Below, one piece after another: positions 1-64,000 of a DNA stretch of 64,000 nt. Under the pieces are notes generated by a model, which was given only the letters and a program-made list of their open reading frames with translations, did no database searches and had not been told where the DNA came from. Positions within the stretch are counted from its first letter, which is position 1. Each line of letters opens with the position of its first letter. The DNA comes from Gilvimarinus xylanilyticus (GTDB lineage Bacteria > Pseudomonadota > Gammaproteobacteria > Pseudomonadales > Cellvibrionaceae): the NCBI RefSeq assembly GCF_024195295.1, contig NZ_JAMFTH010000001.1:992001-1056000 (forward strand), given 5' to 3'. The position numbers and the translations under genes are program-made.

Positions 1-613
1 ATCCGCAGCCTGTGATGCCTTGGACAAACAGCTTAACGCGGCGACTCAGCGCGAGGCTAGCACGACGGCGCTGCTCAAGGAAAAGCAGGCTCATATCGAA
101 TCCCTTGAGGAAAAGCACCGCCACGGCCGAGAGGCGCTTGAGCATTATCGTGAATCAGTGAAAGAGCAGAGGGATCAGGATCAGTGCCGGCATGAGCATC
201 AAATCCAGCAGCTCCAGGCTGAGATTCGCACGTTAAACCAGGCAATTTCGGTCAAGCAGGGCGATTTAACGCAGCTCAACAAAGACAACGCGCGCTTGGT
301 CAGCGAGTTGAACGCTGCACGCAAAGTAACACAGGACCTCGAATCGAAGCTTACTCGGGCTGACACGAAGCTTGAAGATGCCAATAAGCAATTGCAAACC
401 CAGTCGGCGGATCTGCAGCAGTACGCCGACAGCGCTCAACGCCAGGCCTCGCAAATCGATGAGCTGACGCAACGCCTTGAATCGGCGCAAAGCAAGGTGC
501 AAGATTTTACCGTCAGCCAGGCCAAACTGGAGGCTGAGCTATCTGTTAAGAACGATATGATTGAGCGCCTGATGGCTGAAAACCGGCGCCAACATGACGA
601 ACCGGCTACGTAA
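1..613 (+). CDS. KfrA-like coiled-coil protein, C-terminal part (cut by window edge)
   Basis: The reading frame is open from the first bases of the window, so the start lies outside it; about 203 codons are visible, ending in TAA at 611-613. A TTG at 20 is not a convincing start. The whole visible part is charged and rich in Gln, Glu, Ala and Leu with heptad spacing, i.e. a long coiled coil. The stretch with ALEHYRES followed by KEQRDQDQ and HEHQIQQLQ resembles the coiled-coil region after the DNA-binding N-terminal domain in KfrA-type proteins. KfrA proteins of plasmids are DNA-binding autoregulators that help plasmid maintenance; chromosomal relatives often sit in mobile islands. The N-terminal helix-turn-helix cannot be seen here, so KfrA is inferred from the coiled coil alone. 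It lies about 150 bp from the dif site. Confidence 0.55.
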   Translation, partial: SAACDALDKQLNAATQREASTTALLKEKQAHIESLEEKHRHGREALEHYRESVKEQRDQDQCRHEHQIQQLQAEIRTLNQAISVKQGDLTQLNKDNARLVSELNAARKVTQDLESKLTRADTKLEDANKQLQTQSADLQQYADSAQRQASQIDELTQRLESAQSKVQDFTVSQAKLEAELSVKNDMIERLMAENRRQHDEPAT

Positions 614-766
614 GCGAGAGGTGGTCCAGGATTGGCTATGGGTGTATAGAATTTTCCTTTTAAATCAATGAGATACGGAGTTAGTGGCTGAATTTTACAG
701 TTTTACCGGCCGGACCTCAACAGCGTTCCTCACGAGCGCTTGCTTGCTGTCCCGGACACAACCACA

Positions 767-794
767 TATGCGCATAATGTATATTATGTTAAAT
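767..794 (+). other. dif: dif site (XerC/XerD recombination site)
   Basis: XerC-side arm TATGCGCATAA, central hexamer TGTATA, XerD-side arm TTATGTTAAAT. Compared from memory with the E. coli dif 28-mer, 26 of 28 positions agree; only the two outermost bases of the XerC arm differ. In E. coli this site resolves chromosome dimers through XerCD and FtsK at the terminus. It lies between genes, as expected. Polarity of GGGNAGGG-type octamers across the window (all found pointing to this site) supports the call. Confidence 0.9.
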
Positions 795-872
795 AGGATT
801 ATGGGGAATTCGTAGGCTTCAATAAAATACCCCGCCTCGGTGCATGTCCACCGCTAAGCGGCGAATTAAACC

Positions 873-1322
873 CTAGCCACAACACCGTTTAAACTTACGG
901 CCACTGCCGCACAGGCAGCTCTCGTTGCGTCCGGGCTTAAAGCTTTCATCCCGGGTTTTACCTTCTACATAAAACCACTGCCCAGCCTCTCGGATAAACG
1001 TTGAGCGCTCTTCCAGAAATCGCCATTGATCGTTAAAGCGATAAAAGGCTTTAAAGTGCACATGGCCGCTATCGCCCGTTTCGTCCGCCTCTAACACTGA
1101 CAACCCCACCCAATTCGGGCTATCGGCCAAATCCAGTTGCTCGGGCCGGGTTGACTGGTGCCAGGTGGCCAGCAGGTATTCCGCGCGGTTCTGCACAAAA
1201 GCGCTATAGCGTGATCGCATTAGTACCTCTGGCGTGGGCGCCGCCTCCTCTGTCGCATGGTAGCGACAGCAGTCGCGGTAAGGATGCTGGCTGCCACAGG
1301 GACAAACCTGAACATCACTCAA
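873..1322 (-). CDS. ychJ: YchJ-family SEC-C motif protein
   Basis: A 149-residue protein with one Cys-rich SEC-C type zinc motif at each end: near the N-terminus CPCGSQHPYRDCC, and at the C-terminus CLCGSGRKFKRCC. Between them is the compact YchJ/UPF0225 domain (RSRYSAFVQ, then a Trp- and Phe-rich region). The family is small and metal-binding; its cellular role is unknown. I chose the TTG at 1320-1322 because it yields a protein beginning MSDVQVCPCGS, the usual family start, and overlaps the stop of the upstream gene, suggesting translational coupling. A longer frame upstream exists but overlaps that gene throughout. The first Cys of the C-terminal motif is preceded by Leu rather than the usual Pro. 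Confidence 0.85.
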   Translation of the reverse strand: MSDVQVCPCGSQHPYRDCCRYHATEEAAPTPEVLMRSRYSAFVQNRAEYLLATWHQSTRPEQLDLADSPNWVGLSVLEADETGDSGHVHFKAFYRFNDQWRFLEERSTFIREAGQWFYVEGKTRDESFKPGRNESCLCGSGRKFKRCCG

Positions 1323-1638
1323 AATACGACTCCATCCACGCAAATAGCTTCTGCGCATCCATATCGGAAAACGCCATGCTCTGAAAATCGTCAGCCGCTT
1401 CGTCTTCGATGGTAATGAATTGGTATAGCAGCGCGCCCGGCTGCTGGTCGTGCAAGATAAGGTTAATACGACGGCGAGTGCGCAGACAGTCAATGGTCAT
1501 CACATCGGCGGGAATGCCGATATCCCGCATGCCCCGGCGCACTTGAACCACAGGGTTGATCTGTTCGTGCTGCTCCTGAATACGGGCGTGGACCTCACTG
1601 GCCATATCGGAAAGCGCTTTTAGGGGATCTTCAGACAT
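1315..1638 (-). CDS. small conserved protein of unknown function, upstream of ychJ
   Basis: About 107 residues beginning MSEDPLKALSDMASEVHAR from the ATG at 1638; a GTG nine bases upstream is the alternative start. The protein is soluble, mixed alpha/beta, with no signal peptide or membrane segment, and ends in an acidic region (DEAADDFQSMAFSDMDAQ). I do not recognise a named family. Its stop codon TGA overlaps the TTG start of ychJ, so the two are probably one transcript. Confidence 0.7.
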   Translation of the reverse strand: MSEDPLKALSDMASEVHARIQEQHEQINPVVQVRRGMRDIGIPADVMTIDCLRTRRRINLILHDQQPGALLYQFITIEDEAADDFQSMAFSDMDAQKLFAWMESYFE

Positions 1639-1995
1639 TACAATCACTGCTTTTGGTGTGGGATGGATTCAATCAGCGGCGTCAACTCTACCGATGGCTC
1701 GCGGCTAAAAACCTAACATAAAATAGAGGAAAACCCTGTAGGCGATTGTTTTATATGGTTATTTATAAGATTTTCTTCGCCCTTATTTCTCATTTTAGGG
1801 GTTCACTTTACCGCAACCGGCGCTTATTTTCAGGGCGTGTGTGACGATTACGCTCGCATAACAGACGCCAGGTGTAGAACGCTCCCCAGGTAACTGAGCC
1901 AGTTTAGGCGGGAAAATTAGGCTAATCTGGGTAACTTCCGGTAAAATGCGCGGTTTTTCCGATTAATACAGTTACTCGTCATTTCGAGGTTATTT

Positions 1996-2478
1996 ATGCA
2001 AGATCCCGTTGTCAGCATCATTATGGGCTCGCGTTCCGATTGGCCGACTATGCGCTTAGCGGCCGATATATTGGACGAGCTGGGCGTGGCCTATGAAACC
2101 CAGGTGGTGTCAGCACACCGCACGCCCCAGCGCCTGTGTGAATTTGTCGAACAGGCGCCCGGCCGCGGTATTCGCGTCATTATCGCTGGCGCGGGGGGGG
2201 CAGCCCACCTGCCCGGCATGGCCGCAGCCATGACGCATATTCCCGTGGTTGCTGTGCCGGTATCCAGCCGTCAACTAAAAGGCTTAGACAGCCTGCTGTC
2301 TATTGTGCAAATGCCCAAGGGCGTTGCTGTGGCCACTCAGGCTATCGGCGAGGCGGGCGCGGCAAACGCCGGCGTAATGGCCGCCCAGATCCTGGCCCTT
2401 AGCGACGCGGAATTAAGCAAACGCTTTATCGAGTGGCGCACCCGTCAGACTGACTCTGTTCCTGTGGAGGTTGAATAA
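1996..2478 (+). CDS. purE: N5-carboxyaminoimidazole ribonucleotide mutase PurE
   Basis: Class I PurE, 160 residues, the usual length. It converts N5-CAIR to CAIR in de novo purine synthesis. GSRSDWPTM (residues 11-19) is the phosphate-binding motif, SAHRTP (39-44) carries the catalytic His41, and [10 protein letters not shown] (65-74) and the [10 protein letters not shown] segment (98-107) complete the active site. The start is supported by GAGG seven bases upstream. Its TAA overlaps the ATG of purK by one base (TAATG), so PurK is probably translated by reinitiation. Confidence 0.97.
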
Positions 2479-3599
2479 TGCATGTTGCCATTCTTGGCTG
2501 TGGCCAGCTGGCAAGGATGATGGCCCTGGCGGGTATCCCCATGGGCATGAGCTTCAGCTTTTTATCTGAAAACAATGAAGATACAGCCCCGGTAACCGGG
2601 TTGGGCAACATAATCGCGGTGGAAGACTACCCCTCCGCCGATGCTTTGTTTAAGGCCGCAGGCGAGCCGGATGTGGTGACTGTTGAGCGCGAACAGTGCT
2701 CCTTAGACCCGTTAAAAAAATTGGCCGAACATTGCAGTGTGCACCCGAATCCGACCGCGATTTACCACTGTCAAAACCGTCGCCGCGAAAAACAACTGCT
2801 AATCGATTGCGACGTATCGCACACTCCGTTTGTCAGTGTAGGCAAGGCCGAAGATTTGCAAACGGCGGTAGATGAACTCGGATTTCCGATGGTGGTAAAA
2901 CACACTGAGCAAGGCTATGACGGCAAAGCTCAGTGGCGTTTGTACAACGACGATAATGTAAAGCAGTTTATTGATGACGCGCACTTTGAACCCCAGTCGG
3001 ATGGCGCCGTGCCCTATGTGGCCGAACCGTTTATGAAGTTCGACCGCGAGGTGTCTTTTATTGCCGTGCGCGCCACAAACGGCGAAGTGCGTTTTTATCC
3101 GGCCACCGAAAATGTGCACGACAATGGTATTTTGTTGCACTCGGTCTCCCCTGCCCCGGATTTATCCAGCGCCCTTACAGCGCAAGGCCAAGCCAGCATC
3201 CAACGACTTTTAGAAAAGCTCGATTACGTGGGTGTTATGGCGATGGAGTGTTTTGTAACTCAGGATCAACTATGGGTAAACGAACTGGCGCCGCGTGTTC
3301 ACAACAGCGGCCACTGGACCATGCATTGCGGTGTCGCCAGTCAGTTCCAGAATCATATGCGTGCGATAGCGGGCTGGCCACTGGGCTCAACCGAGCTGAT
3401 GGGCAGTGCAGGCATGTTAAATTTGCTGGGCGTTGAACTGGATCAAAGCACGCAAATGGAAGATAAGGTTGCGCTGGACTGGTACAACAAATCAGTACGA
3501 CCTGGACGCAAGCTTGGTCACTTAGTGCTTACGGATACAAACCCCAATGCCGTAAAAACGCGCTTAAAAACGCTTAAAGAAAAAGTTTACCGAAACTAG
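2478..3599 (+). CDS. purK: N5-carboxyaminoimidazole ribonucleotide synthase PurK
   Basis: ATP-grasp enzyme, 373 residues, making N5-CAIR from AIR, bicarbonate and ATP; it supplies the substrate of PurE. The N-terminal AILGCGQLARMMALAG is the family's nucleotide-fold start, GFPMVVKHTEQGYDGKAQWR is the ATP-grasp loop, and EVSFIAVR and MECFVTQDQLWVNELAPRVHNSGHWT are the metal- and substrate-binding parts. The C-terminal VRPGRKLGHL is also typical. It begins inside the purE stop codon. The 374 bp downstream hold no gene that I can support; no strong intrinsic terminator was seen directly after it. Confidence 0.97.
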   Translation: MHVAILGCGQLARMMALAGIPMGMSFSFLSENNEDTAPVTGLGNIIAVEDYPSADALFKAAGEPDVVTVEREQCSLDPLKKLAEHCSVHPNPTAIYHCQNRRREKQLLIDCDVSHTPFVSVGKAEDLQTAVDELGFPMVVKHTEQGYDGKAQWRLYNDDNVKQFIDDAHFEPQSDGAVPYVAEPFMKFDREVSFIAVRATNGEVRFYPATENVHDNGILLHSVSPAPDLSSALTAQGQASIQRLLEKLDYVGVMAMECFVTQDQLWVNELAPRVHNSGHWTMHCGVASQFQNHMRAIAGWPLGSTELMGSAGMLNLLGVELDQSTQMEDKVALDWYNKSVRPGRKLGHLVLTDTNPNAVKTRLKTLKEKVYRN

Positions 3600-3973
3600 C
3601 GTAGTTTTAAATGAGATATGCCAGCGGTATTTATTGGCTGCTGGTGTATCTTGGTGACCCGCCATCTCACGGAGTCCTTTTAATTAAAATAAAAACTATT
3701 ATCGCTGCTGTACCCAGAGTTTAAGTCATCCGACCTTCAAAAGTGTGATTAATTGCGGCGATTACCCCAACTCGCTGTCCATAAATTAAATCCTGTCATC
3801 CCCCCGACATAATCAGCCCCTTGCTTGATTGACAGACACCGAGACTATGTAAAAAAACATCATTTCAAATAGAAGTGGTTCTTATTTGTGGTAATGTGAG
3901 ACACGATTTTCATGGGCGCCAAAGTGTGTAATCGGCTCCGTTAATCAAGACAGCGAATAAAAAGGTAACTGGG

Positions 3974-5032
3974 ATGAAGTACATTGTTTCTGTGGCGGCA
4001 TTGTTGTGGGCCGTCAGCGTGTTTGCACAGGATGCCGCGCGGGTGGTGGTATCTCCTATAACGGCCGACTCGGTGCAGCGCACACTGGCGCTAACCGGTA
4101 CTACGCGCGCCGCCGAACACGCCGAGCTGTCCAGCCTGAATGAAGGCATAGTCACTGCCCTGCACGCCGAGGCAGGTGACACCGTAAACAAAGGCGACCT
4201 GTTGCTCGAGTTGGATGCCGCCCTCGCCCAAGCCCAAGTTGCCAGCCTGCAAGCCGCCCTCACCCAACAAGATGTTGTTTTAAAAGAAGCCCAGCGCCGC
4301 CTGGATGAAGCCCGCGCGCTTAGCGATAAGCAGTTTGTCGCGCAGACCGAGCTGGCGCAGCGAGAATCTTTGGTAGCCGAGGCACAAGCCAATCGCGCCC
4401 GCGCCCAGGCCGAACTCGACTACCAGCAAGAGCTGGTGGCCCGGCATCAGCTATACGCCCCCTTTAGCGGTGTCATTGCTCAGCGCAACGTAGACTTGGG
4501 CGAGTGGCTAAACCGGGGTGACCCTACCTTTGAGCTGGTCAGTAATCAAACTCTGTGGCTGGACATTGCCGTGCCGCAAGAATACGTAAACCGTCTGCAA
4601 GATAATGCCAAGGTGAAGGTGCGCTTTGATGCCCACAGTGATACCACCTACGACGCGCAAATACTGGCCAAAATCCCCGTTATCGACAGTCTGAACCGCA
4701 GCTTTTTACTTCGCCTTGCCCTGCCCCAAACCGACGAACTGCAAGCGGGGCTGTCGGCGCGAGTCAGCATCCCGCTTAATCACAGCGAGGCCAGCGTGGT
4801 CATGATTCCGAGCGACGCGCTATTGCGCCAGCCCGACCGCCGCTACAGCGTATTTGTGGTGGAGCAGAATCAGGCCAAGCGCCAAAGTGTTGAAATTGGC
4901 CAACGAGTCAACGGCCATATTGAAATACTCTCAGGCCTTGAGGTTGGCCAATCGGTGGTTACCGAAGGCAACGAGCTGCTGCAAGACGGCCAAACCGTTG
5001 AAGTGGTCGGCAATACGGATGAGGTGCGCTAA
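3974..5032 (+). CDS. RND efflux periplasmic adaptor (membrane fusion protein)
   Basis: 352 residues with a Sec signal peptide (MKYIVSVAALLWAVSVFA, cleavage before QDAA). It is the HlyD/AcrA-type adaptor linking an inner-membrane RND pump to an outer-membrane channel. A first lipoyl half-motif follows residue 45 (SSLNEGIVTALHAEAGDTVNKGDLL), then an alanine- and glutamine-rich hairpin (about 75-150), the second half-motif (YAPFSGVIAQRNVDLGEWL), and beta-barrel and membrane-proximal domains. The substrate cannot be read from sequence. The stop TAA overlaps the ATG of the pump gene (TAATG). No outer-membrane factor gene is adjacent. Confidence 0.92.
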   Translation: MKYIVSVAALLWAVSVFAQDAARVVVSPITADSVQRTLALTGTTRAAEHAELSSLNEGIVTALHAEAGDTVNKGDLLLELDAALAQAQVASLQAALTQQDVVLKEAQRRLDEARALSDKQFVAQTELAQRESLVAEAQANRARAQAELDYQQELVARHQLYAPFSGVIAQRNVDLGEWLNRGDPTFELVSNQTLWLDIAVPQEYVNRLQDNAKVKVRFDAHSDTTYDAQILAKIPVIDSLNRSFLLRLALPQTDELQAGLSARVSIPLNHSEASVVMIPSDALLRQPDRRYSVFVVEQNQAKRQSVEIGQRVNGHIEILSGLEVGQSVVTEGNELLQDGQTVEVVGNTDEVR

Positions 5033-8000
5033 TGCTGGCAGGAGCCGTTAAACACGCCATTTTGGTGGCAGTGGGCGTACTGATCCTGTGTGTACTGGGC
5101 ACAGTGGCCGCGCTGAAAATTCCGGTGCAGATGATTCCCGATTTGGAAGTGCGCACCATTAGTGTGGTCACCCGCTGGGCGGGCGCCACACCGCAGGATG
5201 TGGAAAAAGAAATTCTGATTGAGCAGGAGCGCTACCTGCGCTCAATCCCCGACATGAAGCGCATGTCCAGCTTTGCCGAAACCGGGCAGGCCGAGGTTGC
5301 CCTGGAATTTCCCTTCGGCGTGGACATTACCGAGGCGCTGATTAACGTCAGCAATGCCCTGTCGCAGGTGCCCAGTTACCCCGAGAATGTCGACCAGCCG
5401 GTGCTTTACAGCAGCGCATTTTCCAGCAATGCGTTTATGTACTTTACCTTAAAGCCCCTGCCCGGCAACCCGCGCAACCTGGATGTTGACCTGCTGCGCG
5501 ATTACGCCGAAGACAATATTCGCCCGCAGATGGAACGGGTGACCGGAGTTTCGCAGGTGGATGTTAACGGCGGTGCGTTACGCCAGGTGCAAATTCTGGT
5601 GGACCCACAAAAACTCGCCAGCCGCGGCGTCAGCTTAACCGATGTACGCAACGCCATTCGCGCGCGCAACCGCGACAGCTCGGCGGGCGACATTGACAGC
5701 GGCAAACGCCGCTACTTAATGCGCATGGTGGGCCGGTTTGAATCCGCCCAAGCGCTGGAAAATTTAGTCATTACCCAGCGCGGGCAAACCAGTATTTTGC
5801 TCAAGCATGTAGCCGATATTTCACTGGATCACTTTGAGCTACGCGCCATGACCTACAGCAATGGCGAGCGCTCGTTAACCGTGTCGGTGAAACGCGAAAG
5901 CGGCGCCAATGTGATGGCTATTAAAGAAGAGATGATGGCCGTGGTCGAGCGCATCAATCGCGACCAACTGGCTGCCAACGGCTTGACCATGTCGCTAATG
6001 AGCGACGATGTGCGCTATGTTGAAGGCTCGGTTAAAAACGTCTGGACCAACCTGTTCCTCGGCGCGGTACTGGCCACTTTGGTGATGTTTTGGTTTTTTA
6101 AAAGCCCCCGTTCCACCCTGGTGGGTGTTATGGGCATTCCGATTTGTACCATCGCCGCTTTTTTAGGCCTGTTAATGTTTGGCCGCACCGTTAATGTGAT
6201 CTCCCTAGCGGGGGTGGCTTTTGCCATTGGCATGACAGTGGACAATACCATTGTGGTGCTAGAGAACATAAACCAGGCGCGACGCCGGGGCCTCAACGCC
6301 CTGGACGCGGCCATTACCGGCGTAACCGAAGTCTGGCCCGCGGTGCTCGCCTCTACCCTTACCACGGTACTGGTCTTCGCCCCTATTTTGTTTATTGAGC
6401 AAGAGGCCGGACAATTGTATTCGGATATTGCCATCGCTATTTCGGCGGCGATTATCGCCTCCATGCTGGTGGCGATTTGGGTGGTGCCAGCTGCCAGCGC
6501 AAATTTAGTGTGCCGCAGCAAAGCCGAGGCCGTGACCTTAACACTCCCCAAATTTATTCCCGCCCTGCTGCAAAAAACCAAGGTGCGCGGCATCATTTTA
6601 ATCGGCGCGATTGTGCTGTTTTTAGGCGGCAGCTGGCTGCTGATGCCCGAGGCCGAATACCTGCCCGAGGGCGAAGAGCCCAAAGCCTTTTCCATGATGA
6701 TCGCCCCGCCCGGCTACAATATGTCGCACATGGAAAAAATTGCCGAAGAGCTGCGCCCCTATTTCGATCAGCATTTGCAAAATGACCCCAGTGCGTTCGA
6801 GGCGGGCGAAACAGCCATGCCGCCGCTCAAGTACTACATGCTGTCGGTCCAGGTGGGACGCATCTGGTTTTTGAGCGAACCGGTGAACCCGGATCACATC
6901 GCCACCATGATGGAGACCATTACCGAAAAATTTCGCGCCTATCCGGGCATGCGCGCTTTCTCATCACGCGGGTCGATTATCACCAGCAATGACGGCGGCA
7001 CCCGTGCGGTGGCGCTGGACATTAGCGGCACCGAGCAAACCGCTTTGTATCGCGCCGCCGATGCCATTTACCGTTTAGCCAGCGATGTGTTTGACAACCC
7101 GCAGGTGGATTCCAACCCGTCATCCTTGACCCTGGATCAGCCGCTGGTAGAGTTGCAACCGCGCTGGCAGCGATTGGCCGAAGTGGGTATGGACGCCGAT
7201 GAACTGGGCTATGTGATTGCCGCGCTCAGTGACGGCGCTTATGTGGACGAGCTGATTATTGACGATGACAAAGTCGATGTCTTTTTATTCTCCGATGCCG
7301 GCAATCGCCAGAGCCTGGAACAACTCAGTCAGGCCCCTGTATCCACCAGCGCAGGCTTGCTGCCTTTATCGGCCCTTGCGGATCTGGTGGAAAAGTCAGA
7401 CAGCGAAAGCTTGCGCCGGGTTAACGGCCGCCGCACAGTCACCGTTTATATTATTCCCCCGCGCGAGGTAGCACTGGAGCGCGCCGAACACATGGTGCGC
7501 GAGCAATTGCTGCCCAAGTTGCGCGACCAGGGGGATTTACTGCCCGGAGTCGATATCCGCATCGGCGGCGCGGCCGATCAGCTGGAACAAACCCGCAACG
7601 CGCTCTCGGGTAACTTTTTGGTGGCACTGGTACTGTCCTACCTGCTGCTGGTGGCCATTTTTAAACACTGGGGTTATCCGCTGTTTATTATGGCGACAGT
7701 GCCCTTGGGCATGGCCGGTGGTTTGTTGGGTTTGGTGGCGATAAACGGCGTGGGCAGTGCGGTGCAAGCCGTGGGACTGGGCGGATTTCATCAACCCTTC
7801 GATATGATTACCATGCTGGGCTTTTTAATTTTGCTGGGTACCGTAGTCAACAACCCAATTTTGATTGTGGACCAAACCCGTCGCAATTTAAGCGAGGCTA
7901 GCACATCGGTTTATCAAGCGGTAATGGACGCATTGGCAACGCGGCTCAAACCGATTGTCATGTCCACCGTTACCACTTTATGTGGCCTGGCGCCGCTGGT

Positions 8001-8148
8001 ACTTTTGCCTGGCGAGGGCGCCGAACTGTATCGCGGGGTGGGGATTATTGTGCTCTGCGGCATCGCCGTCTCAACCCTGATCAGCCTGACGGTATTGCCC
8101 GCACTGTTAATCAGTGTGTTAGAGCTAAAACAAAAGCGAGCGAGTTAA
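5032..8148 (+). CDS. RND efflux transporter permease (AcrB/MexB superfamily)
   Basis: 1038 residues, a full-length RND pump: one N-terminal membrane helix, a large periplasmic loop, helices 2-6, a second periplasmic loop, helices 7-12. The TM4 proton-relay motif reads VDNTIVVLEN, so only the first of the two AcrB aspartates is kept and the second is Asn, which is common in this branch. The sequence fits a hydrophobe/amphiphile-type pump better than a metal-type one, but the substrate is unknown. Its start overlaps the adaptor's stop. It is followed by a strong hairpin terminator, so the two genes form a closed operon. Confidence 0.93.
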   Translation: MLAGAVKHAILVAVGVLILCVLGTVAALKIPVQMIPDLEVRTISVVTRWAGATPQDVEKEILIEQERYLRSIPDMKRMSSFAETGQAEVALEFPFGVDITEALINVSNALSQVPSYPENVDQPVLYSSAFSSNAFMYFTLKPLPGNPRNLDVDLLRDYAEDNIRPQMERVTGVSQVDVNGGALRQVQILVDPQKLASRGVSLTDVRNAIRARNRDSSAGDIDSGKRRYLMRMVGRFESAQALENLVITQRGQTSILLKHVADISLDHFELRAMTYSNGERSLTVSVKRESGANVMAIKEEMMAVVERINRDQLAANGLTMSLMSDDVRYVEGSVKNVWTNLFLGAVLATLVMFWFFKSPRSTLVGVMGIPICTIAAFLGLLMFGRTVNVISLAGVAFAIGMTVDNTIVVLENINQARRRGLNALDAAITGVTEVWPAVLASTLTTVLVFAPILFIEQEAGQLYSDIAIAISAAIIASMLVAIWVVPAASANLVCRSKAEAVTLTLPKFIPALLQKTKVRGIILIGAIVLFLGGSWLLMPEAEYLPEGEEPKAFSMMIAPPGYNMSHMEKIAEELRPYFDQHLQNDPSAFEAGETAMPPLKYYMLSVQVGRIWFLSEPVNPDHIATMMETITEKFRAYPGMRAFSSRGSIITSNDGGTRAVALDISGTEQTALYRAADAIYRLASDVFDNPQVDSNPSSLTLDQPLVELQPRWQRLAEVGMDADELGYVIAALSDGAYVDELIIDDDKVDVFLFSDAGNRQSLEQLSQAPVSTSAGLLPLSALADLVEKSDSESLRRVNGRRTVTVYIIPPREVALERAEHMVREQLLPKLRDQGDLLPGVDIRIGGAADQLEQTRNALSGNFLVALVLSYLLLVAIFKHWGYPLFIMATVPLGMAGGLLGLVAINGVGSAVQAVGLGGFHQPFDMITMLGFLILLGTVVNNPILIVDQTRRNLSEASTSVYQAVMDALATRLKPIVMSTVTTLCGLAPLVLLPGEGAELYRGVGIIVLCGIAVSTLISLTVLPALLISVLELKQKRAS

Positions 8149-8170
8149 GCACAAAGTTCAAGGGCAAAAA

Positions 8171-8199
8171 AACCGGGGCGTAAAACGCCCCGGTTTTTT
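8171..8199. terminator. intrinsic terminator after the RND operon, bidirectional
   Basis: Perfect 10-bp stem AACCGGGGCG / CGCCCCGGTT with loop TAAAA, flanked by an A-run on the left and a T-run on the right, so it can stop transcription from both sides. It sits between the convergent RND operon (+) and the esterase operon (-). Confidence 0.93.
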
Positions 8200-8212
8200 A
8201 TGGATTGTTTGC

Positions 8213-9175
8213 CTAAAGATTTTTAACGGTCAACTCAAACGAGCGTGAAAAAGTCGCGCCGTGGCTTAAACCGTCAAACACGGCATCGTCACCGACAACA
8301 CCTGCGCCACGCAAAACGCGGGAAAAATTTTCCAGTGCATCGGCGGGCAGCTGGTTGCGCATGCGAATCATATTGTTGATGGCCGGATTATCATGGCGCT
8401 TTGTGGGTGTGTCGTCCCCCTTGCGTTCGGCGCTGCCCGAGTGAATATCCAAGCGCAGCTCAGGTTTCTCGCCCAGATTTAGCTGTGTATTTAGCTGATG
8501 TAAAAACTCACCATTATTCCACCAAAGCGCGGGGCTCACCGCGACGATACGGTTAAAGCTTCCATCGCCCAAAAATGTGCTCCAAAGTGCGAACAAACCG
8601 CCGTAGGAATGCCCCCACAAAGTTCGCTGCTGCGGGTTTAACGGAGCGATGTTCTCCACTCGGGGAATGATGTCCTCTACCAGTAAACGGTAATACTCAG
8701 GTGCACGGCCACCCGCGCGCCCCATCGGATCGTCGAGCGGCTCTCCCTGTGCGTTGGGCGGGGTGTAGTCATAGGTACGCTCGAGCGACGCAAAGCGTTT
8801 ATTGACGTCGTGCCCGAGCGCAATAATGGCCGGGCCACCGGCCGCACGTAACTGTGCCAATAACGGCTCGGTCAACTGCCCAGCTACGGCCGTGCCATCC
8901 AGCGCATAGACCGCGGCAAAACCATCGGCGGGAATATCGCCTTGCGGCCAGGCAATGCTCACTTGATAGGACGCGTGACCAGCGGGCCCGGGCAAAGTAA
9001 ATTGGTGGGTGTGATAGTGCCGAGATCCGGTGACAAAGACGCTGTCTTTCTCAATCCTCTGGCTGGGCTGCGCGCCAATCTGGCTCGAGGTTAAGCCAAG
9101 TATTGCGAGTAGTCCTGTTGCCAGGACAGCACCTAAGCGCCTTCGCCGTGGGGCGCGAAACGCTTTAATACACAT
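8213..9175 (-). CDS. alpha/beta hydrolase, siderophore esterase type (IroE/Fes-like)
   Basis: 320 residues with an N-terminal signal/anchor segment (LGAVLATGLLAILGLTSS after an Arg-rich start), so it probably acts in the periplasm. GHSYGG (about 188-193) holds the nucleophile Ser190. LWGHSYGGLFALW and VAVSPALWW are typical of the putative-esterase family that includes IroE and Fes, which cut cyclic siderophores to free iron. The distal DGLSHGATF likely holds the catalytic His. Its start overlaps the stop of the flavoreductase gene by 11 bases. The role in siderophore hydrolysis is inferred from family and from the iron-related operon; other ester substrates are possible. Confidence 0.85.
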   Translation of the reverse strand: MCIKAFRAPRRRRLGAVLATGLLAILGLTSSQIGAQPSQRIEKDSVFVTGSRHYHTHQFTLPGPAGHASYQVSIAWPQGDIPADGFAAVYALDGTAVAGQLTEPLLAQLRAAGGPAIIALGHDVNKRFASLERTYDYTPPNAQGEPLDDPMGRAGGRAPEYYRLLVEDIIPRVENIAPLNPQQRTLWGHSYGGLFALWSTFLGDGSFNRIVAVSPALWWNNGEFLHQLNTQLNLGEKPELRLDIHSGSAERKGDDTPTKRHDNPAINNMIRMRNQLPADALENFSRVLRGAGVVGDDAVFDGLSHGATFSRSFELTVKNL

Positions 9176-10700
9176 CGCGTCGGTAGCGACCTTCGGCTTG
9201 CAACTGGGTTAAGGTGTTTTCGCTCAGCAACTCAGTTAGTACCTCGTGTACGCCCTGCCCCATACCAATACGACTGCCGCAGACATAAATACACGCCCCC
9301 CGCTTTAACCACTGGTGCAATAATTCGCCACACTGGGCTAACTTTTGTTGCACATATTCAGCTTGGGCAGTGTTGCGAGAAAAAACCCGATCCAACCGTT
9401 CGATCACGCCCTGCACTTGCCAGGCATTGAGTTCGGCATCAAAAGGACGATCCGTCGCCGGATCCCGCTCACCGTAGATAAGCCAACAGGCTTCGCCACC
9501 GGTATTGGCTCGGTGCTGCAAGTGCGCCCGCAACCCCGCGATGCCCGAACCATTCCCAATTAAAATAATGGGTTGTTCTGACGGCGGAGTATGAAACTCA
9601 CTGTTGTCGCGTATTGCCAGAGTGACCTCAGTGGCCAAGGGGGCCTGTTGGGTTAAAAAGCCCGACGCTAGCCCCAAGTGTCCATCCGCCGAGTACTGTT
9701 GGCGTACCACCAATTCCATTCGATCGGCGCACGACGCGCAGGCAATGGTGTACTGCCGGGGCTGAATGACGGGCAGGCTAAGCAACCAGTGATGGACTGC
9801 ATCTGAATTGGCACCGGCGGTCGGCACGCTATGGTCTTGCCATTCGCGGGTCGCCAACCATTCAATTGCCGTTTGCGGCCCCTCCGGACACGCCAACACC
9901 GACTCGGGTGCCAGCGCCAACTTATCCAGTAGTTGGCTACAACGCTGGGGATCCTGACGGGGGTAGACGTCGGCGATATCGCCAGCGGAAAACTGCAAAC
10001 GGCTATCGCGAGCCTGTAATGCAAGCCGGTACAACCCCTGCCACGGGCTACCTGAATTCAAACATTCCCGCTCGGTTAAGTGCAGTATTTGCTTGACAGG
10101 CATGACCGTAATCTCAGCCGAGGCTACTGAAAACTCGCCCCCTAAATTGGCCAACATTCGGTGCCAGGACTGCAGCGCTAAATGTTCGGCGGCGGGATTG
10201 GTCGCATCCAGCTCGATTAAAGGGGCTAGCTCTTGGGCACCAGCGGCTATGCTCCAGGCGTGTAGCTGACGACCAAACCGGCAGTAATCGGCATAGTGAG
10301 AGTCGCCCAAGGCTAAAACGCTAACACGCAAATGAGACAGATCAAGGGGTTTGGAAGAACGTATAAAGCGGGCGGCGAAGGCGGCGCCATTGTCGGGGGC
10401 TTCGCCATCGCCATAGGTACTGGCAACTAACAGCAACCGCTGGCAGGTTAACAGCTTTTCTTCGTCGAGCTGGTTAAGGTTGATCAGCTCAGCGTTGCCA
10501 TGCAGGGCGCTTAGAGTTTGCTCGGCCAGCGCATGTGCGCGACCGCTTTGACTGGCATAGGCGATAATACAATCGCCTCGCCCCGTCGCTCCCCTACCGG
10601 GCAAACGCTTGCGGCCATGACGCCAGTAACAAAAAACGGTAAACGCCGCATACAACAGCGCCAGCAATGCTGCCAGCGCTATGCGTTCAAGCTCACTCAT
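9165..10700 (-). CDS. membrane-anchored flavodoxin/FAD/NADPH reductase (CysJ-like)
   Basis: 511 residues. A single N-terminal membrane helix (about 5-26) is followed by a flavodoxin-like FMN domain (YASQSGRAHALAEQ, ASTYGDGEAPDNG, ALGDSHYADYCRFG), then an FAD domain and an NADPH-binding module (ILIGNGSGIAGLRAHL, IYVCGSRIGMGQGVHEVL, with RRDVY at the C-terminus). The layout is that of sulfite reductase flavoprotein and P450-reductase proteins. No sulfite reductase beta subunit is nearby; the neighbours are PepSY, DUF2271, DUF4198 and an esterase, a set seen beside TonB receptors. The likely job is to pass NADPH electrons to the membrane for ferric-siderophore reduction, which is inference. Confidence 0.88.
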   Translation of the reverse strand: MSELERIALAALLALLYAAFTVFCYWRHGRKRLPGRGATGRGDCIIAYASQSGRAHALAEQTLSALHGNAELINLNQLDEEKLLTCQRLLLVASTYGDGEAPDNGAAFAARFIRSSKPLDLSHLRVSVLALGDSHYADYCRFGRQLHAWSIAAGAQELAPLIELDATNPAAEHLALQSWHRMLANLGGEFSVASAEITVMPVKQILHLTERECLNSGSPWQGLYRLALQARDSRLQFSAGDIADVYPRQDPQRCSQLLDKLALAPESVLACPEGPQTAIEWLATREWQDHSVPTAGANSDAVHHWLLSLPVIQPRQYTIACASCADRMELVVRQQYSADGHLGLASGFLTQQAPLATEVTLAIRDNSEFHTPPSEQPIILIGNGSGIAGLRAHLQHRANTGGEACWLIYGERDPATDRPFDAELNAWQVQGVIERLDRVFSRNTAQAEYVQQKLAQCGELLHQWLKRGACIYVCGSRIGMGQGVHEVLTELLSENTLTQLQAEGRYRRDVY

Positions 10701-10713
10701 CGATAAAGGATAG

Positions 10714-11535
10714 TTACAGCGGCAGAACTTCTAAGGTGGCAATGTATTTGCCACTGCGAGAGGTTGCCGGAGCCTTGGCATTATCGTCACCATACTCGGC
10801 CTCTAACCAATAGCGACCGGCGCGTGGCCACTCGACGTTGATCTTACCGTCGGAGTCGGTGGTCAGCTCCATAGACTCTTGCGAGTCACGATAGCGCATG
10901 CCGTCGGGAATAATGACAACCTCTACCCCTTCGGTTGCTTTTCCGTCCATAAAAAATTGCAGCTCCACCGGCTCACCGGTAAATAAATCATTGGGGTGAA
11001 CCGAACTTTTCATTTCGAGCCCTTGGTTGCTTAATGCCAATACCGTGTCGGTTGGCGCGCCCGCCGTAATGAATGCTTCAAGCTTTGTGGCAGAGTGACT
11101 GACCTGCAGGTTCTTTGCTTGCTTGGGCACTTTTTTCTCGAAATCACCTGGCTCGGGCTTCTCGCCGCGGCCGGGCCAGAATTTACGTTCACCGTCTTCG
11201 GTTTCCCAGCGTGCGCGCAGGCCACTGGAGTCCATTAACACTTTGTAGGTGCCCTGCTCGGTTAAGTTTAAATCAAAAGTGGTGCGGTGCTTACCTTCGC
11301 TTACGTTAAGCATTTCACCAGTGCTGCCGTCGGGTTTCACCACACTTAAAAAATCGGCTTTAAGAGGAAAGTGATTGAAGTAAAAAATATCGTTGGATAC
11401 CGCGGCATCGACCGTGACCCAAGGGTCGTCGCCCGATAATACCGTTGCTGCAGGCAGCACCCAAAAACGGTGCGCCTGGGCCGCCATGGGAAGAGTTAAC
11501 GCCAGTACCAGCGCCAAAGAACGTTTAAATTTCAT
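10714..11535 (-). CDS. DUF4198 periplasmic protein
   Basis: 273 residues with a clear signal peptide (MKFKRSLALVLALTLPMAAQA, then HRFWVLPAATVLSGDD). The HxFWVLP start of the mature protein and the C-terminal Ig-like part (GKINVEWPRAGRYWLEAEY) are typical of DUF4198, a periplasmic family linked to metal uptake. The N-terminal His of the mature chain could bind metal. It lies 13 bp upstream of the flavoreductase gene and 22 bp downstream of the DUF2271 gene, in the same operon. Its precise function is unknown. Confidence 0.85.
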   Translation of the reverse strand: MKFKRSLALVLALTLPMAAQAHRFWVLPAATVLSGDDPWVTVDAAVSNDIFYFNHFPLKADFLSVVKPDGSTGEMLNVSEGKHRTTFDLNLTEQGTYKVLMDSSGLRARWETEDGERKFWPGRGEKPEPGDFEKKVPKQAKNLQVSHSATKLEAFITAGAPTDTVLALSNQGLEMKSSVHPNDLFTGEPVELQFFMDGKATEGVEVVIIPDGMRYRDSQESMELTTDSDGKINVEWPRAGRYWLEAEYGDDNAKAPATSRSGKYIATLEVLPL

Positions 11536-11557
11536 AACCGACTCCTGTGGTTTTATA

Positions 11558-12073
11558 TTAAGGGGTAATGGTAAGTGTGATGGCGCCGAGCTCGCTGTCG
11601 CCCTGAGCGCTCAGGGTCTGAGTCTCGTCAGACGGCCAGCTGAAATCGACGCTCAGTAATTCGCGGCCACCGACTTCGCGCGCGGCCTCGACATACAAAA
11701 CATAATCACCGGGGGTGAGCTGCTGTGCGACATGGGTAAGGCTGACCTCATACTCGCCGGGTTTGCGGGTTGCGCCGGTCACGCCATCAATGGGTACCTC
11801 TAACGAACGGCCGCTGCGACGCCACCAAAGGCGCATATCTTTGAGCCATTTCTCGCCCTCGCCATCGTCGTCAATCTGATACCAGACCGCGCCATTAGTG
11901 ACGGCCTTATCGTCTTTATTCATGGCCCACACGGCCACATAGGGGCGGTGATATTCGGCAACGTTCATTTCTGGAATAGCGACAGATAATTGCATATCGG
12001 CGGCTAAGCTTTGGCCAGCACTAAAGCTGCCGGTTAGCAGCGCGAGGGGTAGAACATGTTTCAAGGACTTCAT
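11558..12073 (-). CDS. DUF2271 periplasmic protein
   Basis: 171 residues with a signal peptide ending near SFSAGQSLAA. The core YHRPYVAVWAMNKDDKAV, the KWLKDMRLWWRRSG block and the C-terminal LTPGDYVLYVEAAREVGGREL are the marks of DUF2271, a small Ig-like periplasmic family that regularly accompanies PepSY membrane proteins and flavoreductases. Biochemical role unknown. It is the second gene of the minus-strand iron operon, 26 bp downstream of the PepSY gene. Confidence 0.85.
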   Translation of the reverse strand: MKSLKHVLPLALLTGSFSAGQSLAADMQLSVAIPEMNVAEYHRPYVAVWAMNKDDKAVTNGAVWYQIDDDGEGEKWLKDMRLWWRRSGRSLEVPIDGVTGATRKPGEYEVSLTHVAQQLTPGDYVLYVEAAREVGGRELLSVDFSWPSDETQTLSAQGDSELGAITLTITP

Positions 12074-12099
12074 AGTGGTGTTGCTTCCTTGGCGTTAAG

Positions 12100-12693
12100 T
12101 TAATGAACAAATAAAACGATAATAATGACTGGAATAACCACGCCCAATGCGACCGCCGGCCAGGTACCGGGGCGATTGTTGCGCTGGCGAACCAACAGCC
12201 ACAAACCCGTCAATGAAAACAGCACACAGGCGGCGGCGAATATATCGATAAACCAGCTCCAGGCTGCGCCGGTATTGCGGCCCTTATGAAGATCATTCAA
12301 ATAAGCAATGGCGCCGCGGCTGGTTTTTTCGTAGAGCAAGTCGCCGGTGGTTAAATCCAGGCTTAGCCAGGCGTCACCGCCGGGCCTAGGCAGCGGCACG
12401 TAAACCTCATCGCCATACCATTCGGCCTCGGCGTTAGCGGGCAGGTAAACCCCCAGAGCGCGGCGAATTTGAATGCGTAAATCCCGTGACAAAGGCGCTG
12501 TATCGGAGTCGGGCAAGGCAATGTTTTGCAGTGCCTGTTCGGCTAATACGCCCTCTTTGCTCAGCGTGGATTTCTGCGCGGGTATCTGGTGCGCGTGATT
12601 CAGGGTAATACCCGTCACCGCAAACAGCAGCATCCCCACCAGACAAACCGCTGAGCTCACCCAATGCCATAACCTGACACTACCGAGTCGCAT
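12100..12693 (-). CDS. PepSY-associated membrane protein
   Basis: About 197 residues from the ATG at 12693, chosen over an ATG 24 bases upstream because GGGGA lies seven bases before it. It has an N-terminal membrane helix (LWHWVSSAVCLVGMLLFAVTG), the ITLNHAHQ motif that follows helix 1 in PepSY_TM proteins, a periplasmic PepSY-like domain, then DLHKGRNTG before helix 2, and two more helices at the C-terminus. Such proteins have conserved His residues in the membrane and are thought to transfer electrons or help iron release from siderophores. It is the first gene of the five-gene minus-strand operon; a Fur-like box lies about 170 bp upstream. Confidence 0.85.
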   Translation of the reverse strand: MRLGSVRLWHWVSSAVCLVGMLLFAVTGITLNHAHQIPAQKSTLSKEGVLAEQALQNIALPDSDTAPLSRDLRIQIRRALGVYLPANAEAEWYGDEVYVPLPRPGGDAWLSLDLTTGDLLYEKTSRGAIAYLNDLHKGRNTGAAWSWFIDIFAAACVLFSLTGLWLLVRQRNNRPGTWPAVALGVVIPVIIIVLFVH

Positions 12694-12858
12694 CGACACT
12701 TCCCCACCGCGCAACACTTACTCGCACTCTGTCCTCACTGGATTCATTGTTTTAGCTATTGACCATCTTTCTTAACGGGGCACTATCGCCTCTCGTACTT
12801 GCCGACTTAAAACAGCAACGCCATACACAAAACGCCCGGCGGTAGCCACCGGGCGCTC

Positions 12859-12877
12859 GATAATGATTCTCATTTTA
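12859..12877 (-). promoter_or_regulatory. Fur box upstream of the PepSY/DUF2271/DUF4198/flavoreductase/esterase operon
   Basis: GATAATGATTCTCATTTTA matches 15 of 19 positions of the classical Fur consensus GATAATGATAATCATTATC. It lies in the divergent region between the minus-strand operon and fumC. Given its position I assign it to the minus-strand operon; it may serve both. Confidence 0.75.
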
Positions 12878-12975
12878 TGGATATTGCCAAACCAAAGCAA
12901 TGCTTTCTCAAGCAAATACATTAATTTACCTTGGGTTAACGTCGACGCGAAATTTAACCATTTTGTGACACAAAC

Positions 12976-12994
12976 AGTATTGATAACCGTTATC
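12976..12994 (+). promoter_or_regulatory. Fur box upstream of fumC
   Basis: AGTATTGATAACCGTTATC matches 14 of 19 Fur consensus positions and contains a perfect inverted repeat GATAAC-C-GTTATC. It is about 110 bp before the fumC start. Fur control of fumC is known in Pseudomonas aeruginosa. Confidence 0.75.
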
Positions 12995-13104
12995 GTTTGT
13001 GTGAGTATGAACTCAGCTATATTGATGGTGACAAACTGGTAATCGTCGTTTGCGCGCAAAGCCTTAGCCCGCCGACACACCCATATCACCCCAGGAGGTA
13101 TTCA

Positions 13105-14475
13105 ATGAGTCACACACGTACCGAAAAAGACAGCATGGGCGAGCTTCAGGTGCCCATTGATGCACTCTATGGCGCCCAAACTCAGCGTGCGGTGAACAAT
13201 TTCCCCATTAGCGGGCAGACGCTACCCGAGGGTTTTATTCGCGCTCTACTGCTGATTAAGTCCGCCGCTGCCGAGGCCAATCACGAGCTGGAAACCCTGG
13301 ACGCAGAGGTAGCCGAGGCGATTGTGAACGCCTGCGCCAAGCTGCAAAAGGACCCGTCCCTTTTGCATCACTTTCCGGTGGATGTGTTTCAAACCGGCTC
13401 GGGCACCAGCTCAAATATGAATGCTAATGAAGTCTTGGCGACCCTGGCGAGCAAAAGCTGCGCCCAGACCATTAGCCCCAATGACCATGTTAACTGTGGC
13501 CAGAGCAGCAACGATGTGATTCCCACGGCGATTCATGTGAGTGCGAGCCTGGCCCTAGCGGAACAATTACTGCCCGCGCTTAACCATTTGGTTAGTACCT
13601 GTCGCGAAAAGGCCGAGGGCCTGGACGAGTACGTCAAAACCGGCCGTACTCACCTGATGGATGCCATGCCCGTGCGCATGAGCCAGCCTATTAACGCATG
13701 GGCCGACACCATGGAGCAGCATGCCGCTAACTTAGAGCACCTACAGGGCCAGCTGCAAAGCTTAGCGCAAGGTGGAACTGCGGTGGGCACCGGCATCAAC
13801 GCCCACCCCAACTTTGCCGAGCGCTTTTGCCACAAGTTGAGTTTACACACCGGCCATATATTCACCCCCGCGCAAAACTTCTTTACCCATATCAGCACCC
13901 AGGACACCGCCGTCGCGCTTTCCGGACAGTTAAAAGGCGTCGCTGTCAGCTTGATTAAAATTGCCAATGATCTGCGCTGGATGAACTCTGGTCCCTTGGC
14001 GGGGCTGGGCGAGATAGAGCTGCAGGCCCTGCAACCCGGCTCATCCATTATGCCCGGCAAGGTGAACCCGGTAATTCCCGAAGCTGCGGTAATGGCGGGC
14101 TATCAAGTCATCGGCAATGACACGGCGATTGCTTTAGGCGGGCAATCGGGCAATTTCGAGCTTAACGTCAGCCTCCCACTGATCGCCCATAATTTGCTGA
14201 ATAGCCTTACCCCGCTCAGTAACAGCTGCCGCTTGATGGCCGACAAGGCCATTGCCACGTTTAAAGTGAACGACGAGCGACTGCAAGAATCGGTAGCGCG
14301 CAACCCTATTTTAGTGACTGCCCTAAACCCGATTGTGGGCTATTTAAAAGCGGCGGAAATTGCCAAGGCTGCCTACGCCAGCAGACGCCCTATTATTGAC
14401 GTCGCCAGCGAAATGACCGACCTCAGCCGCGAAGAGCTGAGCGAACTTCTCGACCCGCGTAAACTGACCGGTTAA
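13105..14475 (+). CDS. fumC: class II fumarate hydratase FumC
   Basis: 456 residues, the normal length for the iron-independent fumarase, which interconverts fumarate and malate in the TCA cycle. The aspartase/fumarase signature GSSIMPGKVNP is intact, as are TGSGTSSNMNANEV, NDVIPTAIHV and the substrate-site GRTHLMDAMP. I chose the ATG at 13105 because AGGAGG precedes it by six bases and MSHTRTEKDSMGELQVP is the family N-terminus; the frame extends further upstream but through the Fur-box region. FumC needs no Fe-S cluster, so induction under iron starvation is expected, and a Fur box lies upstream. A small protein gene follows after 11 bp. Confidence 0.97.
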   Translation: MSHTRTEKDSMGELQVPIDALYGAQTQRAVNNFPISGQTLPEGFIRALLLIKSAAAEANHELETLDAEVAEAIVNACAKLQKDPSLLHHFPVDVFQTGSGTSSNMNANEVLATLASKSCAQTISPNDHVNCGQSSNDVIPTAIHVSASLALAEQLLPALNHLVSTCREKAEGLDEYVKTGRTHLMDAMPVRMSQPINAWADTMEQHAANLEHLQGQLQSLAQGGTAVGTGINAHPNFAERFCHKLSLHTGHIFTPAQNFFTHISTQDTAVALSGQLKGVAVSLIKIANDLRWMNSGPLAGLGEIELQALQPGSSIMPGKVNPVIPEAAVMAGYQVIGNDTAIALGGQSGNFELNVSLPLIAHNLLNSLTPLSNSCRLMADKAIATFKVNDERLQESVARNPILVTALNPIVGYLKAAEIAKAAYASRRPIIDVASEMTDLSREELSELLDPRKLTG

Positions 14476-14486
14476 CGGAGCTTCTC

Positions 14487-14936
14487 ATGGAAAAAAACAC
14501 TGCCGCACTCAGCATTTCCCAGGCCTACTGGCAACAACCCATGGATACCGGCATGCTCGGTTGCCGCCTGCAGACACAGGCGCGTAAACATCTGCAAAAA
14601 AAGTGTTGGGCATTGGCGGTAAAAGATTACGCCGCCGCCCTTGAGGTGGCGGACACCATGTTGGCTGATCCGGTTACGCAAAAATTTGCCATAGAGCGTT
14701 ATCTGCGAGCGGCGCTGGAGCTGATTTACGCGCTTCGCAAACATAAACCCGACACAGACTTATCTGAGTTGATTGAAACCGTAAAGCATCGCTTGCAGCC
14801 CCTGCTTGCCCCGCTGCCGGTCGAGGTAATGATTGCCCCGTTAATCGATGTGGCTTTCTCCCCAATTAGGGATGTGGATGAGTGGATTGATATGCTGTTG
14901 CACGACGATAATCCCGACCGCTCAGTGGCTCACTAA
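14487..14936 (+). CDS. small protein of unnamed family, paralogue A (downstream of fumC)
   Basis: 149 residues, soluble, mostly helical, no signal peptide. A SD-like GGAG precedes the ATG. It shares a clear pattern with the protein encoded at 16496-16903: YL...LELIYAxRK in the middle and PLIDVxFSPxxxVDxW at the C-terminus. Both genes directly follow an iron-sparing enzyme gene with a Fur box upstream. Its place after fumC recalls orfX in the Pseudomonas fagA-fumC-orfX-sodA operon, but I cannot confirm homology. Function unknown. Confidence 0.85.
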   Translation: MEKNTAALSISQAYWQQPMDTGMLGCRLQTQARKHLQKKCWALAVKDYAAALEVADTMLADPVTQKFAIERYLRAALELIYALRKHKPDTDLSELIETVKHRLQPLLAPLPVEVMIAPLIDVAFSPIRDVDEWIDMLLHDDNPDRSVAH

Positions 14937-14987
14937 TCGGCGCAAGCTCAATAGCAAAAGGCTATGCGGGTAACCTTGGGCAGGCCC

Positions 14988-15006
14988 ACGCTTGATAACT
15001 ATTATC
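14988..15006 (+). promoter_or_regulatory. Fur box upstream of yceI-like gene
   Basis: The core TGATAACTATTATCG (14992-15007 region) fits the 7-1-7 Fur model TGATAAT-N-ATTATCA at 12 of 14 arm positions. It lies about 75 bp before the YceI start. Confidence 0.65.
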
Positions 15007-15081
15007 GTTCGGCTTAGGATGCAGGGTAATTTCTACCTCCCACTCACAACCTTAATGATACCCGACGCAAAGAGGCTTAAT

Positions 15082-15669
15082 ATGCGCGCCGTAAAAAACC
15101 TTGCAACCCTGGCATTTTTTTCTTTGGCCAGTGTACCCGCTTTAGCACACTGGACCCTCGACTCGGAGCAATCTACGTTAAGTTATATCTCGGTAAAAAA
15201 TGACACCATTGCCGAGGTTAACCAGTTCGAATCATTCTCCGCCGGTATTGACGATAGCGGCGCCGTAAATATTAGCGTTGATCTTGCCAGTGTTAACACC
15301 AACATTGATATCCGTGACCAACGTTTACGCGATATTTTATTTACTACCGCTGATTTTCCCGAAGCGAACATAAGCGCCCAGTTGGACGCCGACGCAATCG
15401 CCAACCTGAAAAAGAATGCCCCGCAAAATATCGATATAGACCTGCAGGTCGAGCTTCATGGCGAGAGCAAAACCTTGCCTGCACAATTGAGTGTCACCAA
15501 GTTCGATGAACACACCCTACTGGTTGCCACACGCGCCCCGGTTTTACTCAATGCAGCGGATTTCGCCCTGTTAGAAGGCCTTAAAGAGCTGCAATCCATT
15601 GCCGGACTTAACAGTATCCAGCCCGTTGTTCCAATCACCGGCGTATGGACTTTTACGCTGGAGCATTAA
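15082..15669 (+). CDS. YceI-family periplasmic protein
   Basis: 195 residues from the ATG at 15082, which has AGAGG seven bases upstream; the frame continues upstream but there it would cover the Fur box. A signal peptide ends at VPALA, followed by HWTLDSEQSTLSYISVKNDTIAEVNQF, the usual YceI start. DIRDQRLRDILFTTADFPEANI is the family's core motif. YceI proteins are lipocalin-like and bind isoprenoid or other amphiphilic molecules; many have no defined role. Its Fur box and its place between fumC and the flavodoxin gene suggest iron-responsive expression. Confidence 0.88.
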   Translation: MRAVKNLATLAFFSLASVPALAHWTLDSEQSTLSYISVKNDTIAEVNQFESFSAGIDDSGAVNISVDLASVNTNIDIRDQRLRDILFTTADFPEANISAQLDADAIANLKKNAPQNIDIDLQVELHGESKTLPAQLSVTKFDEHTLLVATRAPVLLNAADFALLEGLKELQSIAGLNSIQPVVPITGVWTFTLEH

Positions 15670-15824
15670 TACAAGCGCACGCCAGGCCTCCTCGGGGGCC
15701 TGGGCAGCGTCATATAACAGCCCCTCCGCACCGAATTTCGCTTAGCGCCACTCTGGCTGCCCTGCGCCTCTACAAGCCACCATCCCACTACCGTGTCCGG
15801 CTGTGTCATCGCCAACAAAGTTAT

Positions 15825-15839
15825 TGATAATTGTTATTG
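15825..15839 (+). promoter_or_regulatory. Fur box upstream of the flavodoxin gene
   Basis: TGATAATTGTTATTG: the left arm fits the 7-1-7 Fur model perfectly (TGATAAT) and the right arm in 4 of 7. It is 65 bp before the flavodoxin start, a usual operator distance. Confidence 0.65.
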
Positions 15840-15903
15840 TTTGCATTAATCTACGCTCACTTTAACCCACAACCACCAACAGCATATTGGAGCGTAATAA
15901 AGC

Positions 15904-16452
15904 ATGGCTGATATGATTGACGCGAATGTCGGTTTGATTTTTGGCACCGATACCGGCAACACCGAAGAGGTTGGCGAAAAAATTTCCGCAAGCCTGGCCG
16001 CTCACGGCGTTGTGGTCGAAATGCTCAACGTTACCGACACCTCACCTGAAGAGATTGAGGGGTTCGACTTTTTGATTATGGGAATTCCCACGTGGGATTT
16101 CGGCGGCATTCAGGAAGACTGGGAAGAGTTTGAGGAGCAGATTCTCGCCACCAAGCTTGCCGGTAAAACCGTCGCCCTATACGGCTTGGGTGATCAGCTC
16201 GGCTACGGTTTTTATTTCTTAGATGCCGTGGGTTGGTTAAACGAGCGTGTGCTGAAAGCCGGTGCCCAGGTTATCGGCCATTGGCCCACCCAGGGTTACG
16301 ATTTTGATGAGTCCCTGGCTCTGAATGAGGCGCGCACGCACTTTGTGGGCCTGGGTATTGATGAAGACCAACAATTTGAGCTCACCGACGAGCGAGTGGA
16401 AGGCTGGGTCAATCAAATTATTGCGGAATACGCCAGTGCCAACGCCGCATAA
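15904..16452 (+). CDS. fldA: long-chain flavodoxin
   Basis: 182 residues. FGTDTGNTEEV (13-23) is the FMN phosphate loop; IPTWDFGGIQEDWEEF carries the first isoalloxazine-contacting Trp; LGDQLGYGFYFLDA with the extra loop after it marks the long-chain type. Flavodoxins carry single electrons and replace ferredoxin when iron is short, which matches the Fur-like box 65 bp upstream. The C-terminus (AEYASANAA) is slightly longer than in E. coli FldA. The gene symbol follows the family and is not proven orthology. Confidence 0.93.
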   Translation: MADMIDANVGLIFGTDTGNTEEVGEKISASLAAHGVVVEMLNVTDTSPEEIEGFDFLIMGIPTWDFGGIQEDWEEFEEQILATKLAGKTVALYGLGDQLGYGFYFLDAVGWLNERVLKAGAQVIGHWPTQGYDFDESLALNEARTHFVGLGIDEDQQFELTDERVEGWVNQIIAEYASANAA

Positions 16453-16495
16453 TCGCCCTCGTCAATTTTTATGCGCCCGACACAGGGCGCAGGTA

Positions 16496-16903
16496 TTGCA
16501 AAGCCCGGCCCGCTGTCGGGCGTTGGTACAACGCCTGCGACGCGAAGCGCACGGCGCGTTGAACTCCGCAGACTGGCGCGAGGCCATCTCTTTTCTCGGC
16601 ACCGCCTGCGAGAGTATTGAGCTACTGCTTGAGCGCGAGCGCATCGCTTCGGCGGATGTGAATTACTACCTACAACTGTCCCTCGAGCTTATCTATGCGT
16701 GCCGCAAATCCGATTACGCCATCCAGACTGATGTGCTTATCGAGCGGGTTAAGCGCTGTTTGGAACCCCACTATTCGCTCGAAGATAGCCACCGAATGCT
16801 AAAACCCCTGATTGATGTGTCTTTTTCCCCGCTGGCAGAGGTCGATGGCTGGATGCAGACCATTCAAGCCATGAACGAGCGCTCTTATCGCGTATTGCAT
16901 TAG
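16496..16903 (+). CDS. small protein of unnamed family, paralogue B (downstream of flavodoxin)
   Basis: About 135 residues. It shares YLxxxLELIYAxRK, then LIExVKxxLxP and PLIDVxFSPxxxVDxW, with the protein encoded after fumC, so the two are paralogues. No ATG lies in this frame at the right place. The best start is a TTG at 16496 with AGGG eight bases before it; the frame is open further upstream into the flavodoxin gene but that overlap is unlikely to be translated. The ATG at 16471 is in another frame and leads to a short peptide with an early stop. Likely co-transcribed with the flavodoxin gene. Function unknown. Confidence 0.75.
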   Translation: MQSPARCRALVQRLRREAHGALNSADWREAISFLGTACESIELLLERERIASADVNYYLQLSLELIYACRKSDYAIQTDVLIERVKRCLEPHYSLEDSHRMLKPLIDVSFSPLAEVDGWMQTIQAMNERSYRVLH

Positions 16904-16993
16904 CAACTACCTAGTGGCAAAAGCCAGGTATTTTCAACCTCTGCTCCCCTTACCCTCTGAACGTCTGTAAACCTTTGGCATACGACAATGCCT

Positions 16994-17012
16994 CATAATG
17001 AAAATTGTTATC
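16994..17012 (+). promoter_or_regulatory. Fur box upstream of the DUF3649-PepSY-DUF3325 genes
   Basis: CATAATGAAAATTGTTATC matches 15 of 19 Fur consensus positions and ends 45 bp before the first gene of the set. Confidence 0.75.
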
Positions 17013-17057
17013 GCCTGCATTCAAGGTTAAGATAACGCCTCAAGAAGAGGCTCTGAC

Positions 17058-17339
17058 ATGTCCGCAAAACCATCTCTTTTCAGCTCACCCAAGTGTCGCC
17101 TGCTGGCTTGCCTGCTGGGCGCATTGATTGCCGCCACCCTTGTTACCGCAGGCGCTGGCACCTATCTGCCGTTTAACGATATTGATCGCATTGGCGTGCC
17201 TATTTTGCTCTTCCCGGTCACCTGGACGCTGTTGTTTTTGTATGCGGCCATGGCCTCGAAACTGTGGCACGTCTGGCTGGTATTGACGCTGCTGAGCCTG
17301 ATTCATATCGGCCTTGTCTATCGACATTTAGCAGGATAA
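17058..17339 (+). CDS. small inner-membrane protein, DUF3649-like
   Basis: 93 residues with three predicted membrane helices (about 16-36, 44-65, 68-88). By size, order and neighbours it fits DUF3649, which in Pseudomonas and Xanthomonas iron-uptake loci precedes a PepSY protein and a DUF3325 protein. The family assignment rests on context as much as on sequence. Its TAA is two bases before the PepSY gene's ATG. Confidence 0.75.
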   Translation: MSAKPSLFSSPKCRLLACLLGALIAATLVTAGAGTYLPFNDIDRIGVPILLFPVTWTLLFLYAAMASKLWHVWLVLTLLSLIHIGLVYRHLAG

Positions 17340-17341
17340 AT

Positions 17342-18994
17342 ATGCAAAGAGATACCACCAAAAAGTTCTATATTGTCCACAGTTGGCTGGGGGCTGTTAC
17401 CGGCATTTTGCTTTTTATTGTCGCTTTTACCGGCGCACTGTCGGTGTTCGGTCATCCCGAGTTAAAGATATGGGCGACCCCCGAGATTCGCGGCAATGTG
17501 GTCCATGATTACCAAAGTATCGATTACCTACTGCAACAGCATGCGCGGCGGGTTGATCCGGATTACCTGGATCACATCGGGGTCACCCTGCCCGGCGCCT
17601 CCAGTGCCAAACAACTCAGCTTTAGTTTTGCCAAAGAAACCCATCTGGAAAATGGCGGCCACGAACACCACCTCATTGTATACAACCACCACCCGCAAAC
17701 CCTGGAATTACAAAGCACATTTACCGGTACTAGCGAAGAGTGGTTTGCGCAGCGATCCGGTGATATGGCCAATTTTATGACCACCTTTCATGCCGACTTG
17801 CACCTGGGCAACCCCTGGGGATTGGTGCTCACCGGCTTACTCGGGCTCACCTTGTTTGCATCGGTCATAACCGGGGTATTGATCCACCGCAAAATTCTTA
17901 AAGACCTTTTTAGCTTCCGCCCCTTTCGCAGTTTGCGCCTGCTGTTTACCGATACCCATAAAGTCCTCGGTGTCTGGGGGCTGTTATTTCACGGCGTCAT
18001 TGGCTTTACCGGCGCATTTCTGGGATTGGTACTCGTGCTTTTGGTTCCGGTCGCAGCGTTTGTCAGCTTTGCCGGTGATCAGGAAAAACTGGTAGAGACT
18101 TTTTTACCCGAGCCCGAGCCCGCACTCACTGGTGAGCCCGCCACACCTCAGTACGCCTCGGTGATGGAATCTTTTAGCCGCAACCATCCTAACCTAACCA
18201 TTCTGGACACCGACATACATGGCTGGGGCGACAGCGGAGCGCTTTTCGCCATTAACACCTCAGGGGGAAACACTCTTTCGGCCTTTGTAACCCATGAAAT
18301 CAATGCCATCAGTGGCGAGCCTGTGGCCGCCTACAGCACTTTCGGGCGCCACGACAGTGTCTCGGGCACCATGCTGGATGCGATGTACCCATTGCACTTT
18401 GGCGATTTTGGCGGCTTGTTGGTTAAGGTTATTTGGGCGCTACTGGGAATAGGCACGGCACTGGTGGCGGTAACGGGCATGATGATTTGGGTGGAAAGGC
18501 GAGCCTACGGCCCCGAAGGCAGCTTATCGGTGGCCGCTTATCAGCGGGTAAGCCGCTTTACCGTGGGCAGTTGTATGGGGCTGGTAATCGCCAGCTTGGC
18601 TCTGTTTTACGGCCAGCTTTTGCTGAACGTGCCTGGCCCGCAAATGAATTTTTGGCTGGGGGTCATCTTTTTTACCACTTGGTCCGCCATACTGTTCTAC
18701 GCGCTGATCCGACGAAATAGCTATCGAACCATCAAAGCGCTGTTTGCCCTGTGCGGGCTGCAAGCCCTCGGGGTTCCTTTAGTGAACGCCATAAGCACCG
18801 GCGACGCCCTGCCGCTGGCGCTGATGAACGGCAAACACGTCACCGCGGGTGTCGATCTGAGCTTGCTACTGGTCGCCGGGATCTGCCTCTGGTCAGCGCG
18901 CAAACTGCCCAGCGAGCGTCCCGCCAGTGGCCGCTTCACGCGCGCGGCGCAACCCCAGTCTAACGCTTTAACAATGGAGCAAACCCCGTCATGA
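17342..18994 (+). CDS. PepSY-domain membrane protein (siderophore reduction type)
   Basis: 550 residues from the ATG at 17342; the frame runs further upstream only by overlapping the previous gene. The start KKFYIVHSWLGAVTGILLFIVAFTGAL, with His in the first helix, the TFHADLHLGNPWG motif, TDTHKVLGVWGLLFHGVIGFTGA and the DAMYPLHFGDFGG block are the His-rich membrane motifs of PepSY_TM proteins such as FpvG/FoxB-type siderophore reductases. It likely reduces or handles ferric siderophores at the inner membrane; the electron donor is unknown, and the flavoreductase at 9165-10700 is a candidate. It overlaps the next gene by four bases (ATGA). Confidence 0.9.
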   Translation: MQRDTTKKFYIVHSWLGAVTGILLFIVAFTGALSVFGHPELKIWATPEIRGNVVHDYQSIDYLLQQHARRVDPDYLDHIGVTLPGASSAKQLSFSFAKETHLENGGHEHHLIVYNHHPQTLELQSTFTGTSEEWFAQRSGDMANFMTTFHADLHLGNPWGLVLTGLLGLTLFASVITGVLIHRKILKDLFSFRPFRSLRLLFTDTHKVLGVWGLLFHGVIGFTGAFLGLVLVLLVPVAAFVSFAGDQEKLVETFLPEPEPALTGEPATPQYASVMESFSRNHPNLTILDTDIHGWGDSGALFAINTSGGNTLSAFVTHEINAISGEPVAAYSTFGRHDSVSGTMLDAMYPLHFGDFGGLLVKVIWALLGIGTALVAVTGMMIWVERRAYGPEGSLSVAAYQRVSRFTVGSCMGLVIASLALFYGQLLLNVPGPQMNFWLGVIFFTTWSAILFYALIRRNSYRTIKALFALCGLQALGVPLVNAISTGDALPLALMNGKHVTAGVDLSLLLVAGICLWSARKLPSERPASGRFTRAAQPQSNALTMEQTPS

Positions 18995-19239
18995 AAAGCG
19001 TGTTGATATTACTGTCGCTGCTGGCCAGCTGCGCCGTTATTATTTTGTGGATGCGCAGCAGACATTCCCAGGCGCGCATCTACCCGGCTTTGGCCTTAAT
19101 CGCTCTGGGTGTGGGTATCGCGGCTCTTATTCCTTACTTTGGTAGCCCCCGCGCCGTTTTTATCGCTTTGGGGGCAACCTCTCTGGCCGGTTGTATTATT
19201 GTGATCGCTAAACCGCTGATAAGTCGAAACGCACCTTAA
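18991..19239 (+). CDS. small membrane protein, DUF3325-like
   Basis: 82 residues, three predicted membrane helices (about 3-20, 29-50, 55-74). It starts inside the stop codon of the PepSY gene (ATGA), so is translationally coupled. DUF3325 proteins typically close DUF3649-PepSY sets in iron-uptake loci. No function is established. Confidence 0.75.
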   Translation: MKSVLILLSLLASCAVIILWMRSRHSQARIYPALALIALGVGIAALIPYFGSPRAVFIALGATSLAGCIIVIAKPLISRNAP

Positions 19240-19245
19240 AACGGC

Positions 19246-19283
19246 AAAAAAAACGGAGCCATTTTATAGTGGCTCCGTTTTTT
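19246..19283. terminator. bidirectional intrinsic terminator
   Basis: A 10-bp stem AACGGAGCCA / TGGCTCCGTT with loop TTTTATAG, an A-run before it and a T-run after it. It lies between the convergent DUF3325 gene and TonB-receptor gene and can serve both. Confidence 0.93.
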
Positions 19284-19301
19284 ATCGGCTTGGTTTGTGG
19301 T

Positions 19302-21647
19302 TTAGAAACGATAATCCAAACTTACTCCCCATTGGCGCGGCGCGCCCAAAGTGACAGAGGGCGGCGTTCCTACATTGGCAAGCTCCACATACTCTTCATC
19401 CAACAGGTTGGTTACCGTTGCGTAGAGCGCGACCTGATCCCACTCGTATCCCAGTTTGGCATTGACCAGGGTGCGGGCATCGTTTTGCGGATCAAAGCCC
19501 GGGTCTCCCTCAGTCAAACCATTGGCGTAGGGGTTCACCGCCACGATAGAGCTATCGGCATAGTTGGCGTTCACGCTGGCAAACAAGCCACTCGCGGCGC
19601 GGTAGCTCGCGCCAATATTGGCCGTCCATTCGGGCGCCCGGGGAAATGCCCGGCCCGCCAGATCATAAGTTGCCGTGGGCTGCACAATAGTAAACTCATC
19701 GAACTCGGTGTGCGAATAACCTAAGCCACCAAACACCTGCAGCGCTTCGGTCACGGCATAGTTCAGCTCAAGCTCAAACCCTTCGACGGTCGAGCTGCCT
19801 GCATTCTGTGTTTCGGTGTCATAAGAGTTACCCGACAACTGAACCGCAATCTGTTGATCTTGCCAATCGATAAAAAACACATTGGCGTTGGCGGTCAGGG
19901 CGCCATCCAACCAAGCGGTACGCAGGGCCAGTTCGTAGTTGTCGGTGAACTCTGGCTGGTAAGTAAAAATAGAGCCACGAGCCACATTGGTCCCTACCCC
20001 GCCCGAGCGGTAACCCTCTTGATAAGTAAAACTTAGACTGACGTCATCGGTAAAACGATAAGTGGTCCCGAGCTTGGGCAGCCATTCATCAAAACTCGCA
20101 TCGGACGGCGGTTCGGTGCCAGAGGCGTCGTCTACCATTTGATAGAGCTGCGCATTAATACCCGTAATCAGCATGGCAAACTGAGGGTTGGCAGCATAGT
20201 CGGCCGGGTTGGGTAATAAATCTTCGTTATCGATGGTGTACAGCGTATCACTGGCGTTGCGCTGCTCTTCTTTATCCCAGCGCAAGCCGCCGAATATATC
20301 CCAGTTGTCGGTCAGGCGAAAAGTCAGGTCGGTAAACACCGCTTGGGTTTCCACGCCTTGCTCTAGTTTTGAATAGGTGCCCAAGCGGACCGGATCGATA
20401 GGCGCGTAGAGTGACAGCACCGTATCCGCGGTGGCTTGATCCAATCCAATACCACCGTATTCGGGCGGCGTTACTAACAATGTGGGCAGACCGGTTTGCT
20501 GTATGGTTAAGCTGCGTTGGCCGTTGGCTTCATCCACCACATCCAAGTCCGAATAATAAGCGCCTACAACACCGCTTAAGCGCTCAAACTCCATCACCAG
20601 GCGAAACTCCTGACTCAGGGTTTCATCCACACGATCATCGATTAACACTGACAGTGGTTCCGCGGTCGCATCGCCATCCCACTCGTAACCGTATTGGGAA
20701 TCGGAATAGCTGGTAATCGACATCAACTCCAGATTGTCATTGATGCGGTAATCGAGGTTCAGCGTGGTGATGTCGGCATCGTTTTTTTCAAAGGTCGGAT
20801 CGTTAAAGGTGACGATTCGGTGATCGAAATCGCTACCGCCCTGCTCCGGATTAGGTTCGGTCCAGCGCACGCCATATTCGGTTTCGGTGCGGGTAAAGCT
20901 TAAAAGCGCCGACAGATCTTCGGTGGGCTCAAACAACAGCTTACCGCGGTAGGTGTTGTTATTGTTAAAGTCGGGGTGATCGCCGCGAGTGATATTATCG
21001 TTAATGCCATCAAAGTCGTATTGCTCGGCACTGACACGGAATGCTAAGACGTCATCAATAAGCGCACCGCCGCCGGCAAATGCCAGCTGCTGCTTGCCGT
21101 ATTCTCCCGCGCCCAAACGCAACTTACCTTCCCACTCGTAGGTAGGATCTTGAGTGTTCACCACAATGGCGCCGGCGAGCGAGTTGCGCCCCTGCAAGGT
21201 CGACTGAGGGCCTCGCAGCACCTCTACCTGGGAGACGTCCCAGGTTAAAAAGCCGCTTTTTTGGATTGCGCGATAAGGTAAAGGAGCACCGTCGACATAG
21301 ACACTGGCCAGATAACTATTGCCGCCACCGGATACGTTGAAAGCATCAATGCCCCGGATACTAAAACCGCTGCCCAAGGTACCGTGCACATTGGGCACCC
21401 GGTCTAGCAGGCCGTAAAAACTGTCGATTTGCTGATCTTCCATAAACCCTTCGGTCAATACTGCCACACTGGCCGGAGTATCTTGCAGCGAGCGCTCGAC
21501 CTTTTGTCCCGTAACCACCAGCTCCTCGGCTTTGGGTATGGATTCTTCGGTTTGCGCTTGAGCGCACAGTGATGTGATCAGGCAGCCGAGCACGCAAGTC
21601 GACTTCATCGGAAAGGCTGTATTAGACATGATATTGGTTTCCCCCAT
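19302..21647 (-). CDS. TonB-dependent outer-membrane receptor
   Basis: 781 residues with a signal peptide (core CVLGCLITSLCAQAQ). EELVVTGQK is the TonB box, followed by the plug domain (DTPASVAVLTEGFMEDQQ, VEVLRGPQSTLQGRNSLAGAIVV) and a 22-strand barrel ending in aromatic QWGVSLDYRF. The start at 21647 has AGG seven bases before it; an ATG at 21629 preceded by GGGGGAA is equally possible and gives a more usual signal peptide. The ligand cannot be read from sequence, but a strong Fur box lies directly upstream and DUF3649/PepSY/DUF3325 genes converge on it, so a ferric siderophore is most likely. Confidence 0.95.
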   Translation of the reverse strand: MGETNIMSNTAFPMKSTCVLGCLITSLCAQAQTEESIPKAEELVVTGQKVERSLQDTPASVAVLTEGFMEDQQIDSFYGLLDRVPNVHGTLGSGFSIRGIDAFNVSGGGNSYLASVYVDGAPLPYRAIQKSGFLTWDVSQVEVLRGPQSTLQGRNSLAGAIVVNTQDPTYEWEGKLRLGAGEYGKQQLAFAGGGALIDDVLAFRVSAEQYDFDGINDNITRGDHPDFNNNNTYRGKLLFEPTEDLSALLSFTRTETEYGVRWTEPNPEQGGSDFDHRIVTFNDPTFEKNDADITTLNLDYRINDNLELMSITSYSDSQYGYEWDGDATAEPLSVLIDDRVDETLSQEFRLVMEFERLSGVVGAYYSDLDVVDEANGQRSLTIQQTGLPTLLVTPPEYGGIGLDQATADTVLSLYAPIDPVRLGTYSKLEQGVETQAVFTDLTFRLTDNWDIFGGLRWDKEEQRNASDTLYTIDNEDLLPNPADYAANPQFAMLITGINAQLYQMVDDASGTEPPSDASFDEWLPKLGTTYRFTDDVSLSFTYQEGYRSGGVGTNVARGSIFTYQPEFTDNYELALRTAWLDGALTANANVFFIDWQDQQIAVQLSGNSYDTETQNAGSSTVEGFELELNYAVTEALQVFGGLGYSHTEFDEFTIVQPTATYDLAGRAFPRAPEWTANIGASYRAASGLFASVNANYADSSIVAVNPYANGLTEGDPGFDPQNDARTLVNAKLGYEWDQVALYATVTNLLDEEYVELANVGTPPSVTLGAPRQWGVSLDYRF

Positions 21648-21660
21648 AAAACCACCTAAA

Positions 21661-21679
21661 GATAATGATATTAATTATC
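21661..21679 (-). promoter_or_regulatory. Fur box upstream of the TonB-dependent receptor
   Basis: GATAATGATATTAATTATC matches 17 of 19 consensus positions, the best Fur box in the window. It ends 14 bp before the first possible start codon of the receptor gene. Confidence 0.85.
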
Positions 21680-21966
21680 ACATGTAATACAATCCGCAAC
21701 AACCAAATTGGAAGCACTAGCGGGGCACGCGGAAAGCCTGGTAATCCAAGGAGCACAGTCAAAATGTCGGGGGCTAAGCGAAAAAGTGTAGGAATAGTGG
21801 CCTATTTCTAACTTTCTCAAAGCTTACTGAATCCTGCTCCCGCTCCTCGCCGAGATTCATGTGGGTGACGCAGCAGCGGGCGTTTTGTTGAGTGAAGGGT
21901 TACATGACTTTCCGCGTGACTCACTAGATCACCGAACCGAAAAGCAAGCTGACTTAAGGAGAAGCT

Positions 21967-22230
21967 GTGGGAATTGTGGTTAAACCCAAAAATCGCCGCC
22001 GCTATTCGGCAGAATTTAAACGCGAAACACTGGCCCTTGTGGACCAAGGAATGGCACCCGCCCAGGTGGCCCGTCAACAGGGGATTCGCGAAGCCAATAT
22101 TTATCGCTGGCGCCGCGAACTGGAAACCCCGGCCGCCGCTGAGCTGGAGCGCGCTTACGCCGAAATAGCCCAGCTAAAGGATGAAAACGCCCGCCTACGA
22201 GCCGCTCTCGAACGCCAGAAAGTGCCTTAA
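21967..22230 (+). CDS. solo IS3-type OrfA-like helix-turn-helix protein
   Basis: 87 residues starting at GTG (21967), with AAGGAG five bases upstream. RRRYSAEFKRETLALVDQGMAPAQVARQQGI followed by IYRWRREL is the helix-turn-helix of IS3/IS911-type OrfA, and the C-terminal KDENARLRAALERQK is the leucine-zipper part. No OrfB (DDE transposase) follows and I saw no terminal inverted repeats, so it is either an IS remnant or a domesticated DNA-binding protein. The good ribosome site and full OrfA length argue against a random fragment. Confidence 0.7.
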   Translation: MGIVVKPKNRRRYSAEFKRETLALVDQGMAPAQVARQQGIREANIYRWRRELETPAAAELERAYAEIAQLKDENARLRAALERQKVP

Positions 22231-22421
22231 CGGAGCGCAGGCGCGCTTGGCGTATGCACCAAGAGCGCGCGTTTCTCGGCCGTTGCGGGCCCGACACCCA
22301 CCCGAGGCATCGGCTAGCCGCTCTTAATGTCACACGCCCGGAACAAACTTTTTCTATACTTGCCACCGGCACGTCTGATGCTTGTTAATTCAGACCCCGC
22401 AGTCGTCATTAGGGAAAGTTT

Positions 22422-25400
22422 ATGAAGCGGCAAAACGATACTCTGGAACGCATTTACCAAGAGATTAAACAAGTCGTTCTATCTCGACAGCACCCTGTGT
22501 CGGGGCTTTTACCCGCCAGCACAGCCATCACCGCTCACGGCGATTACACCGATGCCTGGGTGCGCGATAACGTCTATTCGATTATCTGTGTCTGGGCGCT
22601 GGCCCGAGCCATGGCGCGCGCGGGCCAGAAAAACCGTGCCGATACGCTGAATCAGTCGTGCATTAAGCTGATGCGCGGATTATTACAGTCGATGATGCGC
22701 CAATCGCCCAAGGTGGAGAAGTTTAAACACACCCTCGACCCAGTGGACGCACTGCACGCCAAATACGATACCGCCAGTGGTATGCCGGTGGTCGCCGATG
22801 ACGCCTGGGGCCACCTGCAAATTGACGCGACCTCGATATTTTTATTAATGCTGGCGCAAATGTCGGCCACCGGGCTTCGCATTGTCTGTACCGAAAGCGA
22901 AGTGGATTTTGTGCAAAACCTCGTGTACTACATTTCCAGTGCTTACCGGACTCCGGATTTTGGTATCTGGGAGCGCGGAAACAAGATCAATAACGGCCTC
23001 ACGGAAATTAACGCCAGCTCCGTAGGCATGGCTAAAGCCGCGATGCAGGCGCTGGACGGCCTGAATCTGTTCGGGCCCGACGCCAGTCGGCGGGCTGTGA
23101 TTCACGTCATTCCCGACGCCATCTCCCTGTCGCGCAATACCTTGGGGGCACTGCTGCCGCGCGAATCACTGTCCAAAGAGGTGGACAGCGCCCTGCTTTC
23201 GATTATCGGTTTTCCGGCCTTCGCGGTGGGCCGCCCCGAACTGTTGACCAAAACCCGCGACACCATTTTATCGAAGCTGGGCGGCGACTGGGGCTGCAAG
23301 CGCTTTTTATGGGATGGCCACCAAACCGCCATCGAGGAGAGCTCGCGCCTTTACTACGAACACTCAGAGCTGGCCACCTTTGAACATATTGAGTCCGAGT
23401 GGCCGCTGTTTTACTGTTTTTTGTACTTAAACGCCCTATTCGACGAGCTGGATACCACCGCCAATCACTACCGCCGTAAAATTGAATCGCTTATGGTGAG
23501 CAAGGACGGTGTGGGGTTAATTCCCGAGCTTTACTATTTACCTCGCGAAAATATCGCGGCGGAAAAGAAAAAGCCCCGCTCCCAGGCGCGCCTGCCCAAC
23601 GACAATATTCCGCTGGTCTGGGCACAAAGTTTGTATTACACCGGATTACTGCTGGACGAAGGGTATATCGCCACCACGGATCTGGACCCCTTGCACATCC
23701 GCCGCCGCGCGACGCGCTTCTCCCGAGCGCAGATTGCCCTGGTAGTGCTGGCCGAAAACGACGAAGTGAAAACCACCCTGTCGCAAAACGGGGTTATTGC
23801 CGAGTCCTTGGAAGACATTAAACCGATCAATGTGATTACCGCACCACACCTGATGGACGCTTTTACCCAGGTGGGCGCAAACACCGCACTGGGGTTAAGC
23901 GGTCGCCCCAGGCGCCGCCTGCAAAGCCTCGCGACCTCGCACACTTACCGTATCAATGGTAAAACCTGTTTGTGTTTATCCTGGCTGCAAAGCGAGGTGT
24001 TTGATTACCGCGTCTACGATGCCGAGTTTCTCAGCGAGCTGCTGATTGCAGAAGTCACACATATTCGCAAACACTGGACCGATGCCGAAGTCGCGGTGTT
24101 TACCCTGAAGGTCAACGCCAGCATTTGCGCGATTCCCAATGCGGGGCTGTTTTTTCAAACCTTGAAAGACCTGCAGCTGCGCACCACCCATGAGCATGTG
24201 GGCAATGCCTCGGCGAGCCTTGCAGTGCGCGCCTCGCGTGTGACTAAGCTGATTCTGCCGGACTACTGTTTGGTGCCGATAAGCACAAGCCACGGCACGC
24301 CACAGACCTGCCCGCAAATACCAACGGACGCCCTGCCCCCAGAGATGGCTAAATTGCAGCAACTCGCTACCAGCGACTCTTCCGCATCCGAACTGGCGGA
24401 GGGCTTTGCCCAGATTCTGGATTCTGAAAGTCTGGATAAGCCGGTGAGTCAGGACCATTCGGTAAGGGATGTATTGGCCGATTTGTATCGCTACGCGCGC
24501 CACTGTAACCACTGGGCGTTGTGCCGTTTGTGTTTTGCCTATCTCGATTACGGCCATCAGGATCTGGCCGATAGCTTAACGCTACTGGCGGCGCGGCATT
24601 TAAAAATTGCGCTGGGCGATAGCGCCGATGCCGAACTGTTGATCAACTCGGGGCTGGGCAATCAGGAAATACTGGATGGATTGGATAAGGTTTTCCAAAA
24701 CCCCCTCGAGCGTTCCTTGGCGCAGGAAGTGATCATCGCCGTGGGCGCGCTGCTTCGCACCCAACCCTATTTGTTTGATGGTCTGCGCTCTATACAGCTG
24801 CACAACTTTATGCTGCTGTGCTCTCACTACCCACAAAACGACAGTGAATCCCCGATAGAATGGTTAGCCAGCCAACCGCCCGTGTATTTGTATAAAAAGC
24901 TCCGCCAGGTTTTCGATTCGCAGCGCAAGGTATTCTCCCAGGGCGTTAACCACAGCTTTCACTTAGACAATGAGCAAACAAGCTTACTCAGCGACAGTGA
25001 TGCGGTCGCCGCCAACGCGGTAGATGCCGACTGGTTTGAGTGGCGCTTGGCACGAGGATTTATTACCCGCTTTGACGATAAGTTTTTGACCGCCATCTGG
25101 AAAAGCCTGGCTAATGCCAAGACCCTGGTGATCGGCGACAGCAGCAGCGACAGCCAAATCGATTGCGAGCTGGTTCGCAGCTCCATGACGCCCGGCGAAG
25201 AGAGCTTTGCCCAGCTGATCGATGAGCTGACCCAGCCTCTGCACCCCAGCTATTTTAAAAGTGCCGTGGTCGAAGCGTTACTGGCGTTTACCCTGTTTTG
25301 CGAACGTCACCCCAAGGTTTACTTTGATCAACCCGTGGTCTTTAGCCGCCTGCTGGAAGACGCCGCCTTGCACTGGGCGGAACAAGCGCAGCAGTCCAGC

Positions 25401-25496
25401 GAAGGGGGACGCTACCTGGATGCACTGATTCAGCAATCGCCCCGAGTGCTGCAAACCGCGGTTCTGGATGAGTTAAAGCACTATGCTGGCTCATAG
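22422..25496 (+). CDS. phosphorylase kinase alpha/beta-like protein (GH15-related)
   Basis: 1024 residues, cytosolic. The first ~430 residues form a glucoamylase-like (GH15-related) domain resembling the regulatory alpha/beta subunits of animal phosphorylase kinase: DYTDAWVRDNVYS (41-53), WGHLQIDATSIFLL (129-142), FGIWERG (180-186), NASSVGMAKAA (197-207), SEWPLF (325-330), LIPELY (366-371), and WAQSLYYTGLLLDEG then DLDPL (400-423). These blocks agree closely with human PHKA as I remember it. The rest resembles the C-terminal helical part of those subunits less clearly. There is no kinase domain. The Glu in WERG aligns with the general acid of GH15 enzymes. Real activity, hydrolase or regulator, is unknown. 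No glycogen genes are adjacent; it seems to be a single-gene unit. Confidence 0.88.
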   Translation: MKRQNDTLERIYQEIKQVVLSRQHPVSGLLPASTAITAHGDYTDAWVRDNVYSIICVWALARAMARAGQKNRADTLNQSCIKLMRGLLQSMMRQSPKVEKFKHTLDPVDALHAKYDTASGMPVVADDAWGHLQIDATSIFLLMLAQMSATGLRIVCTESEVDFVQNLVYYISSAYRTPDFGIWERGNKINNGLTEINASSVGMAKAAMQALDGLNLFGPDASRRAVIHVIPDAISLSRNTLGALLPRESLSKEVDSALLSIIGFPAFAVGRPELLTKTRDTILSKLGGDWGCKRFLWDGHQTAIEESSRLYYEHSELATFEHIESEWPLFYCFLYLNALFDELDTTANHYRRKIESLMVSKDGVGLIPELYYLPRENIAAEKKKPRSQARLPNDNIPLVWAQSLYYTGLLLDEGYIATTDLDPLHIRRRATRFSRAQIALVVLAENDEVKTTLSQNGVIAESLEDIKPINVITAPHLMDAFTQVGANTALGLSGRPRRRLQSLATSHTYRINGKTCLCLSWLQSEVFDYRVYDAEFLSELLIAEVTHIRKHWTDAEVAVFTLKVNASICAIPNAGLFFQTLKDLQLRTTHEHVGNASASLAVRASRVTKLILPDYCLVPISTSHGTPQTCPQIPTDALPPEMAKLQQLATSDSSASELAEGFAQILDSESLDKPVSQDHSVRDVLADLYRYARHCNHWALCRLCFAYLDYGHQDLADSLTLLAARHLKIALGDSADAELLINSGLGNQEILDGLDKVFQNPLERSLAQEVIIAVGALLRTQPYLFDGLRSIQLHNFMLLCSHYPQNDSESPIEWLASQPPVYLYKKLRQVFDSQRKVFSQGVNHSFHLDNEQTSLLSDSDAVAANAVDADWFEWRLARGFITRFDDKFLTAIWKSLANAKTLVIGDSSSDSQIDCELVRSSMTPGEESFAQLIDELTQPLHPSYFKSAVVEALLAFTLFCERHPKVYFDQPVVFSRLLEDAALHWAEQAQQSSEGGRYLDALIQQSPRVLQTAVLDELKHYAGS

Positions 25497-25602
25497 CCCT
25501 TTTATGACCCCTTCGGAATCCGGCCTATAAATGCTGAGCTAAGGCATTCGTGCTTTGGCCTGGGAGAGAACTGTTCGAGACACGCCGTAAACACATCCCT
25601 GT

Positions 25603-25636
25603 AGACCGTCAAAAAGGTCCGTATTTTTGACGGTCT
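25603..25636. repeat. perfect 13-bp inverted repeat upstream of pabB
   Basis: AGACCGTCAAAAA and its exact complement TTTTTGACGGTCT are separated by eight bases. No T-run follows, so it is not a plain terminator for the upstream gene, although the internal T5 could partly serve. It may be an extragenic repeat or an attenuator-like leader structure of pabB. The rest of the 267-bp region 25497-25763 shows nothing I can name. Confidence 0.6.
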
Positions 25637-25763
25637 CAAACAGCCTTCTCGCCGGCTTTAAATAACCTGCCACTGGAGGATAACCAAAAACCCCATGGGT
25701 TATTTCGGGTAGAGGTTACCGGTATACTTTGCCTGCCCAAAGACTTCCAGGTACTAGCCTTTC

Positions 25764-27167
25764 ATGAGTGTTTATCACCCAAGCGCCAAACCCGTTGTTG
25801 AACCTATTCCCTACAGCGACAGTGGCGCCACCTACTTTGCGCAAATACGCCATCTAGACCTACCCATTTGGCTGGACAGCTGCCACCCCTACACTCAACA
25901 GGGCCGCTTTGACATCATCGCGGCCAGCCCGACGGTCGAACTGGTTACCCGAGGTGGGCTTACGCAAATCACCGAACACGACGCTAAGCGGCAATGGGAA
26001 AGCGCGGAAGACCCATTTCAACTACTGCAAAACGCCATGCCCCAAGCCTGTGCCAAGGCCCGCGCGGACGGCCAAATACTGCCTTTTTGCGGCGGTGCGC
26101 TGGGGTATTTTGGCTATGACCTAGCCCGTCGGCTGGAGTCGATTCCCTCTGTCGCGGCCGAAGATTTATCCCTGCCCGATATGCACCTGGGAATCTACCC
26201 CTGGGCTATCGTGCTGGATCACCATAAGCAAAAAGCTTGGTTAACTGGCTTACCTGATACAGAATTGAGCTCAGTTCGGGCACTTATAACGGCGGAAACA
26301 AAGTTAAAGTCAATTCTAGAAAACACAAATGAATCTTTTAAAATCAGTCACTTCAAGAGCACTATTAACAAAAAGGATTATATTGAAAAATTCGATATTG
26401 TTCATAATCACATCCGTGAGGGCAACTGCTACCAGATCAATCTGACCCAGCGCTTTAGCGCCGGCTACACAGGCGATCTCTACCCCGCTTATCTGGCACT
26501 TCGCGAAGCCTCCCCCGCCCCTTTTGCTGGCTTTATGCAGCTGCCGCAAGGGGCGGTTCTCAGTCTGTCGCCCGAGCGTTTTATCGCCTGCGACGGCACC
26601 CGCGCCACCACCAGTCCCATTAAGGGCACAGTGGCGCGAAGCCTCAATCCCGACGAGGACCAAACTAACGCCCAACGCTTGCTGGCCAGTGAAAAAGATC
26701 GCGCCGAGAACTTGATGATTGTGGATTTGCTGCGCAATGACTTCAGCCGCTGCTGCTCCCAGGTGACCACCCCAGAGCTGTTTGCTCTGCAGAGCTTCGC
26801 CAATGTGCATCACTTAGTCAGCCGGGTGGAGGGCGTACTCAAGCCCGAGCAAACGCCCATTAAGCTTCTGCGGGCAGCGTTTCCCGGCGGCTCTATCACG
26901 GGCGCACCCAAGGTTCGCGCGATGCAGATTATCGAATCGCTGGAGAGCCACCGCCGCGGTGTCTATTGCGGCAGTCTGGGCTACATCAGTGCCTGCGGCA
27001 ACATGGACACCAGCATCACCATTCGCACCCTAAGCGGCGACGGAGAAAAACTGGTGTGCTGGGGCGGCGGCGGGATTGTGGCCGACTCGACGGCCGATTC
27101 AGAGTACGAAGAGAGTATTACCAAAGTGCGCCTGCTGATGCGCACTTTGGAGGAGGCTTTTGCCTAG
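25764..27167 (+). CDS. pabB: aminodeoxychorismate synthase component I PabB
   Basis: 467 residues, chorismate-binding family. With PabA it makes 4-amino-4-deoxychorismate for folate. The motif SPIKGT (with Lys) marks PabB; anthranilate synthases have Ala there. DLLRNDFSR, FPGGSITGAPK and RRGVYCGSLGYIS are the other conserved chorismate-site blocks. The N-terminal part (FGYDLARRLE) is the Trp-binding-like region. Its TAG stop lies in the CTAG at 27164-27167 that is duplicated by the mobile element immediately downstream. Confidence 0.95.
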   Translation: MSVYHPSAKPVVEPIPYSDSGATYFAQIRHLDLPIWLDSCHPYTQQGRFDIIAASPTVELVTRGGLTQITEHDAKRQWESAEDPFQLLQNAMPQACAKARADGQILPFCGGALGYFGYDLARRLESIPSVAAEDLSLPDMHLGIYPWAIVLDHHKQKAWLTGLPDTELSSVRALITAETKLKSILENTNESFKISHFKSTINKKDYIEKFDIVHNHIREGNCYQINLTQRFSAGYTGDLYPAYLALREASPAPFAGFMQLPQGAVLSLSPERFIACDGTRATTSPIKGTVARSLNPDEDQTNAQRLLASEKDRAENLMIVDLLRNDFSRCCSQVTTPELFALQSFANVHHLVSRVEGVLKPEQTPIKLLRAAFPGGSITGAPKVRAMQIIESLESHRRGVYCGSLGYISACGNMDTSITIRTLSGDGEKLVCWGGGGIVADSTADSEYEESITKVRLLMRTLEEAFA

Positions 27168-27430
27168 GGCCTGTTAACACTAATTAGATGCAGCCTGTTG
27201 CGACTAAAAATTTGCCAATCAAGGCGCGAGGAGAGTGGTTTGGTCACTCCAAATGAACGACGAGCAACGCAGAGTGGCGGATTTTTAGCCGCAACCCGAA
27301 GGGCTGGAGCCAGTTTTGCCCCCAGCGTTGTTGCCGATCACTTATTTGGAACAACCAAACTGCGCTCACGGCGCCTAGCTGGAGACAAAGCTGGTTTCCA
27401 GCAGGCGCATTTAATTAGTGTTAACAGGCC
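27168..27430. mobile_element. MITE-like non-autonomous element with terminal inverted repeats and CTAG duplication
   Basis: 263 bp bounded by GGCCTGTTAACACTAATTA at the left and its complement at the right. The perfect repeat, with the CTAG flanks, is 23 bp, and imperfect similarity continues for about 12 bp more. CTAG at 27164-27167 and 27431-27434 is the likely target-site duplication. Inside, GTTGCGACTAAAAATTTGCC (from about 27196) pairs imperfectly with GGCGGATTTTTAGCCGCAAC (about 27274-27295), so the element can fold. It has no transposase. A 4-bp YTAR-type duplication suggests an IS5-family parent, which is inference. Confidence 0.85.
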
Positions 27431-28336
27431 CTAGACTAAGCGACTGCCGATTAGCAGTAACAATCCGCCAATCACCACCCACTTAGCGGTGTAGTAAAAC
27501 GTGCGGTTTTTCTTCTTTACCGACTTCAAGAAACGCTGATAGCCGAGCAGGCCCTGCCCCAACTTGTTGCCAATACCCGAGTTTGAGGCATCCACATTGT
27601 CAATCTTAAACAGACCATTAAAAAAGCGGCCAAAATACCAATAGCCCTTCTGTACGAATCCCAGCTTTAAGGGCCGATCGATATCGGTCATTAAAATAAC
27701 GCGCGGTGTCTCTGTGTCGTTATAGGCGCTGTGCAGATAGGTTTCATCGAAGATAATGCTGTCGCCATCGCGCCAGGGGTAGTGGAAATCATCAATCTGC
27801 AGACCGCATTTTTCACTATTGGGGGTGCTTAACCCTAAAGAATAACGCAGTGTATAGGCAAAGGGGTCGTGGTGCTGATTAAGCTTTTTGCCCGGATTGA
27901 GCACTGCAAAGAGTGCCAGGTTCAGATAAGGCACCTGATCCAGCAGCTCCATGGTCTTGGGGGCCAGCTCACGGGCCGAGGGTATGTCATGATCGTAGAG
28001 CTTTAGGTAAAAGCTGGTCCAGCGATTATCTTTGTAAAAGCTACTGGCAGGCAAATCATCTTTAGTGGTGATTTTGCCGCCCTGGTATAAAGCCAGAGCC
28101 TCGTCTCGAATCACTTCCCAGTTCTGCTCAATCACGTCCAGCTCCGGGAAATGCTCTTTGGATACCCGCGGGGTTGTGGGCACCTTGCTAAGGCCATAGG
28201 CCGGCAGGTTAAACGGCACCATAAAGGTGGAAAAATCCGTCATTTGCCGGCTTAGGGGGAAAGTGACCCGGTTGCGGGTACGAACGAAGGCTATGCAGCC
28301 AATGTATATTGCAATACAGGTAAGGATGACGCCCAT
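27431..28336 (-). CDS. LpxO-like aspartyl/asparaginyl beta-hydroxylase family protein
   Basis: 301 residues. An N-terminal membrane helix (ILTCIAIYIGCIAFV) and a C-terminal one (WVVIGGLLLLIGSRL) frame an Fe(II)/2-oxoglutarate dioxygenase domain. The iron-binding and cosubstrate region includes HHDPFAYTLRYSLGL, DGDSIIFDETYLHSAYNDTETPRVIL and DIDRP, as in LpxO, which hydroxylates the 3'-secondary acyl chain of lipid A. The length and N-terminal anchor match LpxO, but an aspartyl hydroxylase with another substrate cannot be excluded. Its TAG stop is formed by the right-hand CTAG of the mobile element. Confidence 0.85.
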   Translation of the reverse strand: MGVILTCIAIYIGCIAFVRTRNRVTFPLSRQMTDFSTFMVPFNLPAYGLSKVPTTPRVSKEHFPELDVIEQNWEVIRDEALALYQGGKITTKDDLPASSFYKDNRWTSFYLKLYDHDIPSARELAPKTMELLDQVPYLNLALFAVLNPGKKLNQHHDPFAYTLRYSLGLSTPNSEKCGLQIDDFHYPWRDGDSIIFDETYLHSAYNDTETPRVILMTDIDRPLKLGFVQKGYWYFGRFFNGLFKIDNVDASNSGIGNKLGQGLLGYQRFLKSVKKKNRTFYYTAKWVVIGGLLLLIGSRLV

Positions 28337-28423
28337 AGCCTGTTGACCTCTTGATTACTGGTGTCGCATCTGGGCGCGTATGATACGCAAAACCGTCAAT
28401 CCGACCAAGCACTAGCCGGTGTT

Positions 28424-28648
28424 TTACTCGAAAGCGCTGGCCGAGTCGCCCTTTAAAAGCTCCTGCCGCTCGCGCTCATACTGGTCATAGCTTTTTGCCA
28501 CTCGCTCACGACACTCGGCTTGTGTACTTATGGGTTCTTTGTCGCACTGCCAGCGCTGATCATTCTGGGCGTTGTCGTAAATAGCCTTATGACTGCAGGC
28601 GGCCAGCACTGCGAGCAAAATCAACCCTGTGAATTTAGTCACCTTCAT
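28424..28648 (-). CDS. small lipoprotein of unknown function
   Basis: 74 residues: MKVTKFTGLILLAVLAACS is a lipoprotein signal with lipobox LAAC, so the mature protein starts at Cys18 and is 57 residues. The mature part has two more Cys (WQCDK, AECRE) that could pair, and a charged helical C-terminus. The start overlaps the 3' end of apt by 14 bp, which indicates coupling. Family not recognised. Confidence 0.8.
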   Translation of the reverse strand: MKVTKFTGLILLAVLAACSHKAIYDNAQNDQRWQCDKEPISTQAECRERVAKSYDQYERERQELLKGDSASAFE

Positions 28649-29165
28649 ACTCCAATAGCGCGTGGGTCTGAATATTCCGAGCTTGGAGCCGCCCCAGGCC
28701 GCCAAGTTCCGGCAAGGCAACCACAAAACTGGCCGCGACCACCTCGGCACCCAGTTTTTGCGCCAAGTCCGTGGCCGCCATAGCGGTGCCGCCGGTGGCA
28801 ATCAAATCATCCAGCAGCAGAACCCGCTCGCCCGGTTTAATGGCATCCACATGAAGGCAAAGCATATCCTTGCCGTACTCAAGCTCATAGGTTTGGGCGA
28901 TCACTTTACGGGGCAACTTGCCCGGCTTGCGCGCCATGACCATGCCCGCCCCCAGAGCGACGGCTACGGCGCCCCCAAAGATAAAACCGCGCGCCTCAAT
29001 AGCCAGAACTTTTTGAATACCGGCATCGGCAAAGGGCGCGGCTAGCTGTTCGCAGGCCTCGGCAAATGCCTGGGGATTTTCGACCAAGGAGGTAATATCG
29101 CGAAATTGCACTCCGGGCGAGGGGTAATCGGAAATGGTGGTAATCGCTTGCTCAAGCCTATTCAT
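28635..29165 (-). CDS. apt: adenine phosphoribosyltransferase
   Basis: 176 residues from the ATG at 29165 (MNRLEQAITTISDYPSPGVQFRDIT, the family start); a longer reading from 29198 is open but has no support. It salvages adenine to AMP with PRPP. EARGFIFGGAVA and VLLLDDLIATGGTA (PRPP-binding loop) are intact. The downstream lipoprotein gene overlaps it by 14 bp. A terminator for the csp gene lies just upstream, so it needs its own promoter within a short space or read-through. Confidence 0.96.
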   Translation of the reverse strand: MNRLEQAITTISDYPSPGVQFRDITSLVENPQAFAEACEQLAAPFADAGIQKVLAIEARGFIFGGAVAVALGAGMVMARKPGKLPRKVIAQTYELEYGKDMLCLHVDAIKPGERVLLLDDLIATGGTAMAATDLAQKLGAEVVAASFVVALPELGGLGRLQARNIQTHALLEYEGD

Positions 29166-29194
29166 AATTCGTGGCACAGGGTTGTAGATCGAAA

Positions 29195-29226
29195 ACAAAA
29201 AAGGCGAGGTATTAACCCCGCCTTTT
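29195..29226 (-). terminator. intrinsic terminator after the cold-shock gene
   Basis: On the minus strand: stem GGCGGGG / CCTCGCC (one G-T pair) with A/T extension, loop TTAATA, followed by TTTTTTG. It lies 45 bp past the csp stop. Confidence 0.8.
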
Positions 29227-29270
29227 CGGCTAATCAGCTAGGCTGATTAAGAGAACGTGCACCGTAAAAT

Positions 29271-29477
29271 TTACAGTACTACGATGTTCTCAGCCTGAGG
29301 ACCTTTTTGGCCTTGAGTTACGGTGAACTCAACTTTTTGGCCTTCGGCCAGGGTTTTGAAACCCGAGCCAACAATAGCGCTGAAGTGAGCAAAAACGTCT
29401 GGACCAGACTCTTGCTCGATAAAACCAAAACCTTTCGCTTCGTTAAACCACTTAACAGTGCCAGTAACAGTAGACAT
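29271..29477 (-). CDS. cold-shock domain protein (CspA family)
   Basis: 68 residues, a single OB-fold cold-shock domain. [17 protein letters not shown] holds RNP1-type KGFGFI, and DVFAHFSAI is RNP2. It binds single-stranded RNA and DNA and acts as an RNA chaperone. The leader between the predicted promoter and the ATG is about 140 nt, as is common for cold-inducible csp mRNAs. Whether this copy is cold-induced or constitutive cannot be told. Confidence 0.95.
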
Positions 29478-29626
29478 AGTCTATTCCTTTTCAATCAATG
29501 AGTAAGCCTTGATAGGCGATTGGTGCTAAAAGTGTTGCTATTACTTATGACAAAAAGACCAGAACTGTAGAAACTACTGTTGCTAAGGTTGGGCATAAAT
29601 ATAGGACATACTTTCAAGCGTATTTG

Positions 29627-29654
29627 AGTATATACCCCTGTCAACCCAAGTCAA
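29627..29654 (-). promoter_or_regulatory. predicted sigma-70 promoter of the csp gene
   Basis: On the minus strand TTGACT (-35), 16-bp spacer, TATACT (-10). Transcription would start near 29620, giving a long leader of about 140 nt before the csp start at 29477. Confidence 0.55.
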
Positions 29655-29673
29655 CACACTCGCCGAGGAAAGT

Positions 29674-30513
29674 TTAACCTTGTTCACGCTTGCATAAAGT
29701 CATGCCAATGCCGCCCAAAATAACCGCCGCCGCCACCGCAAAACTGGCTGTTACAGGCTCCGAAATTAACACCATTCCCATAACTGCTGTCCACACCGGA
29801 ACACTCAGCTGCACGGCCCCTGTTTGAGCCGCCGTCAAAAACGGTAAAACCCGATACCAAAGCGCATAGCCAAGCCCCGAGGTCAAAGCCCCCGAGACGA
29901 CCGCAAGCCCTACTCCACGCCAATCCCAGTGCGCCTGTAACCCGATCACGAGCAACAGTGGAAGCCCCAGGATAACCGCCATTTGAAAGCTGGCTGCGGT
30001 GGTCTGCAACGCCGCCCCTGACACCTTGCCGCGCATGGTAAATACACCCCAGGCAACGCCTGCGCACAACATCAGTGCAAAGCCACTGAGCGAGGGTCGT
30101 GATGCGGCCGGTAACAACCAGCCACACAAGCCGGCAAATGCCAGTGCTGCGCCGGCAAGCTCGAGTCGACTGAACCTCGTGCCTTGCCAACGCGCCCAAC
30201 TAAAAATAGTAAGCTGAACCGCAGCAAACAAAATTAGCGCCCCCTCCGCCGCTCCCAGGGACCGATACGCATAGGAAAAAAATAATGCGTACAAAAAAAG
30301 CGAAACAGCATTAGGCCACCGCCCGCGCCAGGTCAGTCTGCCAGGCTTGGCCACCAAAATTGACAGCATTAACGCGCCACTAAACAGGCGAATAAAGCTG
30401 AAGCTGGCCGGGTCGATCAAAGGCTCCGACAGAGCCAGACGGCAGAGAATGGAATTGCCGGCAAAAGCCAGCATAGCCACCAGAGTTAAAAGCGCGATAT
30501 TAGCGAAGCGCAA
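29674..30513 (-). CDS. EamA-family (DMT) transporter
   Basis: 279 residues with about ten hydrophobic helices in two EamA repeats. The first repeat starts at ALLTLVAMLAFAGNSILCRLAL and the second around SGFALMLCAGVAWGVFTMRG, with SEPVTASFAVAAAVILGGIGM near the end. Family members export amino acids or metabolites; the substrate here is unknown. It is flanked by csp and thrH, with no operon signs. Confidence 0.9.
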   Translation of the reverse strand: MRFANIALLTLVAMLAFAGNSILCRLALSEPLIDPASFSFIRLFSGALMLSILVAKPGRLTWRGRWPNAVSLFLYALFFSYAYRSLGAAEGALILFAAVQLTIFSWARWQGTRFSRLELAGAALAFAGLCGWLLPAASRPSLSGFALMLCAGVAWGVFTMRGKVSGAALQTTAASFQMAVILGLPLLLVIGLQAHWDWRGVGLAVVSGALTSGLGYALWYRVLPFLTAAQTGAVQLSVPVWTAVMGMVLISEPVTASFAVAAAVILGGIGMTLCKREQG

Positions 30514-30648
30514 AGCAGCACCACAGGGTTAGAGGTATTGGGGCCCGTCAGTATTTCGGTATCGGCTAAGAGATTGCCGATAGGACGATGAATAACGCTT
30601 TAGCACAAGCGTCACTGCGCCGCCCTGAACAGGCGGCACATAGCCAGG

Positions 30649-31266
30649 TTACAGGCTCAGGTCACGATTACTCGCTTTAATAAACGCCTGTTTAAGCTCA
30701 GCAAAATTGTGCGCGGCCGGGAACTGGGGAAACTCGTCAATGACATTTTGCGGGGCGTGGAACAAAATGCCGGCATCCGCTTCTCCGAGCATAGTAGTGT
30801 CGTTGTAAGAGTCACCCGCGGCGATAATCCGGTAATACAGGGTTTTTAACGCCAGTACCGATTGACGTTTGGGGTCTTTCTGACGCAAGTGGTAGTTAAT
30901 CACTCGGCCATTGTCGTCGGTTTCCAGGCGGTGGCACAGCAGCGTCGGGAAACCCAACTGGCGCATAAGAGGCTGAGAGAACTCATAGAAGGTATCTGAC
31001 AGAATAATTACCTGAAAGCGCTCGCGCAGCCAGTTGATAAAATCTACCGCGCCGTCCAGAGGCTCAAGCGTGGCGATAACCTCCTGAATTTCATTCAGGC
31101 CCAGGTTGTTTTCTTCCAGAATGCGCAGGCGCTGACGCATCAGCACATCGTAATCGGGAATATCCCGAGTGGTGTCTTTGAGCGCGTCAATACCGGTCTT
31201 TTCGGCGAATTTAATCCAGATTTCTGGTACCAGTACACCTTCTAAGTCTAAGCATGCGAGTTCCAC
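30649..31266 (-). CDS. thrH: phosphoserine phosphatase / homoserine phosphotransferase ThrH
   Basis: 205 residues, the length of Pseudomonas ThrH. HAD-fold: nucleophile motif CLDLEGVLVPEIW, motif II ILSDTF, and AAGDSYNDTTML as the metal-binding motif. It dephosphorylates phosphoserine and can transfer the phosphate to homoserine. I chose the GTG at 31266 (protein MELACLDLEG) because GGGGA lies seven bases upstream and the P. aeruginosa protein starts at the same place; a TTG six bases upstream has poorer spacing. Confidence 0.95.
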   Translation of the reverse strand: MELACLDLEGVLVPEIWIKFAEKTGIDALKDTTRDIPDYDVLMRQRLRILEENNLGLNEIQEVIATLEPLDGAVDFINWLRERFQVIILSDTFYEFSQPLMRQLGFPTLLCHRLETDDNGRVINYHLRQKDPKRQSVLALKTLYYRIIAAGDSYNDTTMLGEADAGILFHAPQNVIDEFPQFPAAHNFAELKQAFIKASNRDLSL

Positions 31267-31467
31267 AGCCAAATCCCCTAGTTTTCAAGTCAATAAAAGA
31301 TCGCGAATCTACCCTGCCCGACGCGGAAAAGCAACGTACACCATACGAGCTGTTATAAGGTAATGCCGCAAATCTATTGGGCAGCATGGCGCGGCTTTGC
31401 TATGATTTGCACCCCAAAAGCGCCGCAGAGCGATCCCCGAAACAACCGTGTCAGCAGGAATCCCGGA

Positions 31468-32190
31468 ATGAGTGACAGCATTGCCATCACCGATATTGAA
31501 CAAGAACTTGAGGGCAAAAGCCCGCACAGCATCATGCGCTATGCGCTGGAGCACTACGACAATATCGCCATCTCTTTCAGTGGCGCCGAAGATGTCGTGT
31601 TGATTGATATTGCCAGCCGTATTCGCCCGGATGTAGGGGTATTCTGCCTGGACACTGGCCGCCTGCACCCGGAAACCTACCAGTTTATTGAAAAAGTGCG
31701 CCAGCACTATGGTATCGAGATTGACGTGGTATCGCCCGACGGTGAAGCGGTACGCAAGCTTGTGCGCGAGAAAGGCCTGTTTAGCTTTTATCAGGATACC
31801 CACAAAGAGTGTTGCGGTATCCGTAAAATCGCCCCGCTGCGCAAAAAGCTGTTGGAGGTAGACGCCTGGATTACCGGTCAGCGCAAAGATCAAAGCCCCG
31901 GCACCCGTGCGGACATTCCAGTCATTCAGGACGACAAAGCCTTTGCCCGCGAAGGTGACCGGCTTACCAAGTTTAACCCGTTGGCGAACTGGAGCTCGGA
32001 AGAGGTCTGGGCCTATATTCGCGCCTACGAGGTGCCCTACAATCCACTTCACGATCGTGGCTTTATCTCGATTGGCTGCGAACCCTGCACCAAGCCCGTA
32101 GGCCCAGGCCAGCACGAGCGCGAAGGCCGCTGGTGGTGGGAAGAGGAAACCAAAAAAGAGTGCGGCTTACACGCCAGCAATATCGAGTAG
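31468..32190 (+). CDS. cysH: assimilatory APS-type sulfate reductase CysH (4Fe-4S)
   Basis: 240 residues from the ATG at 31468. It reduces activated sulfate to sulfite in cysteine synthesis. [13 protein letters not shown] is the nucleotide-binding start. KECCGIRK (Cys115, 116) and CEPC (204, 207) are the four ligands of a 4Fe-4S cluster, which marks the APS-reducing type found in Pseudomonas and plants rather than the cluster-free PAPS type of E. coli. ECGLH near the C-terminus carries catalytic Cys232. A thioredoxin-like gene follows four bases after the stop. Confidence 0.96.
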
Positions 32191-32194
32191 TGCG

Positions 32195-32467
32195 ATGAAA
32201 ATCACTCTGGTCAAAAAAATACTGCCCGACGGTCGCCCGTGCCGCAAATGCGTCGATGTGCAGGAAAAGCTAGAACGCTCAGGGCATATTGATCGGATTG
32301 ACGAGGTTCTGGAGGCCCATGAGAGCGACCCTCAAAGCCCAGGAATGCTACTGGCTAAGGAGCATGAGGTTAACCGGGCGCCCTTCTTTATCGTCGAGCA
32401 GGCGGGCGAGCCTCCCCAGATTTACACGGTGTATATGAAATTTTTGCTCGAGGTGTTAGAGCCTTAA
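32195..32467 (+). CDS. thioredoxin/glutaredoxin-like small protein downstream of cysH
   Basis: 90 residues with a CxxC (CRKC, residues 16-19) after the first strand and a cis-Pro position at NRAPFF, as in thioredoxin folds. CysH needs a dithiol donor to reset its catalytic Cys, and this gene begins four bases after cysH, so it may be that donor; this is inference. It overlaps the convergent msrA stop by four bases. Confidence 0.85.
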
Positions 32468-33099
32468 CCCGGGCAGGAGACCCCGGTACCGCCCAATCCA
32501 CAATAACCACCCGGATTCTTCGCCAGATATTGCTGATGGTAGGTTTCCGCGTAGTAAAACTCGGGGGTGGGCAAGATTTCAGTGGTGATCTCTCCCAATC
32601 CCTTAGCTTTAAGCGCTTGCTGGTAGCGCTCGCGGCTTTGCTCAGCCTCGGTTATCTGTTCGGCCAGAGGCAAATACAAGCCCGAGCGGTATTGGGTGCC
32701 GCGATCATTGCCCTGCCCCATTCCCTGAGTGGGGTCATGGGACTCCCAGAACACTTTTAACAACTCGGCAAAACGGATATCGCCGGGCTTATAAACCACC
32801 AACACGACTTCGTTGTGACCTGTCTGGCCGGTACACACTTCTTCATAGGTAGGATTGGGAGTAAAGCCGGCGGCGTACCCCACCGCCGTCGTGTAGACTC
32901 CATCAAGCTGCCAAAAACATCGCTCCGCGCCCCAAAAGCAGCCCATTCCCAGTATCAACCACTGGGTATCCTCGGGAAACGGCGGCTTAATAGAGTGCCC
33001 GTTAACATAATGCTGTGGCTCAACCGCCAGCGGCTCGCTGCGCCCGGGTAAGGCTTCTTCGGGCGTGGGCATTTGCAATTTCTTTGGGGTAAAAAACAT
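32464..33099 (-). CDS. msrA: peptide-methionine (S)-S-oxide reductase MsrA
   Basis: 211 residues. The catalytic motif [13 protein letters not shown] contains the nucleophile Cys. [14 protein letters not shown] is close to the usual YAGG block, followed by TGHNEVV, and the C-terminal [12 protein letters not shown] holds the resolving Cys residues. It repairs methionine sulfoxide in oxidised proteins. No fused MsrB is present. It ends in a 4-bp convergent overlap with the CxxC gene. Confidence 0.96.
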
Positions 33100-33103
33100 A
33101 GTC

Positions 33104-34108
33104 TTAACCTTTTGCCTGTAGGTTCACCACCACTCGCCCGCGCCCGCTTCCTTTAAGCATGGCAGCCAGCAGCTCTGGCACCTGAGTGAGTTCGACCTCG
33201 CGTATTATCAGCGCTTCCTGCTCAGCAGTGAGAGGCACTGCGGCCAAAGACTGCCAGAGCGCCCGCTTTGTCTCGAGTGGCTGCTCTACCGAGTCGATTC
33301 CCAGCAGTGAAACCCCGCGTAAAATAAACGGAAAGACGTTCCCCTCAAGCTCGGGCCCCAAGGCCAAGCCACAATTGGCAATGGCGCCCTCGGGCGCCGT
33401 CGCTTTTAACACATTAACCAGCGCAGCGCCGCCCAGAGAATCCAGGCCGCAGTCCCACTCGGGCTTAAGCAAGGGCTTTGGCGATGATTTAAGCAAATCC
33501 TCGGCGGGTAAGCATTGGCTCGCGCCAAGCTGGGTAAGGCGATCGAACTCCTGCGCTTTACCCGTTACTGCAGTCACGGAGTAGCCCGCGTGAGCGGCCA
33601 AGAGCACGGCCAGAGAACCGACCGCACCCGAGGCTCCGGTGACCACAAAGCGGCGCCCCGCGACCTCTGGCTGAAGCTTTTGAATTTTTTGCATCGCCAT
33701 AGCGGCCGTCAGCCCGGCAGTGCCATAGAGCATGGCGTTGCGCAGGCTTAAATCGTCGGGGCAGACAGATACCCATTGGGCGGGTACCCGACAGTATTCG
33801 GCTAAGCCGCCGGGAGTGTTCATACCAAAGTCATAGCCGCTGATCAGCACTCGCTGGCCCGGAGCGAAGACTCCAGACGGGTCTTGCTCGACCACCCCCG
33901 CGGCATCAATGCCTGGGGTGTGAGGAAACGTCCGGGTAACCCCTGGGTTGCCTGCGGCACTGAGCGCGTCTTTATAATTGAGGCAGGAGTAGTAAACCTT
34001 AATCAGAACCCCCTCTGACCCCAGCTCGCCAAGAGGGAGTCGAGCCACCTCGCAGTGGAAATCGTCGGGGGATTGTTGCGTAACGCGCAGTGCTTGGTAA
34101 TGTGTCAT
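33104..34108 (-). CDS. YhdH/AcuI-family acrylyl-CoA reductase / quinone oxidoreductase
   Basis: 334 residues from the ATG at 34108 (MTHYQALRV); longer readings overlap sohB. A zinc-free medium-chain dehydrogenase: [13 protein letters not shown] at the N-terminus, [21 protein letters not shown], and [13 protein letters not shown] for NADPH binding. E. coli YhdH and Rhodobacter AcuI reduce acryloyl-CoA to propionyl-CoA, detoxifying a reactive intermediate. The exact substrate here is by family only. It starts 32 bp after the sohB stop. Confidence 0.9.
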
Positions 34109-34139
34109 ATAACGCCTCGGCCCTACCCGCTGCAAATAT

Positions 34140-35189
34140 TTAGAACCACCGGTTCGGCTGCATCCGTGAAAGCCAGCGCAACAACACTTTATCAAGGCTA
34201 GCTTCGGCGGCCAGTCCCAGACGTTCCGGCAGTGTCTTTTTGTGCGCGTAAGTGACTTCGAAAATATCCGCATCCGGGTGTTGGTTTAACAGATAACCAT
34301 CGCTGGTGATCACTTCGTCAATCAAGCGAATATCCAGCGCTCGCTTACCATACCAGACCTCGCCGGTGGCCACTTGTTCCACTTCCACCTGGGGGCGGTT
34401 CTCGGCGACAAACTCTTTAAACAGTACGTGGGTTTGTTCCAAATCGTCGGTAAATTTCTCGCGCCCTTTATCGGTGTTTTCGCCAAACATGGTAACCGTG
34501 CGTTTGTATTCACCGGCGGTGTACATTTCAAAGTCGATATTGTTTTTCTTCAACAGGCGATGAAAGTTAGGCAGCTGCGCCACCACGCCAATAGAGCCCA
34601 AAATGGCAAAGGGGGCAGCGACGATTTTATCGGCTACGCAGGCCATCATATACCCGCCGCTGGCGGCGACTTTATCGACACTCACGGTTAGGGGGATGCC
34701 CCGCTCTTTGATGCGGCTGAGCTGACTGGCCGCCAGGCCATAGCTGTGCACCATACCGCCGCCGCTTTCCAGGCGTACCAACACTTCGTCCTGAGATTCG
34801 GCCAGCCCCAGCACTGCGGTAATTTCCTCGCGCAAATTATTGCCCGCGGATGCTTTGATATCGCCATCAAAGTTCAAAACGTAAAGCCGCTTTTTACGCT
34901 CAGCGCCCGGCTCAAGTTCGGTTTTGGCACTTTTGTCTTTACGCTTGCGCGCCTTTTCGCGTTTTTTCTTTAACTTGTTCTCAAGTTTTAACGCGGTCGA
35001 ATCTAAAACGGCCGACTTAATTGTCTCGGTATAGTCGTCCAGTTTTTCGTTCACTTTGGTGACTTCGATATGCCCGTCGGAGTCAGGACGGTTTTTACTA
35101 TTAGCGACAAGCGCTAATACCACCGCAATAGCGATTAATACCGTAACCGCCTTGGCTAAAAACAAACCGTACTCGATAATAAATTCCAA
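34140..35189 (-). CDS. sohB: inner-membrane peptidase SohB
   Basis: 349 residues. N-terminal membrane helix (about 8-29), a highly charged Lys-rich linker (67-100), and an S49/ClpP-fold domain. VDKVAASGGYMM holds nucleophile Ser177 and TAGEYKR holds base Lys229, the SppA/SohB dyad; SGGGMVHSYGLAASQL is the oxyanion region. The active site faces the periplasm. SohB is a multicopy suppressor of a degP mutant in E. coli; its substrates are poorly known. Confidence 0.96.
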   Translation of the reverse strand: MEFIIEYGLFLAKAVTVLIAIAVVLALVANSKNRPDSDGHIEVTKVNEKLDDYTETIKSAVLDSTALKLENKLKKKREKARKRKDKSAKTELEPGAERKKRLYVLNFDGDIKASAGNNLREEITAVLGLAESQDEVLVRLESGGGMVHSYGLAASQLSRIKERGIPLTVSVDKVAASGGYMMACVADKIVAAPFAILGSIGVVAQLPNFHRLLKKNNIDFEMYTAGEYKRTVTMFGENTDKGREKFTDDLEQTHVLFKEFVAENRPQVEVEQVATGEVWYGKRALDIRLIDEVITSDGYLLNQHPDADIFEVTYAHKKTLPERLGLAAEASLDKVLLRWLSRMQPNRWF

Positions 35190-35209
35190 AAATCACACTC
35201 CTGCTATGT

Positions 35210-35863
35210 TTATTTCCAGTCTCCGACGGCGTCGCGCGCGGCGTCGTTGACTGGCCGTGAAATTAATCCCGCACCGCTTAAACGAATATCAAACACGGCG
35301 CCATCGGCCATAGGCAAATAGGTGGCGCTTCCGTAAACGGTATCGACGATGGGTAGTTGCTGTTTGGCTTCGCGCAGCCAGCGCCAGACGTCCACGCCCA
35401 TAGGGCTTTCACTAAATGCGTAGACACTGGGCGGTTCGCGGCGCTCTTGCTCAAGGGAATAGTAGCGCCCCGACAGTCGATCTAAACGGTAACCGGGTTT
35501 TATACCTAACTGCAGCAATGGGCCTTTCCATTTAACAATACGGGCATCTAGCTGCCATTGATCACCTTTTAGGGTATACGCCTGTTCGTCCTCTTCGGGT
35601 ATGGCCACCAACACCTCATACTCTTGGCTAGCTTTTTGGGTAAAGCTTACGGTGGCGACGGTCTGCTCACCCTGGATTTGGCGGTAGCTGAAAATGTCCA
35701 GGGCGATAAAGGCAAAAAATACCGCCAGGGCCAAAAGTGCCAGGCCAAACATGCCCCGCAGCCACCCCATAATCCAGGAATCTTTCCATAACAGTCGGGC
35801 CGCCATATAGGCCACCAACAGGCAAATAAGTGCGGCTGCCACAGCGATTGCGCTATAAACCAC
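35210..35863 (-). CDS. conserved membrane protein of unknown function
   Basis: 217 residues. Two N-terminal membrane helices (about 4-25 and 33-55) are followed by a large domain that is probably periplasmic, with YTLKGDQWQLDARIVKWKG, SGRYYSLEQERR and the C-terminal ADGAVFDIRLSGAGLISRP. It sits between nudC (4 bp upstream) and sohB (20 bp downstream), so is likely in one transcript. I do not recognise a named domain; homologues in related genomes are sometimes labelled as efflux proteins without support. Confidence 0.8.
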   Translation of the reverse strand: MVYSAIAVAAALICLLVAYMAARLLWKDSWIMGWLRGMFGLALLALAVFFAFIALDIFSYRQIQGEQTVATVSFTQKASQEYEVLVAIPEEDEQAYTLKGDQWQLDARIVKWKGPLLQLGIKPGYRLDRLSGRYYSLEQERREPPSVYAFSESPMGVDVWRWLREAKQQLPIVDTVYGSATYLPMADGAVFDIRLSGAGLISRPVNDAARDAVGDWK

Positions 35864-35867
35864 GAGC

Positions 35868-36653
35868 TTAATCCTCCGAAACTAAGGCTTGATCAAAGCC
35901 CGAGACAAAACCGTCAATCAAACGCCGGGCGATAGTGCCACGGGGCGGAATAGACGGCAAATTTTTGTAGTGGTACCAGCGGGCGTCCGCTATTTCATCT
36001 TCCTGAACCCGAATGTCGCCGACATCATAATCAGCGTAAAACCCCAGCATTAATTGACCGGGAAAAGGCCAGCTTTGACTGCTGCTGTAACGCAATTGCG
36101 ACACCTGCAGCCCGACCTCTTCATAGATTTCGCGCTCCACGGTCTGCTCGGGGGTCTCTCCGGCCTCAATAAAACCCGCCAGGGTAGTATAAACCCCGCT
36201 TTTAGAGCGAGTGTGACGCGCCAATAGACACCATTCACCACGGGTGATTAACACAATAATACACGGGGAAATTTTGGGATAGTAATGGGCCGGGCAGGCA
36301 CTGCAGCGCAGCACCAGCTCGCCCCGTGACAAATCCTGAGGGCTTAGCTCGCCCAGCGCCTGGCCACAGGCGCCGCAATAGCGATGATTGCGCCACCAGT
36401 GCTCCAGCTGCACCGCGCGACTGGCTGACTGGAAGTTACGCTCACTCAGGCTCGCTAAACATTCGCGCAGTGAAATCCAGCTTAGATCATGGGGCTCCGT
36501 TAACAGCGCGACACTGCGCTTGTCACCGCTGGCGGGGGGAAGGTAGGTTATGCCCGATAGGCCTGTGGGCACCTTCTGTAAGGGATCGCCTTGTTCGTCA
36601 ATGGCAATCTGGCCCGCGTGTACCAGCCAGGCCGAACTCGCTTGTGTCGCCAT
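35868..36653 (-). CDS. nudC: NAD(+)/NADH diphosphatase NudC
   Basis: 261 residues. The zinc-ribbon CGACGQ ... CSACPAHYYPKISPC, the Nudix box GFIEAGETPEQTVEREIYEEVG and the downstream SQSWPFPGQLMLGF (family motif SQPWPFPxS) are all present. It hydrolyses NADH and can remove NAD caps from RNA in E. coli. The start overlaps the fimL stop by one base (TAATG). Confidence 0.95.
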   Translation of the reverse strand: MATQASSAWLVHAGQIAIDEQGDPLQKVPTGLSGITYLPPASGDKRSVALLTEPHDLSWISLRECLASLSERNFQSASRAVQLEHWWRNHRYCGACGQALGELSPQDLSRGELVLRCSACPAHYYPKISPCIIVLITRGEWCLLARHTRSKSGVYTTLAGFIEAGETPEQTVEREIYEEVGLQVSQLRYSSSQSWPFPGQLMLGFYADYDVGDIRVQEDEIADARWYHYKNLPSIPPRGTIARRLIDGFVSGFDQALVSED

Positions 36654-38368
36654 TAGCTTGCAACCGGGTAACCCAGTGCCTGAAGGCTCTCTTCGGCTAC
36701 TTGTAACACACTGGTGTCGGCGTTCCGATCGGATTTAATGGCGTCCAGATAGTATTCCAGACTGATAACCGCGTCCGCAAAAGTCTCAAGCAAATGCTGA
36801 ACCGCGGCCAGCGGCTCGCCTCCCAGTAAAGCTTCGTTGACGAACCGCTCGGAGGCCGCCACGACCTTCGCCGCCCGGGGCAAGTCGAGCACCAGCATAC
36901 CGCCGCGCACACTCGATAGCGTAGAAGCCACGTTTTTAATGTGGCCAATATCGTAATTGGATTCGGCGTAAGACGTTAAACCGCGTTTTATTAACGCCAA
37001 GCCCGCTTCAGCCTCCTCGATTACCAGCGCTTCAGCTTCCATGATCTGACTGCTGGAAAGCGCTTCAGCACGACTCAAGGCATTAAGCTGGGCCAGTTTT
37101 TCATCCGACAAGTTCATTTTTGTCAGACCGGTGACGGTGCTTTCAATGTACAGCAGTGTGTCGGCCACTCCCAACAGGTCATCGGGCGATGCTTCGGCGG
37201 TGCCCTCCTGCCAGGTCTGGATTTTAACCATATCCGCTTTTAAAGAATCCGCCGGCGCCTGCAGCCCCACAATGGTCAGAGTATCGGCCACTTTCTTGAG
37301 GTTTTCTCCCAGCTCAGGGGTGTCTTTCAACATTTCAACGCCCCCCTGCGCAGCGCGCTCCAGGATGTTTTTGGTGTTGCGCAGCTCATCTTGCAGTACC
37401 GCTGCCATAGAGCTGACAGTGGTCGCACTGGGGCCTTTTAAATATTCCTGTTCGCGGATTAGCGAGCTCTCGGTGTAGGACAATTCTGGGGTGGAAAAAG
37501 CAGCGCGAATTGCCGCCGAACGCTCGCTGTCGGCGCCTGCCAGCACCACTAAATAAAGCAGCTCTTTGAGCAGCGCCTCGGGCGGTTCGCGGTCCAGTAC
37601 CGCCTCGCCTTCAAACTGTAGGCGTTTTATGTCGCGGTCAATCGCGCCAAACAGCATCTTGCGGGTTTTACTCAGCTGTAGCTTGTCTTTACCCAATAAG
37701 GTCAACACCTCAGAGCCCACCCACCAAAGCTTCGCCTGCGCGCGATTGCCACAGATTTTATCCAGTCGCTCCAGCGCGCGGGCCATCATTCCCAGCGATG
37801 GCGCGGCCTGTTTGCCCTGCAGCACATTTAACATCGCCACCTGATACATGTGACGCAGACGTCTGACCACCTGGCGAAAATCCTCGGGGATATCCAACTC
37901 CGGTTGAGGAGCGCGCTTAGATTCGAAGTGTTGCTGGGGAAAATAATGGCTGTCAGCCAACAAGGGGGCCTTGCGGGCACGGCGCAATTCATTAATGTAG
38001 GGAATCAGCAAAATGGCCATACTGCGCCCGGTTTGGCTACAGTACTCCAGGTAACGCGGCAGAATAAAGAACACCGAAGTAATAGGCTCAAGCTTGGCTT
38101 GAGTAATCTCGTGACTGCCTAACGGAATATCGGTGATGTGCTCTACCAGTTCCTGGGCCAGTAAATCGACACCGCGCAGCTGCAACAGGCTGAGAGTGCC
38201 GCGAATTTGTTTGATATCGTCAATACACAACTGCAGCAACTCGCCGTTTTCAGAGTCGGCGGCAAAGCGCTCTAATCGCGAGGCGGCCGACTCGATGGTT
38301 GCCACCAACTCATCGTGGACCAGTTTCAAAGAGGCGGGGTTAAATGTCTCTGCAGTGTCGTTGTTCAC
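36653..38368 (-). CDS. fimL: FimL-like protein (Hpt-like scaffold linked to type IV pili)
   Basis: 571 residues, close to Pseudomonas FimL. The N-terminal half has two helical Hpt-like modules similar to the start of ChpA but with no phosphorylatable His in the expected HxxKG context. The C-terminal half (IEEAEAGLALIKRGLTSYAES, LSSVRGGMLVLDLPRAAKV, LLETFADAVISLEYYLDAIKS) is another helical module. FimL in P. aeruginosa connects the Chp chemosensory system to adenylate cyclase CyaB and twitching. Its neighbour nudC is the same as in Pseudomonas, which supports the call. Confidence 0.85.
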   Translation of the reverse strand: MNNDTAETFNPASLKLVHDELVATIESAASRLERFAADSENGELLQLCIDDIKQIRGTLSLLQLRGVDLLAQELVEHITDIPLGSHEITQAKLEPITSVFFILPRYLEYCSQTGRSMAILLIPYINELRRARKAPLLADSHYFPQQHFESKRAPQPELDIPEDFRQVVRRLRHMYQVAMLNVLQGKQAAPSLGMMARALERLDKICGNRAQAKLWWVGSEVLTLLGKDKLQLSKTRKMLFGAIDRDIKRLQFEGEAVLDREPPEALLKELLYLVVLAGADSERSAAIRAAFSTPELSYTESSLIREQEYLKGPSATTVSSMAAVLQDELRNTKNILERAAQGGVEMLKDTPELGENLKKVADTLTIVGLQAPADSLKADMVKIQTWQEGTAEASPDDLLGVADTLLYIESTVTGLTKMNLSDEKLAQLNALSRAEALSSSQIMEAEALVIEEAEAGLALIKRGLTSYAESNYDIGHIKNVASTLSSVRGGMLVLDLPRAAKVVAASERFVNEALLGGEPLAAVQHLLETFADAVISLEYYLDAIKSDRNADTSVLQVAEESLQALGYPVAS

Positions 38369-38552
38369 GATTATTCTTCCTAAAGTTGCTGGCGCGGCCC
38401 GGTCTGTATGGGTGGTTTTTAACCTGGGCCGACACTGGGTTTTACCTTTTGCGGCAAGGGGTTGATTCTATATCTTAGAAATTACATTAAATTTTGCCAG
38501 ATCGCCAGCAACACGTGTCATAGGTGTTATTGAACGCCAAAAGCGTCGCGTT

Positions 38553-39284
38553 TTATCCCCACAAACAGTTTCCGCCAGATGCTTTGCCGATCTGTTCCAG
38601 CTTCTCTTTGTGCCGTTCGAGCTCTTCAGGGCTGGCTTGTAAAACCGGTAAAGGCGCGCGCCCGGCCGCCAAGCGGCGAATCTCTTCGCCCCCTTCACCG
38701 CCGCTGTCGCCACCGCTGCTACTGCCCAGTGAAAGGCTGGTCTGGCCGCCGGTCATTAGAAGATAGACGTCCGCGAGGATCTCGGCATCCAGCAAGGCGC
38801 CGTGTAGATCGCGCTGGGAGTTATCGACACCATAGCGCTTACACAAGGCGTCTAGGTTGTTCTTTTGCCCCGGGTGCTTGCCGCGAGCCAATACCAGCGA
38901 ATCGACAATAGCGTTAGTTAAACCGATGGTCTGGTGCGAGGCGTCCAGCTGACGCAGCTCGTGGTCGATAAAACCCACATCAAACGGCGCATTGTGGATG
39001 ACGAGCTCAGCCCTCTGAATAAACGCCATAAACTCATCGCGAATTTGTGAGAATACGGGCTTATCGGCCAGCATTTCATTGGTGATGCCATGCACCTCCA
39101 TAGCGCCGGCATCGACCTCACGCTGGGGGTTTATATACTGGTGATAGTGGTTGCCGGTTAACTTGCGATTCACCACCTCCACACAACCAATCTCAATGAT
39201 TTTGTGCCCCTGGGAGGGCTCGAGGCCGGTGGTTTCCGTATCCAGAACAATCTGGCGATGGCCTTTTAACTCGTTTTCGTTCAT
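38553..39284 (-). CDS. dnaQ: DNA polymerase III epsilon subunit DnaQ
   Basis: 243 residues. The 3'-5' proofreading exonuclease: ExoI VLDTETTGLEP, ExoII HNAPFDVGFIDHEL, ExoIII with His and Asp in RDLHGALLDAEILADVYL. The C-terminal tail after residue ~180 (Gly/Ser-rich, then RLAAGRAPL) binds the alpha subunit. It is nine bases downstream of rnhA's stop but on the same strand upstream of it in transcription order, i.e. dnaQ is transcribed first. The pair dnaQ-rnhA is common in gammaproteobacteria, though often divergent in E. coli relatives. Confidence 0.97.
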   Translation of the reverse strand: MNENELKGHRQIVLDTETTGLEPSQGHKIIEIGCVEVVNRKLTGNHYHQYINPQREVDAGAMEVHGITNEMLADKPVFSQIRDEFMAFIQRAELVIHNAPFDVGFIDHELRQLDASHQTIGLTNAIVDSLVLARGKHPGQKNNLDALCKRYGVDNSQRDLHGALLDAEILADVYLLMTGGQTSLSLGSSSGGDSGGEGGEEIRRLAAGRAPLPVLQASPEELERHKEKLEQIGKASGGNCLWG

Positions 39285-39293
39285 CTTTTTACC

Positions 39294-39725
39294 TTACAGG
39301 GAATCTATGCCTTTATTAGCCAGGGCGTCGGCCCGTTCGTTCTCGGGGTGTCCACTGTGGCCCTTAACCCAGCGCCAATCAATCTGATGCCCCTGACATT
39401 CGTGATCCAGCGCCTTCCACAAATCGTCGTTTTTAACCGGCTTTTTGGCGGCCGTTTTCCAGCCATTGCGTTTCCAGCCCGTCAGCCACTCGGTAATGCC
39501 TTTGCGCACATACTGGGAGTCAGTCGTAAGCACTACATGACAGGGCTCCTTAAGCGCCCTTAGCCCCTCAATAGCGGCCATAAGCTCCATGCGATTATTG
39601 GTGGTGTTGGGCTCGCCTCCGTACAGCTCCTTTTCCTGACCATTGTAGCGCAGCAGCGCTCCCCAGCCCCCGGGGCCGGGATTGCCGCGGCAGGCGCCAT
39701 CGGTAAATACGTGTATTTCTTTCAC
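39294..39725 (-). CDS. rnhA: ribonuclease HI
   Basis: 143 residues. [16 protein letters not shown] holds the first Asp, [12 protein letters not shown] the Glu, LTTDSQYV the second Asp, and [13 protein letters not shown] the His and final Asp. It removes RNA from RNA-DNA hybrids. The methyltransferase gene (39771-40571) lies upstream of it on the same strand, 45 bp away, and dnaQ is downstream with a 9-bp gap, so methyltransferase-rnhA-dnaQ may be one unit. Confidence 0.97.
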
Positions 39726-39770
39726 TTAAGCTCTCTCAGTCAAGACTATGGCCTGCTAGAACAGGCCCGT

Positions 39771-40571
39771 TTATTTGGGTTTGGGGGAACTATCACGCCT
39801 CAGGTCGTAGCGGCGATTGGGCGCTTGGCGTCCGGTGAGTTTACCGGCTAACGGCTTAAGCCCTACCACCTCGCCTGACTCCCAGGGTGGTTTAATCGGT
39901 ATAACGCCGGGTACGTCCTTGCGCACCAGAGCGACATAATAACTTCCCCAGGGCAGCCGAACGGCTGTGCCTATGGATTCAGCCACCTGCCCGGGCTTCT
40001 TAGAGGCACCCGGCCAAAACCCGCCATACTCGACAGATACCGGCTCTAACCCCAGAACTGTGCACCAATCGAGCAATCGAGCCAGGCGCAACTGATGATG
40101 GCGCCACAGAGGGCCGCCCCCTATCAATCGGCGCACTCCGTGCCAGGCCCCCACTGGGCTCCAGGGGTTAAATCCAACCATCAGGATGTGGCCGCGGGGA
40201 ATGGTTGCCCGCGCCGCCTCAGCCAGTAACTGATGGGGCGTCGCGCTGTAATCCAGGGCGTGGTGCAGCACCATCACATCCACCGATTCACTCGCCAGAG
40301 GCAGCCGCGTCAAGTCCACACAACCGGCTTCCCGTCCACCCGCCTGGGCGGTTGGACCCAAGGCAAATTTGTGGGGTATGCGGCTGTCTGCGGTGAGGTT
40401 GACGTCTTTACACACACTCAGCTGACACAGGTGGTACCCAAACAGACAGCTCAACGCGCGCGCCACCTGAGCCTGCTGACGCTCAAGCAGCGCACCACCG
40501 GCCGGCTGGTCAAACCAAGCCGACAATGCCTGCACCGCCAACGGGGGGGAGACTACCTTATCGCGCGCCAT
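39771..40571 (-). CDS. class I SAM-dependent methyltransferase
   Basis: 266 residues. The binding fold is degenerate at motif I, but DLTRLPLASESVDVMVLHHALDYSATPHQLLAEAARATIPRGHILMVGFNP is the typical methyltransferase-11 motif II-III region. The homologue occupies the same position (between rnhA and gloB) in P. aeruginosa. Substrate unknown. The gene starts 181 bp from the divergent gloB. Confidence 0.85.
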   Translation of the reverse strand: MARDKVVSPPLAVQALSAWFDQPAGGALLERQQAQVARALSCLFGYHLCQLSVCKDVNLTADSRIPHKFALGPTAQAGGREAGCVDLTRLPLASESVDVMVLHHALDYSATPHQLLAEAARATIPRGHILMVGFNPWSPVGAWHGVRRLIGGGPLWRHHQLRLARLLDWCTVLGLEPVSVEYGGFWPGASKKPGQVAESIGTAVRLPWGSYYVALVRKDVPGVIPIKPPWESGEVVGLKPLAGKLTGRQAPNRRYDLRRDSSPKPK

Positions 40572-40752
40572 GAATCACCCGTGAAAGCCATAAAATTGGC
40601 TGTTAACATAGCATACCTCGGTAAACCGTCCGACGCCGATATAGGCTTTAGCGACTGTGATTTGCAATATCGCATGTCCGCATAACCTCTAATAAGGCGT
40701 CGGCACAGAAACCGGGCGCTGCTGTTAACAGGCCCACAACCCAGGAGGCCAT

Positions 40753-41538
40753 TTGCAACTTTCCCTCTTCCCCGCACTACAAACCAATTATTTCTGGCTA
40801 TTACAGCCGGATGACTCCAAATCCGTGGCCTATATTTTTGACCCAGGTGACGCCACCGCCGTAAAACAGCAACTGCAAGCGCGCGGACTGACCCTTGCGG
40901 GCATCGTTATCACCCACCATCACTGGGACCACACCGACGGTATCGATGAGCTGGTAGCAGATTGTAAGGTCCCGGTGTATGGCCCCCGAAGCGACAAGAT
41001 TCCGCAAGTGGATCACGTTTTAAGTGAAGGCGATAAGCTAACCTTGGGCCCACTAACGCTCGACGTGTTAGAAACGCCCGGCCACACACTGGATCACATC
41101 AGTTACCTGCTACAAACCCCAGAGCAAGATCTTTTATTTTGCGCCGACACCCTGTTTGCGGGTGGGTGCGGGCGAATGTTTGAAGGTAGCCCCGAGCAAT
41201 TCCTTAGCTCGCTTAATCGCTTAAAAGCTCTACCCGAACGAACCCAGGTGTGCTGCTCCCACGAATACACCGTGGATAACCTTCGTTTCGCCCAAGCGGC
41301 CGAACCAGACAACCGGGCGATAGCTGAACGTCTTGCTCGCGAGACCGAAAAACGCCGCCAAGGGCAATCCACCCTACCCTCTACCATTGGCCTGGAAAAG
41401 CAAACCAACCCCTTTTTGCGCACCGATTCCCCCTCCTTAAAGGCCTCAGTAAAAAAACACACCGGACTAAAAGCCCCCCGGGAACACGAGGTTTTCGCCG
41501 CTTTAAGGCAGTGGAAAGACCGCTTTAAAGCGAATTGA
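40753..41538 (+). CDS. gloB: hydroxyacylglutathione hydrolase (glyoxalase II)
   Basis: 261 residues. THHHWDHTDG is the binuclear-metal motif, with later ligands in ETPGHTLDHIS, FCADTLFAGGCGRMFEG and CSHEYTVDNLRF. It hydrolyses S-lactoylglutathione to lactate in methylglyoxal detoxification. The start is a TTG at 40753 with AGGAGG four bases upstream; no ATG is suitably placed and the protein start (MQLSLFPALQTNYFWLL) matches the family. Confidence 0.96.
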   Translation: MQLSLFPALQTNYFWLLQPDDSKSVAYIFDPGDATAVKQQLQARGLTLAGIVITHHHWDHTDGIDELVADCKVPVYGPRSDKIPQVDHVLSEGDKLTLGPLTLDVLETPGHTLDHISYLLQTPEQDLLFCADTLFAGGCGRMFEGSPEQFLSSLNRLKALPERTQVCCSHEYTVDNLRFAQAAEPDNRAIAERLARETEKRRQGQSTLPSTIGLEKQTNPFLRTDSPSLKASVKKHTGLKAPREHEVFAALRQWKDRFKAN

Positions 41539-41597
41539 CCCGACTTACCGAAACCCCTAGAATCGGCCGACTATAATCAACCAAGTATCGATGTCGC

Positions 41598-43130
41598 ATG
41601 AGTGTAAACCGTTTATTTTTTCTCGCTGCCAGCTGTATTGTTACCTCCTGTGGCCTTATCTCTGAAAAACCTGAACCTGCTCCCTCTGCGAGTGAAACCG
41701 CCGCTGTCAGTGCCCCCCAAGCTACTCTACCACCGCCAACTATTCGCAAGCTGGACGCCGAAAAGCCCGAAGAGGACCTCTGGCAGCGCCTGCGCCAGGG
41801 CTTTGAACTAGGGCCCTATGAGCAAGCCCAATTAGACTCGTATGTACAGTGGTACATTGACCACCCCGACTATATTGAGCGGGTGTTTAACCGGGGGCAG
41901 CGTTACCTGTATCACATAACGGAAAGACTTGAAGAAGAAAATCTTCCGCTGGAAATAGCGCTGCTGCCCGTCGTAGAAAGCGCCTTTGACCCCTATGCAT
42001 ACTCTTACGCAACCGCCTCGGGGATGTGGCAATTCATGTCCGGAACGGGGTCAGACTACGGATTAAAACAGAACTGGTGGTACGACGGCCGCCGCGACAT
42101 TATCGACTCGACCGATGCCGCCCTGGCCTATCTGGAACAGCTGCAAGAGATGTTCGACGGCGATTGGTTGCATGCACTGGCGGCCTACAACACCGGCCAG
42201 GGGCGCTTGCAGCGCTCTATAAACCGCAATCGCAACGCCGGAAAATCCACCGACTTTTGGTCTCTCAAACTACCTCGCGAGACCCGCAATTATGTCCCCC
42301 GGCTGCTAGCCCTGTCGAAAGTGGTGGCCAACCCCGAAAAATACAATATTAGCCTGCCTCCCATTGCCAATGCCCCCTACTTCGTTGCCGTGGATATACA
42401 ATCGCAGCTTGACTTGACCCGCGCCTCCGAGCTCGCCGGAATTAGCATGGACGAGCTCTACGCCCTCAATCCAGGCTTTAACCGGTGGGCCACTGACCCC
42501 GAGGGGCCCCACCGTTTGCTCATGCCTCTGGACGCCCAAGCCACATTCACCGAGGCGCTGGCCAAGCTGCCCGACAACGAACGTATTAGCTGGCAGAGAT
42601 ACGCCATCAGACGCGGAGACTCGCTAAGCACTATCGCTCGCCAGTTTGATACCAGCGTGGATGTGCTGCGCACGGCCAACAAGCTATCGTCGTCGCGTAT
42701 TCGTGCAGGCGATACCCTGCTCATACCCAGTGCATCGGTCGGTAGCGAAAGCTATGCATTGGAGCCGCAAGGCGGCAATGCCAAACGAAGCTATATCGTG
42801 AAAAAAGGCGATAGTTTTTGGCAGATAGCGAATCGCCACAAAATCAGTGTGGACTCGCTCGTGAAGTGGAACGGCATGTCGTCGCGGGACACTCTCCAGC
42901 CGGGGCAAAAGCTGGTGATTTGGGAAAAGTCTCAAGCCCCCGGCAACGCTCAGGGCATTACCCGCAAACTAACCTATAAAGTACGTAGAGGCGACTCGCT
43001 AAACAGTATTGCCAGTAAATTCAATGTCAGCATTCACGAAATTACCCGCTGGAATAATGTTTCCACCGCTAACTATATCCACCCCGGCCAACAATTAACG
43101 CTGTTTGTGGGGGTTACAAAGGCTCGTTAA
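41598..43130 (+). CDS. mltD: membrane-bound lytic murein transglycosylase D
   Basis: 510 residues. Lipoprotein signal with lipobox VTSC (Cys18), so it is anchored in the outer membrane. The SLT family 1D domain (about 110-260) has catalytic Glu in LLPVVESAFDPYAYSYATASGMWQFM and AYNTGQGRL. Three LysM repeats follow at roughly 333-376, 401-444 and 458-503 (RRGDSLSTIARQF, KKGDSFWQIANRH, RRGDSLNSIASKF). It cleaves peptidoglycan between MurNAc and GlcNAc. It overlaps the end of the convergent yejF-like gene by 17 bp. Confidence 0.96.
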   Translation: MSVNRLFFLAASCIVTSCGLISEKPEPAPSASETAAVSAPQATLPPPTIRKLDAEKPEEDLWQRLRQGFELGPYEQAQLDSYVQWYIDHPDYIERVFNRGQRYLYHITERLEEENLPLEIALLPVVESAFDPYAYSYATASGMWQFMSGTGSDYGLKQNWWYDGRRDIIDSTDAALAYLEQLQEMFDGDWLHALAAYNTGQGRLQRSINRNRNAGKSTDFWSLKLPRETRNYVPRLLALSKVVANPEKYNISLPPIANAPYFVAVDIQSQLDLTRASELAGISMDELYALNPGFNRWATDPEGPHRLLMPLDAQATFTEALAKLPDNERISWQRYAIRRGDSLSTIARQFDTSVDVLRTANKLSSSRIRAGDTLLIPSASVGSESYALEPQGGNAKRSYIVKKGDSFWQIANRHKISVDSLVKWNGMSSRDTLQPGQKLVIWEKSQAPGNAQGITRKLTYKVRRGDSLNSIASKFNVSIHEITRWNNVSTANYIHPGQQLTLFVGVTKAR

Positions 43131-44718
43131 CCGCGCGCAATAATTTTTGCGTGTACTGGTGCTGGGGCGCCGTCATAATTGACGTCGCCTCGCCGGCCTC
43201 CACCACACGCCCGGCCTGCATTACCAGCATTTGATGACTCATCGCCCGCACCACATCCAAATCGTGGCTGATAAAAATATACCCAAGCTGATGCTCACGC
43301 TGGAGTGATTTAAGCAAGATAACCACCTCGCGCTGCACGGCGCGATCCAGCGCCGAGGTAGGTTCATCCAGAATCAATAAGCGTGGCTTTAAAATAAGCG
43401 CCCGTGCAATGGCCACGCGCTGGCGCTGGCCACCGGAAAATTCATTGGGGTACCTATGGCGAACGGCGGGATCCAACTGCACCTGCTCGAGCGCTTCAAT
43501 CACTTTTTCTTCCACTTGATCGCGGGATAATTGCGGCTCGTGGACTCGCAAACCTTCGGCAATAATCTCGGCAATCGACATGCGAGGGCTTAAGCTGGCA
43601 TAGGGGTCTTGAAAAATCACCTGAATCTCGCGCCGCAAAGGCTTTAATTCGCGGGCCGACAAGGAGAGCAAATCGTGGTTTTGCGCGTAAACGGCCTTTC
43701 CCTCGGCCTCAAGCAAACGGGCAATCGAGCGCCCCAGAGTGGTTTTACCCGAACCACTTTCCCCGACGACGCCCAGTGTCTCCCCTTCGCGCAAAACAAA
43801 TGAAATATCGTCAACCGCTTTCACATGATCGACGACTCTTTTGAAAACGCCTTTCTTGATGGGGAACCAGGTGCGGATATGACTGACGTTTAAAAGCGTT
43901 GCGGCGTTTTCGCGTATCGATTCCGGTGGATCACCTGGATCCGCCGCCATCAGCATTTGGGTATAAGCTTTTTGAGGGCGGTTAAAAATTTCATCGGTCG
44001 CGCCAGCTTCGACCACCTGACCCCGGTGCATAATCACGACTCGATCGGCGAGCGCGCGCACAATATGTAAATCATGAGTAATAAAAACCACCGCCATCCC
44101 TAAATCGACTTGCAGGTCTTTAATCAATCGTAAAATTTGCGCCTGTACGGTGACATCCAAGGCGGTTGTGGGCTCGTCGGCGATCAGGATGTCCGGCTCG
44201 TTAATAAGCGCCATGGCAATCATAACGCGCTGACGTTCACCGCCGCTCAACTGGTGTGGCAGCGCCGACAAACGCTGCTCCGGGCTGCGAATACCCACGC
44301 GGTTTAACCACTCCAACACCACCGGCCGGGCTTTCACCTTGGATAAGCCTTTATGCAAAAACAGCACTTCGGCCAGCTGCTTCTCAATGCTGTGCAAAGG
44401 GTTCAAAGAGCTCATAGGCTCTTGAAATATCATTCCTATGCGGCGCCCCCGGTAACCTGCCAAAACCTTTTCGCTTTGATTCAATAAGTTTTGCCCGGCA
44501 AAGATTATTTCACCTTTTTCGTAGCAGGCGGTATCGGGATTGAGCAGACGCATAATAGACTGAGCTGTGACCGATTTTCCAGAGCCACTTTCACCCACCA
44601 CGGCTAATACCTCGCCGGCAAAAACCTCAAACGAGACGCCCTGCAAAACAGGTTTAGGCGTGCCCTCATGGGTAAAAGACAAATGCAGATCGTTAACGTG
44701 AAGAATGGATTCAGGCAT
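43114..44718 (-). CDS. yejF: peptide ABC transporter ATP-binding protein (YejF type, double ATPase)
   Basis: 534 residues with two ATPase domains. The first has Walker A GESGSGKSVT, signature LSGGERQRV and LIADEPTTALD; the second GESGSGKTTLG, FSGGQRQRV and LILDEPTSALD. Such fused ATPases drive oligopeptide/microcin C-type importers (YejABEF). Symbol by family and gene order. It is followed downstream by the convergent mltD, with a 17-bp overlap at the 3' ends. Confidence 0.93.
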   Translation of the reverse strand: MPESILHVNDLHLSFTHEGTPKPVLQGVSFEVFAGEVLAVVGESGSGKSVTAQSIMRLLNPDTACYEKGEIIFAGQNLLNQSEKVLAGYRGRRIGMIFQEPMSSLNPLHSIEKQLAEVLFLHKGLSKVKARPVVLEWLNRVGIRSPEQRLSALPHQLSGGERQRVMIAMALINEPDILIADEPTTALDVTVQAQILRLIKDLQVDLGMAVVFITHDLHIVRALADRVVIMHRGQVVEAGATDEIFNRPQKAYTQMLMAADPGDPPESIRENAATLLNVSHIRTWFPIKKGVFKRVVDHVKAVDDISFVLREGETLGVVGESGSGKTTLGRSIARLLEAEGKAVYAQNHDLLSLSARELKPLRREIQVIFQDPYASLSPRMSIAEIIAEGLRVHEPQLSRDQVEEKVIEALEQVQLDPAVRHRYPNEFSGGQRQRVAIARALILKPRLLILDEPTSALDRAVQREVVILLKSLQREHQLGYIFISHDLDVVRAMSHQMLVMQAGRVVEAGEATSIMTAPQHQYTQKLLRAVNEPL

Positions 44719-44722
44719 AAGG

Positions 44723-45742
44723 TTACCGCGTTTTATTGGGGTCTACAGCGTCGCGCACCGCTTCGCCCACAAAAACCAATAGCGTCAGCAGCAGCGCCAA
44801 CACAAAAAACACCGACAAACCAATCCAAGGGGCATGAAGGTTGTTTTTGCCCTGGCTGACCATTTCCCCTAAAGACGCCGACCCGGGCGGCAAACCAAAA
44901 CCGAGAAAATCCAGCGCCGTAAGGCTCGTGACCGCGCCGACCAAAATAAAAGGCACGAAGGTTAAAGTGGCGACCATGGCATTGGGTAAAAGGTGGCGGA
45001 AAATCAACGCGCGATCGGACACACCCATTGCTTTGGCCGCCAACACATATTCCAGATTGCGAGCGCGCAAAAATTCAGCACGGACCACGCCCACCAAAGT
45101 CATCCAGCCAAACAGCAATAAAATTACCAACAAAATCCAAAAGCTGGGTGGCACCAAGCTGGCAATAATAATGAGCACAAAAAGCGCGGGCATACTGGAC
45201 CAGACCTCGAGCAATCGCTGGCCAATCAAATCAATTTTACCGCCATAAAAGCCTTGTACGGCTCCCGCCGCGACACCAATAATACTGGTGGCCAAGGTAA
45301 GCAAAAGACCAAATATGACCGAGATACGAAACCCGTAAATCAGACGGGCCAAAACGTCGCGCCCCTGATCATCCGTACCCAGCCAATTCTCGGCGCTAGG
45401 CGGGCTAGGCGCAGGTGTCGGAAGGTCATAATTAATGGCGCGATAATCAAACCGAACAGGAGGCCACAGCATCCAACCCGACTCGTTAATCAGCTCGGCG
45501 ATATAGGGGTCGCGATAATCGGCCGCCACATCAAAATCGCCACCAAAGGTAAGCTCCGAATACTCCTTAAACAGCGGATAATAAAAAGCATCCTGATGTT
45601 TGATTAAGATAGGCGTATCATTGGCAATAATCTCGGCAAACAAAGAGCCTATAAACAAAAACAAAAAAAGCCATAAACTCCAGAAGCCGCGACGGTTGTT
45701 TTTAAAGCGTCGCCAGCGCTCTTGATTTAAAGGGCTCAGCAT
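44723..45742 (-). CDS. yejE: peptide ABC transporter permease (YejE type)
   Basis: 339 residues from the ATG at 45742 (MLSPLNQERWRRFKNNRRGFWSLW); the frame is open further upstream but overlaps yejB. Six membrane helices; LGTDDQGRDVLARLIYGFRISVIFG is the DppC-type start and VRAEFLRARNLEYVLAAKAMGVS is the EAA loop that contacts the ATPase. It starts one base after the yejB stop. Confidence 0.93.
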   Translation of the reverse strand: MLSPLNQERWRRFKNNRRGFWSLWLFLFLFIGSLFAEIIANDTPILIKHQDAFYYPLFKEYSELTFGGDFDVAADYRDPYIAELINESGWMLWPPVRFDYRAINYDLPTPAPSPPSAENWLGTDDQGRDVLARLIYGFRISVIFGLLLTLATSIIGVAAGAVQGFYGGKIDLIGQRLLEVWSSMPALFVLIIIASLVPPSFWILLVILLLFGWMTLVGVVRAEFLRARNLEYVLAAKAMGVSDRALIFRHLLPNAMVATLTFVPFILVGAVTSLTALDFLGFGLPPGSASLGEMVSQGKNNLHAPWIGLSVFFVLALLLTLLVFVGEAVRDAVDPNKTR

Positions 45743-45743
45743 A

Positions 45744-46805
45744 CTAACGGCTCTCAAAATCAATGCGGGGGTCAACCCAGGTGTAGGCCAGGTCACTGAC
45801 AATACCAATAAGCAACCCCAATAAACCAAACATATACAAGGTGCCAAACATGACTGGGTAGTCGCGCTGAACAATCGCCTCATACCCGAGTAGCCCCAGG
45901 CCTTCCAGCGAGAAAATCACCTCGATTAGCAAAGAGCCGGTAAAAAACATACTGATAAACGTAGCGGGAAACCCGGCAATAATAATTAGCATGGCATTGC
46001 GAAATACATGCTTATACAAAACCCGCTTTTCCGAGGCGCCTTTAGCTCGGGCCGTCATTACATATTGCTTATTGATTTCGTCCAAAAAAGAATTCTTGGT
46101 CAGCATGGTTAAAGTGGCAAAACCACTGATAACCAAGGCCGTTATCGGCAGCGTTAAATGCCAGAAATAGTCGGCCAACTTGCCTCCAAAGCTCAGCTCG
46201 GAGAAATTATCAGACACCAGGCCGCGCAAAGGAAACCAGTCAAGGTATGAACCGCCAGCAAAGACGATAATCAACAAAATGGCAAACAGAAAACCCGGAA
46301 TGGCATTGCCGATCACAATGACCCAACTGGTCCAAATATCAAATTGACTGTGATGGCGTACCGCTTTGCGTATCCCTAAAGGTATCGAGACTAAATAGAT
46401 AATCAGCGTACTCCATAGCCCAAGGGAAATGGAAACGGGCAAACGATCAACGATAAGCCCGGTTACCGAATTGGCTTTGAATAAGCTGTCGCCGAAATCC
46501 AGTAGGGCGTAATCCAGCAACATATCAAAGTAGCGCTCGTGCATGGGCCGATCAAAGCCAAACTGGGCCTCGATCTGGGAGATAATTTGTGGATCAAGCC
46601 CCCGGCTGGCGCGGGTGCCCTGCGCAGGCGCCCCTAAATCATCATTGGCGCCGGTGACCCCCATGGAAACCACACCCTGCATACGTGCAATGGCCTGATC
46701 CACGGGGCCGCCAGGGGCCGCCTGAACAATAAAAAAGTTGACCGTAATAATCGCCCATATGGTGGGCACGATCAGCAACAATCGCCTTATGGTATAAGCC
46801 AGCAA
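45744..46805 (-). CDS. yejB: peptide ABC transporter permease (YejB type)
   Basis: 353 residues, DppB-type with six membrane helices. [27 protein letters not shown] is the family N-terminus; [26 protein letters not shown] is the EAA loop. It has the longer periplasmic insert (residues ~40-85) seen in YejB. One base separates its stop from yejE. Confidence 0.93.
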
Positions 46806-46843
46806 AGGTCTACCCTAGTCTTCTAAAGATTCAGCATGCAGGA

Positions 46844-48697
46844 TTAAGGTTTTAAGGTTTTGGCTTTTTGTTCGTCATACCACCAGGTATCCAACCCTAT
46901 TTCCAACTTGGGCGAGCTCGCCGGGCGAGAGAATTTATTCCAATAAGCAACCCGATAGTCCGCCGAATACCAGCGGGGAATGCCATAGAAATTCCAAAGA
47001 GCCACCCGATCAAACGCCCGTCCATAAGCGGTAAGCAATTCGTCGTCACCTTGATTGGCCGCAATATTTTCTACCATAGAGTCGATCACCGGATCATTGA
47101 CACCGGCCGTATTCCAACTGGAGTTGACGTTTTTAGAGTGCCAGGTCAGCTCCATATCGGTTGACGGGTAAGGCATTTCGGTAAAATACAATGACACCAT
47201 CTGAAAGTCTTTTTCGTGTACCCGACTCATATACTGAGACGTATCAACCTTGCGTATGTTCATGGTGATACCTATGCGATCCAGATTCTTTTTAAAGCTG
47301 TTGGCATAGCGCTCGGTACTGTTATCGTAGATCAACAACTCAAACTCCATGGGCTCGCCGGTTTTCTGGTTGACTAAACGGCGATCTTTGAGTGTCCATC
47401 CGGCCTCTTTTAACAACGCCAGCGCTTCGCGCATGGCACCGCGAATTCGGCCCGAGCCATCCGTTTGGTTGGGGCGCCAGACCTCGCCAAACACCTCGGG
47501 GGGCAACTGGTCTTTATACTGGTTGAGAATTTCAAGCTCTTTACCTTCGGGCTTTCCCTCGGCCTTGTATTTTGTGTCTTGAAAGTAACTTTCAGCGCGC
47601 GTGTACTCACCGTAAAACAGGGTTTTGTTCAGCGACTCAAAATCCAGCATATAGTTGAGCGCCTGACGCACCTTGCGGTTTGTAAAGGGCGCTCTTTGGG
47701 TATTAAAGATTAAGGCGGTGAGGGGCTTGGGGGCTTTGTTGGGAATTTCCGCTTTGACGATATCACCGCGATTGACGGCGGGGATATCATAAGCCTCTTT
47801 CCAGTTGGCCATTACCGCCTCGGCGCGAAAATCATACTCGCCCGCTTTAAAAGCCTCTAATGTAACCGAGCGATCAAGAAAGTACTCGAAAATAATAGTG
47901 TCGAAATTAAACAGGCCTTTGCGCGAGGGTAGATCTTTGGCCCAGTAATCCTTCACCCGTGAATAGGTAACGCTAGAGCCCATATCAAAATCACTGACCA
48001 CATAGGGGCCACTGCCCACGGGCGGAGTGGACAAAGGCGCAGATAGGTCTTTGTCTTGCCAATAGTGCTGGGGCAAGATAGTCAAGCCGGCTAGATCAGT
48101 AATGTAATTCTTTTGGGGGCTATCAAATTCAAAACGAACCGTATGTTCATCCACGACTTTGGCGTCTTTGACGTGCTTATACAGCACCGCTATCTGAGGC
48201 AGCCCCTGATCCACAAACTTGTTAAAACTAAAGGCAACATCTTCGGCGGTTACCGGTTCGCCATCGTTAAACTGCGCCTTGGGATTGATATTATATTCAA
48301 CCCAGGTGTAGTCCTCGGGGTAAGTCACCGACTCGGCGATAAGTGGATACAAAACCCCGTACTCATCATCGTTGTCGATCATAAGTGTATCGTAGATGAA
48401 ACGCTGGTAGGGTTTAAGGCCCTCAGCCACCGGGTCACCCCGACGGGCAAAGCGATTAAAGCTGTCGTAGGTACCCAGAGCAGCCATCCGTAAGGTGCCA
48501 CCTTTAGGGGCGTCAGGGTTTACATAATCAAAGTGAGTAAAGTCTTCGGAGTATTGCGGTGTGAGATGAGAGGATACCGCGTGTACGGTGTGGGTGACCA
48601 CCTCTGAAGGCTCGGTTTGGGCGGACGCCGGGGCAACGAAGCTTGCCGCTCCCAGCATAAAAAGCGGAACGATCAATGAACGCATCTGTGAATACAT
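46844..48697 (-). CDS. yejA: periplasmic peptide-binding protein (YejA type)
   Basis: 617 residues, family 5 solute-binding protein. A signal peptide (SLIVPLFMLGAASFVAPASA) precedes HGMSLYG-like context with YVNPDAPKGGTLRMAALGTYDSFN, and YTWVEYNINPKAQFNDGEPVTAEDVAFSF is the family motif. It feeds the YejBEF-type importer encoded downstream, 38 bp away. The first ATG (48697) has poor SD spacing; the ATG at 48685 is an alternative. YejA-type proteins bind peptides; exact ligand unknown. Confidence 0.93.
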   Translation of the reverse strand: MYSQMRSLIVPLFMLGAASFVAPASAQTEPSEVVTHTVHAVSSHLTPQYSEDFTHFDYVNPDAPKGGTLRMAALGTYDSFNRFARRGDPVAEGLKPYQRFIYDTLMIDNDDEYGVLYPLIAESVTYPEDYTWVEYNINPKAQFNDGEPVTAEDVAFSFNKFVDQGLPQIAVLYKHVKDAKVVDEHTVRFEFDSPQKNYITDLAGLTILPQHYWQDKDLSAPLSTPPVGSGPYVVSDFDMGSSVTYSRVKDYWAKDLPSRKGLFNFDTIIFEYFLDRSVTLEAFKAGEYDFRAEAVMANWKEAYDIPAVNRGDIVKAEIPNKAPKPLTALIFNTQRAPFTNRKVRQALNYMLDFESLNKTLFYGEYTRAESYFQDTKYKAEGKPEGKELEILNQYKDQLPPEVFGEVWRPNQTDGSGRIRGAMREALALLKEAGWTLKDRRLVNQKTGEPMEFELLIYDNSTERYANSFKKNLDRIGITMNIRKVDTSQYMSRVHEKDFQMVSLYFTEMPYPSTDMELTWHSKNVNSSWNTAGVNDPVIDSMVENIAANQGDDELLTAYGRAFDRVALWNFYGIPRWYSADYRVAYWNKFSRPASSPKLEIGLDTWWYDEQKAKTLKP

Positions 48698-48934
48698 ACC
48701 CTAATCTCAAATATTGACAACAATAGACAAATTGTACGGAAACTAGTGCCCCTGTGTACAACAGGAAAATAGAAAACTTTGACTTAACATCTACCGGTAA
48801 GAACGGCCAATACCGGACAACTAACCGACATAATGCTAGTATTAGCCCTAGGGGACGCCCTTATACAGCGATAAAAATCACGCCACTGGCTGCTTTTTAA
48901 TCAAAAGTTATGCCATTAATATCTATATGATGCG

Positions 48935-49549
48935 ATGACCGCCATGCTTCTTAGTGAAGACCAACGCGACTGCCTACAGGAAATTGCCAATGTAGCAATG
49001 GGGCAAGCGGCCGACCGTCTGGCGCGCCTTTTTGATGCCTTTGTGGTGCTCTCTATCCCCCAAGTGGGCATTTTAACCCCTAGTGACATTGCAATGACCC
49101 TGGAAAGCCTGCGGGATCAGAGCAGCCAAAACGAGCCCTTAACCGGCGTGGCGCAGGGGTTCATTGGGGACGGCGTCGCCGGTGAAGCACTATTGCTGTT
49201 TAATGGCACCCGCTACCAAGACTTGGCCGAGCTGCTTAAATACGACTACCACCCAAACCTGAACCGAGAGCTACTCATGGACACGAGTAACGTCTTGGGA
49301 GGGGCTTGTCTGCACGGCCTAGCACGTCAGCTGGACACCCACTTAAGCTTAGGGCCACCCCACTTACTCGATCCGAGCGACGATATAGATCGGTTGCTTA
49401 CTCAGCGTGATCTCGACTGGAACAGTGCCGCTGTCGTCGAAATCAACTACACTATCGAACACTATCGTATCAATTGCGATCTTTTGCTGGTGATCAGTGA
49501 GAACTGCATTGCCGGCCTGCTGGAAAAGTTAGACTATCTGATTGATTAA
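48935..49549 (+). CDS. CheC-like phosphatase
   Basis: 204 residues. The first CheC active-site helix is intact: Asp12-xxx-Glu16-xx-Asn19, then Pro42 with exactly 22 residues between, matching the CheC consensus. The second copy reads Glu112-xxx-Asp116-xx-Asn119 ... Pro142, with the acidic residues in altered order but the same spacing. CheC proteins dephosphorylate phospho-receiver domains such as CheY. No receiver gene is in the window. A diguanylate cyclase gene follows 20 bp downstream, so the phosphatase may act in a signalling module upstream of it. Confidence 0.85.
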   Translation: MTAMLLSEDQRDCLQEIANVAMGQAADRLARLFDAFVVLSIPQVGILTPSDIAMTLESLRDQSSQNEPLTGVAQGFIGDGVAGEALLLFNGTRYQDLAELLKYDYHPNLNRELLMDTSNVLGGACLHGLARQLDTHLSLGPPHLLDPSDDIDRLLTQRDLDWNSAAVVEINYTIEHYRINCDLLLVISENCIAGLLEKLDYLID

Positions 49550-49569
49550 CCAGAGGATGAGCGCAAAGC

Positions 49570-50532
49570 ATGCCGGACCGTGAGCTGAACTCTCTCCTAA
49601 AAGACGTCCATTGGCTAATGGACATTCTGCAGAATATCGACGTTGGTTTGGTAGTCATGGATCGCGACTACAACATTTCGCTGTGGAACCAGTTTATGCA
49701 AAATCACAGCGGCAAGTTTCCCGAGGGGGTGTTAGAGCGCAATATCTTCGAATTATTCCCCGACCTGCCCCAGGATTGGTTCCGCCGTAAATGCGAACCC
49801 GTGTTTTTATTGCAAAGCGCCACTTTTACAACCTGGGAACAGCGTCCCTACTTATTTCATTTTCCGCACTATCGCCCTATTACCGGCACAGCGCGTTTTA
49901 TGTACCAAAACTGCACCATCCTGCCCCTTTTGGATACACAGGGAAATGTCTCTCACATCTGTCTTATCGTTTACGATGTCACCGACACTGCCGTTAACAA
50001 GCGAGCGCAAATAGAGGCCAATCAACAGCTGCAAGCGCTTAGTCGTATTGACCATTTAACGCAACTCTACAACCGAGGTTACTGGGAGCAAAACCTACAT
50101 CAGGAGTTTTTGCGCTTCGACCGCTATGAAATCCCGGCGACCTTAATATTGTTTGACATCGATCACTTTAAGAAGGTGAACGACACCCATGGCCATACCG
50201 TCGGTGACGAGGTAATCCGCCAGGTGAGCCAATGCCTTCGTGAGCAGCTGCGCGAAACTGACATCGCAGGGCGCTACGGCGGAGAGGAGTTTGGGGTCAT
50301 TTTAACCGCGACGACTCAAGAAGGCGGTTTAGATTTTGCCGAGAGGTTGAGGCGAACCGTCGAACAAAAAGCGATACAGACTGACCGACAGCAAATACAC
50401 GTTACTATCAGTCTGGGTGTGTGTGAATTAGCCGCAGATATTAAAACCGAACAAGAATGGCTTCAATTAGCCGACCAGGGGCTTTACTACTGTAAAGAAC
50501 ACGGTCGCAACCAAAGTCGCTGCTACCCTTAA
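49570..50532 (+). CDS. PAS-GGDEF diguanylate cyclase
   Basis: 320 residues, cytosolic. An N-terminal PAS domain (about 14-140; NIDVGLVVMDRDYNISLWNQ, VYDVTD) is linked to a GGDEF domain (about 155-315). The active-site motif GGEEF (237-241) and the inhibitory RxxD (228-231) five residues upstream are both intact, so it should make c-di-GMP with product inhibition. The PAS ligand is unknown. It is likely co-transcribed with the CheC-like gene. Confidence 0.95.
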   Translation: MPDRELNSLLKDVHWLMDILQNIDVGLVVMDRDYNISLWNQFMQNHSGKFPEGVLERNIFELFPDLPQDWFRRKCEPVFLLQSATFTTWEQRPYLFHFPHYRPITGTARFMYQNCTILPLLDTQGNVSHICLIVYDVTDTAVNKRAQIEANQQLQALSRIDHLTQLYNRGYWEQNLHQEFLRFDRYEIPATLILFDIDHFKKVNDTHGHTVGDEVIRQVSQCLREQLRETDIAGRYGGEEFGVILTATTQEGGLDFAERLRRTVEQKAIQTDRQQIHVTISLGVCELAADIKTEQEWLQLADQGLYYCKEHGRNQSRCYP

Positions 50533-50544
50533 CAGCCATCCAAT

Positions 50545-50580
50545 AAAAAAGGCGCAAACCTGATGGGTTGCGCCTTTTTT
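50545..50580. terminator. bidirectional intrinsic terminator
   Basis: AAAAAA, stem GGCGCAAACC / GGGTTGCGCC (one mismatch), loop TGAT, TTTTTT. It lies between the convergent diguanylate cyclase and ppiD genes. Confidence 0.9.
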
Positions 50581-50592
50581 ATTGACGATGAA

Positions 50593-52458
50593 TTAATTCC
50601 GTTCGATCTCGGCGGTTTCACGCAGATAATTGACAAATGATTCAAAGTCGGCCGAACCATGCATCCCCGCCAAACCTTGTTTAATCTGTGCCAATTGATC
50701 GTCGTCCAGCTCTTGCTCAGGTAAAGCGACACGATCCAATTGAACCACCGTGTACTCACCATTGCGCAACTGACCGGCCACTTGCGGGGCACCGTCTTTG
50801 GGGTGCGGCAGTGAAAAAGCGAATTCTACCACGGCGCGCGGTTGCTCCATATTCGCCCGATCAATAGCGCTCAGCTGCACCGCCTCTAACCCCAGCGCTT
50901 CGGCAGCTGCCTGCAGACTCGCACCATTTTCAACCTCGGCCACCAGGTTTTGACCCTGCTCAGCCAGCAGATCAGAGGCTTTCTGCTCTTTAACCGTCGC
51001 GACAATTTCGGACTCCACTTGATCCATAGGCTGAACAAAACTTGGCTGATTTTCGAGCAGCTTAAGCACTACAACTCGGTCTGAAGCCAACTCTATCAGC
51101 TCACTGGAGTTGCCAAATTCAAGCACCTCTTCGCCAAAAGCGGCGGTGATGACCTGGTCGCGGGCAAAAATACCTTCGCCGCCCTGGCGTGAAAAGGGTT
51201 CACTCTGCACTGCCTGCAGCTCTAAGGTGTCCGCCACACTAGCCAGCGAATCGGCGTTGTAAGACATGTCTTCCAGGTTGTCGAGCAACTCGACAAAGCG
51301 AGCTTCTGCCTGGGCACGCTTTATACGCTGCTCAATACCATCGCGCTCAGCGGCAAAATCCGGCTCGCCGCCACCGGTGGACTCCAGCAATTTAATAAAA
51401 TGTACACCGGCATCTGTTTCCACAGGCTCCGATACCTCACCTACAGCCAGCTCACTCAAGGCTTGCTCAAACTCTTCTGGAAAAGCATCGCCGGATGAAA
51501 GTCCCAAATCGCCCCCGCTGTCTTTCGAACCCAGATCTTCCGAGTACTGGGCCGCCACTTCGGCAAAATCATCACCAGCGTCCAGCGCAGATTGAACCTC
51601 GTTGATTAGCTCATCACTGGGCTCTTCGAGCAAAATATGCGCGGCATGACGCTGAACAGTGGGAGTGAAGTCATCGATATTTTCTTCAAATTGAGTGCGC
51701 AGTTCAGATTCGCTCACCGACTCATTTTCCATCAGTTGAGCAACACTTAATTCAATATATTCAACAACGACTTTTTCCGGTTCGGTAAACGCCTCGGGAT
51801 TTTCGTTGTAGTAGCGGCTTATCTCCTCATCACTGACATCAACCTGCTCCAGCAAATTGTCGATATTAAGAGTGACATAAGAAAAGTCGCGAACTTGGCT
51901 GTTTAATTCGGCTAAATACCGCGCTTCAGCGGGAGTGGTAAAGTTGGAGCTGGAAATACCGTTGGCCAGCTGGTTTACCGTTAAATCGCGGGAAAGTTCA
52001 TTGCGATAATTGGTAGGCGTGTACGCCAGGCGGCGCAGCGACATGGTATAGAGGTCCGGATCAAACTGACCCGAAGCATCCTGAAACGCCGGAATCGACA
52101 AAATAACTTGATCAATCTGGGCGTCAGAAACCGCCATGTTGGCGTCTTTGGCTGCTTGAGTTAACAATGTTCTCTGAACCAACTGCTCAATTGCAGGCGG
52201 GCGCAGGTTTTCGTCATTGAGGAAGCTTTGTGGCACAGAGTCACCAAAACGATTGCGCAAGCGAGATTTCTGCTGCTCGATGGCGCGCTGCACTTCGGTC
52301 TCGGTAATTTCCTGGCCGTTAACGGTAAGCGCAACCGGTGCGGTATTGCGACTGCTGAACAGCGCTTCGGCCCCCGATAATGCGAATATAATCACCAAAA
52401 GGCCAACCAATATTCCTGCAACAACGCCTTTTGAGTTGTCCCGCATGCTTTGTAACAT
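50593..52458 (-). CDS. ppiD: periplasmic chaperone PpiD (SurA-N/parvulin)
   Basis: 621 residues, E. coli length 623. N-terminal membrane helix (about 12-33), a SurA-like chaperone domain (about 40-200), a parvulin-like domain (HAAHILLEEPSDELINEVQSAL ... GGDLGLSSGDAFPEEFEQAL ... VETDAGVHFIKL, ~268-365), and a C-terminal chaperone region. It is anchored to the inner membrane facing the periplasm and helps outer-membrane protein folding at the Sec translocon. It follows hupB, as in most gammaproteobacteria. Confidence 0.95.
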   Translation of the reverse strand: MLQSMRDNSKGVVAGILVGLLVIIFALSGAEALFSSRNTAPVALTVNGQEITETEVQRAIEQQKSRLRNRFGDSVPQSFLNDENLRPPAIEQLVQRTLLTQAAKDANMAVSDAQIDQVILSIPAFQDASGQFDPDLYTMSLRRLAYTPTNYRNELSRDLTVNQLANGISSSNFTTPAEARYLAELNSQVRDFSYVTLNIDNLLEQVDVSDEEISRYYNENPEAFTEPEKVVVEYIELSVAQLMENESVSESELRTQFEENIDDFTPTVQRHAAHILLEEPSDELINEVQSALDAGDDFAEVAAQYSEDLGSKDSGGDLGLSSGDAFPEEFEQALSELAVGEVSEPVETDAGVHFIKLLESTGGGEPDFAAERDGIEQRIKRAQAEARFVELLDNLEDMSYNADSLASVADTLELQAVQSEPFSRQGGEGIFARDQVITAAFGEEVLEFGNSSELIELASDRVVVLKLLENQPSFVQPMDQVESEIVATVKEQKASDLLAEQGQNLVAEVENGASLQAAAEALGLEAVQLSAIDRANMEQPRAVVEFAFSLPHPKDGAPQVAGQLRNGEYTVVQLDRVALPEQELDDDQLAQIKQGLAGMHGSADFESFVNYLRETAEIERN

Positions 52459-52524
52459 GTTGTGCTCCCGAACCTAGCTTAAAGCCACTTTTACGTGGCA
52501 TCACACTTTTTGTTTAGTAAACAT

Positions 52525-52552
52525 AAAAAAGGCGCATCTTAGATGCGCCTTT
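52525..52552 (-). terminator. intrinsic terminator after hupB
   Basis: On the minus strand: stem GGCGCATC / GATGCGCC with loop TAA, then TTTTTT. It is about 50 bp past the hupB stop and separates hupB from ppiD. Confidence 0.9.
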
Positions 52553-52602
52553 ACCACCGATACAGAAGTAAATTACCGGCGTGTATTCTCAACCGTAGCT
52601 GA

Positions 52603-52875
52603 TTAGTTAACAGCGTCTTTCAGCGCTTTACCCGCTTTAAAGCTAGGTACGTTTGCCGCAGCAATTTGAATCTCGGCACCGGTCTGTGGGTTGCGGCCAG
52701 TACGCGCAGCACGCTCTTTCACAGAGAAAGTACCAAAGCCAACCAGTACTACCTGGTCGCCTTTTTTCAGAGAATCAGTGATGCCGTCGACAACGGCGTC
52801 CAGTGCACGGCCAGCAGCAGCTTTGGAGATATCCGCAGATGCGGCGATGGCTTCGATCAGCTCAGTTTTGTTCAC
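52603..52875 (-). CDS. hupB: nucleoid protein HU-beta
   Basis: 90 residues, the normal HU length. [11 protein letters not shown] start, [24 protein letters not shown] as the DNA-binding arm with its Pro turn, and [15 protein letters not shown] at the end. It binds and bends DNA without sequence specificity. It is downstream of lon, as in E. coli and Pseudomonas, with a separate transcript likely because of the terminator at 53081-53102. Confidence 0.97.
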
Positions 52876-53080
52876 GTTTAACCCCTTAAGTAGATTTTCC
52901 AGAACACTTGTTTATAGTTGTGCAGTGTTGTTATTGACTTGGTGACATCAACGGCTAACCCTGTGCGGTTCAGCACCACCACTCACTATTGAATTGCGAT
53001 TTATACCAAGAGGCAGGTTGCGGGTCAAGGCTACCTTTGCGAATTAAAGACCTATTGGCATTATTGGTCGCGTTTTAAAC

Positions 53081-53102
53081 AAAAGCCCCGCAATACGGGG
53101 CT
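53081..53102 (-). terminator. intrinsic terminator after lon
   Basis: On the minus strand: AGCCCCG / CGGGGCT, loop TATTG, then TTTTG. It lies 44 bp after the lon stop. Confidence 0.85.
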
Positions 53103-53145
53103 ATTCGCAATGATTACAAAGCACCAAAGGTTACTCTTAGTAACA

Positions 53146-55560
53146 TCAGTGGGTGTTAATTCGAGCGGCCTCCGTTTGCTTATCAGCGGCCTCTTGCAGC
53201 GCCTGATACTCCTCATCACTCAAAGGCGTAGGCGTATGTTGCAAGGCCACATCCAAAACGTCATCGATCCATTTTACCGGACGAATGGTTAAGTCCGCTT
53301 TGATGTTTTCCGGAATTTCTTTTAGGTCGCGTTCGTTATCGGCGGGAATCAATACGGTTTTAATCCCCCCGCGATGCGCGGCCAGCAGCTTCTCTTTCAG
53401 CCCGCCGATGCGCAAGACTTCGCCGCGCAAAGTGATCTCGCCGGTCATGGCGACTTCGGCTTTTACCGGAATGCCAGTAAGGACCGACACCAGCGCCGTA
53501 CACATCGCAATACCCGCGCTGGGGCCGTCTTTGGGGGTCGCCCCCTCGGGTACGTGAATGTGAACATCAACCTTCTCGTGATAATCCGGTGCAATGCCTA
53601 ACCCTTGGGCTCTGGAGCGAACCACAGTCAATGCCGCCTGAATCGACTCCTGCATGACATCCCCGAGCGAGCCGGTTTTGACAATACGCCCCTTACCTTT
53701 CACCGCTGAGGACTCGATAGTTAACAACTCACCACCTACCTGAGTCCAGGCCAGGCCCGTCACCTGCCCGACTTGATCATCATTTTCAGCGCGACCGAAG
53801 TCGAACTTGCGAACCCCTAAAAAGTGCTCCAATGCATCAGGGGTAATGTCGTCTATAACCTCGGCATCTTTTTTCACATGCTGAGTGACCACTTTGCGCG
53901 CAAGCTTGGCAATTTCGCGATCCAGGCCACGTACACCCGCCTCGCGGGTGTAGTAGCGAACAATATCGCGGACGCTGTCATCGCCCAAGTTAAGCTCGTC
54001 TTTTTTCAGCCCATTCGCTTTGATTTGCTTAGGAATCAGATACTTGCGAGCGATATTCACTTTTTCATCTTCGGTGTAACCGGGGATGCGGATAATCTCC
54101 ATGCGATCCAACAATGGACCTGGAATATTCATCGTGTTTGAGGTGCAAACAAACATTACGTCGGACAGATCGTAATCGACTTCAAGATAGTGATCATTGA
54201 AGTGATTGTTCTGTTCCGGGTCCAATACCTCGAGCAGCGCGGAAGCCGGATCGCCACGGTTATCCATGCCCATCTTGTCAATTTCATCGAGCAAGAACAG
54301 CGGGTTTTTAACCCCGGCTTTGGCCATTTTTTGCACCAACTTACCGGGCAAAGAACCGATGTAGGTACGACGGTGACCGCGAATCTCCGCTTCGTCGCGA
54401 ACGCCACCCAGAGCCATACGCACAAATTTGCGATTGGTGGCGCGCGCAATCGACTCGCCCAGCGAGGTTTTACCCACACCAGGGGGACCCACTAAGCACA
54501 AAATCGGCCCTTTGATTTTCTTAACACGCTTTTGTACGGCCAGGTACTCGAGAATACGCTCTTTCACTTCTTCCAGGCCATAGTGATCTTTGTTTAAAAC
54601 GTTTTCGGCGCGTTCTATGTCATGGCGCACCTTGCTGCGCTTTTTCCAGGGAACCTTGACCATCCAATCGATGTACGCGCGCAAAACCGAAGCTTCCGCC
54701 GACATCGGCGACATCATTTTTAGCTTGGCCAGCTCGGCGCGAGTTTTTTCGCTCGCCTCTTCCGGCATACCGCTGTCGGCAATTTTTTGTTCCAGCTCGT
54801 CGACCTCGTTGGCCTCCTCGCCCATATCACCCAGCTCTTTCTGAATCGCTTTCATCTGCTCATTCAGATAGTACTCGCGCTGGCTTTTCTCCATTTGCTT
54901 TTTCACCCGCCCGCGGATTTTTTTCTCCACTTGCAACAGGTCAATCTGGCTGTCCATAAGCCCCAGCAAGGTTTCAATACGCTCGCGAATACTGACGATT
55001 TCCAGCACGGCTTGCTTTTGTTCGAGTTCGAGCGCCATATGGGCGGCAATGGTGTCCGCGAAGCGACCCGGTTCATCGATGCCGCTGAGCGAATTCATCA
55101 CCTCTGAGGCCACTTTGCGTGACAGGCTAACGTACTGCTCAAAATGTTCGCGCGCGGTTTTAATCAAACTTTCGGATTCTTCTTTCTCCAATGCCTCTTC
55201 TTCGAGCACTGAGACCGCAACGCGATAGTGCCCGTCGATTTCCTCGGAAGAGTCGACCGAGACTCGCTGCCCCCCTTCAACCAACACCTTGACCGTGCCA
55301 TCGGGCAGTTTCAGCAGCTGCAAAATAGTCGCTAAAGTGCCCACCGAGTAGAGATCTTCGTTGCGCGGATCGTCGTCGGCGGCATTTTTCTGTGCCACCA
55401 GCACGATTTGCTTGTCGGCTTTCATCGCACTTTCCAGCGCTTCAATAGACTTTTCTCGCCCCACAAAGAGGGGGATAACCATGTGCGGATAAACCACTAC
55501 ATCCCGTAGCGGCAATAAGGGTAAATCTGTATTCATAATCTCTTGCTCATTCTGCTGCAT
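53146..55560 (-). CDS. lon: ATP-dependent protease Lon
   Basis: About 804 residues from the ATG at 55560; the ATG at 55536 (MNTDLPLLPLRDVVVYPH) is an equally plausible start. Lon N-domain, coiled coil (RVKKQMEKSQREYYLNEQMKAIQKELG), AAA+ module with Walker A GPPGVGKT, and the protease domain with Ser in GPSAGIAM and Lys in HRGGIKTVLIP (Ser-Lys dyad). It degrades damaged and short-lived regulatory proteins. A sigma-32-like promoter is upstream. Confidence 0.97.
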   Translation of the reverse strand: MQQNEQEIMNTDLPLLPLRDVVVYPHMVIPLFVGREKSIEALESAMKADKQIVLVAQKNAADDDPRNEDLYSVGTLATILQLLKLPDGTVKVLVEGGQRVSVDSSEEIDGHYRVAVSVLEEEALEKEESESLIKTAREHFEQYVSLSRKVASEVMNSLSGIDEPGRFADTIAAHMALELEQKQAVLEIVSIRERIETLLGLMDSQIDLLQVEKKIRGRVKKQMEKSQREYYLNEQMKAIQKELGDMGEEANEVDELEQKIADSGMPEEASEKTRAELAKLKMMSPMSAEASVLRAYIDWMVKVPWKKRSKVRHDIERAENVLNKDHYGLEEVKERILEYLAVQKRVKKIKGPILCLVGPPGVGKTSLGESIARATNRKFVRMALGGVRDEAEIRGHRRTYIGSLPGKLVQKMAKAGVKNPLFLLDEIDKMGMDNRGDPASALLEVLDPEQNNHFNDHYLEVDYDLSDVMFVCTSNTMNIPGPLLDRMEIIRIPGYTEDEKVNIARKYLIPKQIKANGLKKDELNLGDDSVRDIVRYYTREAGVRGLDREIAKLARKVVTQHVKKDAEVIDDITPDALEHFLGVRKFDFGRAENDDQVGQVTGLAWTQVGGELLTIESSAVKGKGRIVKTGSLGDVMQESIQAALTVVRSRAQGLGIAPDYHEKVDVHIHVPEGATPKDGPSAGIAMCTALVSVLTGIPVKAEVAMTGEITLRGEVLRIGGLKEKLLAAHRGGIKTVLIPADNERDLKEIPENIKADLTIRPVKWIDDVLDVALQHTPTPLSDEEYQALQEAADKQTEAARINTH

Positions 55561-55597
55561 ACCTGACCACCTATCGGAATTCCAGGGCTTTCCCCTG

Positions 55598-55626
55598 TTT
55601 TGGGGGCGCAAAGTCGGTTTTACAAG
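55598..55626 (-). promoter_or_regulatory. predicted heat-shock (sigma-32-like) promoter of lon
   Basis: On the minus strand CTTGTAA (-35), 13-bp spacer, CCCCCAAAA (-10), compared with the consensus CTTGAAA-N12-14-CCCCATNT. It lies 38 bp upstream of the first lon start. lon is a known heat-shock gene in E. coli. Confidence 0.55.
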
Positions 55627-55645
55627 TTTTCACCGCTATAAAACG

Positions 55646-55672
55646 CAAAAAGGGTGCCAAAGGCACCCTTTT
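55646..55672 (-). terminator. intrinsic terminator after clpX
   Basis: On the minus strand: GGGTGCC / GGCACCC, loop TTT, then TTTTT. It separates clpX from lon, 21 bp after the clpX stop. Confidence 0.88.
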
Positions 55673-55692
55673 ATACGCGCTTCAAGATAAGG

Positions 55693-56997
55693 TCAGTCGT
55701 CTTTACTGGCTGTCTTACTTTGAGCGGGTTCGGCATTTTCGTACACCAGCAGCGGCTCGGACTCACCTTTAATCACGGTCTCGTCCACCACAACTTTCTT
55801 CACGTGCTCTTCCGATGGAATCTTGTACATGGTGTCCAGCAAGACTGACTCCATAATAGAGCGCAACCCGCGGGCCCCGGTTTTACGGTCCATGGCTTTT
55901 TGTGCCACCGCTTCCAGGGCATCGCGACGGAAATCCAGCTCGACGCCTTCCATATCGAACAGGCGCTGATACTGTTTAGTTAAAGCATTCTTAGGCTCTG
56001 CCAGAATCTCGACCAGGGCCTCGCGATCCAACTCGTCCAGGGTGGCAATAACCGGCAAGCGCCCTACAAACTCGGGGATCAGGCCGTAACGCACCAAATC
56101 TTCGGGCTCCAGCTCGTGCAGTGTGTCGCCAAAGCTCTTGTCGTCGCTTTTACTTTTCACTTCGGCGCCGAAGCCAATACCACCGCGCTCGGAACGATCG
56201 CGAATCACTTTATCCAGACCGGCGAAGGCGCCGCCACAAATAAAGAGGATATTGCCGGTATCAACCTGCAAGAACTCCTGCTGAGGATGCTTGCGACCTC
56301 CTTGCGGCGGCACAGACGCCACAGTGCCTTCAATCAGCTTTAACAATGCCTGCTGAACGCCCTCACCCGACACATCGCGAGTTATAGACGGGTTGTCAGA
56401 CTTGCGGGAAATCTTGTCGATTTCATCGATATAGACAATACCCTGCTGCGCTTTCTCGACGTCGTAATCGCACTTTTGCAGCAGCTTCTGGATGATGTTT
56501 TCGACATCCTCACCGACATAACCGGCCTCGGTCAGGGTGGTGGCGTCGGCGATGGTAAAGGGCACATTCAACAGCCGCGCCAATGTCTCGGCCAACAGGG
56601 TTTTACCGCTACCAGTGGGCCCCACCAGCAGGATATTGCTTTTACCCAGCTCTACGGCGTCTTTCTCTTTGCCCTTGGCCCCGCCTACACGCAAGCGTTT
56701 GTAGTGGTTGTAAACAGCAACCGCAAGCACTTTTTTGGCGCGCTGCTGGCCAATGACATACTGATCCAAAATGCTGGAAATCTCACTGGGCGTCGGCAGT
56801 TTTTCCGACTGCCCTTCCGTAGCACTCTCTTGAATTTCTTCGCGAATAATGTCGTTGCACAGGTCAACACACTCATCGCAAATAAACACCGAGGGGCCCG
56901 CAATCAGCTTGCGGACCTCATGCTGGCTCTTACCACAAAACGAGCAATACAGAAGCTTGCCGTTTTTCTCGCCGTTATCTCCGGTGTGATCGGTCAT
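55693..56997 (-). CDS. clpX: ClpXP protease ATPase subunit ClpX
   Basis: 434 residues. N-terminal zinc domain with CSFCGKSQ and [10 protein letters not shown], Walker A GPTGSGKT, Walker [11 protein letters not shown], sensor regions and the [10 protein letters not shown] loop whose IGF docks to ClpP. It unfolds substrates for ClpP. It follows clpP by about 115 bp on the same strand. Confidence 0.97.
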
Positions 56998-57113
56998 TAA
57001 ACCACTCCCAATATTATTGCTACAGATTAAAAGATGCGCCCTTTAACCCTGTTTTTCAAGTCTGGCGGCCGTCAAAGCGACTGCCTCAGTCTGTTGCGCC
57101 CGCTACCAGGCTA

Positions 57114-57755
57114 TTATTTTGCCTCAGCCCGGCTCTGGATAACAGAGTCGATAATACCGTATTCGTGGGCCTCGGCCGCCGACATAAATTTGTCGCGCTC
57201 AGTATCCAGTTCAATCTGATCCAGCGACTGACCGCTATGATCGGCCAACAGTTCGTTCAGACGACGGCGGATTTTAAGAATTTCCTGCGCGTGAATGTTG
57301 ATATCTGACGCCTGACCCTGAGCACCGCCACTGGGCTGGTGAATCATCACTCGAGAGTTAGGCAAACCATAGCGCTTACCTTTGGCGCCCGCTGCAAGTA
57401 AAAAGGCGCCCATAGAGCAGGCCTGCCCCATCACCATGGTGCTGACGTCCGGCTTGATAAACTGCATGGTGTCGTAAATAGACATGCCGGCAGTGACCGA
57501 CCCGCCGGGAGAGTTGATATACAAATGAATGTCTTTGTCGGGGTTCTCTGCCTCTAAAAACAGCAGCTGGGCTACAACCAGGTTGGCCATATGATCTTCA
57601 ACCTGCCCCGTCAAAAAGATGACTCGCTCTTTCAGCAGACGAGAGTAAATATCGTAAGAGCGCTCGCCCCGGGCGGTTTGCTCGACCACCATGGGGATCA
57701 GACCGCTTGCTGTAATCTCTTGTTCAGGGCTGTCGGATAACGGGTATGACATCAA
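57114..57755 (-). CDS. clpP: ClpP protease subunit
   Basis: 213 residues. Active-site Ser in [15 protein letters not shown] and His in [13 protein letters not shown]; Asp further on in [10 protein letters not shown]. It forms the double-ring serine protease that works with ClpX. Between this gene and tig lies a plus-strand terminator (57879-57908). Confidence 0.97.
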
Positions 57756-57878
57756 TGAAACACCTTTCTGTAATACATTCCAAATGTGGGTTTATGCAAT
57801 CATAAACCAGATAGCAGGGAGCTTAACCTGAGAAGACGTGGTTTGCCAGTAAAGATAGAGAAAAGTAGGAGGGAGGTG

Positions 57879-57908
57879 GCCGCGAAACAGACGTTTCGCG
57901 GCTTTTTT
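57879..57908 (+). terminator. perfect intrinsic terminator on the plus strand, antisense to tig-clpP
   Basis: GCCGCGAAAC / GTTTCGCGGC, a perfect 10-bp stem with loop AGAC, followed by TTTTTT on the plus strand only. Both flanking genes run on the minus strand, where no T-run follows the hairpin. It therefore fits the end of a short plus-strand transcript from the 57756-57878 region, or a hairpin with another role in the tig-clpP mRNA. Confidence 0.75.
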
Positions 57909-57926
57909 GCTCAAAAAGCGCTATTT

Positions 57927-59234
57927 TTAGGCTTTTGGCTGCATGATTTCATCATAGGTGGCAGTCTCTTCTGAGACCTCGGCCTGCTTAACAATGTGCT
58001 CAACCACTTGATCTTCCAGCACGGCAGACTCGATACCCGCCAACAGTTCACGTTGACTGTAGTAGTAGTCAATCACCTCTTGCGGATCTTCGTAAGTGCT
58101 GGCGATTTCTTCCACCATCTTGCGAACCGCTTTGGCTTCTGGCTTGATATCGGCAGACTTAACCACCTCGCCCACGATCAGACCCAATGCCACACGACGC
58201 TTGGCGTCTTCTTCGAACATGGTGTCCGGCAGAATTGATTTGGGGTCAAAATCTTTGGGCTGCTGACCAAAGCGCTGCATCATCTGGTTGCGCAACACCT
58301 GAATTTCGTTGGCGACCAGAGCCTTAGGCAGATCCACCTCGTTAGCTTCCAGCAGTTGATCCATGACCTGAGACTTAACCTTTGCCTTGAGGGCATTGTT
58401 AAGCTCACGCTCCATGTTGGTTTTAACTTCTTTCTGGAAGGTCTTAATGCCACCCTTTTCCAGGCCAAATTTCTGGAAGAAAGGTTTTTTCAACTCGGGC
58501 AACTTTTGCTCCGACACTTTATTAACCTTGATGGCAAATTCAGCATCAGCGCCTTTCAGCTCGTCTGACTGGTAGTCTTCCGGGAAGGTAACCTTAATGG
58601 TTTTCTCTTCACCGGCTTTCATGCCCACAATACCGTCTTCGAAGCCCGGAATCATTGAGTTGGAACCCAACTCCAGTGTGTGACCTTCGGCCTTACCACC
58701 TTGGAATTCTTCACCGTCTTTAGTGCCGGTAAAATCGATATCTACCTGATCGCCTTCGGCGGCCGCACGATCGACTTCTTCCCAGGTCGCCTGGTGCTTA
58801 CGCAGGGTTTCGATCATTTTGTCGATATCTTCATCGGTGATATCGGCGCTGTAACGAGTCACCTTAAAGCCACTCACGTCACCCAACTCTACTTCGGGGT
58901 AGACTTCAAAGGTGGCGACAAACTCAAGATCCTGCCCTTCGCCCATTTGCTTGGGCTGAATGCTGGGCTGACCTGCAGGCTTTACGTCTTCTTTTTGAGC
59001 GGCTTCATAGAAAGAGCGGCTGATGACTTCGCCCACTACTTCCTGGCGCACGCCCGCGCCGTAGCGCTGCTTGACGATCTTCAAGGGTACTTTACCCTTG
59101 CGGAAACCGTTGATGCGAATGTTTTTCGCGGCCTCTTTAAGGCGCTTTTCAATTTCGCCTTCTACGGTATCAGCGGGCACGCCGATAGTCAGGCGACGCT
59201 CAAGACCAGAAGTCGTTTCAATTGAAACCTGCAT
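57927..59234 (-). CDS. tig: trigger factor
   Basis: 435 residues from the ATG at 59234 (MQVSIETTSGLERRLTIGVP); an ATG 18 bases earlier is unlikely. Ribosome-binding motif GFRKGKVP, an FKBP-type prolyl isomerase domain (DQVDIDFTGTKDGEEFQGG ... MIPGFEDGIVG), and a helical C-terminal chaperone domain. It acts on nascent chains at the ribosome exit. It lies first in the tig-clpP-clpX-lon order. Confidence 0.97.
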   Translation of the reverse strand: MQVSIETTSGLERRLTIGVPADTVEGEIEKRLKEAAKNIRINGFRKGKVPLKIVKQRYGAGVRQEVVGEVISRSFYEAAQKEDVKPAGQPSIQPKQMGEGQDLEFVATFEVYPEVELGDVSGFKVTRYSADITDEDIDKMIETLRKHQATWEEVDRAAAEGDQVDIDFTGTKDGEEFQGGKAEGHTLELGSNSMIPGFEDGIVGMKAGEEKTIKVTFPEDYQSDELKGADAEFAIKVNKVSEQKLPELKKPFFQKFGLEKGGIKTFQKEVKTNMERELNNALKAKVKSQVMDQLLEANEVDLPKALVANEIQVLRNQMMQRFGQQPKDFDPKSILPDTMFEEDAKRRVALGLIVGEVVKSADIKPEAKAVRKMVEEIASTYEDPQEVIDYYYSQRELLAGIESAVLEDQVVEHIVKQAEVSEETATYDEIMQPKA

Positions 59235-59319
59235 AGTATCCTCGTGAATCACTGCGATGCTTTGGCATCGGTTCGGGCGCCGAACACTATTGATCAGCGG
59301 GCGCTTGCTACTTAATAAA

Positions 59320-59404
<85 letters not shown>

Positions 59405-59538
59405 GTTGCCTCAGACAGGCACTCTAAACAATATTCGCAACTTGTTGATTTGGCAGTGATTTTTATCAAAATCATCTTACCCGCTGCGAGAAGGGTGGCA
59501 ATTTTGCCACAGTCGCACGCGAGGTTCAATAAAAGAGT

Positions 59539-60891
59539 TTAACAATCCCCAATTCGGGGGATGGCAATCAGAGCAACGGCACCGGCGGTGAAGGCTAGAT
59601 TCGCCGTGGGGCGAGCCCCGGCAGGCACCAAAAAGCTCTGCTCGGCGGCCAGGGCCTGACCGGCGTAACTGACCCCGGTACCAATGCTCATCAGCAGTTG
59701 ATAGCGGGACTGACGCGCCAGGGAAAGCTCGCAAGCCTGCTCGGCGCTGTAGCGCCAGACTTCAAAGTCAGAAAAGTCGACAATCTTTTGTGCCTTTAGC
59801 CCTTCGACGGGGCAAAACTCCTCACCCAGCGACTGCTCTGCCGCATCCAGGGCAACATTTTGCAGCGCTTCTTCGGTGTCCCAGTGACTTTGGGTCAGCA
59901 CTTTCTGGGCAAAGGACAAGATTTTGCGCTCGTAGACCGGAGTTTGAAATTCTACCGTGCGAACCCCGTGCAATAGCGAATGGGGAGTATGGCAAGGCAC
60001 CTGAACAACATCCCCGACGCTTAAGGGCATCACCTGTATAAAACTCTCCATTGCGCGCCGAAGCTGCAGCTCTTGGTGTTGCAGGTCGGCGGGTAACTGT
60101 TCCATCCAGGCGTTTAAACTTTCCGGCGGAACCGGATCTGAAATGGCCACACCGGCCGCGCGCTTTAACTGATCCAGTCGCTCATCGATATGGCGGCGCA
60201 CTCGCTCGTAATCTTGCACCGCCTTTAAGTAGGCCTGCTTAAAGGCATCATCATTGCCATACTGGCTCCGCTGTGCCTGATTAAAGCCATAGCGAATGCC
60301 CCCCTGCCCCTCGGGCCATGCGCGCTCATCCACATGAGTGACAACATAAACCTCTTGCTTGTGCTCGTGCATCTCAAAATACAGATCGCCGTACACTTCA
60401 TCGGGCAAGGGATCGAGAATTTTCAGCAAGGTCAGCTGCTCGGGCGCCCCGGCCGAAAAACGCTGGGGTGCGAGTGCCAGCAGCCAGGGAAGAGGAATGG
60501 AGCGACTCTCGTCGCCCACCCGGGCAACACCGCGAGCTTCCATGCCAGTGAACCAAATTTCCCGTCCCCAGGGCTTGGGAATTGTCACAGGCAATAGACT
60601 CACAGCACGCTCTATGTACAGCACGGGTGTATCAAACCATTGCTCCAGTTCACCCAAAGCCGCGCCTGGCGACATCTGTTCCACAAAGGCACGGGTAGCT
60701 TCAGACTCTTCCAGCAAACAAGCCTGAAGCCCACACTGCCCCATACCCACCACGGCAATTAAGTGAATGAGCTCAGGCTCAGCGAGGTAAAAAGCGAAGT
60801 GAGAAAACTGCAACGCGCTCAGCTCACTGTGACCGGCCTTGGCGATATCGAGCAAAAAACGTTCGGGAACCTCGGCGGAATGGATTTTCAA
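59539..60891 (-). CDS. type I phosphomannose isomerase-like cupin protein
   Basis: 450 residues. IPKPWGREIWFTG resembles the KPWGREIW-type start of mannose-6-phosphate isomerases, and VYGDLYFEMHEHKQEVYVVTHVD is the position of the zinc-binding cupin motif, though it differs from the YxDxNHKPE form of classical ManA. A second cupin part (MPLSVGDVVQVPCHTPHSLLHGVRTVEFQTPVYER) keeps the family's QxPxYER ending. The first ~100 residues have no match I know. Enzyme activity is uncertain because of the altered metal motif. It stands alone between the tRNA gene and fadA. Confidence 0.7.
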   Translation of the reverse strand: MKIHSAEVPERFLLDIAKAGHSELSALQFSHFAFYLAEPELIHLIAVVGMGQCGLQACLLEESEATRAFVEQMSPGAALGELEQWFDTPVLYIERAVSLLPVTIPKPWGREIWFTGMEARGVARVGDESRSIPLPWLLALAPQRFSAGAPEQLTLLKILDPLPDEVYGDLYFEMHEHKQEVYVVTHVDERAWPEGQGGIRYGFNQAQRSQYGNDDAFKQAYLKAVQDYERVRRHIDERLDQLKRAAGVAISDPVPPESLNAWMEQLPADLQHQELQLRRAMESFIQVMPLSVGDVVQVPCHTPHSLLHGVRTVEFQTPVYERKILSFAQKVLTQSHWDTEEALQNVALDAAEQSLGEEFCPVEGLKAQKIVDFSDFEVWRYSAEQACELSLARQSRYQLLMSIGTGVSYAGQALAAEQSFLVPAGARPTANLAFTAGAVALIAIPRIGDC

Positions 60892-60931
60892 TGGACAACA
60901 CCCAGCTTACAAAATAGCGCAGTTTACCAGA

Positions 60932-64000
<3,069 letters not shown>

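Follow-up and report, generated by a model that had tools for sequence, protein, structure and literature searches.

A Fur-associated family of small, predicted helical proteins mostly ending in histidine, probably including OrfX of Pseudomonas

Judging from their sequences, the two small proteins encoded 3' of fumC and of the flavodoxin gene in the window (the whole 64-kb stretch of DNA analysed here) belong to a protein family that is real, iron-controlled and largely uncatalogued, recognisable by a strongly conserved histidine as last residue and by the Fur-like sites that most of its examined promoters carry. What appears to be constant in this family is the control by iron starvation, and not the presence of an iron-sparing neighbour. 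The family probably extends to OrfX, hitherto a hypothetical protein in the well-known Fur operon fagA-fumC-orfX-sodA, which can now be placed in an order-wide, iron-controlled family. Moreover, its one dominant residue, the last histidine, makes the open annotation of OrfX experimentally addressable and provides a handle on its mechanism.

The two window genes and their Fur-like sites

The gene fumC (13105-14475, + strand) encodes a class II fumarase of 456 aa (Pfam Lyase_1, E 1.3e-92; FumaraseC_C, E 2e-18), for which the NCBIfam scores are not decisive (aspartate ammonia-lyase subfamily: 501.3 bits for a cut-off of 510; fumC_II: 491.1 bits for a cut-off of 664.75); class II fumarases of the FumC type are metal-free. 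It is followed by the gene of FAM1 (14487-14936, + strand), a protein of 149 aa with the C-terminus SVAH and devoid of the N-terminal FLCxxH motif found in most of its relatives. The next gene downstream is YceI-like; FAM1 itself comes after fumC, yet does not occupy a position flanked by fumC and sodA. Further on, fld (15904-16452, + strand) encodes a long-chain flavodoxin (NCBIfam flav_long, 187.6 bits, passing the cut-off of 146.75) and precedes the gene of FAM2 (16436-16903, + strand), a protein of 155 aa with a GTG start, an N-terminal FLCARH and the C-terminus RVLH. Coming after fld, FAM2 hence does not lie between fumC and sodA, and about 150 nt without any gene extend 3' of it.

Fur-box-like sites matching 14 of the 19 positions of the 19-bp consensus lie 5' of fumC (12976-12994, + strand) and 5' of fld (15820-15838, + strand), while five sites in the whole window score at least 14/19. 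A sequence-only reading of the window had placed both small proteins behind a Fur box, which holds at the operon level: each site precedes an enzyme gene, and neither separates this gene from that of the small protein. It had also delimited FAM1 correctly, as well as the frame ending at 16903, but not the start of FAM2, which it set at the TTG codon at 16496. We rejected this start, since it would remove the conserved FLCxxH. Because the relatives have FLCxxH 5' of the codon at 16496, as does the FAM2 frame, the GTG at 16436 is the best candidate, and FAM2 probably starts there, upstream of the TTG. This GTG overlaps the fld stop by 17 nt, and the two nearest relatives (L026 and L027) likewise have a GTG start.

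Aligned by BLASTP, FAM1 and FAM2 show 34% identity over 122 residues without a gap (E 6e-18), which bears out the proposal that they are paralogues, and the three motifs quoted in its favour (YLxxxLELIYAxRK, LIExVKxxLxP and PLIDVxFSPxxxVDxW) were recovered in both proteins at equal spacing. When FAM1 was used as a query against the whole genome, the only places matched were those of FAM1 and FAM2.

Extent of the family and the place of OrfX

Neither FAM1 nor FAM2 matches a Pfam or NCBIfam model at its cut-off; the same goes for seven more relatives in Pfam and for six of these in NCBIfam. In the taxonomic family of the window, 23 of 120 genomes have a match. Order-wide, a profile of 28 rows matched in 75 of 390 genomes, a count that takes in a few doubtful rows (one with an internal stop, one in a 520-aa frame) and comes from a scan of which the first pass scores part of the candidates only. 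Class-wide, the FAM profile alone (OrfX excluded) matched in two of 274 genomes, one of which is the window's own, and a scan of named genomes with an alignment of the window's genus returned five loci, all from Gilvimarinus. In the genomes searched, the family thus defined by sequence appears almost only in one order. The columns conserved at 90% or more (FAM1 numbering) are W41, A44, A51, Y72, E78, L103, W133 and the last residue, H149.

OrfX here stands for the gene that occupies the orfX position in Pseudomonas-type genomes, and not for the sequence of PA4469 itself. The gene order fagA, fumC, orfX, sodA, ZIP transporter (Pfam Sod_Fe; Zip, E 3.8e-24) was observed in one genome belonging to the same genus as G261, a genus that we take to be Pseudomonas on account of this operon. 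OrfX was found in 90 of the 119 genomes of this Pseudomonas-type genus, and not found in the other 29. The 50 OrfX sequences collected (46 distinct, 142-153 aa) come from loci that all contain sodA (50/50), fumC being present in 47. In profile comparisons with hhalign, the window group aligns with a genus that we tentatively label Marinobacter-type and that bridges OrfX and the window group (probability 98.6, E 5.7e-16, 107 columns), the Marinobacter-type group aligns with OrfX (probability 83.8, E 7.8e-6, 87 columns) and the window group aligns directly with OrfX over 51 columns only (probability 84.0), all scores that a TPR-like bias could inflate. In a tree of 106 rows, the eleven OrfX-type rows (nine of the 50 Pseudomonas-type sequences and two SodN-linked ones) make up one branch. 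OrfX thus probably belongs to the FAM family, as had been guessed from the position of FAM1 after fumC: profile comparison links the gene found at the orfX position to the family, and its product has the same terminal histidine.

The two SodN-linked proteins come from loci of the window's taxonomic family (L022 and L121), where an OrfX-type gene lies beside a nickel SOD gene (Pfam Sod_Ni, E 5.6e-49 in L121) and a fld-FAM pair is found in the same locus; their last residues are Ser and Asn (His in 0/2). Regarding domain models, Pfam TPR_2 (cut-off 27 bits) is passed by the OrfX of L114 (30.6 bits), those of L162 (24.9) and L121 (24.2) being below, whereas DUF2753 reaches 21.6 bits on one OrfX, for a cut-off of 28.7. 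DUF2753 matched nowhere in 321 genomes of the class nor in 14 control genomes, and is therefore uninformative. Separately, the gene between FAM and fumC in L014 was considered as an OrfX homologue and rejected: it is a FagA relative, found 5' of fumC in other genomes.

In the literature, as far as the excerpts of the cited articles go, PA4469 (orfX) is a hypothetical protein in an operon repressed by Fur and induced by iron starvation (PMC3224232), the fagA-fumC-orfX-sodA operon of Pf-5 is among the loci raised under iron limitation (PMC3377617) and PA4469 figures in a table of the core biofilm transcriptome (PMC6954232). No function for the OrfX/FAM family was found in the excerpts of the open-licence literature searched.

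Neighbouring genes and Fur-like control

Across the 106-row tree, 26 rows were labelled Fld, five FumC, 12 iron uptake or storage, 11 OrfX-Sod and 52 other. These labels were assigned by tblastn with seeds of our choice plus inspection by eye, over a neighbourhood of some 1.5 to 6 kb. The Fld label is weak for L229 (30% identity) and for L221 (opposite strand), and "other" tells us that no seed matched, nothing more. One side of the tree, numbering 42 rows, gathers 25 Fld, all five FumC, seven iron uptake or storage and five other rows. Considered alone, the 28 rows of the window's taxonomic family amount to 15 Fld, five FumC, five iron and three other. The FumC-linked copies form a single branch beside the Gilvimarinus Fld-linked copies, inside the Fld clade, and FAM1 would thus most simply have arisen from a flavodoxin-linked copy. 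Over the whole tree, the Fld label changes 10 times, and the iron labels 11 times, versus a mean of 11.5 when shuffled; the scattered iron labels may reflect shared regulation only.

The sequence-only reading had linked the family to enzymes that replace iron-containing ones. This link stands for one clade (25 Fld and five FumC out of 42 rows) and for OrfX (SodA and, twice, Ni-SOD), but it is too narrow as a rule for the family, 52 of the 106 rows being without a recognised iron gene nearby. As for the two outcomes that the same reading had named against itself, i.e., unrelated paralogues and no iron association elsewhere, the proteins turned out to be related, and an association with iron was observed in other members.

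The Fur-like sites are more widespread. A site scoring at least 14/19 was found upstream of 53 of 75 loci, versus 11 of 331 control regions taken 5' of the remaining genes of these stretches, for a set made of the wide-flank loci L117-L131 and L184-L243, which leaves out most fld-linked members of the window's taxonomic family and includes near-duplicates (e.g., L192/L193, L194/L199, L225/L228 and L237/L238); about 1.1% of 1323 random windows reach 14/19. Broken down by label, such a site precedes 45 of the 65 loci without the Fld label and eight of the 10 that bear this label. Since most loci of the former group keep the site, the shared neighbours would partly be a by-product of shared Fur control. 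Among the 22 misses, eight lie downstream of another iron or fld gene of identical orientation (L124, L126, L130, L224, L235, L237, L238 and L242, the script label of L235 being wrong), so that their true promoter may lie further upstream, and 14 have no such excuse.

Terminal histidine, predicted fold and possible function

Among 100 members that differ from one another over their last 90 residues, a set that does not include OrfX and leaves out L047 (wrong frame), 86 terminate with His, versus 20 of 353 background open frames of at least 250 aa. In these 86 members, it is preceded by L, V or I in 49 cases and by Y in nine, while Pro or Ala precedes it in FAM1 and its four orthologues. In Pseudomonas-type OrfX, His is last in 50/50 sequences, usually as GVH, after a tail that varies in length and sequence. 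Both His codons (CAC and CAT) and all three stops are used, which points to selection on the amino acid. An artefact of a downstream Shine-Dalgarno sequence or of an overlapping gene was also considered and appears unlikely, given these varying codons and stops and the gene-free stretch 3' of FAM2.

According to the parts of the studies available to us, Lon recognises a C-terminal degron x-(L/I)-(L/I/V)-H, with His as the most favourable residue at the end (PMC11986505), a preference established with Yersinia and Caulobacter proteins. Changing the terminal His to Asp strongly slows the degradation of GFP-degron reporters and stabilises LarA in cells (PMC11986505, PMC10665427), Asp variants of LarA still being degraded after a delay in vitro (PMC10665427). 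LarA is a small heat-shock protein that binds and activates Lon via its His-terminated end (PMC10665427). Compared to this degron, the VLH end of FAM2 is a loose fit and the VAH end of FAM1 a weak variant. The SulA family brings no support to a degron within the order, as the ends read (30 loci out of 45 matches) comprise 24 Gly and two His; in Pseudomonas, Lon degrades SulA, the C-terminus of which is of another type (PMC12221181). Smg, sought as a control within the order, was above its cut-off in 0/56 genomes, and the article on the Lon substrates of P. aeruginosa does not mention PA4469 in its main text (PMC12221181).

AlphaFold2, run on nine sequences, predicts seven helices both for FAM1 (pLDDT 82.2, pTM 0.75, residues 144-149 below 50) and for FAM2 (pLDDT 81.6, pTM 0.77, the last helix reaching residue 154 of 155). 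For the FAM2 model, TPR proteins predominate among the nearest PDB folds retrieved by Foldseek, and several of them are binders of C-terminal peptides, with no PDB match at an E of 0.001 or better. VIA Z values go up to 10.8 for this model, which is within the chance range for helical repeats and allows other folds. At the sequence level, the family profile matches consensus TPR proteins of the PDB (E 1e-9), even though no single stretch passes alone, and Pfam TPR models stay below their cut-off on the window proteins and seven relatives (best: TPR_2, 16.7 of 27 bits). Altogether, the fold of the family is predicted to be TPR-like helical.

Our preferred explanation, which we put forward tentatively and as somewhat short of probable, is that FAM1, FAM2 and OrfX are one family of Fur-induced TPR-like helpers, short-lived and cleared by Lon or a similar protease. 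When iron is plentiful, Fur would repress the FAM/OrfX genes, and when it falls, derepression would allow the protein to be made. The helical body would then bind a protein client of the low-iron programme, while the C-terminal His, which closes a variable tail and most often follows a hydrophobic residue, would act as a degron for Lon or a similar AAA+ protease. Upon the return of iron, the FAM/OrfX protein, perhaps with its client, would be quickly removed. In most members, the N-terminal CxxH would perhaps be a separate metal or docking site. Both degradation by Lon and client binding are steps that we infer. If the degron reading is true, a Fur-regulated protein set would also be under proteolytic control, and the role in regulation or turnover suggested by the sequence-only reading is compatible with it.

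Several observations on the C-termini touch the degron directly. In favour of it, the tail of FAM1 is of low confidence in the AlphaFold2 model. Against it, the terminal His is missing from both SodN-linked OrfX-type proteins and from 14 of the 100 other members, and the end of FAM2 may not be a free tail, owing to the predicted extent of its last helix. The Pro or Ala before the His of FAM1 and its orthologues and the different end of Pseudomonas SulA also speak against it.

The histidine might alternatively belong to a metal or haem site, in which it would cooperate with the N-terminal CxxH (or, in some members, with a CxxC located mid-loop) to bind iron, zinc, manganese or haem, the protein being a metal chaperone or an intracellular iron sensor serving the low-iron programme. 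The FLCxxH-type motif, present in 79 of 100 members, agrees with this idea, as do the CxxC-like pair in the alpha3/alpha4 loop of six of the 13 members of the window's taxonomic family without FLCxxH (of the 15 with it, two also fit a loose CxxC pattern further on) and the location of orfX, which is flanked by fumC and sodA, a ZIP transporter gene coming after the latter. However, the terminal His and the N-terminal motif are not associated (both in 70 members, motif only in nine, His only in 16, neither in five; Fisher p 0.16), which weakens a joint metal site. Moreover, OrfX and FAM1 keep the His without the N-terminal motif, and the tail of OrfX before it is variable, so that we regard a metal site as unlikely. 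A dedicated chaperone or cofactor-insertion factor for the adjoining enzyme (flavodoxin, fumarase or SOD), with the whole enzyme or just its C-terminus lodged in a TPR-like groove, seems doubtful to us. It would account for the fld linkage in one clade (25/42 rows), for the sodA linkage of all 50 OrfX loci and for the presence of C-terminal-peptide-binding TPRs (Sec72, Hop TPR2A) among the top Foldseek matches, but not for the many rows (52/106) without a recognised iron gene nearby, nor for the repeated switches of neighbours (10 changes for the Fld label), nor for the three OrfX loci out of 50 where orfX and sodA are present and fumC was not found.

The proteins could also be passengers whose role within the Fur regulon is small or redundant, with a terminal His that merely sets their half-life. 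A table that lists loss-of-function mutations and deletions observed in isolates from bronchiectasis gives PA4469 a count of 7 (PMC5898933, seen in part), which suggests that loss of PA4469 is tolerated or favoured in this niche, and OrfX was not found in 29 of 119 Pseudomonas-type genomes. In contrast, an open frame and the conserved core are kept across many of the order's families, in most cases downstream of a Fur-like site, which makes a mere passenger rather improbable. Finally, in a variant that we consider quite improbable, the proteins would be Lon regulators or adaptors (LarA- or HspQ-like): induced through Fur, they would dock on Lon by their His, and the TPR-like body would bring in, or redirect Lon to, iron-dependent enzymes. 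The iron-free replacements of such targets (FumC, flavodoxin, Mn- or Ni-SOD) are often encoded in the same locus. If true, this would amount to a protease arm of iron sparing in Pseudomonas and its relatives, beside small RNAs.

Among known systems, Pseudomonas OrfX resembles the FAM proteins in its Fur/iron-starvation operon, its small helical nature and its terminal His, and differs from them by having no N-terminal FLCxxH and by its sodA neighbour, which is not found next to the window genes. SulA, Smg and other proteins with Lon His degrons have an x-L/I-L/I/V-H-like end in common with FAM2 (VLH) (PMC11986505, in the part consulted), whereas, by annotation, the bodies of SulA and Smg differ from that of the family, and Pseudomonas SulA does not have this end. 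LarA of Caulobacter is heat-shock controlled, 89 aa long and alphaproteobacterial, unlike FAM/OrfX, on which the action of Lon is inferred; like them, it is small and stress-induced, with a conserved His-terminated C-terminus, needed in LarA for Lon binding (PMC10665427, in the part consulted). As for the predicted body, Hop TPR2A, FKBP51 and Sec72, all TPR domains that bind C-terminal peptides, rank high in the list of structures resembling the FAM2 model.

Surroundings of the two units in the window

The unit formed by fumC and FAM1, the first of the window's two members of FAM, a family of small proteins with predicted TPR-like helices, is separated from the unit of fld and FAM2 by a gene for a YceI-like protein (window positions 14992–15669), which holds the same place in several Gilvimarinus genomes. 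A strong Fur-like site, matching 17 of the 19 positions of the consensus, lies at 21661–21679, directly upstream of a TonB-receptor-like gene on the minus strand (19302–21647). Taken with the further Fur-like sites at 12859 and 16994, it suggests that the window contains a wider Fur island.

Variation among FAM members

Six members without the N-terminal FLCxxH motif (in loci L010, L016, L020, L021, L023 and L024) carry instead a CxxC-like pair in the loop between alpha3 and alpha4, as if a metal or redox site had shifted there. Another member (L061:6001–6519; the same gene is found in L008) exceeds its nearest relative in length, and its extended tail still terminates in His (IVAH). In one Gilvimarinus genome, decayed remnants remain of fld with FAM behind it (L029:1419–1605), while two relatives retain an intact fld–FAM pair in the corresponding DNA.

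FagA and iron-sparing islands

Like FAM, FagA forms a small family that is absent from the catalogues. Its gene (e.g., L014:1977–2420, L114:4129–4524, L120:5384–5737 and L118:6159–6599) often precedes fumC and is sometimes adjoined by FAM and haem-uptake genes; the L014 query had matches in 17 of 244 genomes of the order. Two loci look like iron-sparing islands: L121 (1542–7757), with genes for an OrfX-type protein, nickel SOD and PAPS reductase, a fur-like gene, fld, FAM, fagA and fumC, and L022 (809–3085), with fld, FAM, an OrfX-type gene and a nickel SOD gene identified by eye.

OrfX loci and DUF2753

Three loci with orfX and sodA (L172, L174 and L181) yielded no fumC, and L181 no fagA either. 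A search for DUF2753 in 321 genomes of the class returned no match, as did the control searches. The OrfX of L114 (5921–6355) scored 21.6 bits against DUF2753 (cut-off 28.7; E 2.6e-4), which is possibly a distant relative.
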